Source: Actinomycetota bacterium (lineage in GTDB: Bacteria; Actinomycetota; Actinomycetes; Nanopelagicales; Nanopelagicaceae). From it: DNA of 46,321 nt. The notes beneath the pieces were generated by a model, which worked only from the letters and a program-made list of their open reading frames with translations, did no database searches and had not been told where the DNA came from. The stretch is taken from assembly GCA_026392825.1 (NCBI GenBank), contig JAPLBF010000002.1, positions 1 through 46,321 on the forward strand, in the 5' to 3' direction. The position numbers and the translations under genes were made by a program. The first letter of the stretch is position 1. Every line of letters begins with the position of its first letter. Below are positions 1 through 46,321 of the stretch, piece by piece.

Positions 1-388
1 CCATTCGCTTAATTGGAATCTTGGGCTCAAGAACTTCAACTAAGTGCCAAGCGATTGCTTCGCCTTAACGGTCTTCATCTGTTGCCAGTAATAACTCATC
101 GGCGCCTTTCATCAACTCTTTAAGTTCAGCAACTTTTGCTTTCTTATCGGGGTTGATGACATATAAAGGTGCGAAATCATTTTCGATATCGACGCCTTCT
201 TTAGACCAGGCAAGCTTCTTAACATCTTTAGGAATATCGGCAGCGCGCTGTGGCAAATCGCGGATATGACCGACGCTAGCCTCGACGATGTAACCATCGC
301 CGAGGTAGTCGCCAATCTTGCGCGCTTTTGCTGGTGATTCAACGATCACCAGTTTCTTAAGCTCTCCTAGTTGCTTTTTGTCTGGCAT
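1..388 (-). pseudogene. topA: DNA topoisomerase I, 5' part, interrupted by in-frame stop
   Basis: This is the N-terminal TOPRIM region of type IA topoisomerase, which relaxes negative supercoils. It starts at ATG 388 (AGGA 6 nt upstream) with the family start motif KKLVIVESPAKARKIGDYLG and GHIRDLP, then PLYVINPDKK. At codon 108 (minus 67-65) the conserved metal-binding string ATDEDREGEAIAWHL is broken: after D104-E105-D106-R107 comes TAA, and the same frame continues GEAIAWHLVEVLEPKIPIKRM to the window edge. One base change (GAA to TAA) explains it, replacing the Glu equivalent to E. coli E115. There is no frameshift. It lies 28 nt downstream of hppA on the same strand. It may be a sequencing or assembly error, a strain-level null allele, or (unlikely) recoding, since TAA ends many neighbouring genes normally. 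The rest of the gene is outside the window. Confidence 0.9.
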
Positions 389-416
389 ACATTCCTAAGA
401 AGGGGAAGTTATTTTC

Positions 417-2702
417 TTAGTATTCAATAGAAGTTGCTTGGCGACGGCTGCGAATTAACGCACCGACGATAAGCAGAACTGCAACGAGTGAAATAATCAT
501 TGATGTGCTCTGCTGTGTTGGAAGTGCGAAACTTACAATTGCAGGTGTAATCAAGAGACCAACCAAGTTCATAACCTTGATAAGTGGGTTAATGGCAGGG
601 CCGGCGGTGTCCTTAAATGGATCTCCGACCGTGTCGCCAACGATGGTTGCAGCGTGTGCATCTGAGCCTTTTCCGCCGTAATTTCCATCTTCAACCATCT
701 TCTTCGCGTTATCCCAAGCGCCGCCTGAGTTTGAAAGGAAGACAGCCATAAGAGTTCCGGTACCGATTGCACCAGCAAGGTATGCACCGAGTGCGCCAAC
801 GCCGAGACCGAAGCCAACTGCGATTGGTGCCATCACTGCAAGAAGTCCTGGTGTTGCAAGTTCGCGAAGTGAATCGCGAGTACAGATATCAACAACGCGA
901 CCGTATTCAGGCTTTTCAGTACCCTTCATAATTCCTGGGTGTAACTTGAATTGGTTACGAACTTCCATAACAACTGCGCCAGCTGCGCGAGAAACTGCGT
1001 TGATTGCAAGACCTGAGAAGAGGAATACAACCGCTGCACCGATGATTAGACCAACGAGGTTACGTGGATCTGCAACATCGAGCACGCCTTGGAATTGAAG
1101 TGCAACTTCTGCACTTTCGCCAACAGCCTTTGTGACTGCTTCCTTGATCGCATCGGTGAATGCACCGAAGAGTGCGGTTGCGGCCAGAACTGCGGTCGCA
1201 ATTGCAATTCCCTTAGTAATCGCCTTAGTTGTATTTCCAACTGCATCGAGTGAAGTAAGGATCTGTGCGCCTTCGCCCTTAACATCTCCAGACATTTCTG
1301 CAATGCCTTGTGCGTTATCAGAAATTGGTCCGAAGGTATCCATCGCGACGATTACGCCAACTGTTGTTAGTAAACCAGTACCTGCGATTGCAATTGCAAA
1401 GAGTGACAAAGTAATTGATCCGCCACCGAGCAAGAATGCGCCGAATACTGATGCTGCAATCAAAAGTGCTGAGTAAACAGCTGATTCAAAACCAACTGAA
1501 ATACCAGCCAAAAGCACTGTTGCGGCACCTGTTTGTGAAGATGCTGCAACATCGTTTACTGGACGCTTACCAACTTCGGTGAAGAAGCCAGTTAATACCT
1601 GAATTGCTGCTGCTAGTGCGATACCAATTAGAACTGCGCCGAAGGCAAGAACGCGTGGGTTGATATTTCCAGCATCTTCTAGAACCTTAGGTGAGAAGTT
1701 TGTTAGTTGATCAAACTTTGCGGGCAAGTAAGTAAATGTTGCAAGACCGGTTAGGCCTGCAGAAATAATTGCGGATAAGAAGAATGAGCGGTTAATCGCT
1801 GTCATTGCTGACTTATCTGTTGAACGTAATTTGGTAAGGAATATACCGATTACCGCGGTAAGAATTCCGATCGCCGGAACGATCAATGGATAGATCAAAC
1901 CTTCGTTACCGAATGCGGCCTTACCTAAGATAAGTGCTGCAACAAGTGTTACTGCATATGACTCGAACAAGTCAGCGGCCATACCAGCGCAGTCACCAAC
2001 GTTATCGCCGACGTTATCTGCAATTGTTGCTGGGTTACGTGGGTCATCTTCTTGAATACCTTTTTCAACTTTACCAACGAGGTCAGCTCCGACATCTGCT
2101 GCCTTTGTGAAGATACCGCCACCAACGCGCATAAACATCGCGAGCATTGCAGCACCGAAACCAAAACCTTCAAGAACTGTTGGTGCATTTTCGCGGAAGA
2201 TAACAACTGCGCCGGCTGCACCAATTAAGCCAAGACCAACAGTTGTCATACCAACAACGCCACCGGTGCGGAAGGCAATCTGCACTGCCTTCTCTGCACT
2301 CTTTTGACGAGCAGCTTCAGCAACGCGCACATTTGCGCGAACTGCCAGCCACATACCGTTATAACCAACGAGCGCCGAGAAACCTGCACCCATTAAGAAG
2401 AAGAGCGAGCGCCCGATACGGATTGAAGTTGTATCAGCGGGTAGCGCGAAGAGTAAAAAGAAAACGATTCCAACAAAATAGGAAAGTGTGCGGAACTGGC
2501 GCGTTAAATATGCCGCCGCTCCTTCTTGCACAGCTTCAGCGATCTCGCGCATCTTGTCGGTGCCATCACTGGCTGCCAAGACTTGTGCGCGCAACACCCA
2601 AGCGATGGCGAGCGCGAGAAGTGAAATCGCGAGGACCACGTAGGTGATATTTAAATTTGTGCCAGTTACTTCGACATTGGACAGGGCGGCAGATGCTCGC
2701 AT
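417..2702 (-). CDS. hppA: Membrane-bound H+-translocating pyrophosphatase, K+-independent type
   Basis: Integral membrane pyrophosphatase of 761 aa that hydrolyses PPi and pumps protons out of the cytoplasm, recovering energy from biosynthetic PPi. The substrate-binding signature DVGADLVGKVE is at residues 203-213, followed by the acidic DNVGDNVGDCAGMAADLFE block, and a second acidic motif DNAKKMVEDG near the C terminus. The subfamily-deciding site reads GNTTKA, with Lys at 493; family knowledge assigns Lys here to K+-independent H+ pumps and Ala to K+-dependent ones. About 16 hydrophobic segments are visible, the usual number. ATG 2702 has a strong ribosome site (GGAGGAG) just upstream. topA follows 28 nt after the stop and could be co-transcribed. 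dedA is divergent across a 167-bp gap. Confidence 0.97.
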   Translation of the reverse strand: MRASAALSNVEVTGTNLNITYVVLAISLLALAIAWVLRAQVLAASDGTDKMREIAEAVQEGAAAYLTRQFRTLSYFVGIVFFLLFALPADTTSIRIGRSLFFLMGAGFSALVGYNGMWLAVRANVRVAEAARQKSAEKAVQIAFRTGGVVGMTTVGLGLIGAAGAVVIFRENAPTVLEGFGFGAAMLAMFMRVGGGIFTKAADVGADLVGKVEKGIQEDDPRNPATIADNVGDNVGDCAGMAADLFESYAVTLVAALILGKAAFGNEGLIYPLIVPAIGILTAVIGIFLTKLRSTDKSAMTAINRSFFLSAIISAGLTGLATFTYLPAKFDQLTNFSPKVLEDAGNINPRVLAFGAVLIGIALAAAIQVLTGFFTEVGKRPVNDVAASSQTGAATVLLAGISVGFESAVYSALLIAASVFGAFLLGGGSITLSLFAIAIAGTGLLTTVGVIVAMDTFGPISDNAQGIAEMSGDVKGEGAQILTSLDAVGNTTKAITKGIAIATAVLAATALFGAFTDAIKEAVTKAVGESAEVALQFQGVLDVADPRNLVGLIIGAAVVFLFSGLAINAVSRAAGAVVMEVRNQFKLHPGIMKGTEKPEYGRVVDICTRDSLRELATPGLLAVMAPIAVGFGLGVGALGAYLAGAIGTGTLMAVFLSNSGGAWDNAKKMVEDGNYGGKGSDAHAATIVGDTVGDPFKDTAGPAINPLIKVMNLVGLLITPAIVSFALPTQQSTSMIISLVAVLLIVGALIRSRRQATSIEY

Positions 2703-2856
2703 TGGTTCTCCTCCGTTGGAGAGTCAGGGCGTCCTTCCTGGTGCGGACGCGAAGATGCCGAGAGTTTACGCATAACCCACCCCTAAACACCAAAATTAGG
2801 GGGATATACCTCTTATATATAAAATTTTTACGCTGGGGTTGCTCAGGTTGGTCGGC

Positions 2857-2862
2857 TAACCT
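2857..2862 (+). promoter_or_regulatory. -10 hexamer TAACCT of leaderless dedA
   Basis: TAACCT ends 7 nt before ATG 2870 and no Shine-Dalgarno sequence is visible. This spacing puts the transcription start at or next to the start codon. The rest of the 2703-2869 gap is AT-rich around 2800-2830 and must also hold the hppA promoter, which I cannot place with confidence. Confidence 0.55.
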
Positions 2863-2869
2863 TGCTGCA

Positions 2870-3520
2870 ATGAACACCGCAGTAAACCTCTTCGACGCAC
2901 ATTCCATCATCTCCACCCTTGGTTTGGTCGGAATCCTGGCGATCATATTTATGGAGACCGGGCTGCTCATCGGACTCTTCTTCCCTGGTGACTCGCTGCT
3001 CTTTTTGGCTGGCGTTGGCGCATCTGGGGCGGCTGCCAAAATCTTTGATGGTGTTCAGATCGATATAACCGCTCTGTTAATCGGTGCACCTTTGGTTGCG
3101 ATCATCGGTTCGCAGACTGGATATTTCATCGGTGCCAAATTTGGAGTAAAACTCTTTGATCGCCCTGATGGTCGTATCTTCAATCAGAAGAAAGTGAAGG
3201 CGACTGAAAAGTGGTTAAATAAATATGGCACAGGTAAGGCCTTGGTGTTGGCGCGTTTTATTCCTTTTGTACGCACCTTAATAAATCCGATGTGCGGAAT
3301 TATCGGAATGCCGGCGAAAAAATTTTTCTTTTGGAACTGTGTTGGCGCGATTTTGTGGACTGACGGGTTGATTATCGCTGGTTATTACTTAGGTGAAAAA
3401 CTTGAAGGCAGTGTTGATAAATACTTGCTACCCGTTGTTGGGTTAATAATTTTGGTTAGCGTTCTGCCAGTTGCGGTTGAAATTTTGCGCGAATGGCGAA
3501 CCAAACGTCACTTAAGTTAA
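2870..3520 (+). CDS. DedA/VTT-domain membrane protein
   Basis: DedA-family integral membrane protein of 216 aa; the family is linked to membrane homeostasis, undecaprenyl-phosphate or lipid translocation, and proton-motive-force-dependent resistance. The hallmark GLFFPGDSLLFLAGVGAS is in the first third. The VTT core KYGTGKALVLARFIPFVRT followed by a re-entrant helix and ILWTDGLIIAGYYLG is in the second half, with a final transmembrane helix. The frame is open further upstream, but ATG 2870 gives the normal family N terminus and sits directly after a -10-like TAACCT. The gene ends only 3 bp before the convergent pyrE stop. The substrate is unknown from sequence. Confidence 0.9.
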   Translation: MNTAVNLFDAHSIISTLGLVGILAIIFMETGLLIGLFFPGDSLLFLAGVGASGAAAKIFDGVQIDITALLIGAPLVAIIGSQTGYFIGAKFGVKLFDRPDGRIFNQKKVKATEKWLNKYGTGKALVLARFIPFVRTLINPMCGIIGMPAKKFFFWNCVGAILWTDGLIIAGYYLGEKLEGSVDKYLLPVVGLIILVSVLPVAVEILREWRTKRHLS

Positions 3521-3523
3521 GAG

Positions 3524-4057
3524 TTACAGACCTAAATCGGCGAGTTGAAACGCTGCGCGGTATTCGTAACCTGCATCAATAATTGCTTGTTGCGCACCGC
3601 GTTCTACGATCACGGCGACACCAACAACAATTGCGCCGGCTTCTTTCAGCGCTTCGACTGCAGTTAAAACTGATCCGCCGGTTGTTGAAGTGTCTTCAAC
3701 TGCCAGCACGCGCTTACCAACAACATCTGGTCCTTCGATTCGGCGTTGCAGTCCGTGTGCTTTTTCAGCCTTGCGAACTACAAAAGAATCAATTGCTTTG
3801 CCGTTGCGAGCTGCGACATGCATCATCGCTGTTGCAACTGGGTCTGCACCAAGTGTTAAACCACCGACTGCTTCGTAATCTAAATCTTTGGTTAGCTCCA
3901 ACATAACTTCGCCAACAAGAGGCGCTGCAATGTGATCAAGAGTCACACGGCGCAGATCAACGTAATAATCGGCCTCTTTTCCAGAGGAAAGTATGACTTT
4001 TCCGTGGACAACAGCCTTGTTTATGATCTCTTCTCGGAGAAGTTGATGTGAATTCAT
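3524..4057 (-). CDS. pyrE: Orotate phosphoribosyltransferase
   Basis: Converts orotate and PRPP to orotidine 5'-phosphate in de novo pyrimidine synthesis (cytosolic). The 177-aa protein has the normal length. The PRPP-binding motif VLAVEDTSTTGGSVLTAVEAL, with its two acidic residues and flexible-loop glycines, is at about residues 116-136; GGLTLGADPVATAM and SFVVRKAEKAHGLQRRIEG form the rest of the active site. The start ATG 4057 is preceded by TAAGGT and 6 nt with no ribosome site, so it is likely leaderless. It is divergent from the DUF1800 gene and not clustered with other pyr genes. Confidence 0.95.
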   Translation of the reverse strand: MNSHQLLREEIINKAVVHGKVILSSGKEADYYVDLRRVTLDHIAAPLVGEVMLELTKDLDYEAVGGLTLGADPVATAMMHVAARNGKAIDSFVVRKAEKAHGLQRRIEGPDVVGKRVLAVEDTSTTGGSVLTAVEALKEAGAIVVGVAVIVERGAQQAIIDAGYEYRAAFQLADLGL

Positions 4058-4063
4058 AACATA

Positions 4064-4069
4064 ACCTTA
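4064..4069 (-). promoter_or_regulatory. -10 hexamer TAAGGT of leaderless pyrE
   Basis: The minus strand reads TAAGGT, then 6 nt, then ATG 4057. The whole intergenic region to the divergent gene is 44 bp. Confidence 0.55.
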
Positions 4070-4089
4070 CATTGTTAACCAGCCTGCCT

Positions 4090-4095
4090 TAGCGT
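4090..4095 (+). promoter_or_regulatory. -10 hexamer TAGCGT of leaderless DUF1800 gene
   Basis: TAGCGT, then 6 nt, then ATG 4102, with no Shine-Dalgarno sequence. TTACAT at 4067-4072, 17 bp upstream, is a weak -35 candidate and overlaps the pyrE -10. Confidence 0.5.
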
Positions 4096-4101
4096 TCTCA
4101 T

Positions 4102-5394
4102 ATGGATGCAAAACGGCTTGAGATATCAAGGTTATTTAACCGCTTTGCTTTTGGGCCGCGTCCTGGTGAGTTTGCTGAGGCCTTAAAAATTGGTCCGGCA
4201 GATTTTAAAAAATCGATTCTAAATCCACCTGCTATTGATATAGGAGCTCCTAAAGAACCAGTCTTTGCTGACTTGGGTCCACGCCCTGCTCCAAAAAGTG
4301 CAGACTCTGCGCAATTTTCGCAAGATCTTCGTGCGCAAAGTAAAGAGTTAACTCTTTGGTGGCTAGACCAAATGGTTTTGACGCAGAAACCTTTGCAAGA
4401 GCGAATGGTCTGGTTCTGGCATGGACATTGGGCAACATCTATTGGAAAAGTTAATTATCCACTGCCGATGCTTAAGCAAAATCAAACTTTTAGAAAATTC
4501 GCACTTGGCAACTTTAATGATTTCTCGAAGGCAATGCTTTTAGATGGTGCGTTGCAGGTTTGGTTAGATGGAAATGAAAACACTTTGAAAGCACCGAATG
4601 AAAATCTGGCGCGAGAAATAATGGAGCTTTTCGTTTTAGGTGTAAATCGATACACCGAAAAAGATGTTAAAGAACTTGCACGTGCGCTCACTGGATATCA
4701 GGTTCCGAGAAGCACTGGTGTTGTAATTTTAAATCCTAAGCGCCGTGATACTGGAGCGGTAACAATTTTAGGTAAGACCGCTGTTATGAGTGGGCCTGAA
4801 GCCATTAACCATCTTGTGAATCAGGCAGATTGTCCGCGCTTTTTGGCAGAACGTATTTGGTACCGCTTTATTTCTAGTACTGAAAGCTTGCCTAAAGATC
4901 ATCCGATGATAAACGCCTTAGCAGGAAGAGATATACAACAAGGTTTAACGGTGTTGCTTAACGCTAACGATTTAACAAACTCGAATTATTCAATAGTTAA
5001 ATCTCCAGTTGAGTGGTTTGTGGCTGTCAGTAAAGCTCTGGAATTAACGCCTTCTAAGTTGAGTTCCTTCGCAAAACTATATGGTTATTTTGATAAATTG
5101 GCGCAAATTCCTTTTTCACCTCCCAATGTTGGAGGTTGGCCCACTGATGAGGCTTGGCTTAGCTCGGCAAGTGCGCAATTTAGAATCGTTTTTGCAGATT
5201 GGTTGGTTAAGCAAGCCGATCTTTCTGCACTTGAAGCAATCGCTCCGGATAAGAGAGTTGCCTACTTGGCCGATTTGTTAGCAGTTCCTGAATGGACTCC
5301 GCGAACAACGGTTGCTCTTAGCGCTTTGCAGAAAATTCCCGCCCGTTTACTCTCTCTTGCAATTTGTAGCCCGGAATATGTGGTGAGCCAATGA
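4102..5394 (+). CDS. DUF1800 family protein
   Basis: DUF1800-family protein of 430 aa whose biochemical function is not established. The family signature LFNRFAFGPRPGEF is at the N terminus. It continues with WWLDQMVLTQKPLQERMVWFWHGHWATS, the ENLAREIMELFVLGVNRYTEKDVKELARALTG block, and a C-terminal FSPPNVGGWPTDEAW, all typical of the family. No signal peptide is visible at the chosen start, which is supported by a leaderless -10 immediately upstream. Its last 4 bases overlap the start of the DUF1501 gene (ATGA), so the two are translationally coupled. In many bacteria these two families form neighbouring pairs, so they probably act together. Confidence 0.9.
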   Translation: MDAKRLEISRLFNRFAFGPRPGEFAEALKIGPADFKKSILNPPAIDIGAPKEPVFADLGPRPAPKSADSAQFSQDLRAQSKELTLWWLDQMVLTQKPLQERMVWFWHGHWATSIGKVNYPLPMLKQNQTFRKFALGNFNDFSKAMLLDGALQVWLDGNENTLKAPNENLAREIMELFVLGVNRYTEKDVKELARALTGYQVPRSTGVVILNPKRRDTGAVTILGKTAVMSGPEAINHLVNQADCPRFLAERIWYRFISSTESLPKDHPMINALAGRDIQQGLTVLLNANDLTNSNYSIVKSPVEWFVAVSKALELTPSKLSSFAKLYGYFDKLAQIPFSPPNVGGWPTDEAWLSSASAQFRIVFADWLVKQADLSALEAIAPDKRVAYLADLLAVPEWTPRTTVALSALQKIPARLLSLAICSPEYVVSQ

Positions 5395-6665
5395 ACGAAA
5401 TACCAACAATGTCAGCCGAACAGCTTGGAATGTCCAAGTACACGAGACGGCAGTTCTTAAAGTTCTCGGGCGCAGCAACAGCTGCAACAGCAGCGAGCGT
5501 TCTTTCTATAAACGATGTTGCAGAAGCTGCGATCACCAGACCGCTTCCGATGGGTACACCTATCTTGGTTGTAGTAACTCTTTATGGCGGCAACGATGGT
5601 TTAAATACGGTAATTCCTTACAAGGATCCTGCTTATTACGCAGCGCGCCCTGATTTAACTTACAAAGAGGAAACGTTACTGCCGCTCACAGATGGGTTGG
5701 CTTTGAATCCAGCAATGACTGGAATTAAATCTTTGTGGGATGAAAAGAAAGTGGCCATTGTTCGCGGAGTTGGATATCCGGAACCAGACCGTTCACATTT
5801 TTCTTCTATGGCTATTTGGCAGACTGGATCTCCAAAGACGCATCTAAGTACTGGTTGGTTGGGGCGTTGGCTTGATACCCAAAAGATTGATCCGATGACT
5901 TCTATAAGTTTGGGTTCAGTTCTGCCACCGTTATTAGTTGGTGCAAAGAACAGTGGATCTGCGCTTCCATTGGGTGGCTTAGTAATTCCGTCCGGTGTAT
6001 TTGCTAAAGCGTGTGATCAATTATCACAACCTTCAAGGGCTGATAATAAATTAATGGCAGCAGCGGCTTTATCAATGCGCAATCTATTTAGCATTTCAGG
6101 AAATATCACGCCTGTTTTATCTCAAGCAGCGCCAATGTCAGATGATTTGCCAACCGTTGGTGGCGGCAACGCTGGTGGCGATTCAAACTTGAGTCAGCAA
6201 TTAAATGTCGTTGGAAAGTTAATCGCAGCCGGTGCTCCTACAAAAGTTTGGTCTGTTTCACTCGGTGGTTTCGATACTCACGCAAATGAAGCTAACGCTC
6301 AAGCAGCGCTCCTTGGAACCGTTTCAACAAGTATCACTAAGTTCTTAAGCCAGATGAAAGCATCGGGTCGCTCAAAAGATATTACGGTGCTTGTTTACAG
6401 CGAGTTTGGAAGACGCGTGAAAGGTAATGGATCTGAAGGTACTGATCACGGAACCGCAGGACCAGTATTTTTAATTGGAGATCGCGTAAATGGCGGTTTC
6501 TTTGGCGATCAACCTTCACTTACTAAGTTAATTGATGGTGACTTGCCTGTGACCACAGATTTCCGAGATATTTACTCAACAGTTCTTGAAGACGTTTTGT
6601 TAACGCCGGCTGAAAAAGTTTTGGGTAAATGGAGTGGAAGAGTTAAAGCGATTAAAAAGGTTTAA
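5391..6665 (+). CDS. Tat-exported DUF1501 family protein
   Basis: DUF1501-family protein of 424 aa, related to the alkaline phosphatase/sulfatase fold; substrate unknown. Near the N terminus is a twin-arginine signal: TRRQFLKFSGAATAATAASV followed by an alanine-rich region, predicting folded export through Tat. Family motifs are YGGNDGLNTVIPY, a DRSHFSSMAIWQTG block, WSVSLGGFDTHANE and YSEFGRRVKGNGSEGTDHG, which carry likely metal-binding Asp and His residues. It overlaps the DUF1800 gene by ATGA. Its stop codon overlaps the stop of the convergent hspR (6662-6665), leaving no room for a terminator. The pair probably forms an extracytoplasmic complex, but this is inference. Confidence 0.9.
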   Translation: MNEIPTMSAEQLGMSKYTRRQFLKFSGAATAATAASVLSINDVAEAAITRPLPMGTPILVVVTLYGGNDGLNTVIPYKDPAYYAARPDLTYKEETLLPLTDGLALNPAMTGIKSLWDEKKVAIVRGVGYPEPDRSHFSSMAIWQTGSPKTHLSTGWLGRWLDTQKIDPMTSISLGSVLPPLLVGAKNSGSALPLGGLVIPSGVFAKACDQLSQPSRADNKLMAAAALSMRNLFSISGNITPVLSQAAPMSDDLPTVGGGNAGGDSNLSQQLNVVGKLIAAGAPTKVWSVSLGGFDTHANEANAQAALLGTVSTSITKFLSQMKASGRSKDITVLVYSEFGRRVKGNGSEGTDHGTAGPVFLIGDRVNGGFFGDQPSLTKLIDGDLPVTTDFRDIYSTVLEDVLLTPAEKVLGKWSGRVKAIKKV

Positions 6666-7051
6666 TCTTCTTTATAGACAATAACTTCGCTCTTGCGGCG
6701 TGTAGCAAGTGATTTTGGTGGGTTCTCTTTAAGGAGCGCGTCCACTTCGATCCGCAGCTGCGCAACCTCAATAGCCATATTTGCCATTGCAGATTCCAGT
6801 TCAATGATGCGCTTAATGCCGGCGTGATTAATTCCTTCACCAACTAAACGCCCAACCATTCGTAGTGATGCAATATCGCGCAGCGAGTAACGGCGATTGC
6901 GCCCCACGGTGCGATTTGGTGAAACTAAACCTAATCGATCATATTGGCGAAGCGTTTGTGGATGTAGACCAGAAAGTTCGGCGGCAACTGAAATTACATA
7001 AAGTCCAGCATCGTCGCCAGGTGTCTTGTTGTCTTGCGGTTCGTTGCTCAT
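6662..7051 (-). CDS. hspR: HspR, MerR-family heat-shock repressor
   Basis: Transcriptional repressor of the dnaK operon, 129 aa. The MerR helix-turn-helix and wing are at residues 16-60: VISVAAELSGLHPQTLRQYD and RLGLVSPNRTVGRNRRYS. A coiled-coil dimerisation helix follows (IIELESAMANMAIEVAQLRIEVDALL), then a basic tail. In Streptomyces and Mycobacterium HspR binds HAIR operators with DnaK as co-repressor. Here it is the last gene of dnaK-grpE-dnaJ-hspR, overlapping dnaJ by ATGA. A HAIR-like site lies upstream of dnaK, so negative autoregulation is likely. Confidence 0.95.
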   Translation of the reverse strand: MSNEPQDNKTPGDDAGLYVISVAAELSGLHPQTLRQYDRLGLVSPNRTVGRNRRYSLRDIASLRMVGRLVGEGINHAGIKRIIELESAMANMAIEVAQLRIEVDALLKENPPKSLATRRKSEVIVYKED

Positions 7052-7971
7052 AACTCCGCCTTATTCTTTAGTTCGCTACGAACATCTATTTCTGATGTTG
7101 CTTCAGCATACTTTTGCAGTGCATCGATTGCATCACTTGGTAAATTCTGTGGAACCTGCACTTCAACAGTTACTAGCAGGTCTCCGGTTGTTGCACCTTT
7201 GGTAATTCCGCGACCTTTAACGCGCAGCACGCGACCGTTTGATGTGCCGGGTGATAAACGAAGCGTTACCTCTTCGCCAGTCAAAGTTGGAACTTTTATA
7301 TCTGCACCGAGTGCTGCTTCTGCAAATGTCACTGGAACTGTAATTGCAATGTTTTCACCTTTACGTGAAAAAATCGCGTGCGGCTTAACGTGTAACAAAA
7401 TAAACAAATCGCCAGGGCCAGCATCGCCCTTTGATCCTTTTCCTTTAACGCGAATTTTCGCGCCGTCGTTTACTCCCGCAGGTACGCGTGCGGAAATAGT
7501 TTGCGTAGGACCGCCATCGGCAGATAAACGAAGTTCTAAAGTGGTGCCAAAAGCTGCTTCTTTAAAGGTAATTGTTGCCTCTGTTTGTAAATCTTGACCT
7601 TTACGTGGGCCGCGACGTCCACCTCCGCCAAAGAGATTTGCGAAGATATCTTGCGGGTTTCCGCCGCCGAAGATGTCAGAGAAATCTCCACCTTGAAAAT
7701 TTTGTCCGCCTTGTGGTGCGCGCATTCCACCGCGTTCATACATATCGCGCGCTTGATCGTATTCAGCGCGTTTTTTGCCGTCAGATAAAATGTCATAAGC
7801 CTCAGAGACTGCTTTAAATTTCTCTTCCATTGCCGCATCGCCCTTAGTTTTATCAGGGTGAAGTTCGCGCGCTAAAGAACGGTATTTCTTCTTAATCTCA
7901 TCGCCACTGGCAGATTTGCCAAGTCCGAGGATCTTGTAGAAATCCTTCTCGTAAAGGTCTTTAGCGGCCAT
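7048..7971 (-). CDS. dnaJ: DnaJ-type co-chaperone without zinc finger
   Basis: J-protein of 307 aa that stimulates DnaK ATPase and delivers clients. The J domain is at residues 9-75 with the catalytic HPD at 38-40. A Gly/Phe-rich linker (about 80-118, GGDFSDIFGGGNPQDIFANLFGGGG) follows, then two C-terminal beta-barrel substrate domains with PAGVNDGAKIRVKGKG. The protein contains no cysteine, so the four CxxCxGxG zinc repeats of canonical DnaJ are absent. It is a class B (CbpA-like) J-protein although it holds the dnaJ position of the operon. It lies 9 nt after grpE and overlaps hspR. Confidence 0.93.
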   Translation of the reverse strand: MAAKDLYEKDFYKILGLGKSASGDEIKKKYRSLARELHPDKTKGDAAMEEKFKAVSEAYDILSDGKKRAEYDQARDMYERGGMRAPQGGQNFQGGDFSDIFGGGNPQDIFANLFGGGGRRGPRKGQDLQTEATITFKEAAFGTTLELRLSADGGPTQTISARVPAGVNDGAKIRVKGKGSKGDAGPGDLFILLHVKPHAIFSRKGENIAITVPVTFAEAALGADIKVPTLTGEEVTLRLSPGTSNGRVLRVKGRGITKGATTGDLLVTVEVQVPQNLPSDAIDALQKYAEATSEIDVRSELKNKAEL

Positions 7972-7980
7972 AGAAGTTGG

Positions 7981-8475
7981 TTACTCCGCGGTCGTTTCGG
8001 CAGGATCAGTCACAGCAACACGAGCTGGGCGCAGGATACGTTCTTTAAATTTATATCCTGGTTGCAAGATCTTTGTTGCAGTTGGCACACTGACATCAGC
8101 ACCGGTGTCGTGCATTAGCGCCTCGTGAACTTGTGGATCAAATTCATCGCCCGCTGTGCCATATTTTTCTAAACCTAAACGGGTCGTGATTGCGGTGATT
8201 TGATCTGAAACAGATTTAAATCCACCGGTTAATTCGCCGTGTTCGGTCGCGCGATCAATGTCGTCCAGAGTTGCAAGCAGCTCAGTTAAAACCGCACCGA
8301 TTGCGAGTTCGTGTGCCAAGGCGCGATCACGTTCTACACGCTTTCGATAATTTGCATACTCTGCCTGAAGTCGTTGTAAATCAGCGGTGAGGGCCGCCAC
8401 CGGATCAATTTCTTGAACCGGGGCAGCCTCCACTGCTACATCTTCAACAACTTCTTCAGTTGTCTGCTCTGTCAC
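7981..8475 (-). CDS. grpE: GrpE nucleotide exchange factor
   Basis: Exchanges ADP for ATP on DnaK. The 164-aa protein has an acidic N-terminal tail, a long coiled-coil helix (VAALTADLQRLQAEYANYRK, then RVERDRALAHELAIGAV), and the C-terminal beta domain ending in the family signature ILQPGYKFKERILRPARVAV. It starts with GTG at 8475; this overlaps the dnaK stop by one base (TAGTG), so translation is coupled. Confidence 0.96.
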   Translation of the reverse strand: MTEQTTEEVVEDVAVEAAPVQEIDPVAALTADLQRLQAEYANYRKRVERDRALAHELAIGAVLTELLATLDDIDRATEHGELTGGFKSVSDQITAITTRLGLEKYGTAGDEFDPQVHEALMHDTGADVSVPTATKILQPGYKFKERILRPARVAVTDPAETTAE

Positions 8476-10304
8476 TAGTTCGTACCCTCGTCCACGACCT
8501 CGGCATCTTCGACGCCATCTTCATTTGCTGAACCTTCGCCGGCCGCTGCACCTGCTGCTGCATACATCGCAGCGCCAAGTGCTTGGCTAAGTGTCGCGAC
8601 CTTTTCGGTATTTGACTTAATTGATTCGAAGTTAGCGCCACCAAGTGAAGTCTTTAGTTCGGCAAGTGCTGCCTCAACTTCAGTCTTCTTCTCTGCTGCT
8701 TCACCTTCAGATAACTTTTCTGCATTATCTGCAATGAACTTTTCAGTCTGGTAGACAAGTGAGTCTCCGTTGTTACGGATTTCTGCTTCTTCACGACGTT
8801 GCTTATCTTCTTCTGCGTGTGATTCAGCATCTGCCATCATGCGATCGATCTCTTCTTTTGAAAGAGAAGATCCGCCGCTGATTGTGACTGATTGTTCTTT
8901 GCCGGTTGCAAGATCTTTCGCACCAACGTGAACGATTCCGTTTGCGTCAATGTCGAAGGTGACTTCAACTTGTGGAACTCCGCGTGGTGCTGGTGCAAGT
9001 CCGGTTAGCTCGAACATACCTAGCTTCTTATTGTGAGCAGCCATTTCACGTTCACCCTGGTAGACCTGGATCTGTACAGCAGGCTGATTGTCATCAGCAG
9101 TTGTGAATATCTCGCTGCGCTTTGTAGGAATAGTTGTGTTGCGTTCAATCATCTTGGTCATAACGCCACCCTTGGTTTCAATACCAAGTGTTAGCGGTGT
9201 GACATCAAGTAGGAGAATGTCTTTAACTTCTCCCTTAAGAACGCCAGCTTGAAGAGATGCGCCAACTGCCACAACTTCATCAGGGTTTACGCCCTTATTT
9301 GGCTCTTTTCCGCCAGTTAGGTCGCGAACTAAATCAACAACTGCTGGCATACGAGTTGATCCACCAACAAGTACAACGCTCTTGATATTGCCGATTGCAA
9401 TTCCAGAATCTTTTAGAACTTGATGGAAAGGCTTCTTGCAACGCTCAAGTAGCGGCGCAGTAAGTGTTTGAAATTGTGCGCGAGTTAGAGTCTCATCAAG
9501 GAACAATGGATTCTTCTCGGCATCAACGGTGATGTAAGGCAAGTTAATTGATGCTTGCTGTGATGATGAAAGCTCGATCTTCGCTTTTTCAGCGGCTTCA
9601 CGAATACGTTGCATTGCCATCTTGTCTTTAGTTAAATCAATTCCATTCTTTGAACCGAATGTTTGAACTAAGTGATCGACAAGTGCTTGATCCCAGTCAT
9701 CTCCACCAAGGTGGTTATCGCCAGCAGTTGCTTTAACTTCAACAACGCCGTCACCGATTTCAAGTAGTGAAACGTCAAATGTTCCGCCACCTAAGTCGAA
9801 GACTAAAATAGTTTGTTCTTGATCTGCTTTATCAAGTCCGTATGCGAGCGCTGCTGCGGTTGGTTCGTTGATAATGCGAAGCACATTAAGTCCGGCGATC
9901 TCGCCAGCTTCTTTTGTTGCTTGACGTTCTGCATCTGAGAAATATGCGGGAACAGTAATAACTGCATCCGTCACAGTTTCACCAAGGTATGCCTCAGCAT
10001 CGCGCTTTAGCTTTTGCAGAATGCGTGCAGAAATTTCTTGTGGTGTGTACTTCTTGCCATCAATATCCATTGACCAGTTAGTACCCATATGACGCTTTAC
10101 GGAACGGATTGTGCGTTCAACGTTGGTCACTGATTGGCGCTTAGCAACTTCACCGACGAGAACTTCGCCATTTTTTGCGAAGGCAACGATCGATGGGGTT
10201 GTGCGAGCGCCTTCTGCGTTGGCGATAACCGTTGGCTCTCCACCTTCGAGTACCGATACGCAGCTATTTGTTGTTCCGAGGTCGATTCCGACTGCTCTAG
10301 CCAT
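8475..10304 (-). CDS. dnaK: Hsp70 chaperone DnaK
   Basis: ATP-dependent folding chaperone, 609 aa, normal actinobacterial length. The N-terminal ATPase starts [19 protein letters not shown] and contains [18 protein letters not shown] and [13 protein letters not shown]. The interdomain linker [16 protein letters not shown] leads into the substrate-binding domain, then a lid and an Ala/Gly-rich acidic tail ending [12 protein letters not shown] strong ribosome site (AAAGGAGTAATAG) precedes ATG 10304. It is the first gene of dnaK-grpE-dnaJ-hspR, with a HAIR operator about 100 bp upstream. Confidence 0.98.
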
Positions 10305-10386
10305 TTCTATTACTCCTTTTAACTAATTGAACTTTTTAGCTCATCTCAAGCCCGATTTGGGGTTGAGGCTGGTCTAACCTGAGTCG

Positions 10387-10421
10387 ATCTTACCCGAAAG
10401 AGTGAGTCGGAGCGACTCAAG
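10387..10421 (-). promoter_or_regulatory. HAIR operator and -10 of the dnaK operon
   Basis: Positions 10401-10421 read AGTGAGT, seven bases (CGGAGCG), ACTCAAG on the plus strand. The HspR consensus is CTTGAGT-N7-ACTCAAG; the right half is perfect and the left half matches 5 of 7, with the exact 7-bp spacer. A good -10 (TAAGAT, minus strand, 10392-10387) lies just downstream. The operator therefore covers the -35 region, consistent with repression. This leaves a leader of roughly 75 nt before dnaK. Confidence 0.8.
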
Positions 10422-10477
10422 TTTGGACCATCCCGTATAACTCCCCGCCTTGCCAAGATATTCCCGCCCCACCTCGG

Positions 10478-10483
10478 TAACCT
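10478..10483 (+). promoter_or_regulatory. -10 hexamer TAACCT of leaderless Fe-S protein gene
   Basis: TAACCT, then CGCGTT, then ATG 10490; no Shine-Dalgarno sequence. Confidence 0.55.
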
Positions 10484-10489
10484 CGCGTT

Positions 10490-12544
10490 ATGCGTATCGC
10501 CCTGGCCTCACTCTCATATGCGATCACCGTTATCGCGCTTGTACTCCTCGCTATTCGGGTGCCGCAACTGATTGGGATTTACCGCAAGGGCCAACCTGAT
10601 CCAACTCGCAGCAATGATCGTGGTTCGCGTTTAATGCATATGTTGCACGAAGTTTTAAGCCACACCAAGATGCTCAACTTCACTGCAACCGGAATTGCGC
10701 ACTGGTTTGTAATGATCGGTTTCGGTGCACTCTTTGGAACTTTGGTTACCGCATACGGACAAGTTATAAATCCAGAATTTGCTTTGCCGCTAATTGGCCA
10801 TTGGGTTGTTTACGAACTCTTCGCGGAATTCATCGCGCTTGCTACCGGGATAGGCATTGTCACTTTAATTGGAATTCGCCAAGTCACACGCTTTAGAATG
10901 CTAAATCGCTTCGCTGGTTCTGGAATGTGGAAAGCGTATTACGTTGAAGCAACAATTTTGGCAATTGTTTTCTGTGTATTTGCATTGCGCGGTCTAGAAG
11001 GTGCACTTGCTGGCGAGACTAGCTGGAATTGGCATTATGCAATCTCCTGGCCGGCAGTTCTTGCATTTAATGGATTGAGTGCCGCAGCGATTGAAAGCGC
11101 AATTGTCTACGTTGCAACTGCAAAGATCGTGGTTTCAATGACTTGGTTCATTGTGATTGCTAGTAATTTCACAATGGGAATCGCTTGGCACCGCTTCTTG
11201 GCCTTCTTTAATATTTATTACAAGCGCAATAGCGATGGCAGCGCTTCACTCGGCGCGCTCCCTGAAATGCTTTCTAAAGGTAAGCCAATTAACTTTGAAG
11301 ATCCCGCTGAAGACGATGTCTTTGGACTCGGCAACCGCCAAGATATTTCTTGGAAAGGTCTGCTTGATATGACTTCTTGTACCGAGTGCGGACGTTGCCA
11401 ATCGCAATGTCCTGCTTGGCACACTGATAAGCCACTCTCGCCAAAGCTTTTGATTATGGCGATGCGCGATCACGCAATGGCCAAGGTGGTTGAAAGTGAA
11501 GCGATAGTTGGCGAAAACGGCCCTATTTCACTTGATGTTCTCTGGTCTTGCACAATGTGCGGTGCTTGCGTAAATGAATGCCCGGTCGACATTGAGCACG
11601 TCGATCACATTGTAAATATGCGCCGCTTCCAAGTTTTAGTTGAATCAGAATTTCCTTCTGAACTCGGTGGCACTTTCCGTAATTTGGAAAAGGCTGGCAA
11701 TCCTTGGGGAGCTAATAAACAAGATCGCGAAGGATGGATCGCAGAATGTGATTTCCCGGTTCGCGTTGTTGAAGGCGTACTACCTGATGAAGTTGAATAT
11801 TTATTCTGGGTTGGTTGTGCCGGTGCTTATGAAGAGCGCGCCAAGAAAACTACAAAAGCTGTCGCCGAACTTTTGTGGATGGCCGGAGTCAACTTTGCGG
11901 TTTTAGGTAAGCGCGAGACTTGCACTGGAGATCCAGCGCGTCGATCAGGAAATGAATTTTTATATCAAATTCTTTCGCGCGAGAACATTGAAACTTTTAA
12001 CGAAGTCTTCGCAGGTCGCCCAAAAGGTAAGAAGAAAGTTGTAGTTACTTGCCCACATTGCTTCACAACAATTGGCCGTGATTATGCGCAAAGTGGTTTT
12101 GAACTTGAGATGTTGCACCACACGCAATTGCTTAATACTTTAATTAAAGAGAAGCGCTTAAAGCCAAGTCCACATAAGAGCGAACAAAAGTTGACCTATC
12201 ACGATCCTTGTTACTTAGGTCGTCACAATCAGATCTACGCGCCTCCTCGCGAATTACTTGAAGCATCTGGTTGCGATGTAACTGAGATGCCACGTAATCA
12301 AGAGCGTTCATTCTGTTGCGGTGGCGGCGGCGGACGTATGTGGATGGAAGAGAAAATTGGAACGCGTATTAACTTAAATCGCGTTGATGAAGCTATTTCA
12401 ACTGGCGCACAAGAAGTTGCGGTTGCTTGTCCGTTCTGTCGCGTAATGGTTGGCGACGGAATGGTTGCGCGACAAAGCGATGTTGAAGTTTTAGATGTTG
12501 CTCAAGTCCTTTTAAGAAGTGTGAAGAAAGAATTAAGGAATTAG
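10490..12544 (+). CDS. Membrane-anchored Fe-S oxidoreductase (HdrD/GlpC-like, CCG domains)
   Basis: A 684-aa protein of the type annotated in actinobacteria as iron-sulfur-binding reductase (Rv0338c-like). The N-terminal ~240 residues contain about six transmembrane helices resembling a respiratory gamma-subunit/heme-binding membrane domain. Two 4Fe-4S motifs follow: CTECGRCQSQCP and CTMCGACVNECP. The C-terminal half has two cysteine-rich CCG-type domains, visible at CAGAYEERAKK, CPHCFTTIG, HDPCYLGRHN and CCGGGGGRMW. It probably moves electrons between a soluble donor and the quinone pool; the donor is unknown. Translation is probably leaderless. It is divergent from dnaK and has no operon partner. 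A hairpin (12551-12581) follows the stop. Confidence 0.88.
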   Translation: MRIALASLSYAITVIALVLLAIRVPQLIGIYRKGQPDPTRSNDRGSRLMHMLHEVLSHTKMLNFTATGIAHWFVMIGFGALFGTLVTAYGQVINPEFALPLIGHWVVYELFAEFIALATGIGIVTLIGIRQVTRFRMLNRFAGSGMWKAYYVEATILAIVFCVFALRGLEGALAGETSWNWHYAISWPAVLAFNGLSAAAIESAIVYVATAKIVVSMTWFIVIASNFTMGIAWHRFLAFFNIYYKRNSDGSASLGALPEMLSKGKPINFEDPAEDDVFGLGNRQDISWKGLLDMTSCTECGRCQSQCPAWHTDKPLSPKLLIMAMRDHAMAKVVESEAIVGENGPISLDVLWSCTMCGACVNECPVDIEHVDHIVNMRRFQVLVESEFPSELGGTFRNLEKAGNPWGANKQDREGWIAECDFPVRVVEGVLPDEVEYLFWVGCAGAYEERAKKTTKAVAELLWMAGVNFAVLGKRETCTGDPARRSGNEFLYQILSRENIETFNEVFAGRPKGKKKVVVTCPHCFTTIGRDYAQSGFELEMLHHTQLLNTLIKEKRLKPSPHKSEQKLTYHDPCYLGRHNQIYAPPRELLEASGCDVTEMPRNQERSFCCGGGGGRMWMEEKIGTRINLNRVDEAISTGAQEVAVACPFCRVMVGDGMVARQSDVEVLDVAQVLLRSVKKELRN

Positions 12545-12550
12545 AAGCGC

Positions 12551-12581
12551 AAGGACTGTAAAAGGCTTTTCCCCAGTCCTT
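12551..12581 (+). terminator. Hairpin after Fe-S protein gene, possible terminator
   Basis: AAGGACTG (12551-12558) pairs perfectly with CAGTCCTT (12574-12581) around a 15-nt loop that itself contains AAAAG/CTTTT. There is no T run after the stem, so intrinsic termination is uncertain. Confidence 0.45.
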
Positions 12582-12604
12582 AGCGAGAATTCCTTATTCT
12601 GGAG

Positions 12605-12626
12605 TTATCCACAGAACTTGTGCACA
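12605..12626 (+). other. Pair of DnaA boxes outside the origin
   Basis: TTATCCACA (12605-12613, perfect) and TTGTGCACA (12618-12626, fits TTDTNCACA) lie head to tail, 13 bp apart, in the short gap between the Fe-S protein gene and the rhomboid gene. They could be a DnaA titration site; see findings. Confidence 0.55.
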
Positions 12627-12635
12627 GGTGTGTAT

Positions 12636-12655
12636 GAATTACACGCGTGTAATTC
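12636..12655. repeat. 20-bp perfect palindrome at the 3' end of the rhomboid gene
   Basis: GAATTACACG followed by its exact reverse complement. It spans the rhomboid stop codon (12639-12641). It may form a hairpin at the 3' end of either convergent transcript; no T tract is present. Confidence 0.6.
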
Positions 12656-13178
12656 GCAGCAATACCGCAGTCGTTAAGTAGCCCCCAACAAGGCCTCCCA
12701 GGTGGGCTCGCCAGTCCACTCCGCCCAGGATGAAGCCGAATACAAAGTTCAGACCGACGATTACATAAATATCGCGTACGCCCTCGCTGATCATTTTGCG
12801 CATTGCAATAAAGGCGCCAAATAATCCAAAGACCGCACCTGATGCGCCGACGGAAACTTGTGGAGCGCTATTTAAATAGATTGAAGCTAGGGATCCGGTT
12901 AGAAGTGAGACCAAGAAAATTACAAGAAAGCGCGCTTTGCCGAGCGCTGCCTCAACAGGATTACCTAAAACAAGAAGTGAGAACATATTAAAAAATAAAT
13001 GCGTGAGTCCGCCGTGAACTAGCGCAACAGAAAATAAACGCCAGATCTCACCAGATTGAACGTAAGGACCATAGAGCGCGGTGTATTCGTAGAGTTGCGG
13101 GTAGAGCTGATCTGCAAGATAGGCAGCACAAATAATTGTGATCAATGAGAGCGTTACAGAACGCTTCATTTGAAACAT
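12639..13178 (-). CDS. Rhomboid-family intramembrane serine protease
   Basis: A six-helix membrane protease of 179 aa that cleaves within transmembrane segments. Catalytic Ser113 is in GASGAVFG and catalytic His159 in DWRAHLGG, with the helix-2 motif HLFFN (60-64) completing the oxyanion environment. The protein is the minimal rhomboid core with no extra domain. The start could be ATG 13178 or ATG 13169 (three codons later); neither has a clear ribosome site. It begins 10 nt after the cyclophilin stop and is probably co-transcribed with it. Confidence 0.92.
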   Translation of the reverse strand: MFQMKRSVTLSLITIICAAYLADQLYPQLYEYTALYGPYVQSGEIWRLFSVALVHGGLTHLFFNMFSLLVLGNPVEAALGKARFLVIFLVSLLTGSLASIYLNSAPQVSVGASGAVFGLFGAFIAMRKMISEGVRDIYVIVGLNFVFGFILGGVDWRAHLGGLVGGYLTTAVLLRITRV

Positions 13179-13188
13179 CAGTTGCTAG

Positions 13189-13701
13189 TTAAGCGATGGT
13201 GACGCTATTGATTACAACTGGTGTAACAGGAACATCTTGTGCACCTGTTGGTGTTGAACCAATCTTGTCTACAACAGCCTGAGATGCAGCGTCTTTAACT
13301 GCTCCGAAGATAGTGTGCTTGCGGTTTAACCAAGTTGTTGGTGCAACGGTGATGAAGAATTGAGAACCATTTGTTCCTGGTCCTGAATTAGCCATTGCAA
13401 GAATGTATGGCGCATCAAATTGCAGCTCTCCATGGAATTCACCAGCGAATTGGTAACCAGGTCCGCCGAAACCTTTTCCGAGTGGATCTCCACCTTGAAT
13501 CATGAAACCTGAAATGACACGGTGAAAAACGGTTCCGTCGTACAACTTCGCAGTTGTTTTCTTTCCATCGCGCGGATCGGTCCACTCTTTTGCACCAGTT
13601 GCGAGTTCAACAAAGTTAGCAACAGTCTTTGGAGCGTGGTTTGGGTAGAGCTCGATGACGATATCGCCGAGTGATGTGTGCAGAGTTGCTGTTGATGACA
13701 T
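13189..13701 (-). CDS. ppiA: Cyclophilin-type peptidyl-prolyl cis-trans isomerase
   Basis: Catalyses Xaa-Pro isomerisation in the cytoplasm; no signal peptide is visible. With ATG 13701 as start the protein is 170 aa, beginning MSSTATLHTSLGDIVIELYP. Family motifs are FHRVISGFMIQGGDP, FAGEFHGELQFDAPYILAMA, GTNGSQFFIT, WLNRKHTIFGAV. The catalytic Arg is in FHRV. A TTG four codons upstream (13713) is an alternative start; ATG gives the usual family N terminus. Gene order gyrB-gyrA-tRNA-Ile-tRNA-Ala-ppiA matches Mycobacterium. Confidence 0.94.
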   Translation of the reverse strand: MSSTATLHTSLGDIVIELYPNHAPKTVANFVELATGAKEWTDPRDGKKTTAKLYDGTVFHRVISGFMIQGGDPLGKGFGGPGYQFAGEFHGELQFDAPYILAMANSGPGTNGSQFFITVAPTTWLNRKHTIFGAVKDAASQAVVDKIGSTPTGAQDVPVTPVVINSVTIA

Positions 13702-13747
13702 GTTTTTAGCCAATCGTTTCAGTGGATGATTAAAATAATTTAAAGAG

Positions 13748-13820
13748 TGGAGACCAGGGGAATCGAACCCCTAACCCCCGCCTTGCAAAGGCGGTGCTCT
13801 ACCAATTGAGCTAGGTCCCC
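13748..13820 (-). tRNA. tRNA-Ala (anticodon TGC)
   Basis: The 73-nt gene folds as a full cloverleaf: acceptor GGGGACC/GGTCTCC, D arm GCTC-AATTGGTA-GAGC with the conserved GG, anticodon arm CCGCC-TTTGCAA-GGCGG (anticodon TGC), and T arm AGGGG-TTCGATT-CCCCT. The 3' CCA is not encoded, so it depends on the CCA-adding enzyme (cca is at 35296). Confidence 0.97.
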
Positions 13821-13833
13821 GTGTTAGAACGGG

Positions 13834-13900
13834 TGGGCCCAGGTGGACTTGAACCACCGACCTCTTCCTTATCAGGGAAGCGCTCTAGAGCTATGGGCCC
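13834..13900 (-). tRNA. tRNA-Ile (anticodon GAT) with a truncated D loop
   Basis: Acceptor GGGCCCA/TGGGCCC, anticodon arm CTTCC-CTGATAA-GGAAG (GAT), variable loop and T arm GGTGG-TTCAAGT-CCACC are all canonical. The D region reads TA-GCTC-TA-GAGC: only two nucleotides remain in the D loop instead of about nine, and the G18-G19 pair that docks onto the T loop is missing. Total length is 67 nt instead of 74. CCA is not encoded. It is either an assembly or sequencing deletion or an unusual D-armless-like bacterial tRNA. It sits between gyrA and tRNA-Ala as in other actinobacteria. Confidence 0.88.
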
Positions 13901-13998
13901 GCAAGAAAGATCTCTCTTTATTGCAGAAGCGCTAGATTACTTGAACTTCTTCAAGAGACCAAAACGCACGCCTTAGCGCAGATGGCGGAAGCGTAGCG

Positions 13999-16512
13999 TT
14001 ATTTAGCGGAAATCTCATCTTCCTGGTTCTGTGTAACAGAGACCAGGGCAACGCCTTCATCAAGGTTTACCAAGCGAACACCCATTGAGTCGCGGCCAGT
14101 CTGGCGCACCTCAGCAGCTGGTGTGCGCATAACTGTGCCGGCAGATGTAATCGCAAGGATTTCATCGCTGTCAGCGAGAACAAGTGCGCTGACAAGTGAG
14201 CCACGTGAATTTTCATCTATCTTGGCGGCTTTGATTCCGATTCCGCCGCGACCTTGTAAACGATATTCATCTAATGGTGTTTTCTTACCGTAACCACCAT
14301 CGGTTGCTGTAAATACAAATGAAGATACAGTTTTGGAATCAATGCGCGCCATTGTTAAAAGTTCGTCGCCGGTGCGGAACTTCATTCCGATTACACCACT
14401 TGTAGAGCGTCCCATTGGGCGAAGTGATTCTTCATCTGCCGCAAAACGTAAAGACATTGCTTTCTTGGAAACCAAGAGAATTTCATCGTCTTTGTTAACG
14501 AGCGCTGCAGATACAACTTCATCACCTGGTTTTAGTGAGATTGCAATTAAGCCGCCGGTGCGTGGTGAATCGTATTCAGTAAGTGGAGTCTTCTTAACTA
14601 AACCAGTTTTAGTGGCAAGCACTAAGTAAGGAGATGCTGTGTAATCTTTAATTGATAACACTTGCGCAATTGTTTCATCGGATTTAAAAGCCATCAAGTT
14701 GGCGACATGTTGTCCGCGCGCATCGCGGCCTGCATCTGGAAGCTCGTGCACTTTGGCGCGATAAACGCGACCCTGGTTGGTAAAGAACAGTAACCAGTCG
14801 TGTGTGCTGGCTACGAAGAAGTGATCAACAACGTCATCTTGTTTTAGTGCCGCGCCTTTTACGCCGCGACCACCACGACGTTGTGTTTTATAAAGATCGG
14901 CGTTGGTGCGCTTGGCATAACCAGTGCGAGTAATTGTGACAACCGCATCTTGATCAGGAATTAAATCTTCAGCAGAGAAGTCACCTTCACTGGCCACGAT
15001 TTGGGTGCGGCGTTCGTCGCCGTATTTTGCGGTCAGGTCGGTGAGCTCGGAAATGATTATCTGGCGCTGCTTTGCTTCACTGGCCAAGATCTCGTTGAGT
15101 TCAACGATATCGGCCATAAGTCCGTTGTATTCATCGTTGATCTTCTGACGTTCCAGCGCTGCAATGCGGCGCAGTTGCATATCGAGAATTGCATTTGCTT
15201 GTACTTCATCAACATCAAGTAACTTCATCAAACCGGTGCGCGCTTCTTCGGGAGTGGTTGAGGCGCGGATTAAAGCGATAACTGCATCCAGTGCATCGAG
15301 TGCTTTGAGATAACCCTGCAAGATGTGGGCGCGTTTCTCTTTTTCAGCTAAACGGTATTTGGTGCGACGAATGATTACTTCTACTTGGTGTTGGATGTAG
15401 AACTTAATAAATTCATCAAGACGCAGGGTGCGTGGCACACCATCGACAAGTGCCAACATGTTTGCACCGAAGGTATCTTGCAGTTGTGTCTGCTTGTAAA
15501 GATTGTTTAAGACAACTTTTGGAATAGCCGATGATTGAAGAACAATTACTAAGCGTTGTCCTAAACGCTCGTTACCTTCATCGCGCACATCAGCGATGCC
15601 TTTAATTTTGCCATCTTTAACAAGTTCGGCGATTTTAAGTGCGAGGTTATCTGGGTTAACTTGGTATGGGAGTTCGCTAACAACCAAACAGGTGCGTTTA
15701 TTGATCTCTTCTACTTGCACAACCGCGCGCATGGTTACTGATCCGCGACCGGTGCGGTAAGCCTCTTCAATCCCGGTGCGTCCAACAATTAAAGCTTTAG
15801 TTGGGAAATCTGGTCCTTTTACAATCTTTAACAATTCAGCAAGAAGTTCTTCTGGTTTTAGATCTGGGTTATTGAGTGAGTAAATAACACCTTCGGTAAT
15901 TTCGCGCAGATTGTGTGGTGGAATATTTGTCGCCATTCCAACTGCGATACCGGCGGAACCGTTTACTAATAAGTTTGGGAAGCGGCTTGGCAATACATCT
16001 GGCTCTTGTGATCGGCCGTCGTAATTTGGGGAGAAGTTAACGGTGTCTTCATCGATATCGCGCATCATCTCCATCGCGATAGGTGAAAGGCGAGCTTCGG
16101 TATAACGCATTGCCGCGGCTGGATCGTTGCCGGGAGAGCCGAAGTTACCGTTGCCATCTACCAATGGATAGCGAAGTGACCAGTGCTGGGCTAAGCGAAC
16201 TACGGTGTCATAAATCGCGGTGTCACCGTGCGGATGGTAATTACCCATGACATCACCGACGATGCGAGAAGATTTGTAGTAACCCTTGTCGGGGCGATAA
16301 CCCGCGTCATACATTGCATATAAAACGCGGCGATGAACTGGCTTTAAACCATCGCGAACATCTGGAAGTGCGCGGCCGACAATAACTGACATTGCATAGT
16401 CAAGATAAGAACGTGCCATCTCAACTTGTAGATCAACAGTTTCAATGCGGTCGAAATCATCGCCCGGGTTAGCCATACCGGTGCGGTCTACGGGAGTTTT
16501 ATCTTCAGCCAT
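13999..16512 (-). CDS. gyrA: DNA gyrase subunit A
   Basis: Breakage-reunion subunit of gyrase, 837 aa, which introduces negative supercoils with GyrB. The quinolone-resistance region reads [20 protein letters not shown], and the catalytic Tyr is in [13 protein letters not shown]. The GyrA box QRRGGRG opens the C-terminal beta-pinwheel, with repeated blade motifs such as [18 protein letters not shown]. The start codon directly abuts the gyrB stop (TAAATG), so translation is coupled. No DUF3566 gene lies between gyrA and tRNA-Ile, unlike Mycobacterium. The 98 bp after gyrA hold only a small hairpin, CTTGAA-CTTC-TTCAAG (13940-13955). Confidence 0.98.
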
Positions 16513-18504
<1,992 letters not shown>

Positions 18505-18619
18505 TTAAAACACGCCTAGAAGGGGAATTCCTTCACTGAGCCTGATAATCCTATCGGTAAATGAAAAGCCCGCTAGCCATAAAAAGCCACAGGTGCGCCA
18601 AATGCGCCATTTTCTGAGC

Positions 18620-18647
18620 GTGGGTGAGGGTTCCTAGTGGGTGAGGG
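18620..18647. repeat. 11-bp direct repeat upstream of gyrB
   Basis: GTGGGTGAGGG occurs at 18620-18630 and 18637-18647, and a shorter repeat TGCGCCA at 18594-18600 and 18603-18609, both in the dciA-gyrB gap. They may be regulatory or chance; nothing else is seen in the gap. Confidence 0.4.
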
Positions 18648-18661
18648 GGGTTAAAAGGTCT

Positions 18662-19114
18662 CTAACCGTAGGTATCCCGAGGTCCACGCTCATTTTTAAT
18701 GGTCCGCAAGCCGCGCTTCCACGAAGGTGCTTGTGGGCCGATAAATGCGAGTGAGGCGACCCCTGCTCCAGGAGTAGAACTTTGAATTGTGTTCAATAAA
18801 TCTTGTCCAACCGCGTTCAATTGTGTTGCCCACGCGGTTGATGAACATTGAATTAGAAGTGCGCCTTCAAGAAGTGAAATTGGTGTGGTGTGTGATGCAA
18901 TATCTTCGCCAACAATTTCTTTCCAAGATGAAAACAAAGTTCCTTCAGCAATTCCTAAATGCCAATCACGTTGGTTAATTAGATCTGACATTACTTCGCT
19001 GATAAGAGTTGGATCTCCTGGAGTGTTGGTTCGCTCTTGCACTGGTTTGGATTTTTTAATAAATCCTGTTTTGTAACTGCGGAAAAGATCAAGAGCTAAA
19101 TCGCGTTTACTCAT
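18662..19114 (-). CDS. dciA: DciA-like DUF721 protein (helicase-loader family)
   Basis: DUF721-family protein; in bacteria without DnaC this family helps load or operate the replicative helicase DnaB. With ATG 19114 it is 150 aa (MSKRDLALDLFRSYKTG). The KH-like DUF721 core reads WHLGIAEGTLFSSWKEIVGEDIASHTTPISLLEGALLIQC, ending with a C-terminal GLRTIKNERGPRDTYG. A longer reading from 19195 lies inside recF and lacks a family counterpart. The start overlaps the end of recF by 8 nt. Position recF-dciA-gyrB matches other actinobacteria. Confidence 0.85.
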   Translation of the reverse strand: MSKRDLALDLFRSYKTGFIKKSKPVQERTNTPGDPTLISEVMSDLINQRDWHLGIAEGTLFSSWKEIVGEDIASHTTPISLLEGALLIQCSSTAWATQLNAVGQDLLNTIQSSTPGAGVASLAFIGPQAPSWKRGLRTIKNERGPRDTYG

Positions 19115-20210
19115 TACTTGACCTCTCTTTCGAAACAAAACCAGGGGTGACGTAATATTTAGTAGATAGTAATTCGGAAGGTAGATCACTTTCAACTGCG
19201 GCGGTAATAAAAGTTTGTTCCGCTATTTGGGTGACTGAAGTTAACTGTTGGCGGCGCATGGTATCTAACTCCGCGAAAATATCGTCGAGGATTAATACAG
19301 GTTCAGCACCTTCTGATTTAAGTAGGTTATAAGAACCAATACGTAGTGAGATAGCCATTGACCAAGATTCGCCGTGGCTGGCATAACCTTTTGTGGGAAA
19401 GTCTCCGAGTTGAAGATGTAAATCATCGCGGTGGGGCCCAATTAAAGACACCCCGCGCTCGATCTCTTGGCGAGATACTTCTAATTGTCGTTCAGTAAGT
19501 ATTTGTAAATTTACCTCGGTGTTAATTGTTAGCCCATCGGTGCTTGATTTGTAGGAAATAAAGGCTGGTTTTACTTCATTTAAATTGGCGTAATTTGCAG
19601 CTACATAAGGGTTTAACGCTTCAACTAAAGAGATTCGTTCTGCACTTAATTGTGCGCCTAAATTGATTAGTTGTTTAGTCCATGGCGCTAGCGCGTTTTC
19701 GGAGGCACGGGTTTTAAGTAAAGTATTACGTTGTTTAACAACTCGGTCGTAATCCGAGATAACGCCGGTTAAACGCGGGGCGCGGGTAATAAGTAATTTA
19801 TCGAGGAAATCGCGGCGGTGGGTGGGTTCACCGCGCACCAGATCTAAATCTTCTGGGGAGAAGTAAATAACTTGTAGGGCTCCCAAAATCTCACGTTGTG
19901 ATTTTGTTGGGTTTTGGTTTAACCGCGCACGGTTTGCCTTGCTGGCATTAATTTCTAGATCAAGTTGTAAAGTGCGATTGTCGCGTTCTATCTCGGCGCG
20001 AATAATCGCTTGGTCGGTGCCTAAATTTAAAAGTGGAAGGTTCTGTGAAACACGGTGAGATGAAAGGTAGGCGAGATAGATCAAACTTTCGGCGATATTA
20101 GTTTTGCCGGAACCGTTGTTGCCAATGAAGGTGGTTGGGCCAGGGTTGAACTCCAACTCAAGGTTTTTATAGGAGCGGAAGTTGGTCAGCGCTAATTTAG
20201 TAACGCGCAC
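19107..20210 (-). CDS. recF: RecF recombination mediator ATPase
   Basis: SMC-like ATPase that helps load RecA at gaps and aids replication-fork restart. The 367-aa protein has N-terminal LTNFRSYKNLELEF, Walker A GNNGSGKTN at residues 31-39, signature-region QREILGALQVIYFSPEDLDLVRGEP, and C-terminal Walker B VLILDDIFAELD. It starts with GTG 20210, 30 nt after dnaN, with only a weak ribosome site. It overlaps dciA by 8 nt. Confidence 0.96.
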   Translation of the reverse strand: MRVTKLALTNFRSYKNLELEFNPGPTTFIGNNGSGKTNIAESLIYLAYLSSHRVSQNLPLLNLGTDQAIIRAEIERDNRTLQLDLEINASKANRARLNQNPTKSQREILGALQVIYFSPEDLDLVRGEPTHRRDFLDKLLITRAPRLTGVISDYDRVVKQRNTLLKTRASENALAPWTKQLINLGAQLSAERISLVEALNPYVAANYANLNEVKPAFISYKSSTDGLTINTEVNLQILTERQLEVSRQEIERGVSLIGPHRDDLHLQLGDFPTKGYASHGESWSMAISLRIGSYNLLKSEGAEPVLILDDIFAELDTMRRQQLTSVTQIAEQTFITAAVESDLPSELLSTKYYVTPGFVSKERSSNE

Positions 20211-20240
20211 TTTATGCTCTTAATAAAATCTTTAAAGTGG

Positions 20241-21371
20241 TTATGAGGCGTAACGCATCGGCATTAGAAGGTAACGGTAGTTTTCAATTACTTTACCGTC
20301 GCGATCTGATTTACCGCTCAAGATTGCTGGTTTGTTCGAGCCGGTAAATGAAATCTGCACAAATGAAGTGCCTACAGCTTGTAGTCCATCTGCAAGAAAT
20401 ACTGGATTGAAAGCAATTGAGATTGGCTCACCGTTTAACAAGATTTCAATTGCTTCAGTGGCTTGTGCTTCTTCGCCTGCGCCTGCTTCTAGTGAAACAG
20501 TGTTGTTTGCAAACTCCAGACGTAGCGGAACTGTCTTATCGGTTACGAGTGCAACGCGGCGAACAGAATCTAAAAACGGTGCGACTTCAACGATTGCTGT
20601 TGTAGTCACATCTTGTGGGAGTAAGTGTCGGTATGGGGGAAATGTTCCATCCAACATTCTTGAAGTCATTGATTTGCCTTCGCCGGCAAAACCAGCAAGA
20701 CGATCGTTGCTCGTGTTTGGTGCAAATGAAAGCGAAACGTTTTTAGAGCCGGTTAATGATTTCGCGGCATCTGCAATAGTGCGTCCACGCAAAAGTGAAG
20801 TTGTGGAAAGCCCTGGTGTTGTTGGCTGCCAAGTAAATTCACGCACTGCTAAGCGGTATCTATCCGTTGCTGCCAGAGTCACTGTGTCTTCATTTATTTC
20901 AACATGAACGCCGGTCAGTGTTGGTAGTGAATCGTCTTTGCCTGCCGCGATAGCTACTTGTGCCACTGCTGTTGCAAAAACATCGCTTGCAACGACGCCT
21001 GTGGTTTCGGGTAGTTCAGGTAAAGATGGGTATTCGGAAATCGAAAGTGTTGGGAGAGTGAATTTTGCTGAACCAGACGTAACTAAAACTCGAGAACCAT
21101 CAAGTGTGATTGTGATCGGTTTATTTGGAAGCGATCTTGAAATTTCTGCAAGTAACTTTCCGGGAACTAAAACTTTTCCCGGTTGGGAAATATCTGCTTT
21201 AAAAAAAGCTTTGCTAGATGTTTCTAAATCTGATCCAGAGAGAATTACTTCATCTCCGGTCGCATCGATAACAATTCCGAGGAGCTCGGTTTTTATTGGT
21301 CTAGTTGAAAGACTGCGGGATACCCAGTTGACGCCATCGGTAAGTGCGCTTTGCTCGACAGTAAATTTCAC
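20241..21371 (-). CDS. dnaN: DNA polymerase III sliding clamp (beta subunit)
   Basis: Ring-shaped processivity clamp, 376 aa, with three repeated clamp domains. Recognisable parts are the N terminus MKFTVEQSALTDGVNWVSRS, AATDRYRLAVREFTW in the middle domain and the C terminus ENYRYLLMPMRYAS. It starts with GTG 21371, preceded by GAGGG. It is separated from dnaA by the putative oriC and probably has its own promoter in that gap. recF follows by 30 nt. Confidence 0.97.
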   Translation of the reverse strand: MKFTVEQSALTDGVNWVSRSLSTRPIKTELLGIVIDATGDEVILSGSDLETSSKAFFKADISQPGKVLVPGKLLAEISRSLPNKPITITLDGSRVLVTSGSAKFTLPTLSISEYPSLPELPETTGVVASDVFATAVAQVAIAAGKDDSLPTLTGVHVEINEDTVTLAATDRYRLAVREFTWQPTTPGLSTTSLLRGRTIADAAKSLTGSKNVSLSFAPNTSNDRLAGFAGEGKSMTSRMLDGTFPPYRHLLPQDVTTTAIVEVAPFLDSVRRVALVTDKTVPLRLEFANNTVSLEAGAGEEAQATEAIEILLNGEPISIAFNPVFLADGLQAVGTSFVQISFTGSNKPAILSGKSDRDGKVIENYRYLLMPMRYAS

Positions 21372-21750
21372 GCGGTTGCCCTCAGTTTCTTTAGTTGAAA
21401 GTCTTTCATGTTGATAGAAGAGTTAGATAGTCCAAAAAACAGGTTTGAGGCTGTGTGGTTCGTTTGGACGCGGGTTTTCTGTATATATAGGTAGTAGTAG
21501 TAACCAACCAATATAACTGTGGATAAAGTTAAAAAGCCCTGCTCAAAGGCGTGTTTTCTTGTTAAAAAGGTGTGGATAAACAAGGTTAAACTGTGCACAA
21601 AACCCTGCAACATAACCCACCTCCCCTCTCTATTTTAAAAAAAGCTAAAAGAAAAACTTATTAACCACAGATTTACCGCTGCAATCCACAGTTATCCACA
21701 CCTTCTCCACAACTGGGGGTAAGGTTCTTAATTCGGACATTTAACCGAAA
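21372..21750. other. Putative oriC in the dnaN-dnaA intergenic region
   Basis: This 379-bp gap has no gene. DnaA boxes on the minus strand: TTATCCACA at 21518-21526 and 21571-21579 (both perfect) and TTGTGCACA at 21592-21600. On the plus strand: TTAACCACA 21661-21669, CAATCCACA 21682-21690, TTATCCACA 21692-21700 (perfect), TTCTCCACA 21703-21711. The last three are tandem with 10-11 bp spacing. AT-rich DNA occurs at 21629-21664 and at 21482-21489. dnaA-dnaN is the known oriC position in actinobacteria, and flanking genes diverge away from here. Confidence 0.88.
21482..21526 (-). other. DnaA-trio-like unwinding element of oriC
   Basis: On the minus strand the order is DnaA box TTATCCACA (21526-21518), 14 nt, four TAC trinucleotides (21502-21491), then TATATATA (21489-21482). 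This matches the basal unwinding layout known from B. subtilis, where DnaA bound at a box extends onto repeated trinucleotides and melts the adjacent AT tract. Assignment is by pattern only. Confidence 0.65.
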
Positions 21751-23163
21751 TTAACCTCTGTTCTGAGATTTAATCCGGTTAGTTAACTCTGTGACTTGGT
21801 TATAGATAGATCGGCGCTCTGCCATTAATTGGCGGATCTTCCGGTCGGCGTGCATAACAGTTGTGTGATCGCGGCCCCCGAAAGCTTGCCCAATCTTAGG
21901 TAGCGATAACTCAGTTAACTCGCGGCACAAATACATCGCGATCTGGCGGGCGTTAACTAAAACGCGAGAACGAGAAGTGCCACATAAATCATCGATAGTT
22001 AGGCTGAAGTAAACGGCGGTCTGAGCCATAATCGTTGCGCCAGTGATTTCAGGACCAGCGCCACTTGGGATCAAATCTTTCAAAACAATTTCAGCAAGAC
22101 CTAAATCAACACCTTGTCGGTTAAGGCTTGCGAATGCTGTAACACGAATTAGCGCACCTTCAAGTTCGCGAATATTTGTAGAAATTTTGCTGGCGATATA
22201 TTCGAGTACATCATCAGGCGCATTTAATTTATCTTGCGCAGCTTTCTTACGAAGAATAGCGATACGAGTTTCTAATTCTGGAGGTTGGATATCTGTAATC
22301 AAACCCCACTCGAAACGTGAACGTAGACGATCTTCCAAAGTGGTTAACTGTTTTGGGGGACGATCAGATGAGATAACGATTTGTTTATTGGCGTTATATA
22401 AAGTGTTAAAAGTGTGGAAGAACTCTTCTTGGGTGCGCTCTTTATTTTCTAGGAACTGAATGTCATCAACCAACAGAACATCAAGGTCGCGATAACGGCG
22501 CTGGAATGCCGAAGCTTTATCGTCGCGAATCGAGTTAATAAAGTCATTTGTGAACTCTTCAGATGAAACGTAACGAACCCGCACACTGCCATATAACTCT
22601 TTGGCGTAAGCGCCAATCGCGTGTAATAAGTGGGTTTTTCCAAGTCCGGACTCACCATAAATAAACAGTGGGTTGTATGCCTTCGCTGGCGCTTCGGCCA
22701 CTGCAACTGCCGCGGCGTGCGCGAAACGATTTGATGCACCAATAACGAAAGTTTCAAAGATATAGCGAGGATTTAATTGTGATGGCTCATCGCTTTTGCG
22801 GGCACCAAGATCAGAACCTTCACGACCCGTGCCTGGGCGAGTAGGTGTTGGTTCAATAACAATAGTTGGGGCCGGGTGATCTGCGAGTTCGAGTGACTCA
22901 TCAACCATCACGGCGATATTTGTTTTATCGCCAAGCTCGCGAGTTAGAACTTCATTGACAACAATTCGTAAACGAGATTCGAGAACATCTTTAGCAAACA
23001 CATTTGGCGCAGCAACTAACAAATTTGTGATGCCGCCATCGCTTTGAATCAACCCAAGAGGTTTGGTCATTGTTAAGAAGGCGCGATGTTGGGGTTCTCC
23101 GAGTGAGACATGCTCAATAACTCGATCCCAAAGATCAGCGAGTTCGATCTCAACAACAGCCAT
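21751..23163 (-). CDS. dnaA: Chromosomal replication initiator DnaA
   Basis: AAA+ initiator of 470 aa that binds DnaA boxes and melts oriC. Domain I is at the N terminus ([20 protein letters not shown]), then a Pro-rich linker. Domain III starts [22 protein letters not shown] with Walker [16 protein letters not shown], Walker [11 protein letters not shown] and sensor SSDRPPK. The domain IV DNA-binding signature is [18 protein letters not shown] 23163 follows a G-rich ribosome site. The upstream gap carries DnaA boxes overlapping a promoter candidate, pointing to autoregulation. Confidence 0.98.
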
Positions 23164-23178
23164 TCTCGCCCCCTTGGA

Positions 23179-23312
23179 CTATCCACAACGTTATCCACAG
23201 GCTGTGGTCTAAAGTAGGGCTTTACCCTTGATTTAGAGCCACTTTGACGGATACCTGTGGACAGAGGTGAAAAGTAGGGCTCTTTTCCAAGAAAAGCAAG
23301 TGGTTATCCACA
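23179..23312. promoter_or_regulatory. dnaA promoter region with DnaA boxes and a 60-bp-spaced repeat
   Basis: DnaA boxes: CTATCCACA 23179-23187 and TTATCCACA 23191-23199 (12 bp apart), CTGTCCACA on the minus strand 23256-23264, TTATCCACA 23304-23312. A minus-strand promoter is visible: -35 TTGCTT (23299-23294), 17 bp, -10 TACTTT (23276-23271). The -10 is part of an 11-bp repeat (AGCCCTACTTT on the minus strand) that recurs exactly 60 bp closer to dnaA at 23221-23211, suggesting tandem promoters. Confidence 0.6.
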
Positions 23313-23333
23313 ACCCTCAACCTACCCTCCAGT

Positions 23334-23363
23334 TTGACCCGCCTGTATCCCCACCTCTACCGT
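23334..23363 (+). promoter_or_regulatory. Candidate promoter of the rpmH operon
   Basis: -35 TTGACC (23334-23339), 18 bp, -10 TACCGT (23358-23363), giving a leader of about 130 nt before rpmH. The leader contains a small hairpin, CTAGGT pairing with ACCTAG (around 23423-23442). Nothing else is recognised in 23364-23501 except the rpmH ribosome site AAAAGGAG. Confidence 0.55.
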
Positions 23364-23501
23364 TACACCCTTGCTTCCCCCGTATTTATGAAGAGTTCAT
23401 AGAAGTCGGCAAAACCGCGAGCTAGGTCAGCAAAAACCTAGTCCGGAGAAAACCAGCTCTACCCACCGAAGTTTTACCACCTAAGTTTAAAAGGAGTCAC
23501 C

Positions 23502-23639
23502 ATGACAAAGCGCACATTTCAACCTAACACCCGTCGTCGCGCCAAGAAACATGGCTTCCGCGCACGCATGGCAACTCGCGCAGGACGTGCAGTTCTTTCA
23601 GCCCGTCGCGCTAAAGGCCGCGTTCGTCTTTCTGCGTAA
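23502..23639 (+). CDS. rpmH: 50S ribosomal protein L34
   Basis: Small basic ribosomal protein of 45 aa, [20 protein letters not shown] through [17 protein letters not shown] to the end, complete and typical. AAAAGGAG lies 7 nt before ATG. It is the first gene of rpmH-rnpA-yidD-yidC, divergent from dnaA, the usual order next to the origin. Confidence 0.98.
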
Positions 23640-23665
23640 GTAACAGAGCTGCACCGGAGAACCTC

Positions 23666-24022
23666 GTGCTGCCTAAAAACGCACGTTTGACCGTAAGCGC
23701 CGATTTCACTCGAGCAACAAAGAGTGGAACCCGCGTTACTACAGAAAACTTTGTTGGATACCTTTACATCTCCCCTGTAACAAATCACGACCTACCAAAG
23801 TGCGGGTTAATTATTAATAAATCTGTTGGCGGATCCGTTACACGCCACGCTCTGGCTCGCAAGGTTCGTCATGCCATTTCCCCACAACTCTCTAAATTGC
23901 CAACTGGATCACTCCTAGTGATTCGCGCCTTGGCTAAAAACAATATTGATTCCGTCGGCACAGAAATTGAAAAACTTATAAGCAAGTTGTTGGATCGCGC
24001 TTCACGAATAGCGGTGAAGTAA
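23666..24022 (+). CDS. rnpA: Ribonuclease P protein component
   Basis: Protein subunit of RNase P, which matures tRNA 5' ends with the rnpB RNA (not in this window). The 118-aa protein starts with GTG 23666 after CCGGAGA. It reads LPKNARLTVSADFTRATKSG, then GLIINKSVGGSVTRHALARKVRH. The family's RNR core (RNRVKRRLR in most bacteria) is here RHALARKVRH, similar to the RHRVARRLRH form I recall in mycobacteria but one Arg poorer. It overlaps yidD by one base (TAATG). Confidence 0.93.
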   Translation: MLPKNARLTVSADFTRATKSGTRVTTENFVGYLYISPVTNHDLPKCGLIINKSVGGSVTRHALARKVRHAISPQLSKLPTGSLLVIRALAKNNIDSVGTEIEKLISKLLDRASRIAVK

Positions 24023-24273
24023 TGCGAAAGGTTTTTGTAGCCGTAATTAACGCATATCAAAAATGGATCTCCCCGGCTTTCCCTGCGCGCTGCAAGTATT
24101 ACCCATCGTGTTCTGCATATGCCGCATCAGCGATTTCACATTACGGTCTACGCGGTGTTGCTATGTCGATCTGGCGATTGATGCGCTGCAATCCGTGGTC
24201 ACACGGCGGTGTTGATTACGCAGTTAAAAACCAAACAAATTCAAGCCAAAAAACCAGTGTAGGAGTTCATTAA
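24022..24273 (+). CDS. yidD: YidD membrane protein insertion efficiency factor
   Basis: A small protein of 83 aa that assists YidC-dependent membrane insertion. The signature AYQKWISPAFPARCKYYPSCSAYAASAI contains the conserved cysteines, followed by MRCNPWSHGGVD. One-base overlaps with rnpA and yidC (TAATG on both sides) indicate tight translational coupling. Confidence 0.96.
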   Translation: MRKVFVAVINAYQKWISPAFPARCKYYPSCSAYAASAISHYGLRGVAMSIWRLMRCNPWSHGGVDYAVKNQTNSSQKTSVGVH

Positions 24274-25223
24274 TGGGAGTTATTTTAGATCCACTCTATA
24301 ACCTGGTTTCAGGTGTAATTATTCTCTTCCACAATCTTCTTAGGCCAATTTTCGGCACCGATAGTGGAGTCACATGGTCACTCTCTATCGTTGGTCTCGT
24401 AATTTGTATTCGAATAGTTCTTATTCCGCTTTTTGTTAAGCAAATAAAAAGCCAGCGCGCACTAACCGCGTTGCAGCCACAAATGAAGGCGATCCAAAAT
24501 AAATATAAAGATGATCGCCAAAAACAATCTGAAGAGATGATGAAGCTCTACAAAGAGCATAAAACAAACCCATTGGCATCTTGTTTTCCAATTTTGGCGC
24601 AAGCTCCAATTTTCTTCGCTCTTTTTACAGTGCTTAATGGAATCGCTGCAAAAACCCCAGAAGGTGTATCCGCACCAATCGCGCGCGGTTTTCTAAAAGG
24701 TGATTACTTAGATAGCGCCGCACAAGCCACATTTTTCGGAGCGAAAATCTCACAGAGCTTCTTAGGCTCCCCTGACACAACAGTAAAAATCGTCACTGTT
24801 ATTTTGATCTTTGTTATGTCGGCAACAACCTTTACAACCCAACGTCAGTTGATGGTTAAAGGAATGCCAAAGATGGATTCAAGTAACAATATGATGTTGC
24901 AACAGCAGAAAATCATGTTGTATTTATTCCCAGTTATATTTGCAATCTCCGGCGTTAACTTTCCGGTAGGTGTTTTAATTTATTGGTCGACTACAAACTT
25001 CTGGACATGGGGACAACAGTTCTATGTCATTAAGAGAAACCCAACTCCGGGTTCTCCTGCATATGAAGAGTTGGAACGAAAGCGCGCCCATAAAAATAAA
25101 GAAGATAAACGTGGCGCCAGCGGAACAGTTATTGACCCAGAGAACACCGAGCCTGGCCAGAACAGCCAAGAGGGCGAAGTGAAGGGGCAGAGAAAGCAGC
25201 CAAAGAAGAAAAAGAAGAAGTAA
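24273..25223 (+). CDS. yidC: YidC/Oxa1 membrane protein insertase
   Basis: Inserts and folds inner-membrane proteins, alone or with SecYEG. The 316-aa protein is the Gram-positive short form: an N-terminal helix (LYNLVSGVIILFHNLL), then the Oxa1 core with WSLSIVGLVICIRIVLIPLF (the Arg is the conserved hydrophilic-groove residue), the cytosolic coiled-coil ALTALQPQMKAIQNKYKDDR, LASCFPILAQAPIFFALF and later helices. A Lys-rich tail ends in KKKKKK and may contact ribosomes. Confidence 0.96.
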   Translation: MGVILDPLYNLVSGVIILFHNLLRPIFGTDSGVTWSLSIVGLVICIRIVLIPLFVKQIKSQRALTALQPQMKAIQNKYKDDRQKQSEEMMKLYKEHKTNPLASCFPILAQAPIFFALFTVLNGIAAKTPEGVSAPIARGFLKGDYLDSAAQATFFGAKISQSFLGSPDTTVKIVTVILIFVMSATTFTTQRQLMVKGMPKMDSSNNMMLQQQKIMLYLFPVIFAISGVNFPVGVLIYWSTTNFWTWGQQFYVIKRNPTPGSPAYEELERKRAHKNKEDKRGASGTVIDPENTEPGQNSQEGEVKGQRKQPKKKKKK

Positions 25224-25284
25224 TTAAGACATTTACTATCAATAATGCATAAATAACCCAAGTTTCCAATTAAAGGAGTAAAAA

Positions 25285-25821
25285 ATGAGCGAAGAGACTA
25301 CAGAAGTACTAGATAACGAAGTTGAGGCTGAAGCATCAACCGGAACCAAAAAGGCGCCAAAGACAATCGCCCGCTTGGAAGAGGAAGGCGACATTGCCGC
25401 CGATTACCTCGAAGGTTTGCTAGATATCGCCGATCTTGATGGCGACATCGATATTGATGTGGAAAATGACCGCGCCAGCCTGGCGATCGTTGGCGGAAAG
25501 CTACGCCACCTAGTCGGCCAAGAGGGCGAAGTCCTCGACGCCATCCAGGAGCTAACCCGTCTAGCGGTTCAGACATCTACCGGCGATCGCAGCCGTTTAA
25601 TGCTTGATATAGATGGATTCCGCGCCGGTCGCCGTAAAGAGCTGACTGCGCTAGCCGAGAAGATGGCCGAGCAAGCGAAAACAACAGGGGCTTCGATCAA
25701 ACTCGACCCAATGAACGCCTTTGAACGCAAAATCATCCACGACACGATCCAAACCTTGGGCCTTTCATCAGAATCTGATGGAGAAGATCCAAATCGCTTC
25801 GTAGTCATCTACCCCGCGTAG
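25285..25821 (+). CDS. khpB: KhpB/Jag-type KH-R3H RNA-binding protein
   Basis: Single-strand RNA-binding protein of 178 aa. It has an acidic N terminus, a KH domain (LASIVGGKLRHLVGQEGEVLDAIQ-like region at about 70-100, with the GxxG-type loop GQEG) and a C-terminal R3H domain (MNAFERKIIHDTIQT, Arg-x3-His). It lacks the separate Jag_N domain of Firmicutes. The ribosome site AAAGGAG precedes ATG. The place between yidC and rsmG is conserved across actinobacteria. Confidence 0.93.
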   Translation: MSEETTEVLDNEVEAEASTGTKKAPKTIARLEEEGDIAADYLEGLLDIADLDGDIDIDVENDRASLAIVGGKLRHLVGQEGEVLDAIQELTRLAVQTSTGDRSRLMLDIDGFRAGRRKELTALAEKMAEQAKTTGASIKLDPMNAFERKIIHDTIQTLGLSSESDGEDPNRFVVIYPA

Positions 25822-25829
25822 GGGATTAG

Positions 25830-26459
25830 ATGGAAAATCTCCAGCCGGAGTCTGTCTCTTCCGAAAGGGTTTCACGTGAAACTCTTATCGCCAAGTACTT
25901 TCCTGGGCAAGAGGGGTCAATTCATGGTTTTGCCGAATTCCTGGTCGGCGCAGGTATTGAAAGAGGGCTGATCGGCCCCCGCGAAGGAGAGCGAATCTGG
26001 GATCGCCACATCTTCAACTGCCTTCCCGTAACCCAACTGCTCCCAAATGGGGCATCCCTATTTGATATCGGCTCTGGCGCTGGGCTACCCGGCATTGTTA
26101 TAGCCCTTGCCCGCCCCGATTTACAGGTAACGCTGATTGAACCACTGGAACGCCGCGTTGAATTTCTAAATGAGGCGGTCGTGGCTATCCCTGACCTACC
26201 TTTCCCAATACAGGTACTTCGGGGCCGCGCCCAAGACATTAAGAAGAGCGCAGACTTCGTAACCGCTCGCGCCGTAGCACCTCTTGAAAAATTGAAGAAG
26301 ATGAGCTGGCATATGGTCAAAACCGGGGGCTCACTCCTTGCCATGAAGGGGGAGTCTGCTGCATCTGAGATGGTTGGGGTAAAAGGCGCCGAGCTCCACG
26401 AGATCAAACTCGAAGGAATTGAGCTTGGGCGAATAATCTCCGTACGTAAAGGTGCTTAG
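25830..26459 (+). CDS. rsmG: 16S rRNA m7G527 methyltransferase RsmG
   Basis: SAM-dependent methyltransferase for G527 (E. coli numbering) of 16S rRNA, 209 aa. The SAM site is LFDIGSGAGLPGIVIALARP followed by the acidic strand end VTLIEPLERRVEFLNE; FVTARAVAPLEKL is the downstream family motif. Start ATG 25830 lies 8 nt after khpB. Its 5' coding sequence contains a parS site at 25869-25882, which fixes part of the codon use there. Confidence 0.96.
   Translation: MENLQPESVSSERVSRETLIAKYFPGQEGSIHGFAEFLVGAGIERGLIGPREGERIWDRHIFNCLPVTQLLPNGASLFDIGSGAGLPGIVIALARPDLQVTLIEPLERRVEFLNEAVVAIPDLPFPIQVLRGRAQDIKKSADFVTARAVAPLEKLKKMSWHMVKTGGSLLAMKGESAASEMVGVKGAELHEIKLEGIELGRIISVRKGA
25868..25883. promoter_or_regulatory. 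parS site 1 inside rsmG
   Basis: The 14-bp palindrome GTTTCACGTGAAAC (25869-25882) is identical to the core of the conserved parS 16-mer; only the two outermost bases differ. ParB, encoded 1.5 kb downstream, should nucleate here. Confidence 0.93.
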
Positions 26460-26467
26460 ATAAGCGC

Positions 26468-27391
26468 GTGGCTGATTCACGTGAAACAACAACCGATAAC
26501 TCGGGTAATAAGGTAGTTGGGGTCCGCCGCCTAAAAGAGGCGATGGCCAAGCCAGCCTCAACCAGAATCTTCACAGTAGCCAATCAAAAAGGCGGGGTCG
26601 GCAAGACCACCACCACGGTAAATATCGCCGCCGCCCTATCAATGGGTGGTCTTCGAGTATTGGTAATCGATTTAGATCCACAGGGCAACGCCAGCACCGC
26701 ACTCGGTGTCCCGCACCGTGATATCGCAGGCATCTATGACGTATTAATGGGTAACGAACCAATCACTGCGGTGATTCAAAAAGTTGCAGGCTTTCCCTCA
26801 CTTGATTGCATCCCATCTAATTCATCGCTGGCGAATGCAGAAGTTAATTTAGTTTCAATGGTTGCGCGCGAATTGCGATTAAAAGAAGCGCTGGAAGAAA
26901 TCTCCCCAAATTATGACTACATTTTTATTGATTGCCCACCATCACTTGGTTTATTAACAATTAATGCACTAGCGGCAGCTCGCGAACTATTGATTCCAAT
27001 TCAAACTGAATATTACGCACTCGAAGGTTTGTCACAACTTCTTGAAACATATGGAGTAGTAAAGAAAAGACTTAACGCTAATTTAGATTTATCAACAATA
27101 GTTTTAACAATGTTTGATGGGCGCACCCGTTTATCAAATGATGTCGCCGCAAATGTGCGTTCACACTTTCCAAAAGAGTTAATTGATATCCCAATCCCAC
27201 GTGCAGTGCGTGTTTCAGAAGCGCCGTCGTATAACCAAACGGTAATGACTTACGACCCTTTATCTCCAGGTGCGATTGCATATATGCAGGTAGCCCGCGA
27301 AATTGCAGAACGCGGAAAACCAAAAGAAGAGATTGTTTTTGATTCAAATGTAGTAAATATCAATTACAAGCGCGATGGAGAAATTGCATGA
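26468..27391 (+). CDS. parA: ParA/Soj chromosome-partitioning ATPase
   Basis: Deviant-Walker ATPase of 307 aa that moves ParB-parS complexes. The Walker A KGGVGKTTTTVNIAAALS is at about residues 38-55, Walker A' VLVIDLDPQGNASTALG and Walker B YIFIDCPPSLGLLTINAL. An N-terminal extension of about 35 residues precedes it. The start is probably GTG 26468, 9 nt after rsmG; TTAGAT six nt upstream is a possible leaderless -10. A parS site lies in the first codons. The last four bases overlap parB (ATGA). Confidence 0.95.
   Translation: MADSRETTTDNSGNKVVGVRRLKEAMAKPASTRIFTVANQKGGVGKTTTTVNIAAALSMGGLRVLVIDLDPQGNASTALGVPHRDIAGIYDVLMGNEPITAVIQKVAGFPSLDCIPSNSSLANAEVNLVSMVARELRLKEALEEISPNYDYIFIDCPPSLGLLTINALAAARELLIPIQTEYYALEGLSQLLETYGVVKKRLNANLDLSTIVLTMFDGRTRLSNDVAANVRSHFPKELIDIPIPRAVRVSEAPSYNQTVMTYDPLSPGAIAYMQVAREIAERGKPKEEIVFDSNVVNINYKRDGEIA
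26473..26488. promoter_or_regulatory. parS site 2 at the start of parA
   Basis: TGATTCACGTGAAACA differs from the parS consensus by a single base (A for T at position 3). It covers codons 2-7 of parA. Confidence 0.9.
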
Positions 27392-28257
27392 GTGCAAAAC
27401 GCGGTGGACTCGGAACAAATCTAGATTCACTAATTCCAACATCCCTAACAGTTGCGGGAAATGAAGTTGCACAACAGAATGAAGTTTCTATTGATTCCAT
27501 TTCACCTAACCCACGCCAACCACGTTCGGTATTTGATGAAACAGCGCTAAATGAATTAACTGCCTCAATTAAAGAGATCGGCATTTTGCAACCGCCAGTT
27601 GTTCGCCAAACATCTGCTGGTAAATATGAATTGATTATGGGAGAGCGCCGCTTCCGCGCCGCAAAAGCAGCCGGTTTAAAAACTATCCCAGTAATTATTC
27701 GCCAGACACCAGATAACGAATTACTTCGCGAAGCCTTAATTGAAAATATTCACCGCAGTCAATTAAACCCACTTGAAGAAGGCGCTGCTTACGCACAACT
27801 TCTCACCGACTTTAACTGCACACATGAAGAACTAGCAACCAAATTGGGAAGATCACGCCCACTAATTTCCAACACAATGCGTTTACTTAATTTACCTTTG
27901 TCGGTGCAGCGCAAGGTGGCAGCAGGTGTAATTTCGGCAGGACATGCGCGCGCACTACTCGGTCTAACAGATGAAGCAGAGATCGAAAAACTTGCGGGGC
28001 GCATAATTGCGGAAGGTCTAAGCGTTAGAGCAACCGAAGAGGCAGTGGCAATTCATTCTCCAAAGAAGAAAAGTGGCTCAGGTAAGGCATCGAAAGGTGC
28101 GGCGAGTGGTGAAACTTTGGCAGCAGCAGAGCTGCTCAGCGATTATTTAGATACACGAGTTAGTGTGCAAGGCGTGAGCGGTAAAGGAAAGATTGTTATT
28201 GAATTTGCTGGCCGCGAAGATCTGCAGCGCATCGTTGACTTAATTGAAGGAAAGTAA
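27388..28257 (+). CDS. parB: ParB chromosome-partitioning protein
   Basis: Centromere-binding CTPase clamp, 289 aa. The N-terminal KRGGLGTNLDSLIP is the ParA-interacting peptide typical of the family. The ParB/sulfiredoxin CTPase domain has NPRQPRSVFDETALNELTAS and the GERRFRAAKAAG motif, and the helix-turn-helix THEELATKLGRSRPLISNTMRLLNLP reads parS. The C-terminal dimerisation domain is intact. It overlaps parA by ATGA and ends 2 bp before the convergent aminotransferase. Confidence 0.97.
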   Translation: MSAKRGGLGTNLDSLIPTSLTVAGNEVAQQNEVSIDSISPNPRQPRSVFDETALNELTASIKEIGILQPPVVRQTSAGKYELIMGERRFRAAKAAGLKTIPVIIRQTPDNELLREALIENIHRSQLNPLEEGAAYAQLLTDFNCTHEELATKLGRSRPLISNTMRLLNLPLSVQRKVAAGVISAGHARALLGLTDEAEIEKLAGRIIAEGLSVRATEEAVAIHSPKKKSGSGKASKGAASGETLAAAELLSDYLDTRVSVQGVSGKGKIVIEFAGREDLQRIVDLIEGK

Positions 28258-28259
28258 AG

Positions 28260-29519
28260 TTATTTAAGTTCAGAACCGCGGCGTGACATTTCCTGCTTAA
28301 CAATTCCACCGAGTGCTTTAACGCCTTCACAAATTCGCTCTGGGGTTGGGTGGCAGTAAGACAGACGCATTGACCAAGAGCCAAATCCGTCGGCGTAGAA
28401 AGCAGTTCCGGGCACATAAGCGACCTTGGCAACAATCGCCTTTGGCATCATCGCCTTAGTATCAATTTCTGGCGGCAAATTAACCCAAACATAGAATCCG
28501 CCACCTGGCTTGGTCCATGTAGCTTCCTTAGGGAAATACTCTTCGAGTGATTCAAGCATCGCATCGCGGCGGACCTTATATAACTCACAGAATGATGCAA
28601 TCTGATCACGCCAAGGTTGATCTGCCAAATAACTAGCGATCGTTAACTGCGTAAAATTTGAAGGGCAGAGAATTGAAGATTCAGATGCAATCACTAACTT
28701 ATCTTTAAGTGATTGCGGGACAAGCGCCCAGCCAATACGTAAACCCGATGCGATTGTTTTTGAGAAGGAACCTAAGTAAATAACATTTTCAGAATCTTCT
28801 GCGCGCATCGCATTTGGCGCTGGACGATCAAAACCTAATAGTCCGTAAGGGTTATCTTCTACGACGAAAATGCCTTCTTCGCGGCAGATTGCGAGAATTT
28901 CTGTTCTGCGATCGGCCGGGAGTAAAACTCCAGTCGGATTTTGGTAGTTAGGGATCAAATACAAGAATTTAATTTTACGTCCAGCGGCGCGCACCGATTT
29001 AATCGCGGCACGCAAAGAATCTGGAACTAAACCGTTCATATCCATTTCAACATGGACAACAGATGCTTCATATTGTCTAAATGTTCCGAGCGCTCCAACA
29101 TAAGAAGGCGCTTCAACCAGAACTACATCACCTGGATCGATAAAGATTCGCGAAATTAAATCTAAAGCTTGTTGTGAACCAGTTGTTACAACAATATCAT
29201 CCGGATTAGCGCGGATACCTTCCAGCGCCATAACATCACAGATCTGTTCGCGAAGTTTTGGATGGCCTTGGCCACTTCCATACTGAAGCGCTTCTGCTCC
29301 ATTTGTTAAAATTAAATCTTTTACAACACCTGCCATCATCTCCATCGGCAAAGCAGAAAGATTTGGCATTCCACCCGCTAGTGAAACAATTTCAGGTCGT
29401 GAAGCAACTGCGAATAGTGAACGAATCTCCGAAGGCAACATTCCTGCCGCGCGCGTAGCAAAACGTTGCTCCAGATGTTGCGGAGCACCCGTTTGAAAGC
29501 GGACTGATACGTCAGACAT
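28260..29519 (-). CDS. PLP-dependent class I/II aminotransferase
   Basis: Fold-type I aminotransferase of 419 aa, closest by motif to the LysN/2-aminoadipate and MocR-like catalytic domain group. The N-terminal block is SLAGGMPNLSALP, then YGSGQGHPKLREQI and TTGSQQALDLISRIFIDPGD, the cofactor-stacking EAPSY, the NYQNPTGV loop, EDNPYGLLGF, the PLP Schiff-base Lys254 in SFSKTIASGLRIGW and the substrate-carboxylate Arg in SMRLSYCHP. There is no N-terminal GntR domain, so it is an enzyme rather than a MocR regulator. GGGAG is 10 nt before ATG. Substrate cannot be fixed from sequence. Confidence 0.9.
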   Translation of the reverse strand: MSDVSVRFQTGAPQHLEQRFATRAAGMLPSEIRSLFAVASRPEIVSLAGGMPNLSALPMEMMAGVVKDLILTNGAEALQYGSGQGHPKLREQICDVMALEGIRANPDDIVVTTGSQQALDLISRIFIDPGDVVLVEAPSYVGALGTFRQYEASVVHVEMDMNGLVPDSLRAAIKSVRAAGRKIKFLYLIPNYQNPTGVLLPADRRTEILAICREEGIFVVEDNPYGLLGFDRPAPNAMRAEDSENVIYLGSFSKTIASGLRIGWALVPQSLKDKLVIASESSILCPSNFTQLTIASYLADQPWRDQIASFCELYKVRRDAMLESLEEYFPKEATWTKPGGGFYVWVNLPPEIDTKAMMPKAIVAKVAYVPGTAFYADGFGSWSMRLSYCHPTPERICEGVKALGGIVKQEMSRRGSELK

Positions 29520-29567
29520 AAGTAGAAGTCTCCCACATGCTCATATAGGAGCGCGAACCGATTAAAA

Positions 29568-30569
29568 CTAGCGACGTATCCCGGCACTTCGTAGGTCAGA
29601 TAAACGTAGCGTTCCCGTTTTAGCATCGTCTTCAGCCGATAAATAAAGGCGTTGGATGGCGATAATAAATGCCTCGGCCAAAGTGTCACGAAAATCAGGA
29701 CGAGCTAAACGAGCGGCATCGCCTTCATTAGTCAGGTATCCCAAATCAACACGAACCGCCGGGGCTTGAGTCAAGCGAAGTACATCCCAGGTTTTGGCGT
29801 GAGTGCGACAGTTTAGAAGATCGGTACGCGCACAAATTTCGCGCTGCACAAGCGAAGCGAACCTTTCTCCAACAATTGAGTGAATTCCGTGCGCATCACT
29901 TCCGTAAAAATAAGTTGATACACCGTGTGCAGATGAATTCTTATGGCTATCTGTATGTAATGAAATTACAAGGTCAGCGCTATTTTTATTAGAGAACGAG
30001 ATGATCTGACTTTCAGTTAGTACGTTTCGGGGACCACGAGTTAGAAAAACGCTAGCGCCCAGAGCTAACAAACGACCTTCTAAGCGTTGAGCAAGGTCAT
30101 AAACAATTTCTGCTTCTGTTTCACCAAATGCTGGATCAATCACAATAACTTTATTTGCAAGTGCGGGGCCACGATTTCTTTGCGCAGCGTTCTCGCGCAA
30201 TTGAGCTGGCGCACCACCTGAAACAATTTTAGTCAAACGAATTAAAGCGATAATTGTTGCGGGACCACATTTACCGTCAACTTTTATTCCTACAGATTTC
30301 TGAAACTCTTTAACTGCAGATTCGGTGCGTTCGCCGAAAATACCATCAACACGTCCAGCGTTAAAACCCATTTCCGTTAAACGAGCTTGCAGCGCAGCAA
30401 CATCGTCACCACGCATCATTGGAGAAGGCTGCAAATTAAGTGAGCGATCACCTAATTTCCAGCGCGCTTCTTCAAGTGCGCGCCGAGTTGAATCGTTTAA
30501 CTCACCCGTAATGTGGAGTCCGCGCTCTTGCTGAAAAGAACGGATCTCATCAGGAGATAGTTCTTTCAT
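29568..30569 (-). CDS. CwlM-like peptidoglycan pseudo-amidase with PG-binding domains
   Basis: A 333-aa cytoplasmic protein with no signal peptide. Two peptidoglycan-binding-1 modules are at about 3-35 and 48-112 (the second: [20 protein letters not shown]). An Amidase_3 (AmiC-like) domain follows at 138-310. The zinc and catalytic set is degraded: DPGHG is DPAFG (Phe148 for the zinc His), Glu154 and His205 remain, and the catalytic Glu is Asp275 ([11 protein letters not shown]). Mycobacterial CwlM, also next to trxC, is an inactive homologue that activates MurA when phosphorylated. A similar regulatory role is inferred here, supported by trxA/trxB/murJ next door. Confidence 0.85.
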
Positions 30570-30593
30570 ATTTAACCTAATTCAACAAGTTGA

Positions 30594-30914
30594 TTAGATG
30601 AAAGCTTCTAGCTCTTTAAGAAGAGCTGGTTTTGGCTTGGCACCAATAATGGTCTTTACAACTTCACCATTTACATAAACATTTAACATTGGAATCGATG
30701 TAACTCCATACTTAATGGCGATTGCTGACTCTTCATCAGTATTTAACTTCACGATTGTGAGTTTTTCACCGTGTTCATTGGCGATCTCATCCAAAATTGG
30801 TCCAACTGCGCGGCAAGGGCCACACCATTCAGCCCAGAAATCAACAAGAACTGGCTTGCTGCTCTTAAGAACCACTTCATCGAAGTTAGCTGCTGTGACT
30901 TTACCTGCGCTCAT
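30594..30914 (-). CDS. trxA: Thioredoxin
   Basis: Cytosolic dithiol reductant, 106 aa, with the canonical active site WCGPC (Cys31, Cys34) and cis-Pro loop TSIPMLNVY. A strong ribosome site GGGAGTAAAG precedes ATG 30914. It lies 57 nt after its reductase trxB, so one transcript probably makes the pair. Confidence 0.97.
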   Translation of the reverse strand: MSAGKVTAANFDEVVLKSSKPVLVDFWAEWCGPCRAVGPILDEIANEHGEKLTIVKLNTDEESAIAIKYGVTSIPMLNVYVNGEVVKTIIGAKPKPALLKELEAFI

Positions 30915-30971
30915 CTTTACTCCCTTTATGATCTTTAATTGTTAACTTTAAGATTTAATATTTGAAGCCTA

Positions 30972-31892
30972 CTAGTGCGAAAGGAACTTTTCAGCATCAA
31001 GAGCAGCCTGGCATCCTGAGCCTGCGGCAGTAATCGCTTGGCGGTAGGTGAAATCGACTAGATCTCCACACGCGAAAACACCATTCAAGTTGGTACGTGT
31101 TGAGCGCCCATCAACTGCGACATATCCCTCTTCATTTAAAGTAATTTGTGATGTAACTAGTTCGCTCCGCGGGATGTGCCCAATGGCTACAAATAACCCG
31201 GTGAAATCTCGCTTAGATTCTTCACCGGTTACGGTGTTACGTAACTGCAAACCTTCAACTTTATCCGCACCAAGAACATCTGTAACTTCTGTGTTCCACA
31301 ACATTTCAATCTTAGGATTCGATAGTGCGCGCTCAGCCATAATTTTAGATGCGCGTAATGAATCACGGCGATGAATCAAGACAACCTTTGAGGCAAATTT
31401 AGTTAAGAAAGTTGCTTCTTCAACTGCGGAATCTCCACCACCGACGACAGCAATTACTTGATCGCGGAAGAAGAAACCATCGCAGGTTGCACACCAAGAG
31501 ACGCCACGACCTGACAAACGCTTCTCATTAGGTAAACCAATTTCTTTATACGCTGATCCCATCGCCAAAATAACCGCCTTGGCTTGGACGGTATTTCCTG
31601 AACCATCTTTAATAATTTTAATTTCGCCTGATAAATCCATTTCAACGACATCATCGGTGATTAGTTCTGCACCAAATCTCTTAGCTTGTTTACGCATACT
31701 GTCCATTAAATCTGGACCCATTACGCCATCAACAAATCCTGGAAAGTTTTCCACCTCAGTTGTGTTCATTAGCGCGCCACCTGCGGTTACTGAACCCTCG
31801 TAGATAACTGGATTTAATTGGGCGCGCGCGGCGTAGATAGCCGCTGTATATCCCGCAGGACCAGAACCGACAATTACAAGATCTTTTACCAT
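30972..31892 (-). CDS. trxB: Thioredoxin reductase
   Basis: FAD/NADPH flavoenzyme of 306 aa that reduces thioredoxin. The FAD site is [19 protein letters not shown], the redox motif SWCATCDG (Cys134, Cys137), the NADPH fold [19 protein letters not shown] and the C-terminal FAD motif [28 protein letters not shown] 31892 is preceded by TACGCT and 6 nt, suggesting leaderless transcription from its own promoter even though murJ ends only 23 nt upstream. Confidence 0.97.
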
Positions 31893-31898
31893 GTGCTC

Positions 31899-31904
31899 AG
31901 CGTA
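31899..31904 (-). promoter_or_regulatory. -10 hexamer TACGCT of leaderless trxB
   Basis: The minus strand reads TACGCT, 6 nt, ATG 31892. The hexamer lies in the 23-nt murJ-trxB gap, so trxB can be expressed apart from murJ. Confidence 0.5.
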
Positions 31905-31915
31905 TCCACTTCTAC

Positions 31916-33559
31916 TTATCTTTTACGAGATGACTTACGTTTGCGCAATAGTGAGATTGCGAACTCTTTAAGGGCGGTTATCTCGGTTATCTTAAAAAGG
32001 TGCGCTAGCAACAAGAAAGAAACTCCACTGCCAATTAGGACCAAAGCCAACCGCAAAACACCGATGATTGGCTGAGCATCATCGCTTACCCAACCAAAGA
32101 AGAGTGCGATGGCGAAGAAGGGAAGCATCGCCGAGAAGGATGCCAAATATAGGCGCAGATGTTGTCCAAGAAAGTGCGAGTACTCAAATTTTCCTACATG
32201 CTTCTTCAAAAGTGAAATCGTCACAAATAAACCAATTATATAACTAATTGAAAATGCTAGACCGAGTCCGATCGTTACATGTTCATTCTCTAAGGTGGCT
32301 AAGAATAGATATGAAAGCGCAGAAGAAACAATATTAATAATCAAAATTGAAATCACTTGAGTTTTAGTATCTTCAAAAGCATTGAACCCACGGATTAAAA
32401 TCAGATTAATCGAAAATGCTACGAGACCTAAACTCAGGGCAGATAGTACATAGCCAATGTAGCGCGAATCTTCTAACGAGATTCCGAAGTAAAGAACCTC
32501 AGTCATCAGAGAACCAAAAAGTAAGAAAGCAACCGAGCTTGGTACTGTGACAACACCACACATTCGAATGGCACGGACTAATTGCTTCTTGACCTCATCT
32601 ACGTTCTTATCAATAGCTAACTTAGAAAGGTGGGGCAAAAGTGCAGTAACGATTGATATGGTCACAATGGAATACGGCAACAACATTATGTAATAAGCGG
32701 CGGTGAAGGGTGTAAAACCAACACCAGTTGATATCCCAGCCTGTGCGCTGCGAACCGCTGCGCTGGTTGCAACATTTACTGTAATTAAATAACCAATTTG
32801 CGAGATAAGTACATAAACCAAGGTCCATCCGGCTAAAGAAAATGACTTACCTAAACCGGCAACTCCAAAGATTGGCCGCAGGCGAATTCCGGATCTTTTA
32901 ACAACCGGAATAAGGATTAGCGCTTGCACCACAATTCCTAGAGTTGTTCCCCAGCCTAAAAGTTGGATTTGTCCGTCAGTTATATTCTCGACCGACAAAA
33001 TATTCTGCATAATCAAAACGCCCGCGAAAACCGCAATCACAACCAGGTTATTGGCGATTGGCGCCCACATCAGTGGTGCGAATGAGCCGCGGGCATTTGC
33101 GACCTGCCCGAGCATAGTAAAGAGCCCTAAAAAGAATATTTGCGGAAGGCAATAACGAGTGAAGGCAACTGCGATTGAAAATTCTTTCTCAAATCCAGAA
33201 GTTGCAAATTCCGGTGCGTATAGCCGCACCAAAGCAGGAGCAAAAATCACGCCGATAAAAACTAAAAGTAAGAGAATTCCAGAAATTGTTGTAACTAGTC
33301 GAGATGCGAAACCGTGCCCACCATCTTCATCGGAGAATGATCTAACAAGTTGTGGAACAAAGATTGCTGTTAGCGCGCCACCAACTAATAAGTTATACAA
33401 AATATTTGGCATGGTGTTTGCCACGTTGTATGCATCAGCTAAGAGAGCAGTACCAAGAACTGCAACTCCTAAAATTGCGCGGAAGAATCCTGTAATTCGC
33501 GAGAGGATTGTGCCAATAGCCATAACTCCGGAGGCGCGGAATAAATCATTGGTTTTCAT
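31916..33559 (-). CDS. murJ: MurJ lipid II flippase
   Basis: MOP-superfamily flippase, 547 aa with about 14 transmembrane helices, which moves lipid II across the membrane. The N-terminal [21 protein letters not shown] with its essential arginines is typical, as are [24 protein letters not shown] and the [16 protein letters not shown] region. It ends in a short basic tail: the cytosolic pseudokinase/FhaA-binding extension of the mycobacterial protein is absent. It starts 14 nt inside the end of the DUF6049 gene. Confidence 0.94.
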
Positions 33560-34661
33560 TGCGCCCCCTTCTGACCCTACGAATAGTTTGGGTTATTGCG
33601 GCAACAAATAACAGAACCGCCGCGCCAATTGTGAAGCCAGTGACCCTTGAATCAAAAATGGTGATATTTATAGCGAGTTTAGAAGGAAGACCAACTGCTC
33701 GACTATTTTTATTGGTTATTTGTGCCGTAACCGTTGTTGCACCCGGAGCAATAACTTTAAATGGCATGGCTAATTGGGTTCGGGAGTTTGCGGGAATTTG
33801 CAATCCGACAACGCTAGAAACCTGAAGACGCGAATTTAAAGTCGTAAATTTAATGTTTACGACCACCGGAACACTAAAGTCATTTATAACAGTAACGGGC
33901 AAATTTCCAGAGTCTGATGCGATCTGATACTTACCACTGGTAACTCGCAACCTATTTAAAGTTTCGGCAACAATTGCTTCAGCGTTGTAAGAAAACACCT
34001 GACGTTCATCCTTATTTAATGAAGGAGAGAGTAATACAGCTAACTTAGCGCGCAGCGCTTGCAATTCAGGTGCCTTCACAATTGAAGCGAGCGAGGTCAG
34101 CGCTTGACGACTCTGGGTGTATTTCTTACGAAGCGGCCCACTGAGATCAGAGGTCTCAGAACCTGAAAGCGCGCTATTTTCCTCGGTGATCCTCCGATTT
34201 AAATGAAATGCCACTCTTTCGTAAGCATATGCAGAATAAAGACGAAGTTCACTGGGTGCGAGTCTCTTTGCTAACGCCACATCCGGATTTCCATATGGCA
34301 AAACAATTATCCGATCACCCGATGTTGCAAGTAGCAAACGAGCCATCCACTCTTTTGCAATTGATTCACCAGTAGGAGTTGCCTCATCTTTTAAAGCATA
34401 CCCATTAGCCATATCTGCAACTTCATCTAAAAGTGCAGCATCTATTACCCAAGTCCTTGTTCCGACGCGTTTCTGCTCTACCGCTTTACCAAGTGAACCC
34501 GTTGAAGATATGTCGGACGCCAAATCATCATTTAAGAAAGTACCATCGAATAATTGATGTGGCTTGCTAACCAGGCTAATTTCAGAATTGCTAGCAGTGG
34601 CTTGTGGAAAGAATCCAAAAATCAGAAATAAAATTAATGAGATAAATCCAAATTTCCTCAT
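33546..34661 (-). CDS. DUF6049-type secreted, membrane-anchored protein
   Basis: A 371-aa protein in the NUDIX-X-murJ position, corresponding by place to mycobacterial Rv3909. An N-terminal signal sequence (FGFISLILFLIFGFFPQATA) leads to an extracytoplasmic region, a beta-rich immunoglobulin-like segment at about 260-330, and a C-terminal helix VTGFTIGAAVLLFVAAI followed by RRVRRG, so the bulk faces outside. Function is unknown; its conserved link with murJ suggests a cell-envelope role. It is much shorter than the usual family members as I recall them. It overlaps both neighbours (4 and 14 nt). Confidence 0.75.
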   Translation of the reverse strand: MRKFGFISLILFLIFGFFPQATASNSEISLVSKPHQLFDGTFLNDDLASDISSTGSLGKAVEQKRVGTRTWVIDAALLDEVADMANGYALKDEATPTGESIAKEWMARLLLATSGDRIIVLPYGNPDVALAKRLAPSELRLYSAYAYERVAFHLNRRITEENSALSGSETSDLSGPLRKKYTQSRQALTSLASIVKAPELQALRAKLAVLLSPSLNKDERQVFSYNAEAIVAETLNRLRVTSGKYQIASDSGNLPVTVINDFSVPVVVNIKFTTLNSRLQVSSVVGLQIPANSRTQLAMPFKVIAPGATTVTAQITNKNSRAVGLPSKLAINITIFDSRVTGFTIGAAVLLFVAAITQTIRRVRRGRNENQ

Positions 34662-35263
34662 TGTTCTGCCAACTCCGCAGATGCATCTGTACGGGCAATT
34701 AGCTTTTTTTCATCGGGGTATGCCAAACGTTCGACTATTTCAGATAAAGGAAACCAACCAACCTCATCAACTTCACTTTCTTGTGCAGCTAATTTGCCAC
34801 CAGTTTCGCGGAATAAATAGTGGTGAACAGTTTTATGAATGCGCTTGCCGCCAGCCATAAACCAGAAATCAATTACTCCAAGCGATCTTTCAATTGCAGA
34901 TTCAATGCCGGTTTCTTCAGCAACTTCGCGTAAAGCGGCTTGCTCAGGTGTTTCACCTTCTTCAATATGCCCTTTTGGTAGCGACCATAAAATTCTCTGA
35001 CCAGATGAATCTTTATGATCGATGCGCCCGATCAAGAGACCATTTTTGCCGCTGTGATCAACGACCAATCCACCAGCCGAGACTTCATCAACGCGCTTGG
35101 CATAGTTCTTCGGGGCAGGTTTTGGACGCTTGGGGGATGCATCTGCAGGCGCAGTAGCGCCGGGGGAAGTTGAATCTTTTGTAAGTGGGGCGCGATGTGG
35201 GGGGCGCTTGCGCCTCCGCTTTTTCTTCGTACCTTCGCTGCCCGCACCAGGTGCCGGGGTCAT
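34658..35263 (-). CDS. NUDIX hydrolase (MutT4-like)
   Basis: NUDIX pyrophosphohydrolase, 201 aa. The Nudix box is GHIEEGETPEQAALREVAEE followed by TGIE, complete. A Lys/Arg/Pro-rich N-terminal extension of about 55 residues (GTKKKRRRKRPPHRAP) precedes the domain and may bind nucleic acid. The location upstream of DUF6049 and murJ matches mycobacterial mutT4. Substrate unknown; candidates are damaged nucleotides or nucleoside diphosphate conjugates. The start ATG 35263 follows TACCCT plus 6 nt, so it is likely leaderless. It is the first gene of a three-gene overlapping operon. Confidence 0.9.
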   Translation of the reverse strand: MTPAPGAGSEGTKKKRRRKRPPHRAPLTKDSTSPGATAPADASPKRPKPAPKNYAKRVDEVSAGGLVVDHSGKNGLLIGRIDHKDSSGQRILWSLPKGHIEEGETPEQAALREVAEETGIESAIERSLGVIDFWFMAGGKRIHKTVHHYLFRETGGKLAAQESEVDEVGWFPLSEIVERLAYPDEKKLIARTDASAELAEQ

Positions 35264-35269
35264 AGAGCA

Positions 35270-35275
35270 AGGGTA
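35270..35275 (-). promoter_or_regulatory. -10 hexamer TACCCT of leaderless NUDIX gene
   Basis: The minus strand reads TACCCT, 6 nt, ATG 35263. It lies 6 bp from the opposing cca -10. Confidence 0.55.
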
Positions 35276-35281
35276 CTGCTC

Positions 35282-35287
35282 TAACCT
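35282..35287 (+). promoter_or_regulatory. -10 hexamer TAACCT of leaderless cca
   Basis: TAACCT, 8 nt, GTG 35296. The whole gap between the two divergent start codons is 32 bp. Confidence 0.5.
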
Positions 35288-35295
35288 TACCTATT

Positions 35296-36741
35296 GTGAC
35301 GAGTGCATTAGGAGCCGCAGGAGAAGTTGCGATCGCCTCGCTCATTGAACGCGCGCCGCTGGCTAGTTCACTTGCCCAAAGCTTTGCTGCACAAGGCTTT
35401 CGACTCGCACTTGTCGGTGGCCCAGTACGCGATGCCTTACTTGGGCGCCTCGGTAACGATTTAGATTTCACAACAAATGCAAAACCGGAAGATACAAAAA
35501 AGATATTAAAAACTTGGGCAGAAAATATCTGGGAAACAGGAATTGAATACGGAACTGTCGCAGGAAAACGCGGCGACACAACAGTTGAAGTAACAACTTA
35601 TCGCAGCGAAAGTTACGATCCGCAAAGCCGTAAACCCGAAGTGGTTTATGGCGACAACATTGCTGGAGATTTATCGCGTCGCGACTTTACGGTTAACGCG
35701 ATGGCACTTGAATTAACGACCGAAGTTCCAGAATTTATAGACCCGTTTAACGGTTTAGCGGATTTAGCCCAGAAGATTCTGCGCACTCCAAATACTGCAG
35801 AAAATTCATTCTCTGATGATCCTTTGCGCATGATGCGCGCTGCACGTTTTGCCAGCCAATTAGGTTTTGAAATTGCACCAGAAGTTTTGCAGGCGATGAA
35901 AGATATGGCAGGGCGAATTTCAATTATTTCTGCAGAACGAATTCGTGACGAATTTACAAAATTGTTGATGTCGAGCAGACCTAGAATCGGAATAACTCTC
36001 TTGGTCGAAACTGGTCTTGCTGAAATTGTCTTGCCTGAAATACCGAAGTTACGCCTAGAAATCGATGAACATCACCACCACAAAGATGTTTACGAACATT
36101 CAATCACCGTACTTGAGCAAGCAATTGCACATGAAGATCGTTTAAACGGTCCTAATTTAGTGATTCGCCTAGCCGCGCTTTTGCACGATATCGGCAAACC
36201 AAAGACGCGCAGCTTGATTGCTGACGGTGGAGTTTCTTTTCACCACCACGAAATTGTTGGTGCACGCTTAGCAAAATCTCGTTTAAAAGCGCTCCGCTTT
36301 GATGGAGAGACAATCGATCAAGTTGAAACGCTAGTTGCGCTACACCTTCGTTTTCACGGATATGGCGATGGGGAATGGACTGATTCTGCTGTGCGTAGAT
36401 ACGTCCGCGATGCCGGTGATTTACTGATCCACTTACACGTATTAACGCGCGCTGACTGCACTACGCGCAATCTTAAGAAGGCCGAACGTTTAGCCAAGGT
36501 TTACGACAGCCTGGAAGCACGTATTGCAAAATTAATGGAAGAAGAAGAGTTATCGAAAATTCGTCCCGATTTAGACGGAGCGCAGGTAATGGAGTTATTG
36601 CAGATCAAACCATCTGCAGCGGTGGGTAAAGCTTTAGATTTTCTCTTAGAGTTACGTTTAGAAAATGGACCGCTTGGTCAAGAGCGTGCGACGAAAGAGC
36701 TACTTGATTGGTGGAGCAAAGAAAACCCGTCCGCGAAGTAA
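35296..36741 (+). CDS. cca: CCA tRNA nucleotidyltransferase
   Basis: Adds the 3' CCA to tRNAs, needed here because both tRNA genes in the window lack an encoded CCA. The 481-aa protein has the class II head motif LVGGPVRDALLGRLGNDLDF with the DLD metal-binding pair, RRDFTVNAMAL, the neck DDPLRMMRAARFASQLGF and a C-terminal HD domain (HHHHKDVYEHSITVLEQ, LAALLHDIGKPKTR). It starts with GTG. Its last 42 bp overlap the convergent MFS gene. Confidence 0.95.
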   Translation: MTSALGAAGEVAIASLIERAPLASSLAQSFAAQGFRLALVGGPVRDALLGRLGNDLDFTTNAKPEDTKKILKTWAENIWETGIEYGTVAGKRGDTTVEVTTYRSESYDPQSRKPEVVYGDNIAGDLSRRDFTVNAMALELTTEVPEFIDPFNGLADLAQKILRTPNTAENSFSDDPLRMMRAARFASQLGFEIAPEVLQAMKDMAGRISIISAERIRDEFTKLLMSSRPRIGITLLVETGLAEIVLPEIPKLRLEIDEHHHHKDVYEHSITVLEQAIAHEDRLNGPNLVIRLAALLHDIGKPKTRSLIADGGVSFHHHEIVGARLAKSRLKALRFDGETIDQVETLVALHLRFHGYGDGEWTDSAVRRYVRDAGDLLIHLHVLTRADCTTRNLKKAERLAKVYDSLEARIAKLMEEEELSKIRPDLDGAQVMELLQIKPSAAVGKALDFLLELRLENGPLGQERATKELLDWWSKENPSAK

Positions 36742-37977
36742 TCGTGCACCTGCAGTTAAATACAGCACTGCCACAATTAATGGAACCAGGAAGGCATCTC
36801 CTGAATTTGGTAACAACAAGGCAGCAATTACCGCGCCCGAAACAATCGCCCCATTAACGACTACATCGTAGACAGAGAAAACTCGACCGCGATAGATGTC
36901 ATCAATTTTTGATTGAACTAAAGCATCGTTAGTCACCTTTAAACTCTGCCCAAATAAAGCAGTGACAAAAGCGGCGCAAGCTAAGGTCAATGGCGTACGG
37001 GTAAAGACAATAAAGAGTGGACCCAAAGTACTGGCCGCCATTGCAAAGCGCATCCAGCGGTGTCTACCAACTTTTCTTACGCCATAAGGAGCGATAACTG
37101 CGCCAACTACAAAGCCGCACGCAGCAATCGAAAGAACAAAACTAAGTCCAGCCAAACCTGCTTCGTTATCTGCAGGATCATGAAAAGTATTTCGTTCCAG
37201 TAACAATGCAATTAAAGTTAAAGCAGTTATTCCACCGCGGTTTACAGCAACTGCAGCAATCCCGCGTGCAGTATCCATATTTTGACGTAGGAATTTAACT
37301 CCCTCCCGCATTTCAATTAACCCTTGCGAGAAACTAGCGTTCTTTATCTCGTGATCAAGCGGACCGATCTCCCGCTTTTTCAAAGTTGCGGCGAAGAACG
37401 CGGCTAAGAGATAGCCAACTGCACCTGCCAAAATAATGAATCCATCGGCGTGATCTGCACTGGTTAAACCATCTAATAAGCGGCGCAAGCCCAAACCAAT
37501 ACCACCACCCAGAACTACAAAGACAGAACCACCGGTCACCGCTAAAGCATTTGCGGTGATTAGAGATTTGCTTTCAATCATCAACGGTATGCCAGCAGAA
37601 AGCCCGGCAAGAATTAATCGGTTGATACCAAAAGCCACCAAAACAAAAATAGTTAATTCAACTCCGGTCTTTCCTTCAAAAATTAATAATGAAACCACCG
37701 TAAGCGTTACCGCACGAATTAGATTTGAATACGCAATAGCTCGTTGTCTGGAAACTCGATCTAGGATTGTTCCAACAAAAGGACCAATTACTGAATATGG
37801 AAGTAAGACAACGGCAAATGCAAGCGCGGCACTCAATGCGTTTGCTTGACGTTCCGGAGAGAAAATTACGAAAGATGCCAATGCGCTTTGAAATACCCCA
37901 TCGGTCATTTGGCCAGTCCAGCGAACGCGTAACAGCCGCGAAAACTTGCGATCCGTTAGGAGTTGCCAAACGTTCAT
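36700..37977 (-). CDS. MFS transporter
   Basis: Major facilitator membrane transporter of 425 aa with about 12 transmembrane helices, start ATG 37977 (MNVWQLLTDRKFSRLLRVRW). The family loop appears as FVGTILDRVSRQRAIAYSN between helices 2 and 3. A TTG ten codons upstream is possible but ATG is preceded by TACCCT and 6 nt, the leaderless geometry seen elsewhere. Substrate unknown; overall look is that of a drug/efflux-type permease. The 3' end overlaps cca antisense by 42 bp. Confidence 0.85.
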   Translation of the reverse strand: MNVWQLLTDRKFSRLLRVRWTGQMTDGVFQSALASFVIFSPERQANALSAALAFAVVLLPYSVIGPFVGTILDRVSRQRAIAYSNLIRAVTLTVVSLLIFEGKTGVELTIFVLVAFGINRLILAGLSAGIPLMIESKSLITANALAVTGGSVFVVLGGGIGLGLRRLLDGLTSADHADGFIILAGAVGYLLAAFFAATLKKREIGPLDHEIKNASFSQGLIEMREGVKFLRQNMDTARGIAAVAVNRGGITALTLIALLLERNTFHDPADNEAGLAGLSFVLSIAACGFVVGAVIAPYGVRKVGRHRWMRFAMAASTLGPLFIVFTRTPLTLACAAFVTALFGQSLKVTNDALVQSKIDDIYRGRVFSVYDVVVNGAIVSGAVIAALLLPNSGDAFLVPLIVAVLYLTAGARLLRGRVFFAPPIK

Positions 37978-37983
37978 AGCGAA

Positions 37984-37989
37984 AGGGTA
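37984..37989 (-). promoter_or_regulatory. -10 hexamer TACCCT of leaderless MFS gene
   Basis: The minus strand reads TACCCT, 6 nt, ATG 37977; it supports ATG 37977 over the upstream TTG. Confidence 0.55.
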
Positions 37990-38015
37990 GTCGGGCGAAG
38001 TACTCAAAAGGGGTT

Positions 38016-38021
38016 TATCCT
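38016..38021 (+). promoter_or_regulatory. -10 hexamer TATCCT upstream of DUF5318 gene
   Basis: TATCCT, 9 nt, ATG 38031; no ribosome site. The transcript would have a leader of only a few nucleotides or none. Confidence 0.45.
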
Positions 38022-38030
38022 TCTCCTATT

Positions 38031-38444
38031 ATGAAATCTAAGCGAGCGTTCATCGATTATTCACTCGATAAGCGCGCCACCTTATTGGCGTTATTTCGCG
38101 GAGTTGTAGATGCCTGCGATGCCGATCCATATTTAATTAGGGCGGCGAAATACCACGGAGAAAAAACCTCACGCAAGTGTCCAGTCTGCAAGAAAGATTC
38201 TTTAGTTGAGCTTCGTTACACATTTGGCGATCAACTGGGTCAATTCTCAGGTCGCATTAAGACTGAAATTGAATTACTCGAAATGGAGAAAGAATTTGGA
38301 GAATTCGCGGTGTATATCGTGGAAGTCTGTCGCGATTGCTCGTGGAACCATTTATGCGCTTCCTACCTATTGGGTGATGGATCCGAGAGAAAGCCACCCC
38401 GTCGAGTGCGCACCTTGGAAGATGAAGATTGGGTTAAAGGGTAA
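38031..38444 (+). CDS. DUF5318 zinc-ribbon protein
   Basis: A 137-aa actinobacterial protein of unknown function, recognised as DUF5318 by its form and its place before a class A PBP. Two cysteine pairs, CPVC (about residue 50) and CRDC (about 102), plus a later Cys look like a zinc ribbon. No membrane segment. Its stop codon is part of the -10 of the following PBP gene. Confidence 0.8.
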   Translation: MKSKRAFIDYSLDKRATLLALFRGVVDACDADPYLIRAAKYHGEKTSRKCPVCKKDSLVELRYTFGDQLGQFSGRIKTEIELLEMEKEFGEFAVYIVEVCRDCSWNHLCASYLLGDGSERKPPRRVRTLEDEDWVKG

Positions 38445-38447
38445 CCT
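38442..38447 (+). promoter_or_regulatory. -10 hexamer TAACCT of leaderless PBP gene
   Basis: TAACCT, TTAGAA, ATG 38454. The first three bases are the stop codon of the DUF5318 gene, so terminator, stop and promoter are fused. Confidence 0.5.
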
Positions 38448-38453
38448 TTAGAA

Positions 38454-40364
38454 ATGATCCGCAGAAAGCTTATTCGCGCCGCCATTTTCCTGGCCGGCTT
38501 TGGCTTTATTGCAGGCTCAACACTTTTCGCTTTCGCGTGGTTTACCGTTTCCATTCCAGATCCAAACGCTTATGTAAATAGTCAATCGACAATTATTCAA
38601 TATTCAAACGGTGAAGAAATTGGGCGCATCGGTTCGCAGAACCGTCAGATTCTCCCGCTGGCAAAAATTCCTTTAGATTTGCGTAATGCAGTAATGGCCG
38701 CTGAAGATCGTAACTATTATTCCAATAAAGCATTTAGCGTTACAGGTATTGCTCGAGCGCTATTAAATAATTTAAAGTCGGGTAATTTAAATGGTGAAGG
38801 CGGATCTACGATCACACAGCAATATGCCAAGACCGCCTTCTTATCTCCAAGCAGAACCATTCAGCGAAAAATCAAGGAACTTGTAATTTCCTTAAAGCTG
38901 GAGAATTCACTTTCAAAAGATCAAATCTTGGAAAACTACTTGAATACTATTTACTTTGGCCGCGGGTCTTATGGAGTGCAAACAGCAGCTCAACAATATT
39001 TCAATCGTAACGCGGATCAACTCTCGCTATCTCAGATAGCTGTCGTTGCAAGTATTTTGCGTTCACCGGGTTATTACGATCCTTCACTCTCGAAAGAGAA
39101 TGAAGTGCGTCTAAAAAATAGATTTGAATATGTCATAAAAGGAATGCTTGACAAGGAGTGGATAACTCCTGAAGAAGCCGCCAAAGTTAAATTCCCAACC
39201 GTTATTCCACGCACTAAATCGGGACAACTCAGTGGCCCTAAAGGACATATCGTTGCTGCAGTACAAAAAGAGATGGGCAAACTTGGATTTACCGAAGACC
39301 AACTTCTGGTTGGTGGACTTGTAATTAAAACTACCCTGGATCAAAAGGCTCAGCAGTCGGCAGTTGATGCAGTAACAAAGTTATATCCAAAGAAAGCCCC
39401 CGATAATTTACACATCGGTCTTGCTGCAATACGTCCGGGCACTGGAGAAATTATTGCAATGTACGGTGGTGCTGATTATTTAGAGCGCCAGTTAAATGAT
39501 GCGACACAGTCAATTGCGCTAGCCGGCTCTACTTTTAAGCCCTTTGCGATAGTCGCTGCCCTTGAAGCAGGAATTCCGCTCACATCAATGTGGAATGGCG
39601 ATTCTCCGCAAACATTTGATGATCTTGGCAAACCGTATGAAGTTTCTAATTACGGCAATGAAGGTTGGGGCCAAATTGATTTATTGGAGGCCACAAAGCA
39701 CTCGGTAAATACAGTATTTGTTCCATTGGGACAGTTTGCAGGGCTAGAGAAAGTTATAGATGTAGCTCGTCGTGCAGGAATTCCGGAGTCAATCGCAATG
39801 GTTCCTGCTCCATCAGTTGTGCTCGGCGTTGCGAGTCCACACGTAATAGATGTAGCCAGTGCTTACGCAACTTTCGCGGCCCAAGGTATTTATTCAAAAC
39901 CTTATTTGATCGCATCGGTGACCGGACCAAATAAAGGCGTTCTCTTTGAAGGAGAATCACAAACGCAAGAAGTATTTTCCAAAGATGTAATGGCAGACTT
40001 AACATATGCACTTAAAGGGACAGTAACTGGTGGAACTGGCGCGGCGGCTTTAAAGCTGGGCCGCCCTGCAGCTGGTAAAACCGGAACGAGCCAATCAAAT
40101 GCATCGGCTTGGTTTAGCGCATACACGCCACAACTTGCTGCATCCGTTGCCCTCTTCCGCGATAGCGCATCAGAATCACTAAATGGAATCGGTGGCTTAA
40201 CTTCTGTTACGGGCGGAACTTTCCCGGCACGAATTTGGACCGCGTTTATGAAGGGCGCGCTTAAAGGTCAGCCAATAATGAGTTTTCCTGCCCCAGCAAA
40301 TGTGGGTGGGCTCGAACCAATTGTTATGACTAGCGGCGGAATTCAAGAGAGAAAACCGAAGTAA
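38454..40364 (+). CDS. Class A penicillin-binding protein (glycosyltransferase/transpeptidase)
   Basis: Bifunctional peptidoglycan synthase of 636 aa, in the syntenic position of mycobacterial ponA1. An N-terminal membrane anchor (AAIFLAGFGFIAGSTLFAFA) precedes the GT51 domain: MAAEDRNYYSNKAFS (catalytic Glu), GGSTITQQYAKTAFLSP, LENYLNTIYFGRGSYGVQTA. The transpeptidase domain has all three motifs: S359TFK362, S417VN419 and K542TGT545. It lacks the long N- and C-terminal extensions of PonA1. Possibly leaderless. The GT87 gene starts directly after its stop. Confidence 0.96.
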   Translation: MIRRKLIRAAIFLAGFGFIAGSTLFAFAWFTVSIPDPNAYVNSQSTIIQYSNGEEIGRIGSQNRQILPLAKIPLDLRNAVMAAEDRNYYSNKAFSVTGIARALLNNLKSGNLNGEGGSTITQQYAKTAFLSPSRTIQRKIKELVISLKLENSLSKDQILENYLNTIYFGRGSYGVQTAAQQYFNRNADQLSLSQIAVVASILRSPGYYDPSLSKENEVRLKNRFEYVIKGMLDKEWITPEEAAKVKFPTVIPRTKSGQLSGPKGHIVAAVQKEMGKLGFTEDQLLVGGLVIKTTLDQKAQQSAVDAVTKLYPKKAPDNLHIGLAAIRPGTGEIIAMYGGADYLERQLNDATQSIALAGSTFKPFAIVAALEAGIPLTSMWNGDSPQTFDDLGKPYEVSNYGNEGWGQIDLLEATKHSVNTVFVPLGQFAGLEKVIDVARRAGIPESIAMVPAPSVVLGVASPHVIDVASAYATFAAQGIYSKPYLIASVTGPNKGVLFEGESQTQEVFSKDVMADLTYALKGTVTGGTGAAALKLGRPAAGKTGTSQSNASAWFSAYTPQLAASVALFRDSASESLNGIGGLTSVTGGTFPARIWTAFMKGALKGQPIMSFPAPANVGGLEPIVMTSGGIQERKPK

Positions 40365-41585
40365 GTGTTGCAAGCAAGAACCAGAGCGATAATTGCTCTT
40401 GCGCTTTTTGCTTCGCTAATTAGTTTCGCAAAATTTAATAGCTGCGAAAGTTCCGGTTGGGCTACACCTGATCAATATGTGCACGTGTGCTATTCGGATA
40501 TACCCGCTTTATTTGGTGAAAGAGGCCTATCTAAAGGCGATTGGGCCTATTCAAATGGAGAAGACTCTGTGGAATACCCAGTCGTTACCGGAACAATAAT
40601 GTGGGCTCTGGCGCAGATAACTCCAAGTGGCGATGGTTCAGTAAATAAATATTTCTATATAAATATATTTTTTCTTGCACTTCTATTTATAGTTATCTCG
40701 CTGATTATCTTTAAATGGCGACCAGAATTTTCTTACTTATACCCATTGGCTCCGGCAGGAATTGCATCGCTCTATATCAACTGGGATCTATGGGCAATTA
40801 TTTCAATGGTTGGGGCGATTTATTGGTTTGATCGTAAGAAACTAGATCTAAGTGAGCTTACACTTGGAATCTCAATCTCGACAAAGTTTATGCCGATTTT
40901 CTTGCTCTTCCCTATCATTTTAATTTTTATGCGTCGCAATCAATTGCGGGGCTCAATCCGATATTTAGTGATCACCTTTTTCACTTTTGCGGCAATTAAC
41001 TTGCCGGTTTACTTAACCACTCCTGAGGGATGGCTACGTTTTTATCAATTGAATTTATCGCGCGGCTCTGATTGGGGATCGCTTTGGTATGCCCTGACAT
41101 CATTGGGCGTGAATTTACCAAGCTTGAATTACTTATCAATTCTATTTTTACTAATTGGATTTGCGGCAATCGCTATCTATATTTTTGACCTACGGAATAC
41201 ACCATCACTTGCCTCACTTAGCTTTATAGTTTTAGCAACAGTCATGTGCGCCAGTAAGGTTTATTCACCGCAATATGTTTTATGGTTAATTCCACTCGCC
41301 GTGATCGCTCTTTCCGATAAACGCGATTTACATGCGTTCTGGATCTGGCAAGGCGCGGAAGTTATTTATCACATCGCAATTTGGCAACATCTTGCCGGCG
41401 TCACCGGTGCAAAGTTTGGTTTGCCGCTCTACGGATACGCGCTAATTACCTTGCTTCGAATAGCTGCCACCATCTATCTGATCGCGATCTTCGTCCGGCG
41501 CGGGCTGGCTGGCGGTACCCAGGGGCCTCTTGCCCACAGATCCTTGCGTGAATTTCTCTTTGAAAGCGGCAACGCGTACCCTTAA
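40365..41585 (+). CDS. GT87/DUF2029-type polyprenyl-phosphate glycosyltransferase
   Basis: A 406-aa integral membrane protein with about ten helices, resembling GT-C fold DUF2029 (GT87) enzymes that use polyprenyl-phosphate sugars to build envelope glycans; mycobacterial Rv0051 sits in the same place. An early extracytoplasmic loop with acidic residues (SDIPALFGERGLSKGDWAYS, EDSVEYPVVTG) resembles the catalytic first loop of GT-C enzymes, and WDLWAIISMVGAIYWFDRKK matches the family core. It starts with GTG immediately after the PBP stop, so it is co-expressed. Donor and acceptor are unknown. Confidence 0.78.
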   Translation: MLQARTRAIIALALFASLISFAKFNSCESSGWATPDQYVHVCYSDIPALFGERGLSKGDWAYSNGEDSVEYPVVTGTIMWALAQITPSGDGSVNKYFYINIFFLALLFIVISLIIFKWRPEFSYLYPLAPAGIASLYINWDLWAIISMVGAIYWFDRKKLDLSELTLGISISTKFMPIFLLFPIILIFMRRNQLRGSIRYLVITFFTFAAINLPVYLTTPEGWLRFYQLNLSRGSDWGSLWYALTSLGVNLPSLNYLSILFLLIGFAAIAIYIFDLRNTPSLASLSFIVLATVMCASKVYSPQYVLWLIPLAVIALSDKRDLHAFWIWQGAEVIYHIAIWQHLAGVTGAKFGLPLYGYALITLLRIAATIYLIAIFVRRGLAGGTQGPLAHRSLREFLFESGNAYP

Positions 41586-41690
41586 CCCTTCAGCGCCAGG
41601 CCCCCTTCGGGGGTTAAAACGTTGAAGCACTAACCCTCCTGTCACGGAAATACCGTGGCCGTTTTAGTCCAGAGGAGGTCGGGTTAACGC
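41586..41690 (+). promoter_or_regulatory. rpsF leader RNA, possible S6:S18 autoregulatory element
   Basis: The 105-nt gap is strongly structured. CCCCC-TTC-GGGGG (41601-41613) forms one hairpin. Then TAACC (41631-41635) can pair with GGTTA (41682-41686) and CTCCT (41636-41640) with AGGAG (41673-41677), enclosing the hairpin CACGG-AAATA-CCGTG (41643-41657). The AGGAGG ribosome site of rpsF is inside this pairing. The S6:S18 complex is known to bind a CCG-containing hairpin in rpsF leaders; ACCGTGG fits loosely. Confidence 0.5.
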
Positions 41691-41975
41691 ATGCGTCACT
41701 ATGAATTAATGGTCATTCTTGATCCAGAACTTGAAGAACGCACAGTCACACCAAGCCTTGAGACATATCTCAAGATCATCAAAGATAGCGGTGGCACCGT
41801 AAATAAGCTTGACCTTTGGGGCAAGCGCCGTATGTCATTTGAAATCTTGAAAAAAGGCGAAGGTATCTACGCAGTTGTTGATATGAACTGCGAACCAGCC
41901 GCAATCAAAGAGTTGGATCGCCAACTTAATTTGAATGAATCGGTATTGCGCACAAAGGTTATACGTCCCGAATAA
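41691..41975 (+). CDS. rpsF: 30S ribosomal protein S6
   Basis: 94-aa S6, beginning [19 protein letters not shown] with core [20 protein letters not shown] and [21 protein letters not shown]6 pairs with S18 on 16S rRNA. It is the first gene of rpsF-ssb-rpsR-rplI, preceded by a structured leader. The GAGGAGG site is rather far (12 nt) from ATG. Confidence 0.97.
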
Positions 41976-42082
41976 TCCACAGTTAGGGAGCGTCGCTCCT
42001 TAATTGTCACTCGTTGACGATAATTTAAAGCAAGGACTCCACCAGTAGATAAGTCTCAGTGAACTGAGAGAAGAGGTAAAAA

Positions 42083-42592
42083 ATGGCAGCAGGAGATACA
42101 ACAATCACAATGATCGGCAACCTAGTTGACGATCCCGAGCTTCGTTTCACACCATCAGGTGCGGCCGTTGCGAAATTTCGCGTTGCCTCAACACCTCGTT
42201 ATCTAGATAAGACAACAAATGAATGGAAAGATGGCGAGAGCCTCTTCCTTCAATGTCAGATCTGGCGTCAAGCTGCTGAGAACGTTGCAGAATCGCTAAC
42301 CAAAGGAATGCGCGTCATTCTCTCTGGTCGCCTAAAGCAGCGTTCTTATGAAACTAAAGAAGGTGAAAAGCGCACAGTATTTGAGGTAGAAGTTGATGAA
42401 GTTGGTCCATCACTACGTAACGCAACTGCAAAAGTGACTCGTGCACAACGCGCAGGCGGAACAAGTGGCGGATTCTCTGCACCAGCTGCAACCGGAGGAG
42501 AATCTTTTAACGAAGATCCTTGGGCTGCTGCTTCAACTACAAGTGCAGGCGGCGGATGGGCAACCACCACTTCCGAAGAACCACCGTTCTAA
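42083..42592 (+). CDS. ssb: Single-stranded DNA-binding protein
   Basis: SSB of 169 aa: OB fold ([60 protein letters not shown]), a Gly/Ala/Ser-rich flexible linker and an acidic aromatic tip ending SEEPPF that recruits partner proteins. GAGAAGAGG lies before ATG. Position between rpsF and rpsR is the standard one. Confidence 0.97.
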
Positions 42593-42676
42593 AAAGTTTA
42601 AAAAACCTAACCATCCATTCCTAGTTTTATATCAAAGCGATAGAAGAACTAGGGCCCACTTAAAAGGAGCACCACA

Positions 42677-42964
42677 ATGGGAGCAAGAAATAACCGGAAC
42701 CTCAAGGAACCGAAGAATAAGGGCGCAAAAGCTGCTGCCCTAAATAAGAAGTTCAAGAAGAAGCCTTGCAGCTTCTGTCGCGACAAGGTGACATATATCG
42801 ATTACAAGGATATCGCCACCCTTCGCAAGTACATCTCAGATCGCGGCAAGATCCGCGCTCGCCGCGTCACTGGCGCATGCACACAACACCAACGCTCGGT
42901 TGCAACAGCTGTTAAGAACAGCCGCGAAGTTGCACTCTTGCCTTACACATCGACAGCTCGCTAA
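42677..42964 (+). CDS. rpsR: 30S ribosomal protein S18
   Basis: 95-aa S18 with a basic N-terminal extension ([20 protein letters not shown]), CSFCRDK and [20 protein letters not shown], then [20 protein letters not shown]. The CxxC plus later Cys suggests a cysteine-containing, possibly zinc-binding, paralogue type. AAAAGGAG lies 8 nt before ATG. Confidence 0.97.
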
Positions 42965-42978
42965 AGGGGAATGACAAA

Positions 42979-43428
42979 ATGAAACTCATCCTTACTCGCG
43001 AAGTTGCAAAGGTCGGTTCAGCCGGCGATGTAGTAACTGTCAAAGATGGCTACGCACGCAACTTCTTGTTGCCACGTGGCGTTGCAATTGCATGGTCACT
43101 CGGTGGCGAAAAGCAGATCGAAGGAATCCGTCGCGCTCGCGCTGCACGTGAAGTCCGCGATATCGATCACGCTAAAGAGATCAAGGCATCACTAGAAAAT
43201 GCATCAGTTATCGTCAACGTAAAAGCTGGCACAGCTGGTCGCCTATTCGGTTCTGTCACAGATAAGGACATCGCTGCAGCCATCAAGGCAGTCGCCGGTG
43301 TCGATATCGATCGTCACAGTATTAAGACTGCTGGACATATCAAGAAGGCTGGAGATCACACAGTTAAGGTTTCACTTGCACATTCAGTTGTTGCAACAGT
43401 TACCGTGACAGTGGTTGCAGTTAAGTAA
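42979..43428 (+). CDS. rplI: 50S ribosomal protein L9
   Basis: 149-aa L9 with the N-terminal signature KVGSAGDVVTVKDGYARNFL and LPRG, the long connecting helix and the C-terminal RNA-binding lobe (GRLFGSVTDKDIAAAI). The gene ends the rpsF operon; a strong terminator follows 12 nt later. Confidence 0.97.
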   Translation: MKLILTREVAKVGSAGDVVTVKDGYARNFLLPRGVAIAWSLGGEKQIEGIRRARAAREVRDIDHAKEIKASLENASVIVNVKAGTAGRLFGSVTDKDIAAAIKAVAGVDIDRHSIKTAGHIKKAGDHTVKVSLAHSVVATVTVTVVAVK

Positions 43429-43440
43429 ACATTAATAAAT

Positions 43441-43473
43441 AAGGCCTGCCACACAACGTGGCAGGCCTTTTTT
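43441..43473 (+). terminator. Rho-independent terminator of the rpsF-rplI operon
   Basis: AAGGCCTGCCAC (43441-43452) pairs perfectly with GTGGCAGGCCTT (43458-43469) over 12 bp around a 5-nt loop ACAAC, followed by a run of six T (43468-43473). It is the only textbook intrinsic terminator I see in the window. Confidence 0.96.
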
Positions 43474-43518
43474 ATGTGGGTGATTGCGAAAGTAGTAAAA
43501 CAGTGTCAGGCTTGTGTG

Positions 43519-45192
43519 ATGAAGAGAGATAAAATAAAAAAGACTACAAATTTTTTATTTGCTGCAGCCCTTGCGCTTTCTCTTCTATCACCGACAGTAG
43601 CCGCCGCCGCAGTCAAGGCGGGTGGGCCATGCAACAAAGTTGGCCAAGTAGCTACTCAGTCTGGAAAAAAATACACATGCATTAAGAGTGGAAATAAAAA
43701 AATCTGGAATAAAGGAGTTTTGGTTACCAAGGCTGTTCCGGTTCCAACTCCAACTCCAACTCCAACGCCTGCGCCAACTCCTACGATCGACCCAAATAAA
43801 CCAAAACAGGGTCAAAGCTGCCTGAAAAATTCTCAAGATGTAATTGGGTACAACAACCAACTCAAACTAGTAGCGCTGATGTGCAACCAATTCGATGACA
43901 GATATTTCCCTCGTGAAGGGGCCGATGAGGTCGATCAAAGCACTGGTAAATTCAAAAAAGGTCCAATGCAACAAACGACACCACTCGTTGAGTGGAAAGA
44001 GCCTGTAGTAATCAGTACGCGACCAAAAACTGAGATCTCCAATTCGAGCTCACTGGCCGACATTTCTGCTTGCAAGATTGCTGATGCTGGAGCCGTAGGC
44101 GCAATGCCAAGTTATATTCAACAACACTTTGTTTCTGGCTTTGGCTTATATGCAGAAAGAGCGCCGCTAACTCGAAACCCCGTGATCCAATTTGTAACGA
44201 TTGATTTTCCTGATTTGCAAGGTAAGAGAAGCCCTGCCGAAGACCTCAAAGAAGTTACTGATTTTCTTGGAAAATACTGGAGTTCGCAGGTTACAAACCC
44301 AATTACCTTAGATTTTAAAATACCAAGCTCATATATCCGAATGCCGCTAAAGGTAGTGGACTACGGGATGAATATAGATTTCTTCTCTCCAGAATGGCGT
44401 CCAAATACTGCCTTTGATTACGTTCGTGCGGCGGTTAAAGTAGCAGACCCAACCATTGATTTCGCTAAAGCAGATGTCATGGTGATTGCAGTCCCGGCCG
44501 AAGTAACGCGTGCGCAAGTGGCAGCATTTATTGCAGAATCTAGCGAGGCCCGCTTTCCGAATCAGGGATTTCAAACCAGTGAGAAGAAGATTATGAACAC
44601 CCTAGTGATGGCAGGTGCTACTGGCAGTAAAGCTCACGAGTTATTTAACTGGGCTCATGAATTAGGTCATAATTTTGGTTTAACCGATCTTCGAAATACT
44701 CAGAATAAAGCGATGCAGGATCCCTCTGATCTGGGGATTTATGACTTAATGAGTTCCCCGCTAGCTCCAGAACTTTTAGCTTGGAATAGATTTATCGTCG
44801 GTGGGTTAAATGACAATCAGGTTAGATGTGTTTCATCTGGCTCGACAACACATTTAATCAGGCCGGTGGCGATGCCAACTAAGGAAGAAAAGTTAGTTGT
44901 AATTCCGACAGGAAGATTTACAGCGATAGCGGTAGAAAGCCGCAGAGCAATCGGTTTTGATTCTCCAATGGGCACAGCAAGTGAAGGCGTAATTGTTTAC
45001 GAAATCGACACAACCGTTCCTTTTGGACTTTCAACGATGAAGTTGGTCCCCCGAGTCGGTTCTACTGATAAACAATGGAGACGAGATTCAGCTCTTAAAA
45101 TTGGAGATGCGGTTACAACCCAAGGTTGGAAGATCACCGCTGTCGAGACCGGAGATTTTGGAGATGTGGTTAAGGTAGAAAAAATAGGTTAA
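43519..45192 (+). CDS. Secreted M6-like zinc metalloprotease
   Basis: With ATG 43519 the protein is 557 aa and begins with a signal peptide (KKTTNFLFAAALALSLLSPT, Ala-rich cleavage region). A small two-Cys module GGPCNKVGQVATQSGKKYTC follows, then a VPTPTPTPTPAPTPT linker and a second Cys-containing segment. The catalytic motif is H380ELGHNFGLTD390 (HExxHxxGxxD) with a Met-turn-like YDLMS at 408-412, as in immune-inhibitor-A-type and metzincin proteases. The frame is open to 43474, but that start overlaps the terminator. TTGCGA (43484-43489), 17 bp, CAGGCT, 6 nt, ATG supports the chosen start. It sits between rplI and dnaB, usually close neighbours. Confidence 0.82.
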   Translation: MKRDKIKKTTNFLFAAALALSLLSPTVAAAAVKAGGPCNKVGQVATQSGKKYTCIKSGNKKIWNKGVLVTKAVPVPTPTPTPTPAPTPTIDPNKPKQGQSCLKNSQDVIGYNNQLKLVALMCNQFDDRYFPREGADEVDQSTGKFKKGPMQQTTPLVEWKEPVVISTRPKTEISNSSSLADISACKIADAGAVGAMPSYIQQHFVSGFGLYAERAPLTRNPVIQFVTIDFPDLQGKRSPAEDLKEVTDFLGKYWSSQVTNPITLDFKIPSSYIRMPLKVVDYGMNIDFFSPEWRPNTAFDYVRAAVKVADPTIDFAKADVMVIAVPAEVTRAQVAAFIAESSEARFPNQGFQTSEKKIMNTLVMAGATGSKAHELFNWAHELGHNFGLTDLRNTQNKAMQDPSDLGIYDLMSSPLAPELLAWNRFIVGGLNDNQVRCVSSGSTTHLIRPVAMPTKEEKLVVIPTGRFTAIAVESRRAIGFDSPMGTASEGVIVYEIDTTVPFGLSTMKLVPRVGSTDKQWRRDSALKIGDAVTTQGWKITAVETGDFGDVVKVEKIG

Positions 45193-45314
45193 TTTAAAAT
45201 TTGACCCAATCTCAGCAATTGAGAAGTTATAAATTACTTTCATACACAGGGGTTAGGTATAAACACCCCACCGCTGACCTGCGCTTTCCTTAAAAACGAG
45301 CGGAATGGCGAAAG

Positions 45315-45390
45315 TTACCCACACCCCGCGCACAGGGATTTACACAGGAAAATGCGGTTATCCACCTAGTTATGCACACCCTTATCCCCA
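45315..45390 (+). promoter_or_regulatory. DnaA-box array upstream of dnaB
   Basis: Head-to-tail plus-strand 9-mers: TTACCCACA 45315-45323, TTATCCACC 45358-45366, TTATGCACA 45370-45378, TTATCCCCA 45382-45390. The last three start exactly 12 bp apart with 3-bp spacers. The array ends 42 nt before the dnaB start and lies in the 240-bp gap 45193-45432, where no gene is seen. Confidence 0.6.
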
Positions 45391-45432
45391 ACCGCCTTCG
45401 CTTATGTCAGCGCTAAGTGGGAGGTTTCACCC

Positions 45433-46321
45433 GTGAGTATCGCAGAACTACCCAATAGCTCCTCGCGAGCAAACTCTTCATATAACAACGTTGGGGCTGA
45501 ATTCGAGCGAACACCACCACAGGATTTAATCGCAGAACAATCTGTTCTCGGCGGAATGTTGTTATCAAAAGATGCAATTGCAGATGTAATTGAAATTTTA
45601 CGAGAACGCGATTTCTATCGCCCAGCACACGAACTTATTTATGATGCAGTTCTTGATCTCTATGGACGCGGTGAACCTGCAGATGCTGTAACTGTTTCTG
45701 CAGAGTTAACTAAGCGCGGAGATATTGCACGCGCCGGTGGTGCACCTTACTTACACACTTTAATTTCATCTGTACCAACTGCAGCCAATGCAAGTTACTA
45801 CGCAAAGATTGTGCGCGAGCACGCGATCATGCGCCGATTGGTTGAAGCCGGTACAAAGATTGTGCAACTTGGCTATAACGTAGAAGGCGAAGTCGATGAT
45901 GCTGTCGATCAAGCGCAAGCCGAAGTTTATGCAGTCACTGAACGTCGCAGCTCAGAAGATTATGTGCAACTTGCAACGCTGCTTCCACAAGCCCTCGATG
46001 AGATCGAAGCGATTCAAAAAGGTACTGGTATCGAAGGTATTAAGACTGGTTTCCGCGATTTAGATTTACTCACACATGGTCTACATCCAGGTAACATGAT
46101 TATTCTGGCGGCGCGTCCTGCAGTTGGTAAATCAACTCTCGGTTTAGATATCGCACGCCATGCATCTATTCATGATGGAAGGACTTCAGTTATCTTCTCA
46201 CTTGAAATGTCGCGCTCTGAAATCACAATGCGTATGTTGTCTGCTGAAGCGCGCGTTGGTTTAAATAATATTCGCGCCGGTCAGTTAAGCGATGAAGAAT
46301 GGTCGAAGCTCGCGCGCCGTA
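45433..46321 (+). CDS. dnaB: Replicative DNA helicase DnaB, 5' part
   Basis: Hexameric helicase that unwinds DNA at the fork; 296 residues are present and the gene runs off the window. It starts with GTG 45433, 8 nt after GGGAGG. The N-terminal domain reads PPQDLIAEQSVLGGMLLSKD, then RRLVEAGTKIVQLGYNVEGE, the linker helix, and the RecA-like domain with LTHGLHPGNMIILAARPAVG followed by KST (Walker A) and FSLEMSRSEITMRMLSAEA. No intein interrupts the Walker A, where some actinobacteria carry one. Confidence 0.97.
   Translation, partial: MSIAELPNSSSRANSSYNNVGAEFERTPPQDLIAEQSVLGGMLLSKDAIADVIEILRERDFYRPAHELIYDAVLDLYGRGEPADAVTVSAELTKRGDIARAGGAPYLHTLISSVPTAANASYYAKIVREHAIMRRLVEAGTKIVQLGYNVEGEVDDAVDQAQAEVYAVTERRSSEDYVQLATLLPQALDEIEAIQKGTGIEGIKTGFRDLDLLTHGLHPGNMIILAARPAVGKSTLGLDIARHASIHDGRTSVIFSLEMSRSEITMRMLSAEARVGLNNIRAGQLSDEEWSKLARR

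What the first reader, a model, noticed from the sequence alone, without database searches (positions are those of the whole stretch)
45315..45390. DnaA-box array with an exact 12-bp period in front of dnaB
Three 9-mers (TTATCCACC, TTATGCACA, TTATCCCCA) start at 45358, 45370 and 45382, all same strand, 3-bp spacers, with a fourth box-like site at 45315. A 12-bp step recurs upstream of dnaA (23179/23191), and 10-11 bp steps at oriC (21682/21692/21703). Regular tandem boxes favour a DnaA filament, so DnaA may control expression of the replicative helicase, coupling helicase supply to initiation. I know of no described DnaA-dnaB circuit of this form in actinobacteria.
Basis: partly seen in the sequence, partly recalled or inferred. 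Interest (0 to 1): 0.72.

Follow-up and report, generated by a model that had tools for sequence, protein, structure and literature searches.

The report
DnaA-box array before helicase gene dnaB
In front of the gene for the DNA-copying helicase sits a regularly spaced row of binding sites for the protein that starts DNA copying, also found in most sampled members of its bacterial class, which probably lets that protein influence helicase supply; a link of this kind is already known in mycobacteria and Caulobacter.

Summary
Three DnaA boxes start at 45358, 45370 and 45382, a fourth at 45315, all on the dnaB strand. In 432,623 bases sampled from this genome only oriC and this site hold three or more boxes in 69 bp. 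The array is conserved: 68 of the 70 nearest loci carry at least three same-strand boxes before dnaB, and 58 of 61 sampled out-of-family genomes of the class at least one (47 at least two). The 12-bp step is one tooth of a roughly 10.8-bp helical lattice shared with oriC. Box-to-box spacing is constrained; array-to-promoter distance is not. The promoter candidate is a conserved PafBC (DNA-damage) type element ending 6 nt before the start codon. Most likely DnaA oligomerises on the array and promotes dnaB transcription, with PafBC adding damage induction; DnaA titration is the main rival. The novelty claim fails in part: DnaA binds upstream of dnaB in Mycobacterium tuberculosis and M. smegmatis (PMC7738170), and Caulobacter dnaB is in the DnaA regulon. 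Apparently new: class-wide conservation, the lattice, the PafBC pairing. By-product: a DnaA-box cluster downstream of crgA in 28 of 29 class genomes examined.

The parts
45358..45366 (+). DnaA box TTATCCACC (array box 1)
   Evidence: the same variant is used around dnaA in the family (7 of 234)
45370..45378 (+). DnaA box TTATGCACA (array box 2)
   Evidence: weakest of the four by matrix (9.7); rare in the reference set (1 of 234)
45382..45390 (+). DnaA box TTATCCCCA (array box 3)
   Evidence: second commonest variant around dnaA in the family (24 of 234)
45315..45323 (+). DnaA box TTACCCACA, 43 bp (four lattice turns) before box 1
   Evidence: the 43-bp step occurs 35 times among the box pairs of 70 relatives
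45326..45334 (+). possible weak site CCGCGCACA, 11 bp after the 45315 box; speculative
   Evidence: GC[AG]CACAGG kept in L001-L004 and in the second dnaB contig of this assembly; but matrix score is -6.9, so the matrix speaks against it
45338..45346 (+). possible weak site ATTTACACA, 12 bp after the previous one; speculative
   Evidence: TACACAGG kept in L001-L004 and the second dnaB contig; matrix score only 0.3
45240..45248 (+). possible distal site TCATACACA, 75 bp (about 7 turns) before the 45315 box; speculative
   Evidence: 2 mismatches; matrix score 2.6; L002 has TTATGCACA at the same offset, -193
45405..45426 (+). PafBC-type core promoter TGTCAGCG-N8-GAGGTT, ending 6 nt before the dnaB start codon; leaderless transcript predicted (inference)
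   Evidence: TGTCAGTG-like core (6 or more of 8) in 70 of 71 loci (70 relatives plus window), NAnnnT at the fixed spacing in 69 of those 70; no sigma-70 consensus promoter found in 45150-45480
45433..46320 (+). dnaB, replicative helicase, cut by the contig end
   Evidence: PF00772, PF03796; TIGR00665 match below its cut-off because the protein is cut
21372..21750 (.). oriC, dnaN-dnaA intergenic region with the same kind of boxes
   Evidence: dnaN named by TIGR00663
23164..23502 (.). dnaA upstream (rpmH-dnaA) DnaA boxes with a 12-bp step
   Evidence: 12-bp step in 29 box pairs upstream of dnaA in 30 family loci
21751..23163 (-). dnaA
   Evidence: TIGR00362 521 bits, cut-off 344

Best explanation
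The stretch 45315-45390 is a DnaA oligomerisation array that controls dnaB in cis. DnaA binds the boxes head-to-tail on one face of the helix and forms a short oligomer just upstream of a weak, non-canonical dnaB promoter (PafBC type, probably leaderless), and most likely raises dnaB transcription; PafBC adds induction when single-stranded DNA accumulates. Shown here: boxes, their excess, their conservation in the sampled class, same-strand bias, lattice, the promoter motif and its fixed place at the start codon, presence of PafC and an adjacent WYL protein. Shown by others in mycobacteria: DnaA binding upstream of dnaB, lower dnaB expression with a variant that binds there less, partial PafBC dependence of dnaB induction. 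Inferred: DnaA occupancy here, sign of the effect (activation), leaderless start.
For: Box cluster shared only with oriC in the sampled 31% of the genome. 298 same-strand against 4 opposite boxes in 70 relatives; 0 of 2111 background windows with three. Class-wide: 154 boxes in the 400 nt before dnaB of 61 genomes against 3.1 on average for 100 permuted words (max 18); 6.31 per kb near against 0.79 per kb at -1000 to -400. Lattice in both sets; on distinct distances 0 of 5000 random sets reached it (class; family); boxes around dnaA mostly share it. The array stays next to dnaB although the rplI-dnaB gap varies from about 0.25 to 3.8 kb in the 62 of 71 loci where rplI was found. The nearest box starts 51 nt or more before the start codon in 70 relatives, so none overlaps the promoter motif, which fits an activator better than a promoter-occluding repressor. 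Published mycobacterial binding and expression data, Caulobacter regulon, partial PafBC dependence of dnaB in M. tuberculosis. PafC domain and adjacent WYL protein encoded here; the full motif precedes recA in this genome.
Against: No expression or binding data for this organism. Array-to-promoter distance (23 to 153 bp) is not helically phased once shared ancestry is removed (distinct distances p = 0.28, collapsed p = 0.87), so a fixed contact with RNA polymerase is not supported. dnaB lies about 21-94 kb from dnaA in the 22 out-of-family class genomes compared, so position alone cannot separate regulation from titration near oriC. Outside the family the published PafBC pattern was found before dnaB in only 5 of 61 class genomes and a relaxed one in 12 of 61 (0 of 61 in the control stretch). 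Another DnaA-box cluster, at crgA, lies next to gene ends, so such clusters need not be promoters.
Confidence: 0.62

Rival explanations
1. DnaA titration or reservoir site: the array buffers free DnaA near oriC and thereby sets initiation timing; its place before dnaB is mainly historical.
For: Array-to-promoter distance is free; dnaB stays near oriC in the genomes compared; a second conserved cluster lies 3' of crgA and of a rhomboid gene, not obviously at a promoter.
Against: The array stays with dnaB through insertions upstream; in M. tuberculosis a DnaA variant that binds less there under-expresses dnaB; a titration site needs no fixed strand, yet 298 of 302 family boxes are on the dnaB strand.
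Confidence: 0.22
3. The array is an auxiliary part of the replication origin.
For: Same box types and lattice as around dnaA; 60 bp of 73% A+T upstream in the window.
Against: That AT-rich stretch is not a family feature (bin means 0.52-0.59 A+T before the first box in 70 loci); the weak GC-skew change falls near 21-24 kb, at oriC; the boxes lie about 23 kb away.
Confidence: 0.04
4. Chance box-like words without function.
For: All four boxes are imperfect (one mismatch each to TTATCCACA).
Confidence: 0.01

Closest known systems
DnaA binding site upstream of dnaB in Mycobacterium tuberculosis and M. smegmatis (PMC7738170, passages read)
   Same: same gene, same protein, same class; also bound there: oriC and rpmH-dnaA, the other two box regions of this window
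   Different: box geometry, strand bias, spacing and conservation beyond mycobacteria are not in the passages read; there the site is given as Rv0057 (upstream of dnaB)
DnaA-dependent dnaB of Caulobacter crescentus (Hottes 2005; not read, known through passages of PMC8203912 and PMC7738170)
   Same: predicted DnaA boxes upstream of dnaB, DnaA-dependent expression
   Different: distant phylum; common descent of the site was not tested
E. coli oriC box arrays and Thermotoga oriC (PMC10316083, PMC4285127, passages read)
   Same: same-direction boxes suited to head-to-tail DnaA oligomers; helical phasing between boxes matters
   Different: those are origins; this one lies before a gene and uses 3-bp spacers in its core, whereas 2 bp was best in Thermotoga
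PafBC (RecA-NDp) promoters (PMC8151990, PMC6789036, PMC11804915, passages read)
   Same: TGTC[AG]G-N10-nAnnnT, directional, near the start; the full motif is also before recA here
   Different: first base of the -10 is G, not T, in 56 of 70 loci; no induction data here

Membership tests
DnaA-box cluster | several 9-mers close to the organism's own boxes around dnaA | tested here: met
   scores 13.8, 13.6, 12.1 and 9.7 (maximum 16.6)
DnaA-box cluster | clustering beyond chance | tested here: met
DnaA-box cluster | conservation in relatives | tested here: met
   three or more boxes in 68 of 70 nearest loci; at least one in 58 of 61 class genomes
DnaA-box cluster | DnaA binds it | not testable with these tools
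   shown only for the mycobacterial counterpart
DnaA-regulated gene | expression depends on DnaA | not testable with these tools
   M. tuberculosis and Caulobacter reports only
DnaA-regulated gene | fixed helical phase between boxes and promoter (not known to be required of every member) | tested here: not met
PafBC (RecA-NDp) promoter | TGTC[AG]G-N10-TAnnnT | tested here: inconclusive
   nAnnnT at exact spacing in 69 of 70 loci with the core; first T mostly G
PafBC (RecA-NDp) promoter | PafB and PafC encoded | tested here: met
   two adjacent WYL proteins, the second with PafC HTH PF19187; the first named PafB by position and appearance only
PafBC (RecA-NDp) promoter | damage induction | not testable with these tools
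   no expression data
oriC | strand-composition switch at the site | tested here: not met
   weak switch at about 21-24 kb, not at 45 kb
oriC | conserved AT-rich unwinding element beside the boxes | tested here: not met
   family bin means 0.52-0.59 A+T
datA/DARS-type site | effect on initiation or DnaA nucleotide state | not testable with these tools
   needs genetics

The most novel reading that the evidence does not exclude
Across the class Actinomycetes, dnaB carries an ancient cis module in which a same-face DnaA oligomer at a free distance from the start is paired, at least in the Planktophila family, with a PafBC start site, so that helicase supply is set jointly by initiator DnaA and by single-stranded-DNA stress; with oriC, the dnaA promoter and a crgA-linked cluster it forms a conserved four-site DnaA network around the origin.
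Probability: 0.35. Interest if true: 0.7.

Novelty: new member of a known kind. Interest (0 to 1): 0.5.

Why it matters
It suggests that the DnaA-dnaB link seen in mycobacteria belongs to a feature kept across its class and gives its geometry, so that initiator-to-helicase coupling can be tested by shifting boxes by half or whole turns. It also ties the same promoter, in the Planktophila family, to the DNA-damage regulator PafBC, and suggests that the M. tuberculosis DnaA site between Rv0010c and Rv0011c is an old, widespread element.

Tried and rejected
Helical phasing of the array against the promoter: looked strong on raw counts (R = 0.54 at 10.7 bp) but vanished when distinct or collapsed distances were used; rejected. 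Second-origin idea: rejected on AT profile and skew. Sigma-70 promoter scan of 45150-45480: none found. Weak in-between sites in the array: sequence is kept in the four nearest relatives but matrix scores are low; left as speculative. Other classes of the phylum: only 7 of 21 loci have any box near dnaB and 2 have two or more (these 21 were the best-scoring of 89 matching genomes outside the class, and one held only 38 nt upstream), so the feature looks specific to the class in this sample. Paper searches that found nothing; one search listed seven papers, of which I read passages of one and none of the rest. A 2006 report of Streptomyces DnaA-box clusters is recalled only and not held.

Errors of mine: read eight class loci and many phylum loci on the wrong side, and part 1 the same eight, because genome-search loci are not turned; one search repeats those counts with orientation fixed and replaces them. 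The family counts were first made on 79 loci and recounted on the 70 nearest. The lattice around dnaA was redone with orientation. The matrix was built before that; both sides of dnaA were pooled, so its use is little affected. Dropped rows: L059 (57 nt upstream) and L073 (no upstream DNA) from family counts; L308 (same genus) from the crgA count. Partial samples: 61 of about 110 out-of-family class genomes matched; 30 of 57 dnaA loci; 29 of 54 out-of-family crgA genomes; 30 of 33 rhomboid genomes.

Full report
What the window is. The window is contig C8 of a 1,378,533-base, 38-contig assembly. Its dnaB protein is 97% identical to that of Candidatus Planktophila lacus MMS-21-148; the genome search puts a genome of 1,460,061 bases, the length of that record, in the same genus. 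dnaB starts at 45433 and is cut by the contig end; dnaA is 21751-23163 on the minus strand, oriC lies between it and dnaN.

The observation. A weight matrix was made from 234 boxes (one mismatch or fewer to TTATCCACA) found on both sides of dnaA in 30 family loci; the commonest variants after TTATCCACA (93) are TTATCCCCA (24), CTATCCACA (23) and TTACCCACA (21), and TTATCCACC occurs 7 times, so three of the four dnaB boxes are ordinary variants; TTATGCACA is rare there (1). In 432,623 bases of this genome (about 31%) only oriC and the dnaB upstream region hold three or more matches in 69 bp. The exact word TTATCCACA occurs 9 times in the whole assembly, 5 of them around dnaA; TTWTNCACA occurs 55 times.

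Conservation in relatives. Seventy-nine named loci (L001-L080 without L073) were read 260 nt upstream of dnaB. Of the 70 nearest with enough upstream DNA (L001-L071 without L059), 68 have three or more same-strand boxes and the other two have two; together 298 boxes on the dnaB strand and 4 on the other. Of 2111 background windows of 260 nt from these 70 loci none has three boxes on one strand; three have two on the plus and four have two on the minus strand. The eight more distant named loci (L072 and L074-L080; Sporichthyaceae bacterium, Ruania twice, Occultella, Phytoactinopolyspora, an unnamed actinomycete MAG, Cellulomonas, Jiangella) have 0-2 boxes under this matrix, which is tuned to the AT-richer family.

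Class-wide. With a generic word TTRTCCACA (one mismatch allowed), 61 of about 110 matched out-of-family genomes of the class (22 loci and 39 stretches) hold 154 boxes in the 400 nt before the aligned dnaB start, 6.31 per kb, against 0.79 per kb at -1000 to -400 and against a mean of 3.1 (maximum 18) for 100 permuted words. 58 of 61 have at least one and 47 at least two; in an equal stretch further up 1 of 61 has two. 120 of the 154 are on the dnaB strand. In 21 loci from other classes of the phylum, 7 have at least one box and 2 have two or more.

The lattice. Distances of up to 60 bp between same-strand boxes fall only at 9-12, 20-24, 31-34, 42-46 and 53-57 in the 70 relatives, and of up to 70 bp only at 11-13, 21-24, 32-34, 44-45, 53-57 and 64-68 in the class sample. 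Taking each distance once, none of 5000 random sets of the same size reached the observed regularity in either set. Over all pairs the best period is 10.75 bp (family) and 10.8 bp (class); taking each distance once it is 11.2 and 10.9. Boxes around dnaA in the family mostly share the lattice (21-bp step 41 times in the dnaA-dnaN region, 12-bp step 29 times upstream of dnaA; some pairs, such as 27, 36 and 38 bp, fall off it). Relatedness is only partly removed by counting distinct distances. Literature read in passages says that same-direction boxes support head-to-tail DnaA oligomers and that part-turn changes between oriC boxes are harmful while a whole turn is not.

The promoter. A TGTCAGTG-like word (6 or more of 8) lies near -28 from the start codon in 70 of 71 loci (70 relatives plus the window), and NAnnnT follows after exactly eight bases in 69 of these 70, leaving in nearly all 6-7 nt to the start codon. 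This is the PafBC motif as given for M. tuberculosis, TGTC[AG]G-N10-TAnnnT, except that the first base of the -10 is usually G. The genome encodes two adjacent WYL proteins, the second with the PafC HTH domain, and the full motif TTGTCAGTG-N8-TAnnnT lies about 165 bp before recA; in the sampled 31% of the genome it was otherwise seen at the second dnaB copy and at two places without a suitable gene start. The fixed distance to the start codon suggests a leaderless transcript (inference). Outside the family the published pattern was seen in 5 of 61 and a relaxed one in 12 of 61 class genomes, against 0 of 61 in the control stretch.

Array and promoter. The nearest box starts 23 to 153 bp upstream of the promoter motif. 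Raw distances look phased, but not once repeats by descent are removed (p = 0.28 and 0.87). I take this as evidence that the array works as a unit at a flexible distance, and against a fixed-contact model. The nearest box starts 51 nt or more before the start codon in all 70 relatives, so none overlaps the motif. The array stays next to dnaB while the gap to rplI varies from about 0.25 to 3.8 kb through inserted DNA (62 of 71 loci with rplI found), which speaks for a function tied to dnaB.

Mechanism. Best reading: a DnaA oligomer on the array favours dnaB transcription from a weak PafBC-type promoter. The sign rests on others' work: in M. tuberculosis DnaA pulls down the region upstream of dnaB, M. 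[quoted passage not shown] Caulobacter dnaB is in the DnaA regulon with predicted boxes (PMC8203912, passage). In M. tuberculosis dnaB induction is partly PafBC-dependent (PMC8151990, passages). DnaA titration is the main rival and cannot be excluded; dnaB stays about 21-94 kb from dnaA in the 22 out-of-family class genomes compared (circular wrap-around assumed for some), so location does not decide.

Novelty. The circuit is of a known kind. Not found in print in my nine searches (open-licence PMC papers only; passages read of nine papers, the rest seen as listings): the class-wide conservation, the helical lattice at dnaB, and the pairing with a PafBC start site.

By-product. A different DnaA-box cluster lies downstream of crgA in 28 of 29 class genomes examined (71 boxes in 350 nt downstream against 5 in 350 nt upstream), in several as two direct boxes 12-13 bp apart with an inverted one about 10 bp on. 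In the family three or more boxes lie within 400 nt beyond the rhomboid gene in 17 of 30 loci, one in 5 and none in 8; crgA is the next gene in one family locus checked by Pfam and in six others by eye. PMC7738170 reports a palindromic DnaA site between Rv0010c and Rv0011c with no obvious counterpart in other species; that Rv0011c is crgA is recalled.

Noticed in passing
window 12567-12627; L257-L283; L285-L314: A second conserved DnaA-box cluster, direct plus inverted geometry, lies between the ppiA-rhomboid genes and crgA; downstream of crgA 28 of 29 class genomes examined have boxes. It may be the counterpart of the M. tuberculosis DnaA site Rv0010c-Rv0011c. In the window crgA is not the neighbour; the assembly's own crgA is on C24:20331.
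   Followed up: partly
G000:C24:28394-29281 (L141): The assembly holds a second dnaB with its upstream region, 86-93% identical in DNA over two aligned pieces, lacking the inserted metalloprotease gene; probably a co-binned relative. Its array keeps boxes 1 and 3 and the TTACCCACA box; box 2 reads TTGTGCACA.
   Followed up: partly
window 43474-45192: A 572-aa protein resembling M6 metalloproteases (TIGR03296, 61.8 bits, below its cut-off of 110.8) is inserted between rplI and dnaB; of 71 related loci searched, relatives were found upstream of dnaB in L029, L060 and (a short stretch only) L061.
   Followed up: partly
L155:13520-13542: PafBC motif TTGTCAGTG-N8-TAnnnT about 165 bp before recA.
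   Followed up: partly
window 1-46321: GC skew changes sign near oriC but is mostly positive to its left and mostly negative to its right on the + strand, the reverse of the usual pattern (recalled), and weak.
   Followed up: no
L003, L008, L010 and others: Several MAG records titled Bifidobacterium breve, Streptomyces griseus or Streptomycetaceae carry a dnaB 81-96% identical to this Planktophila one and look mislabelled.
   Followed up: no
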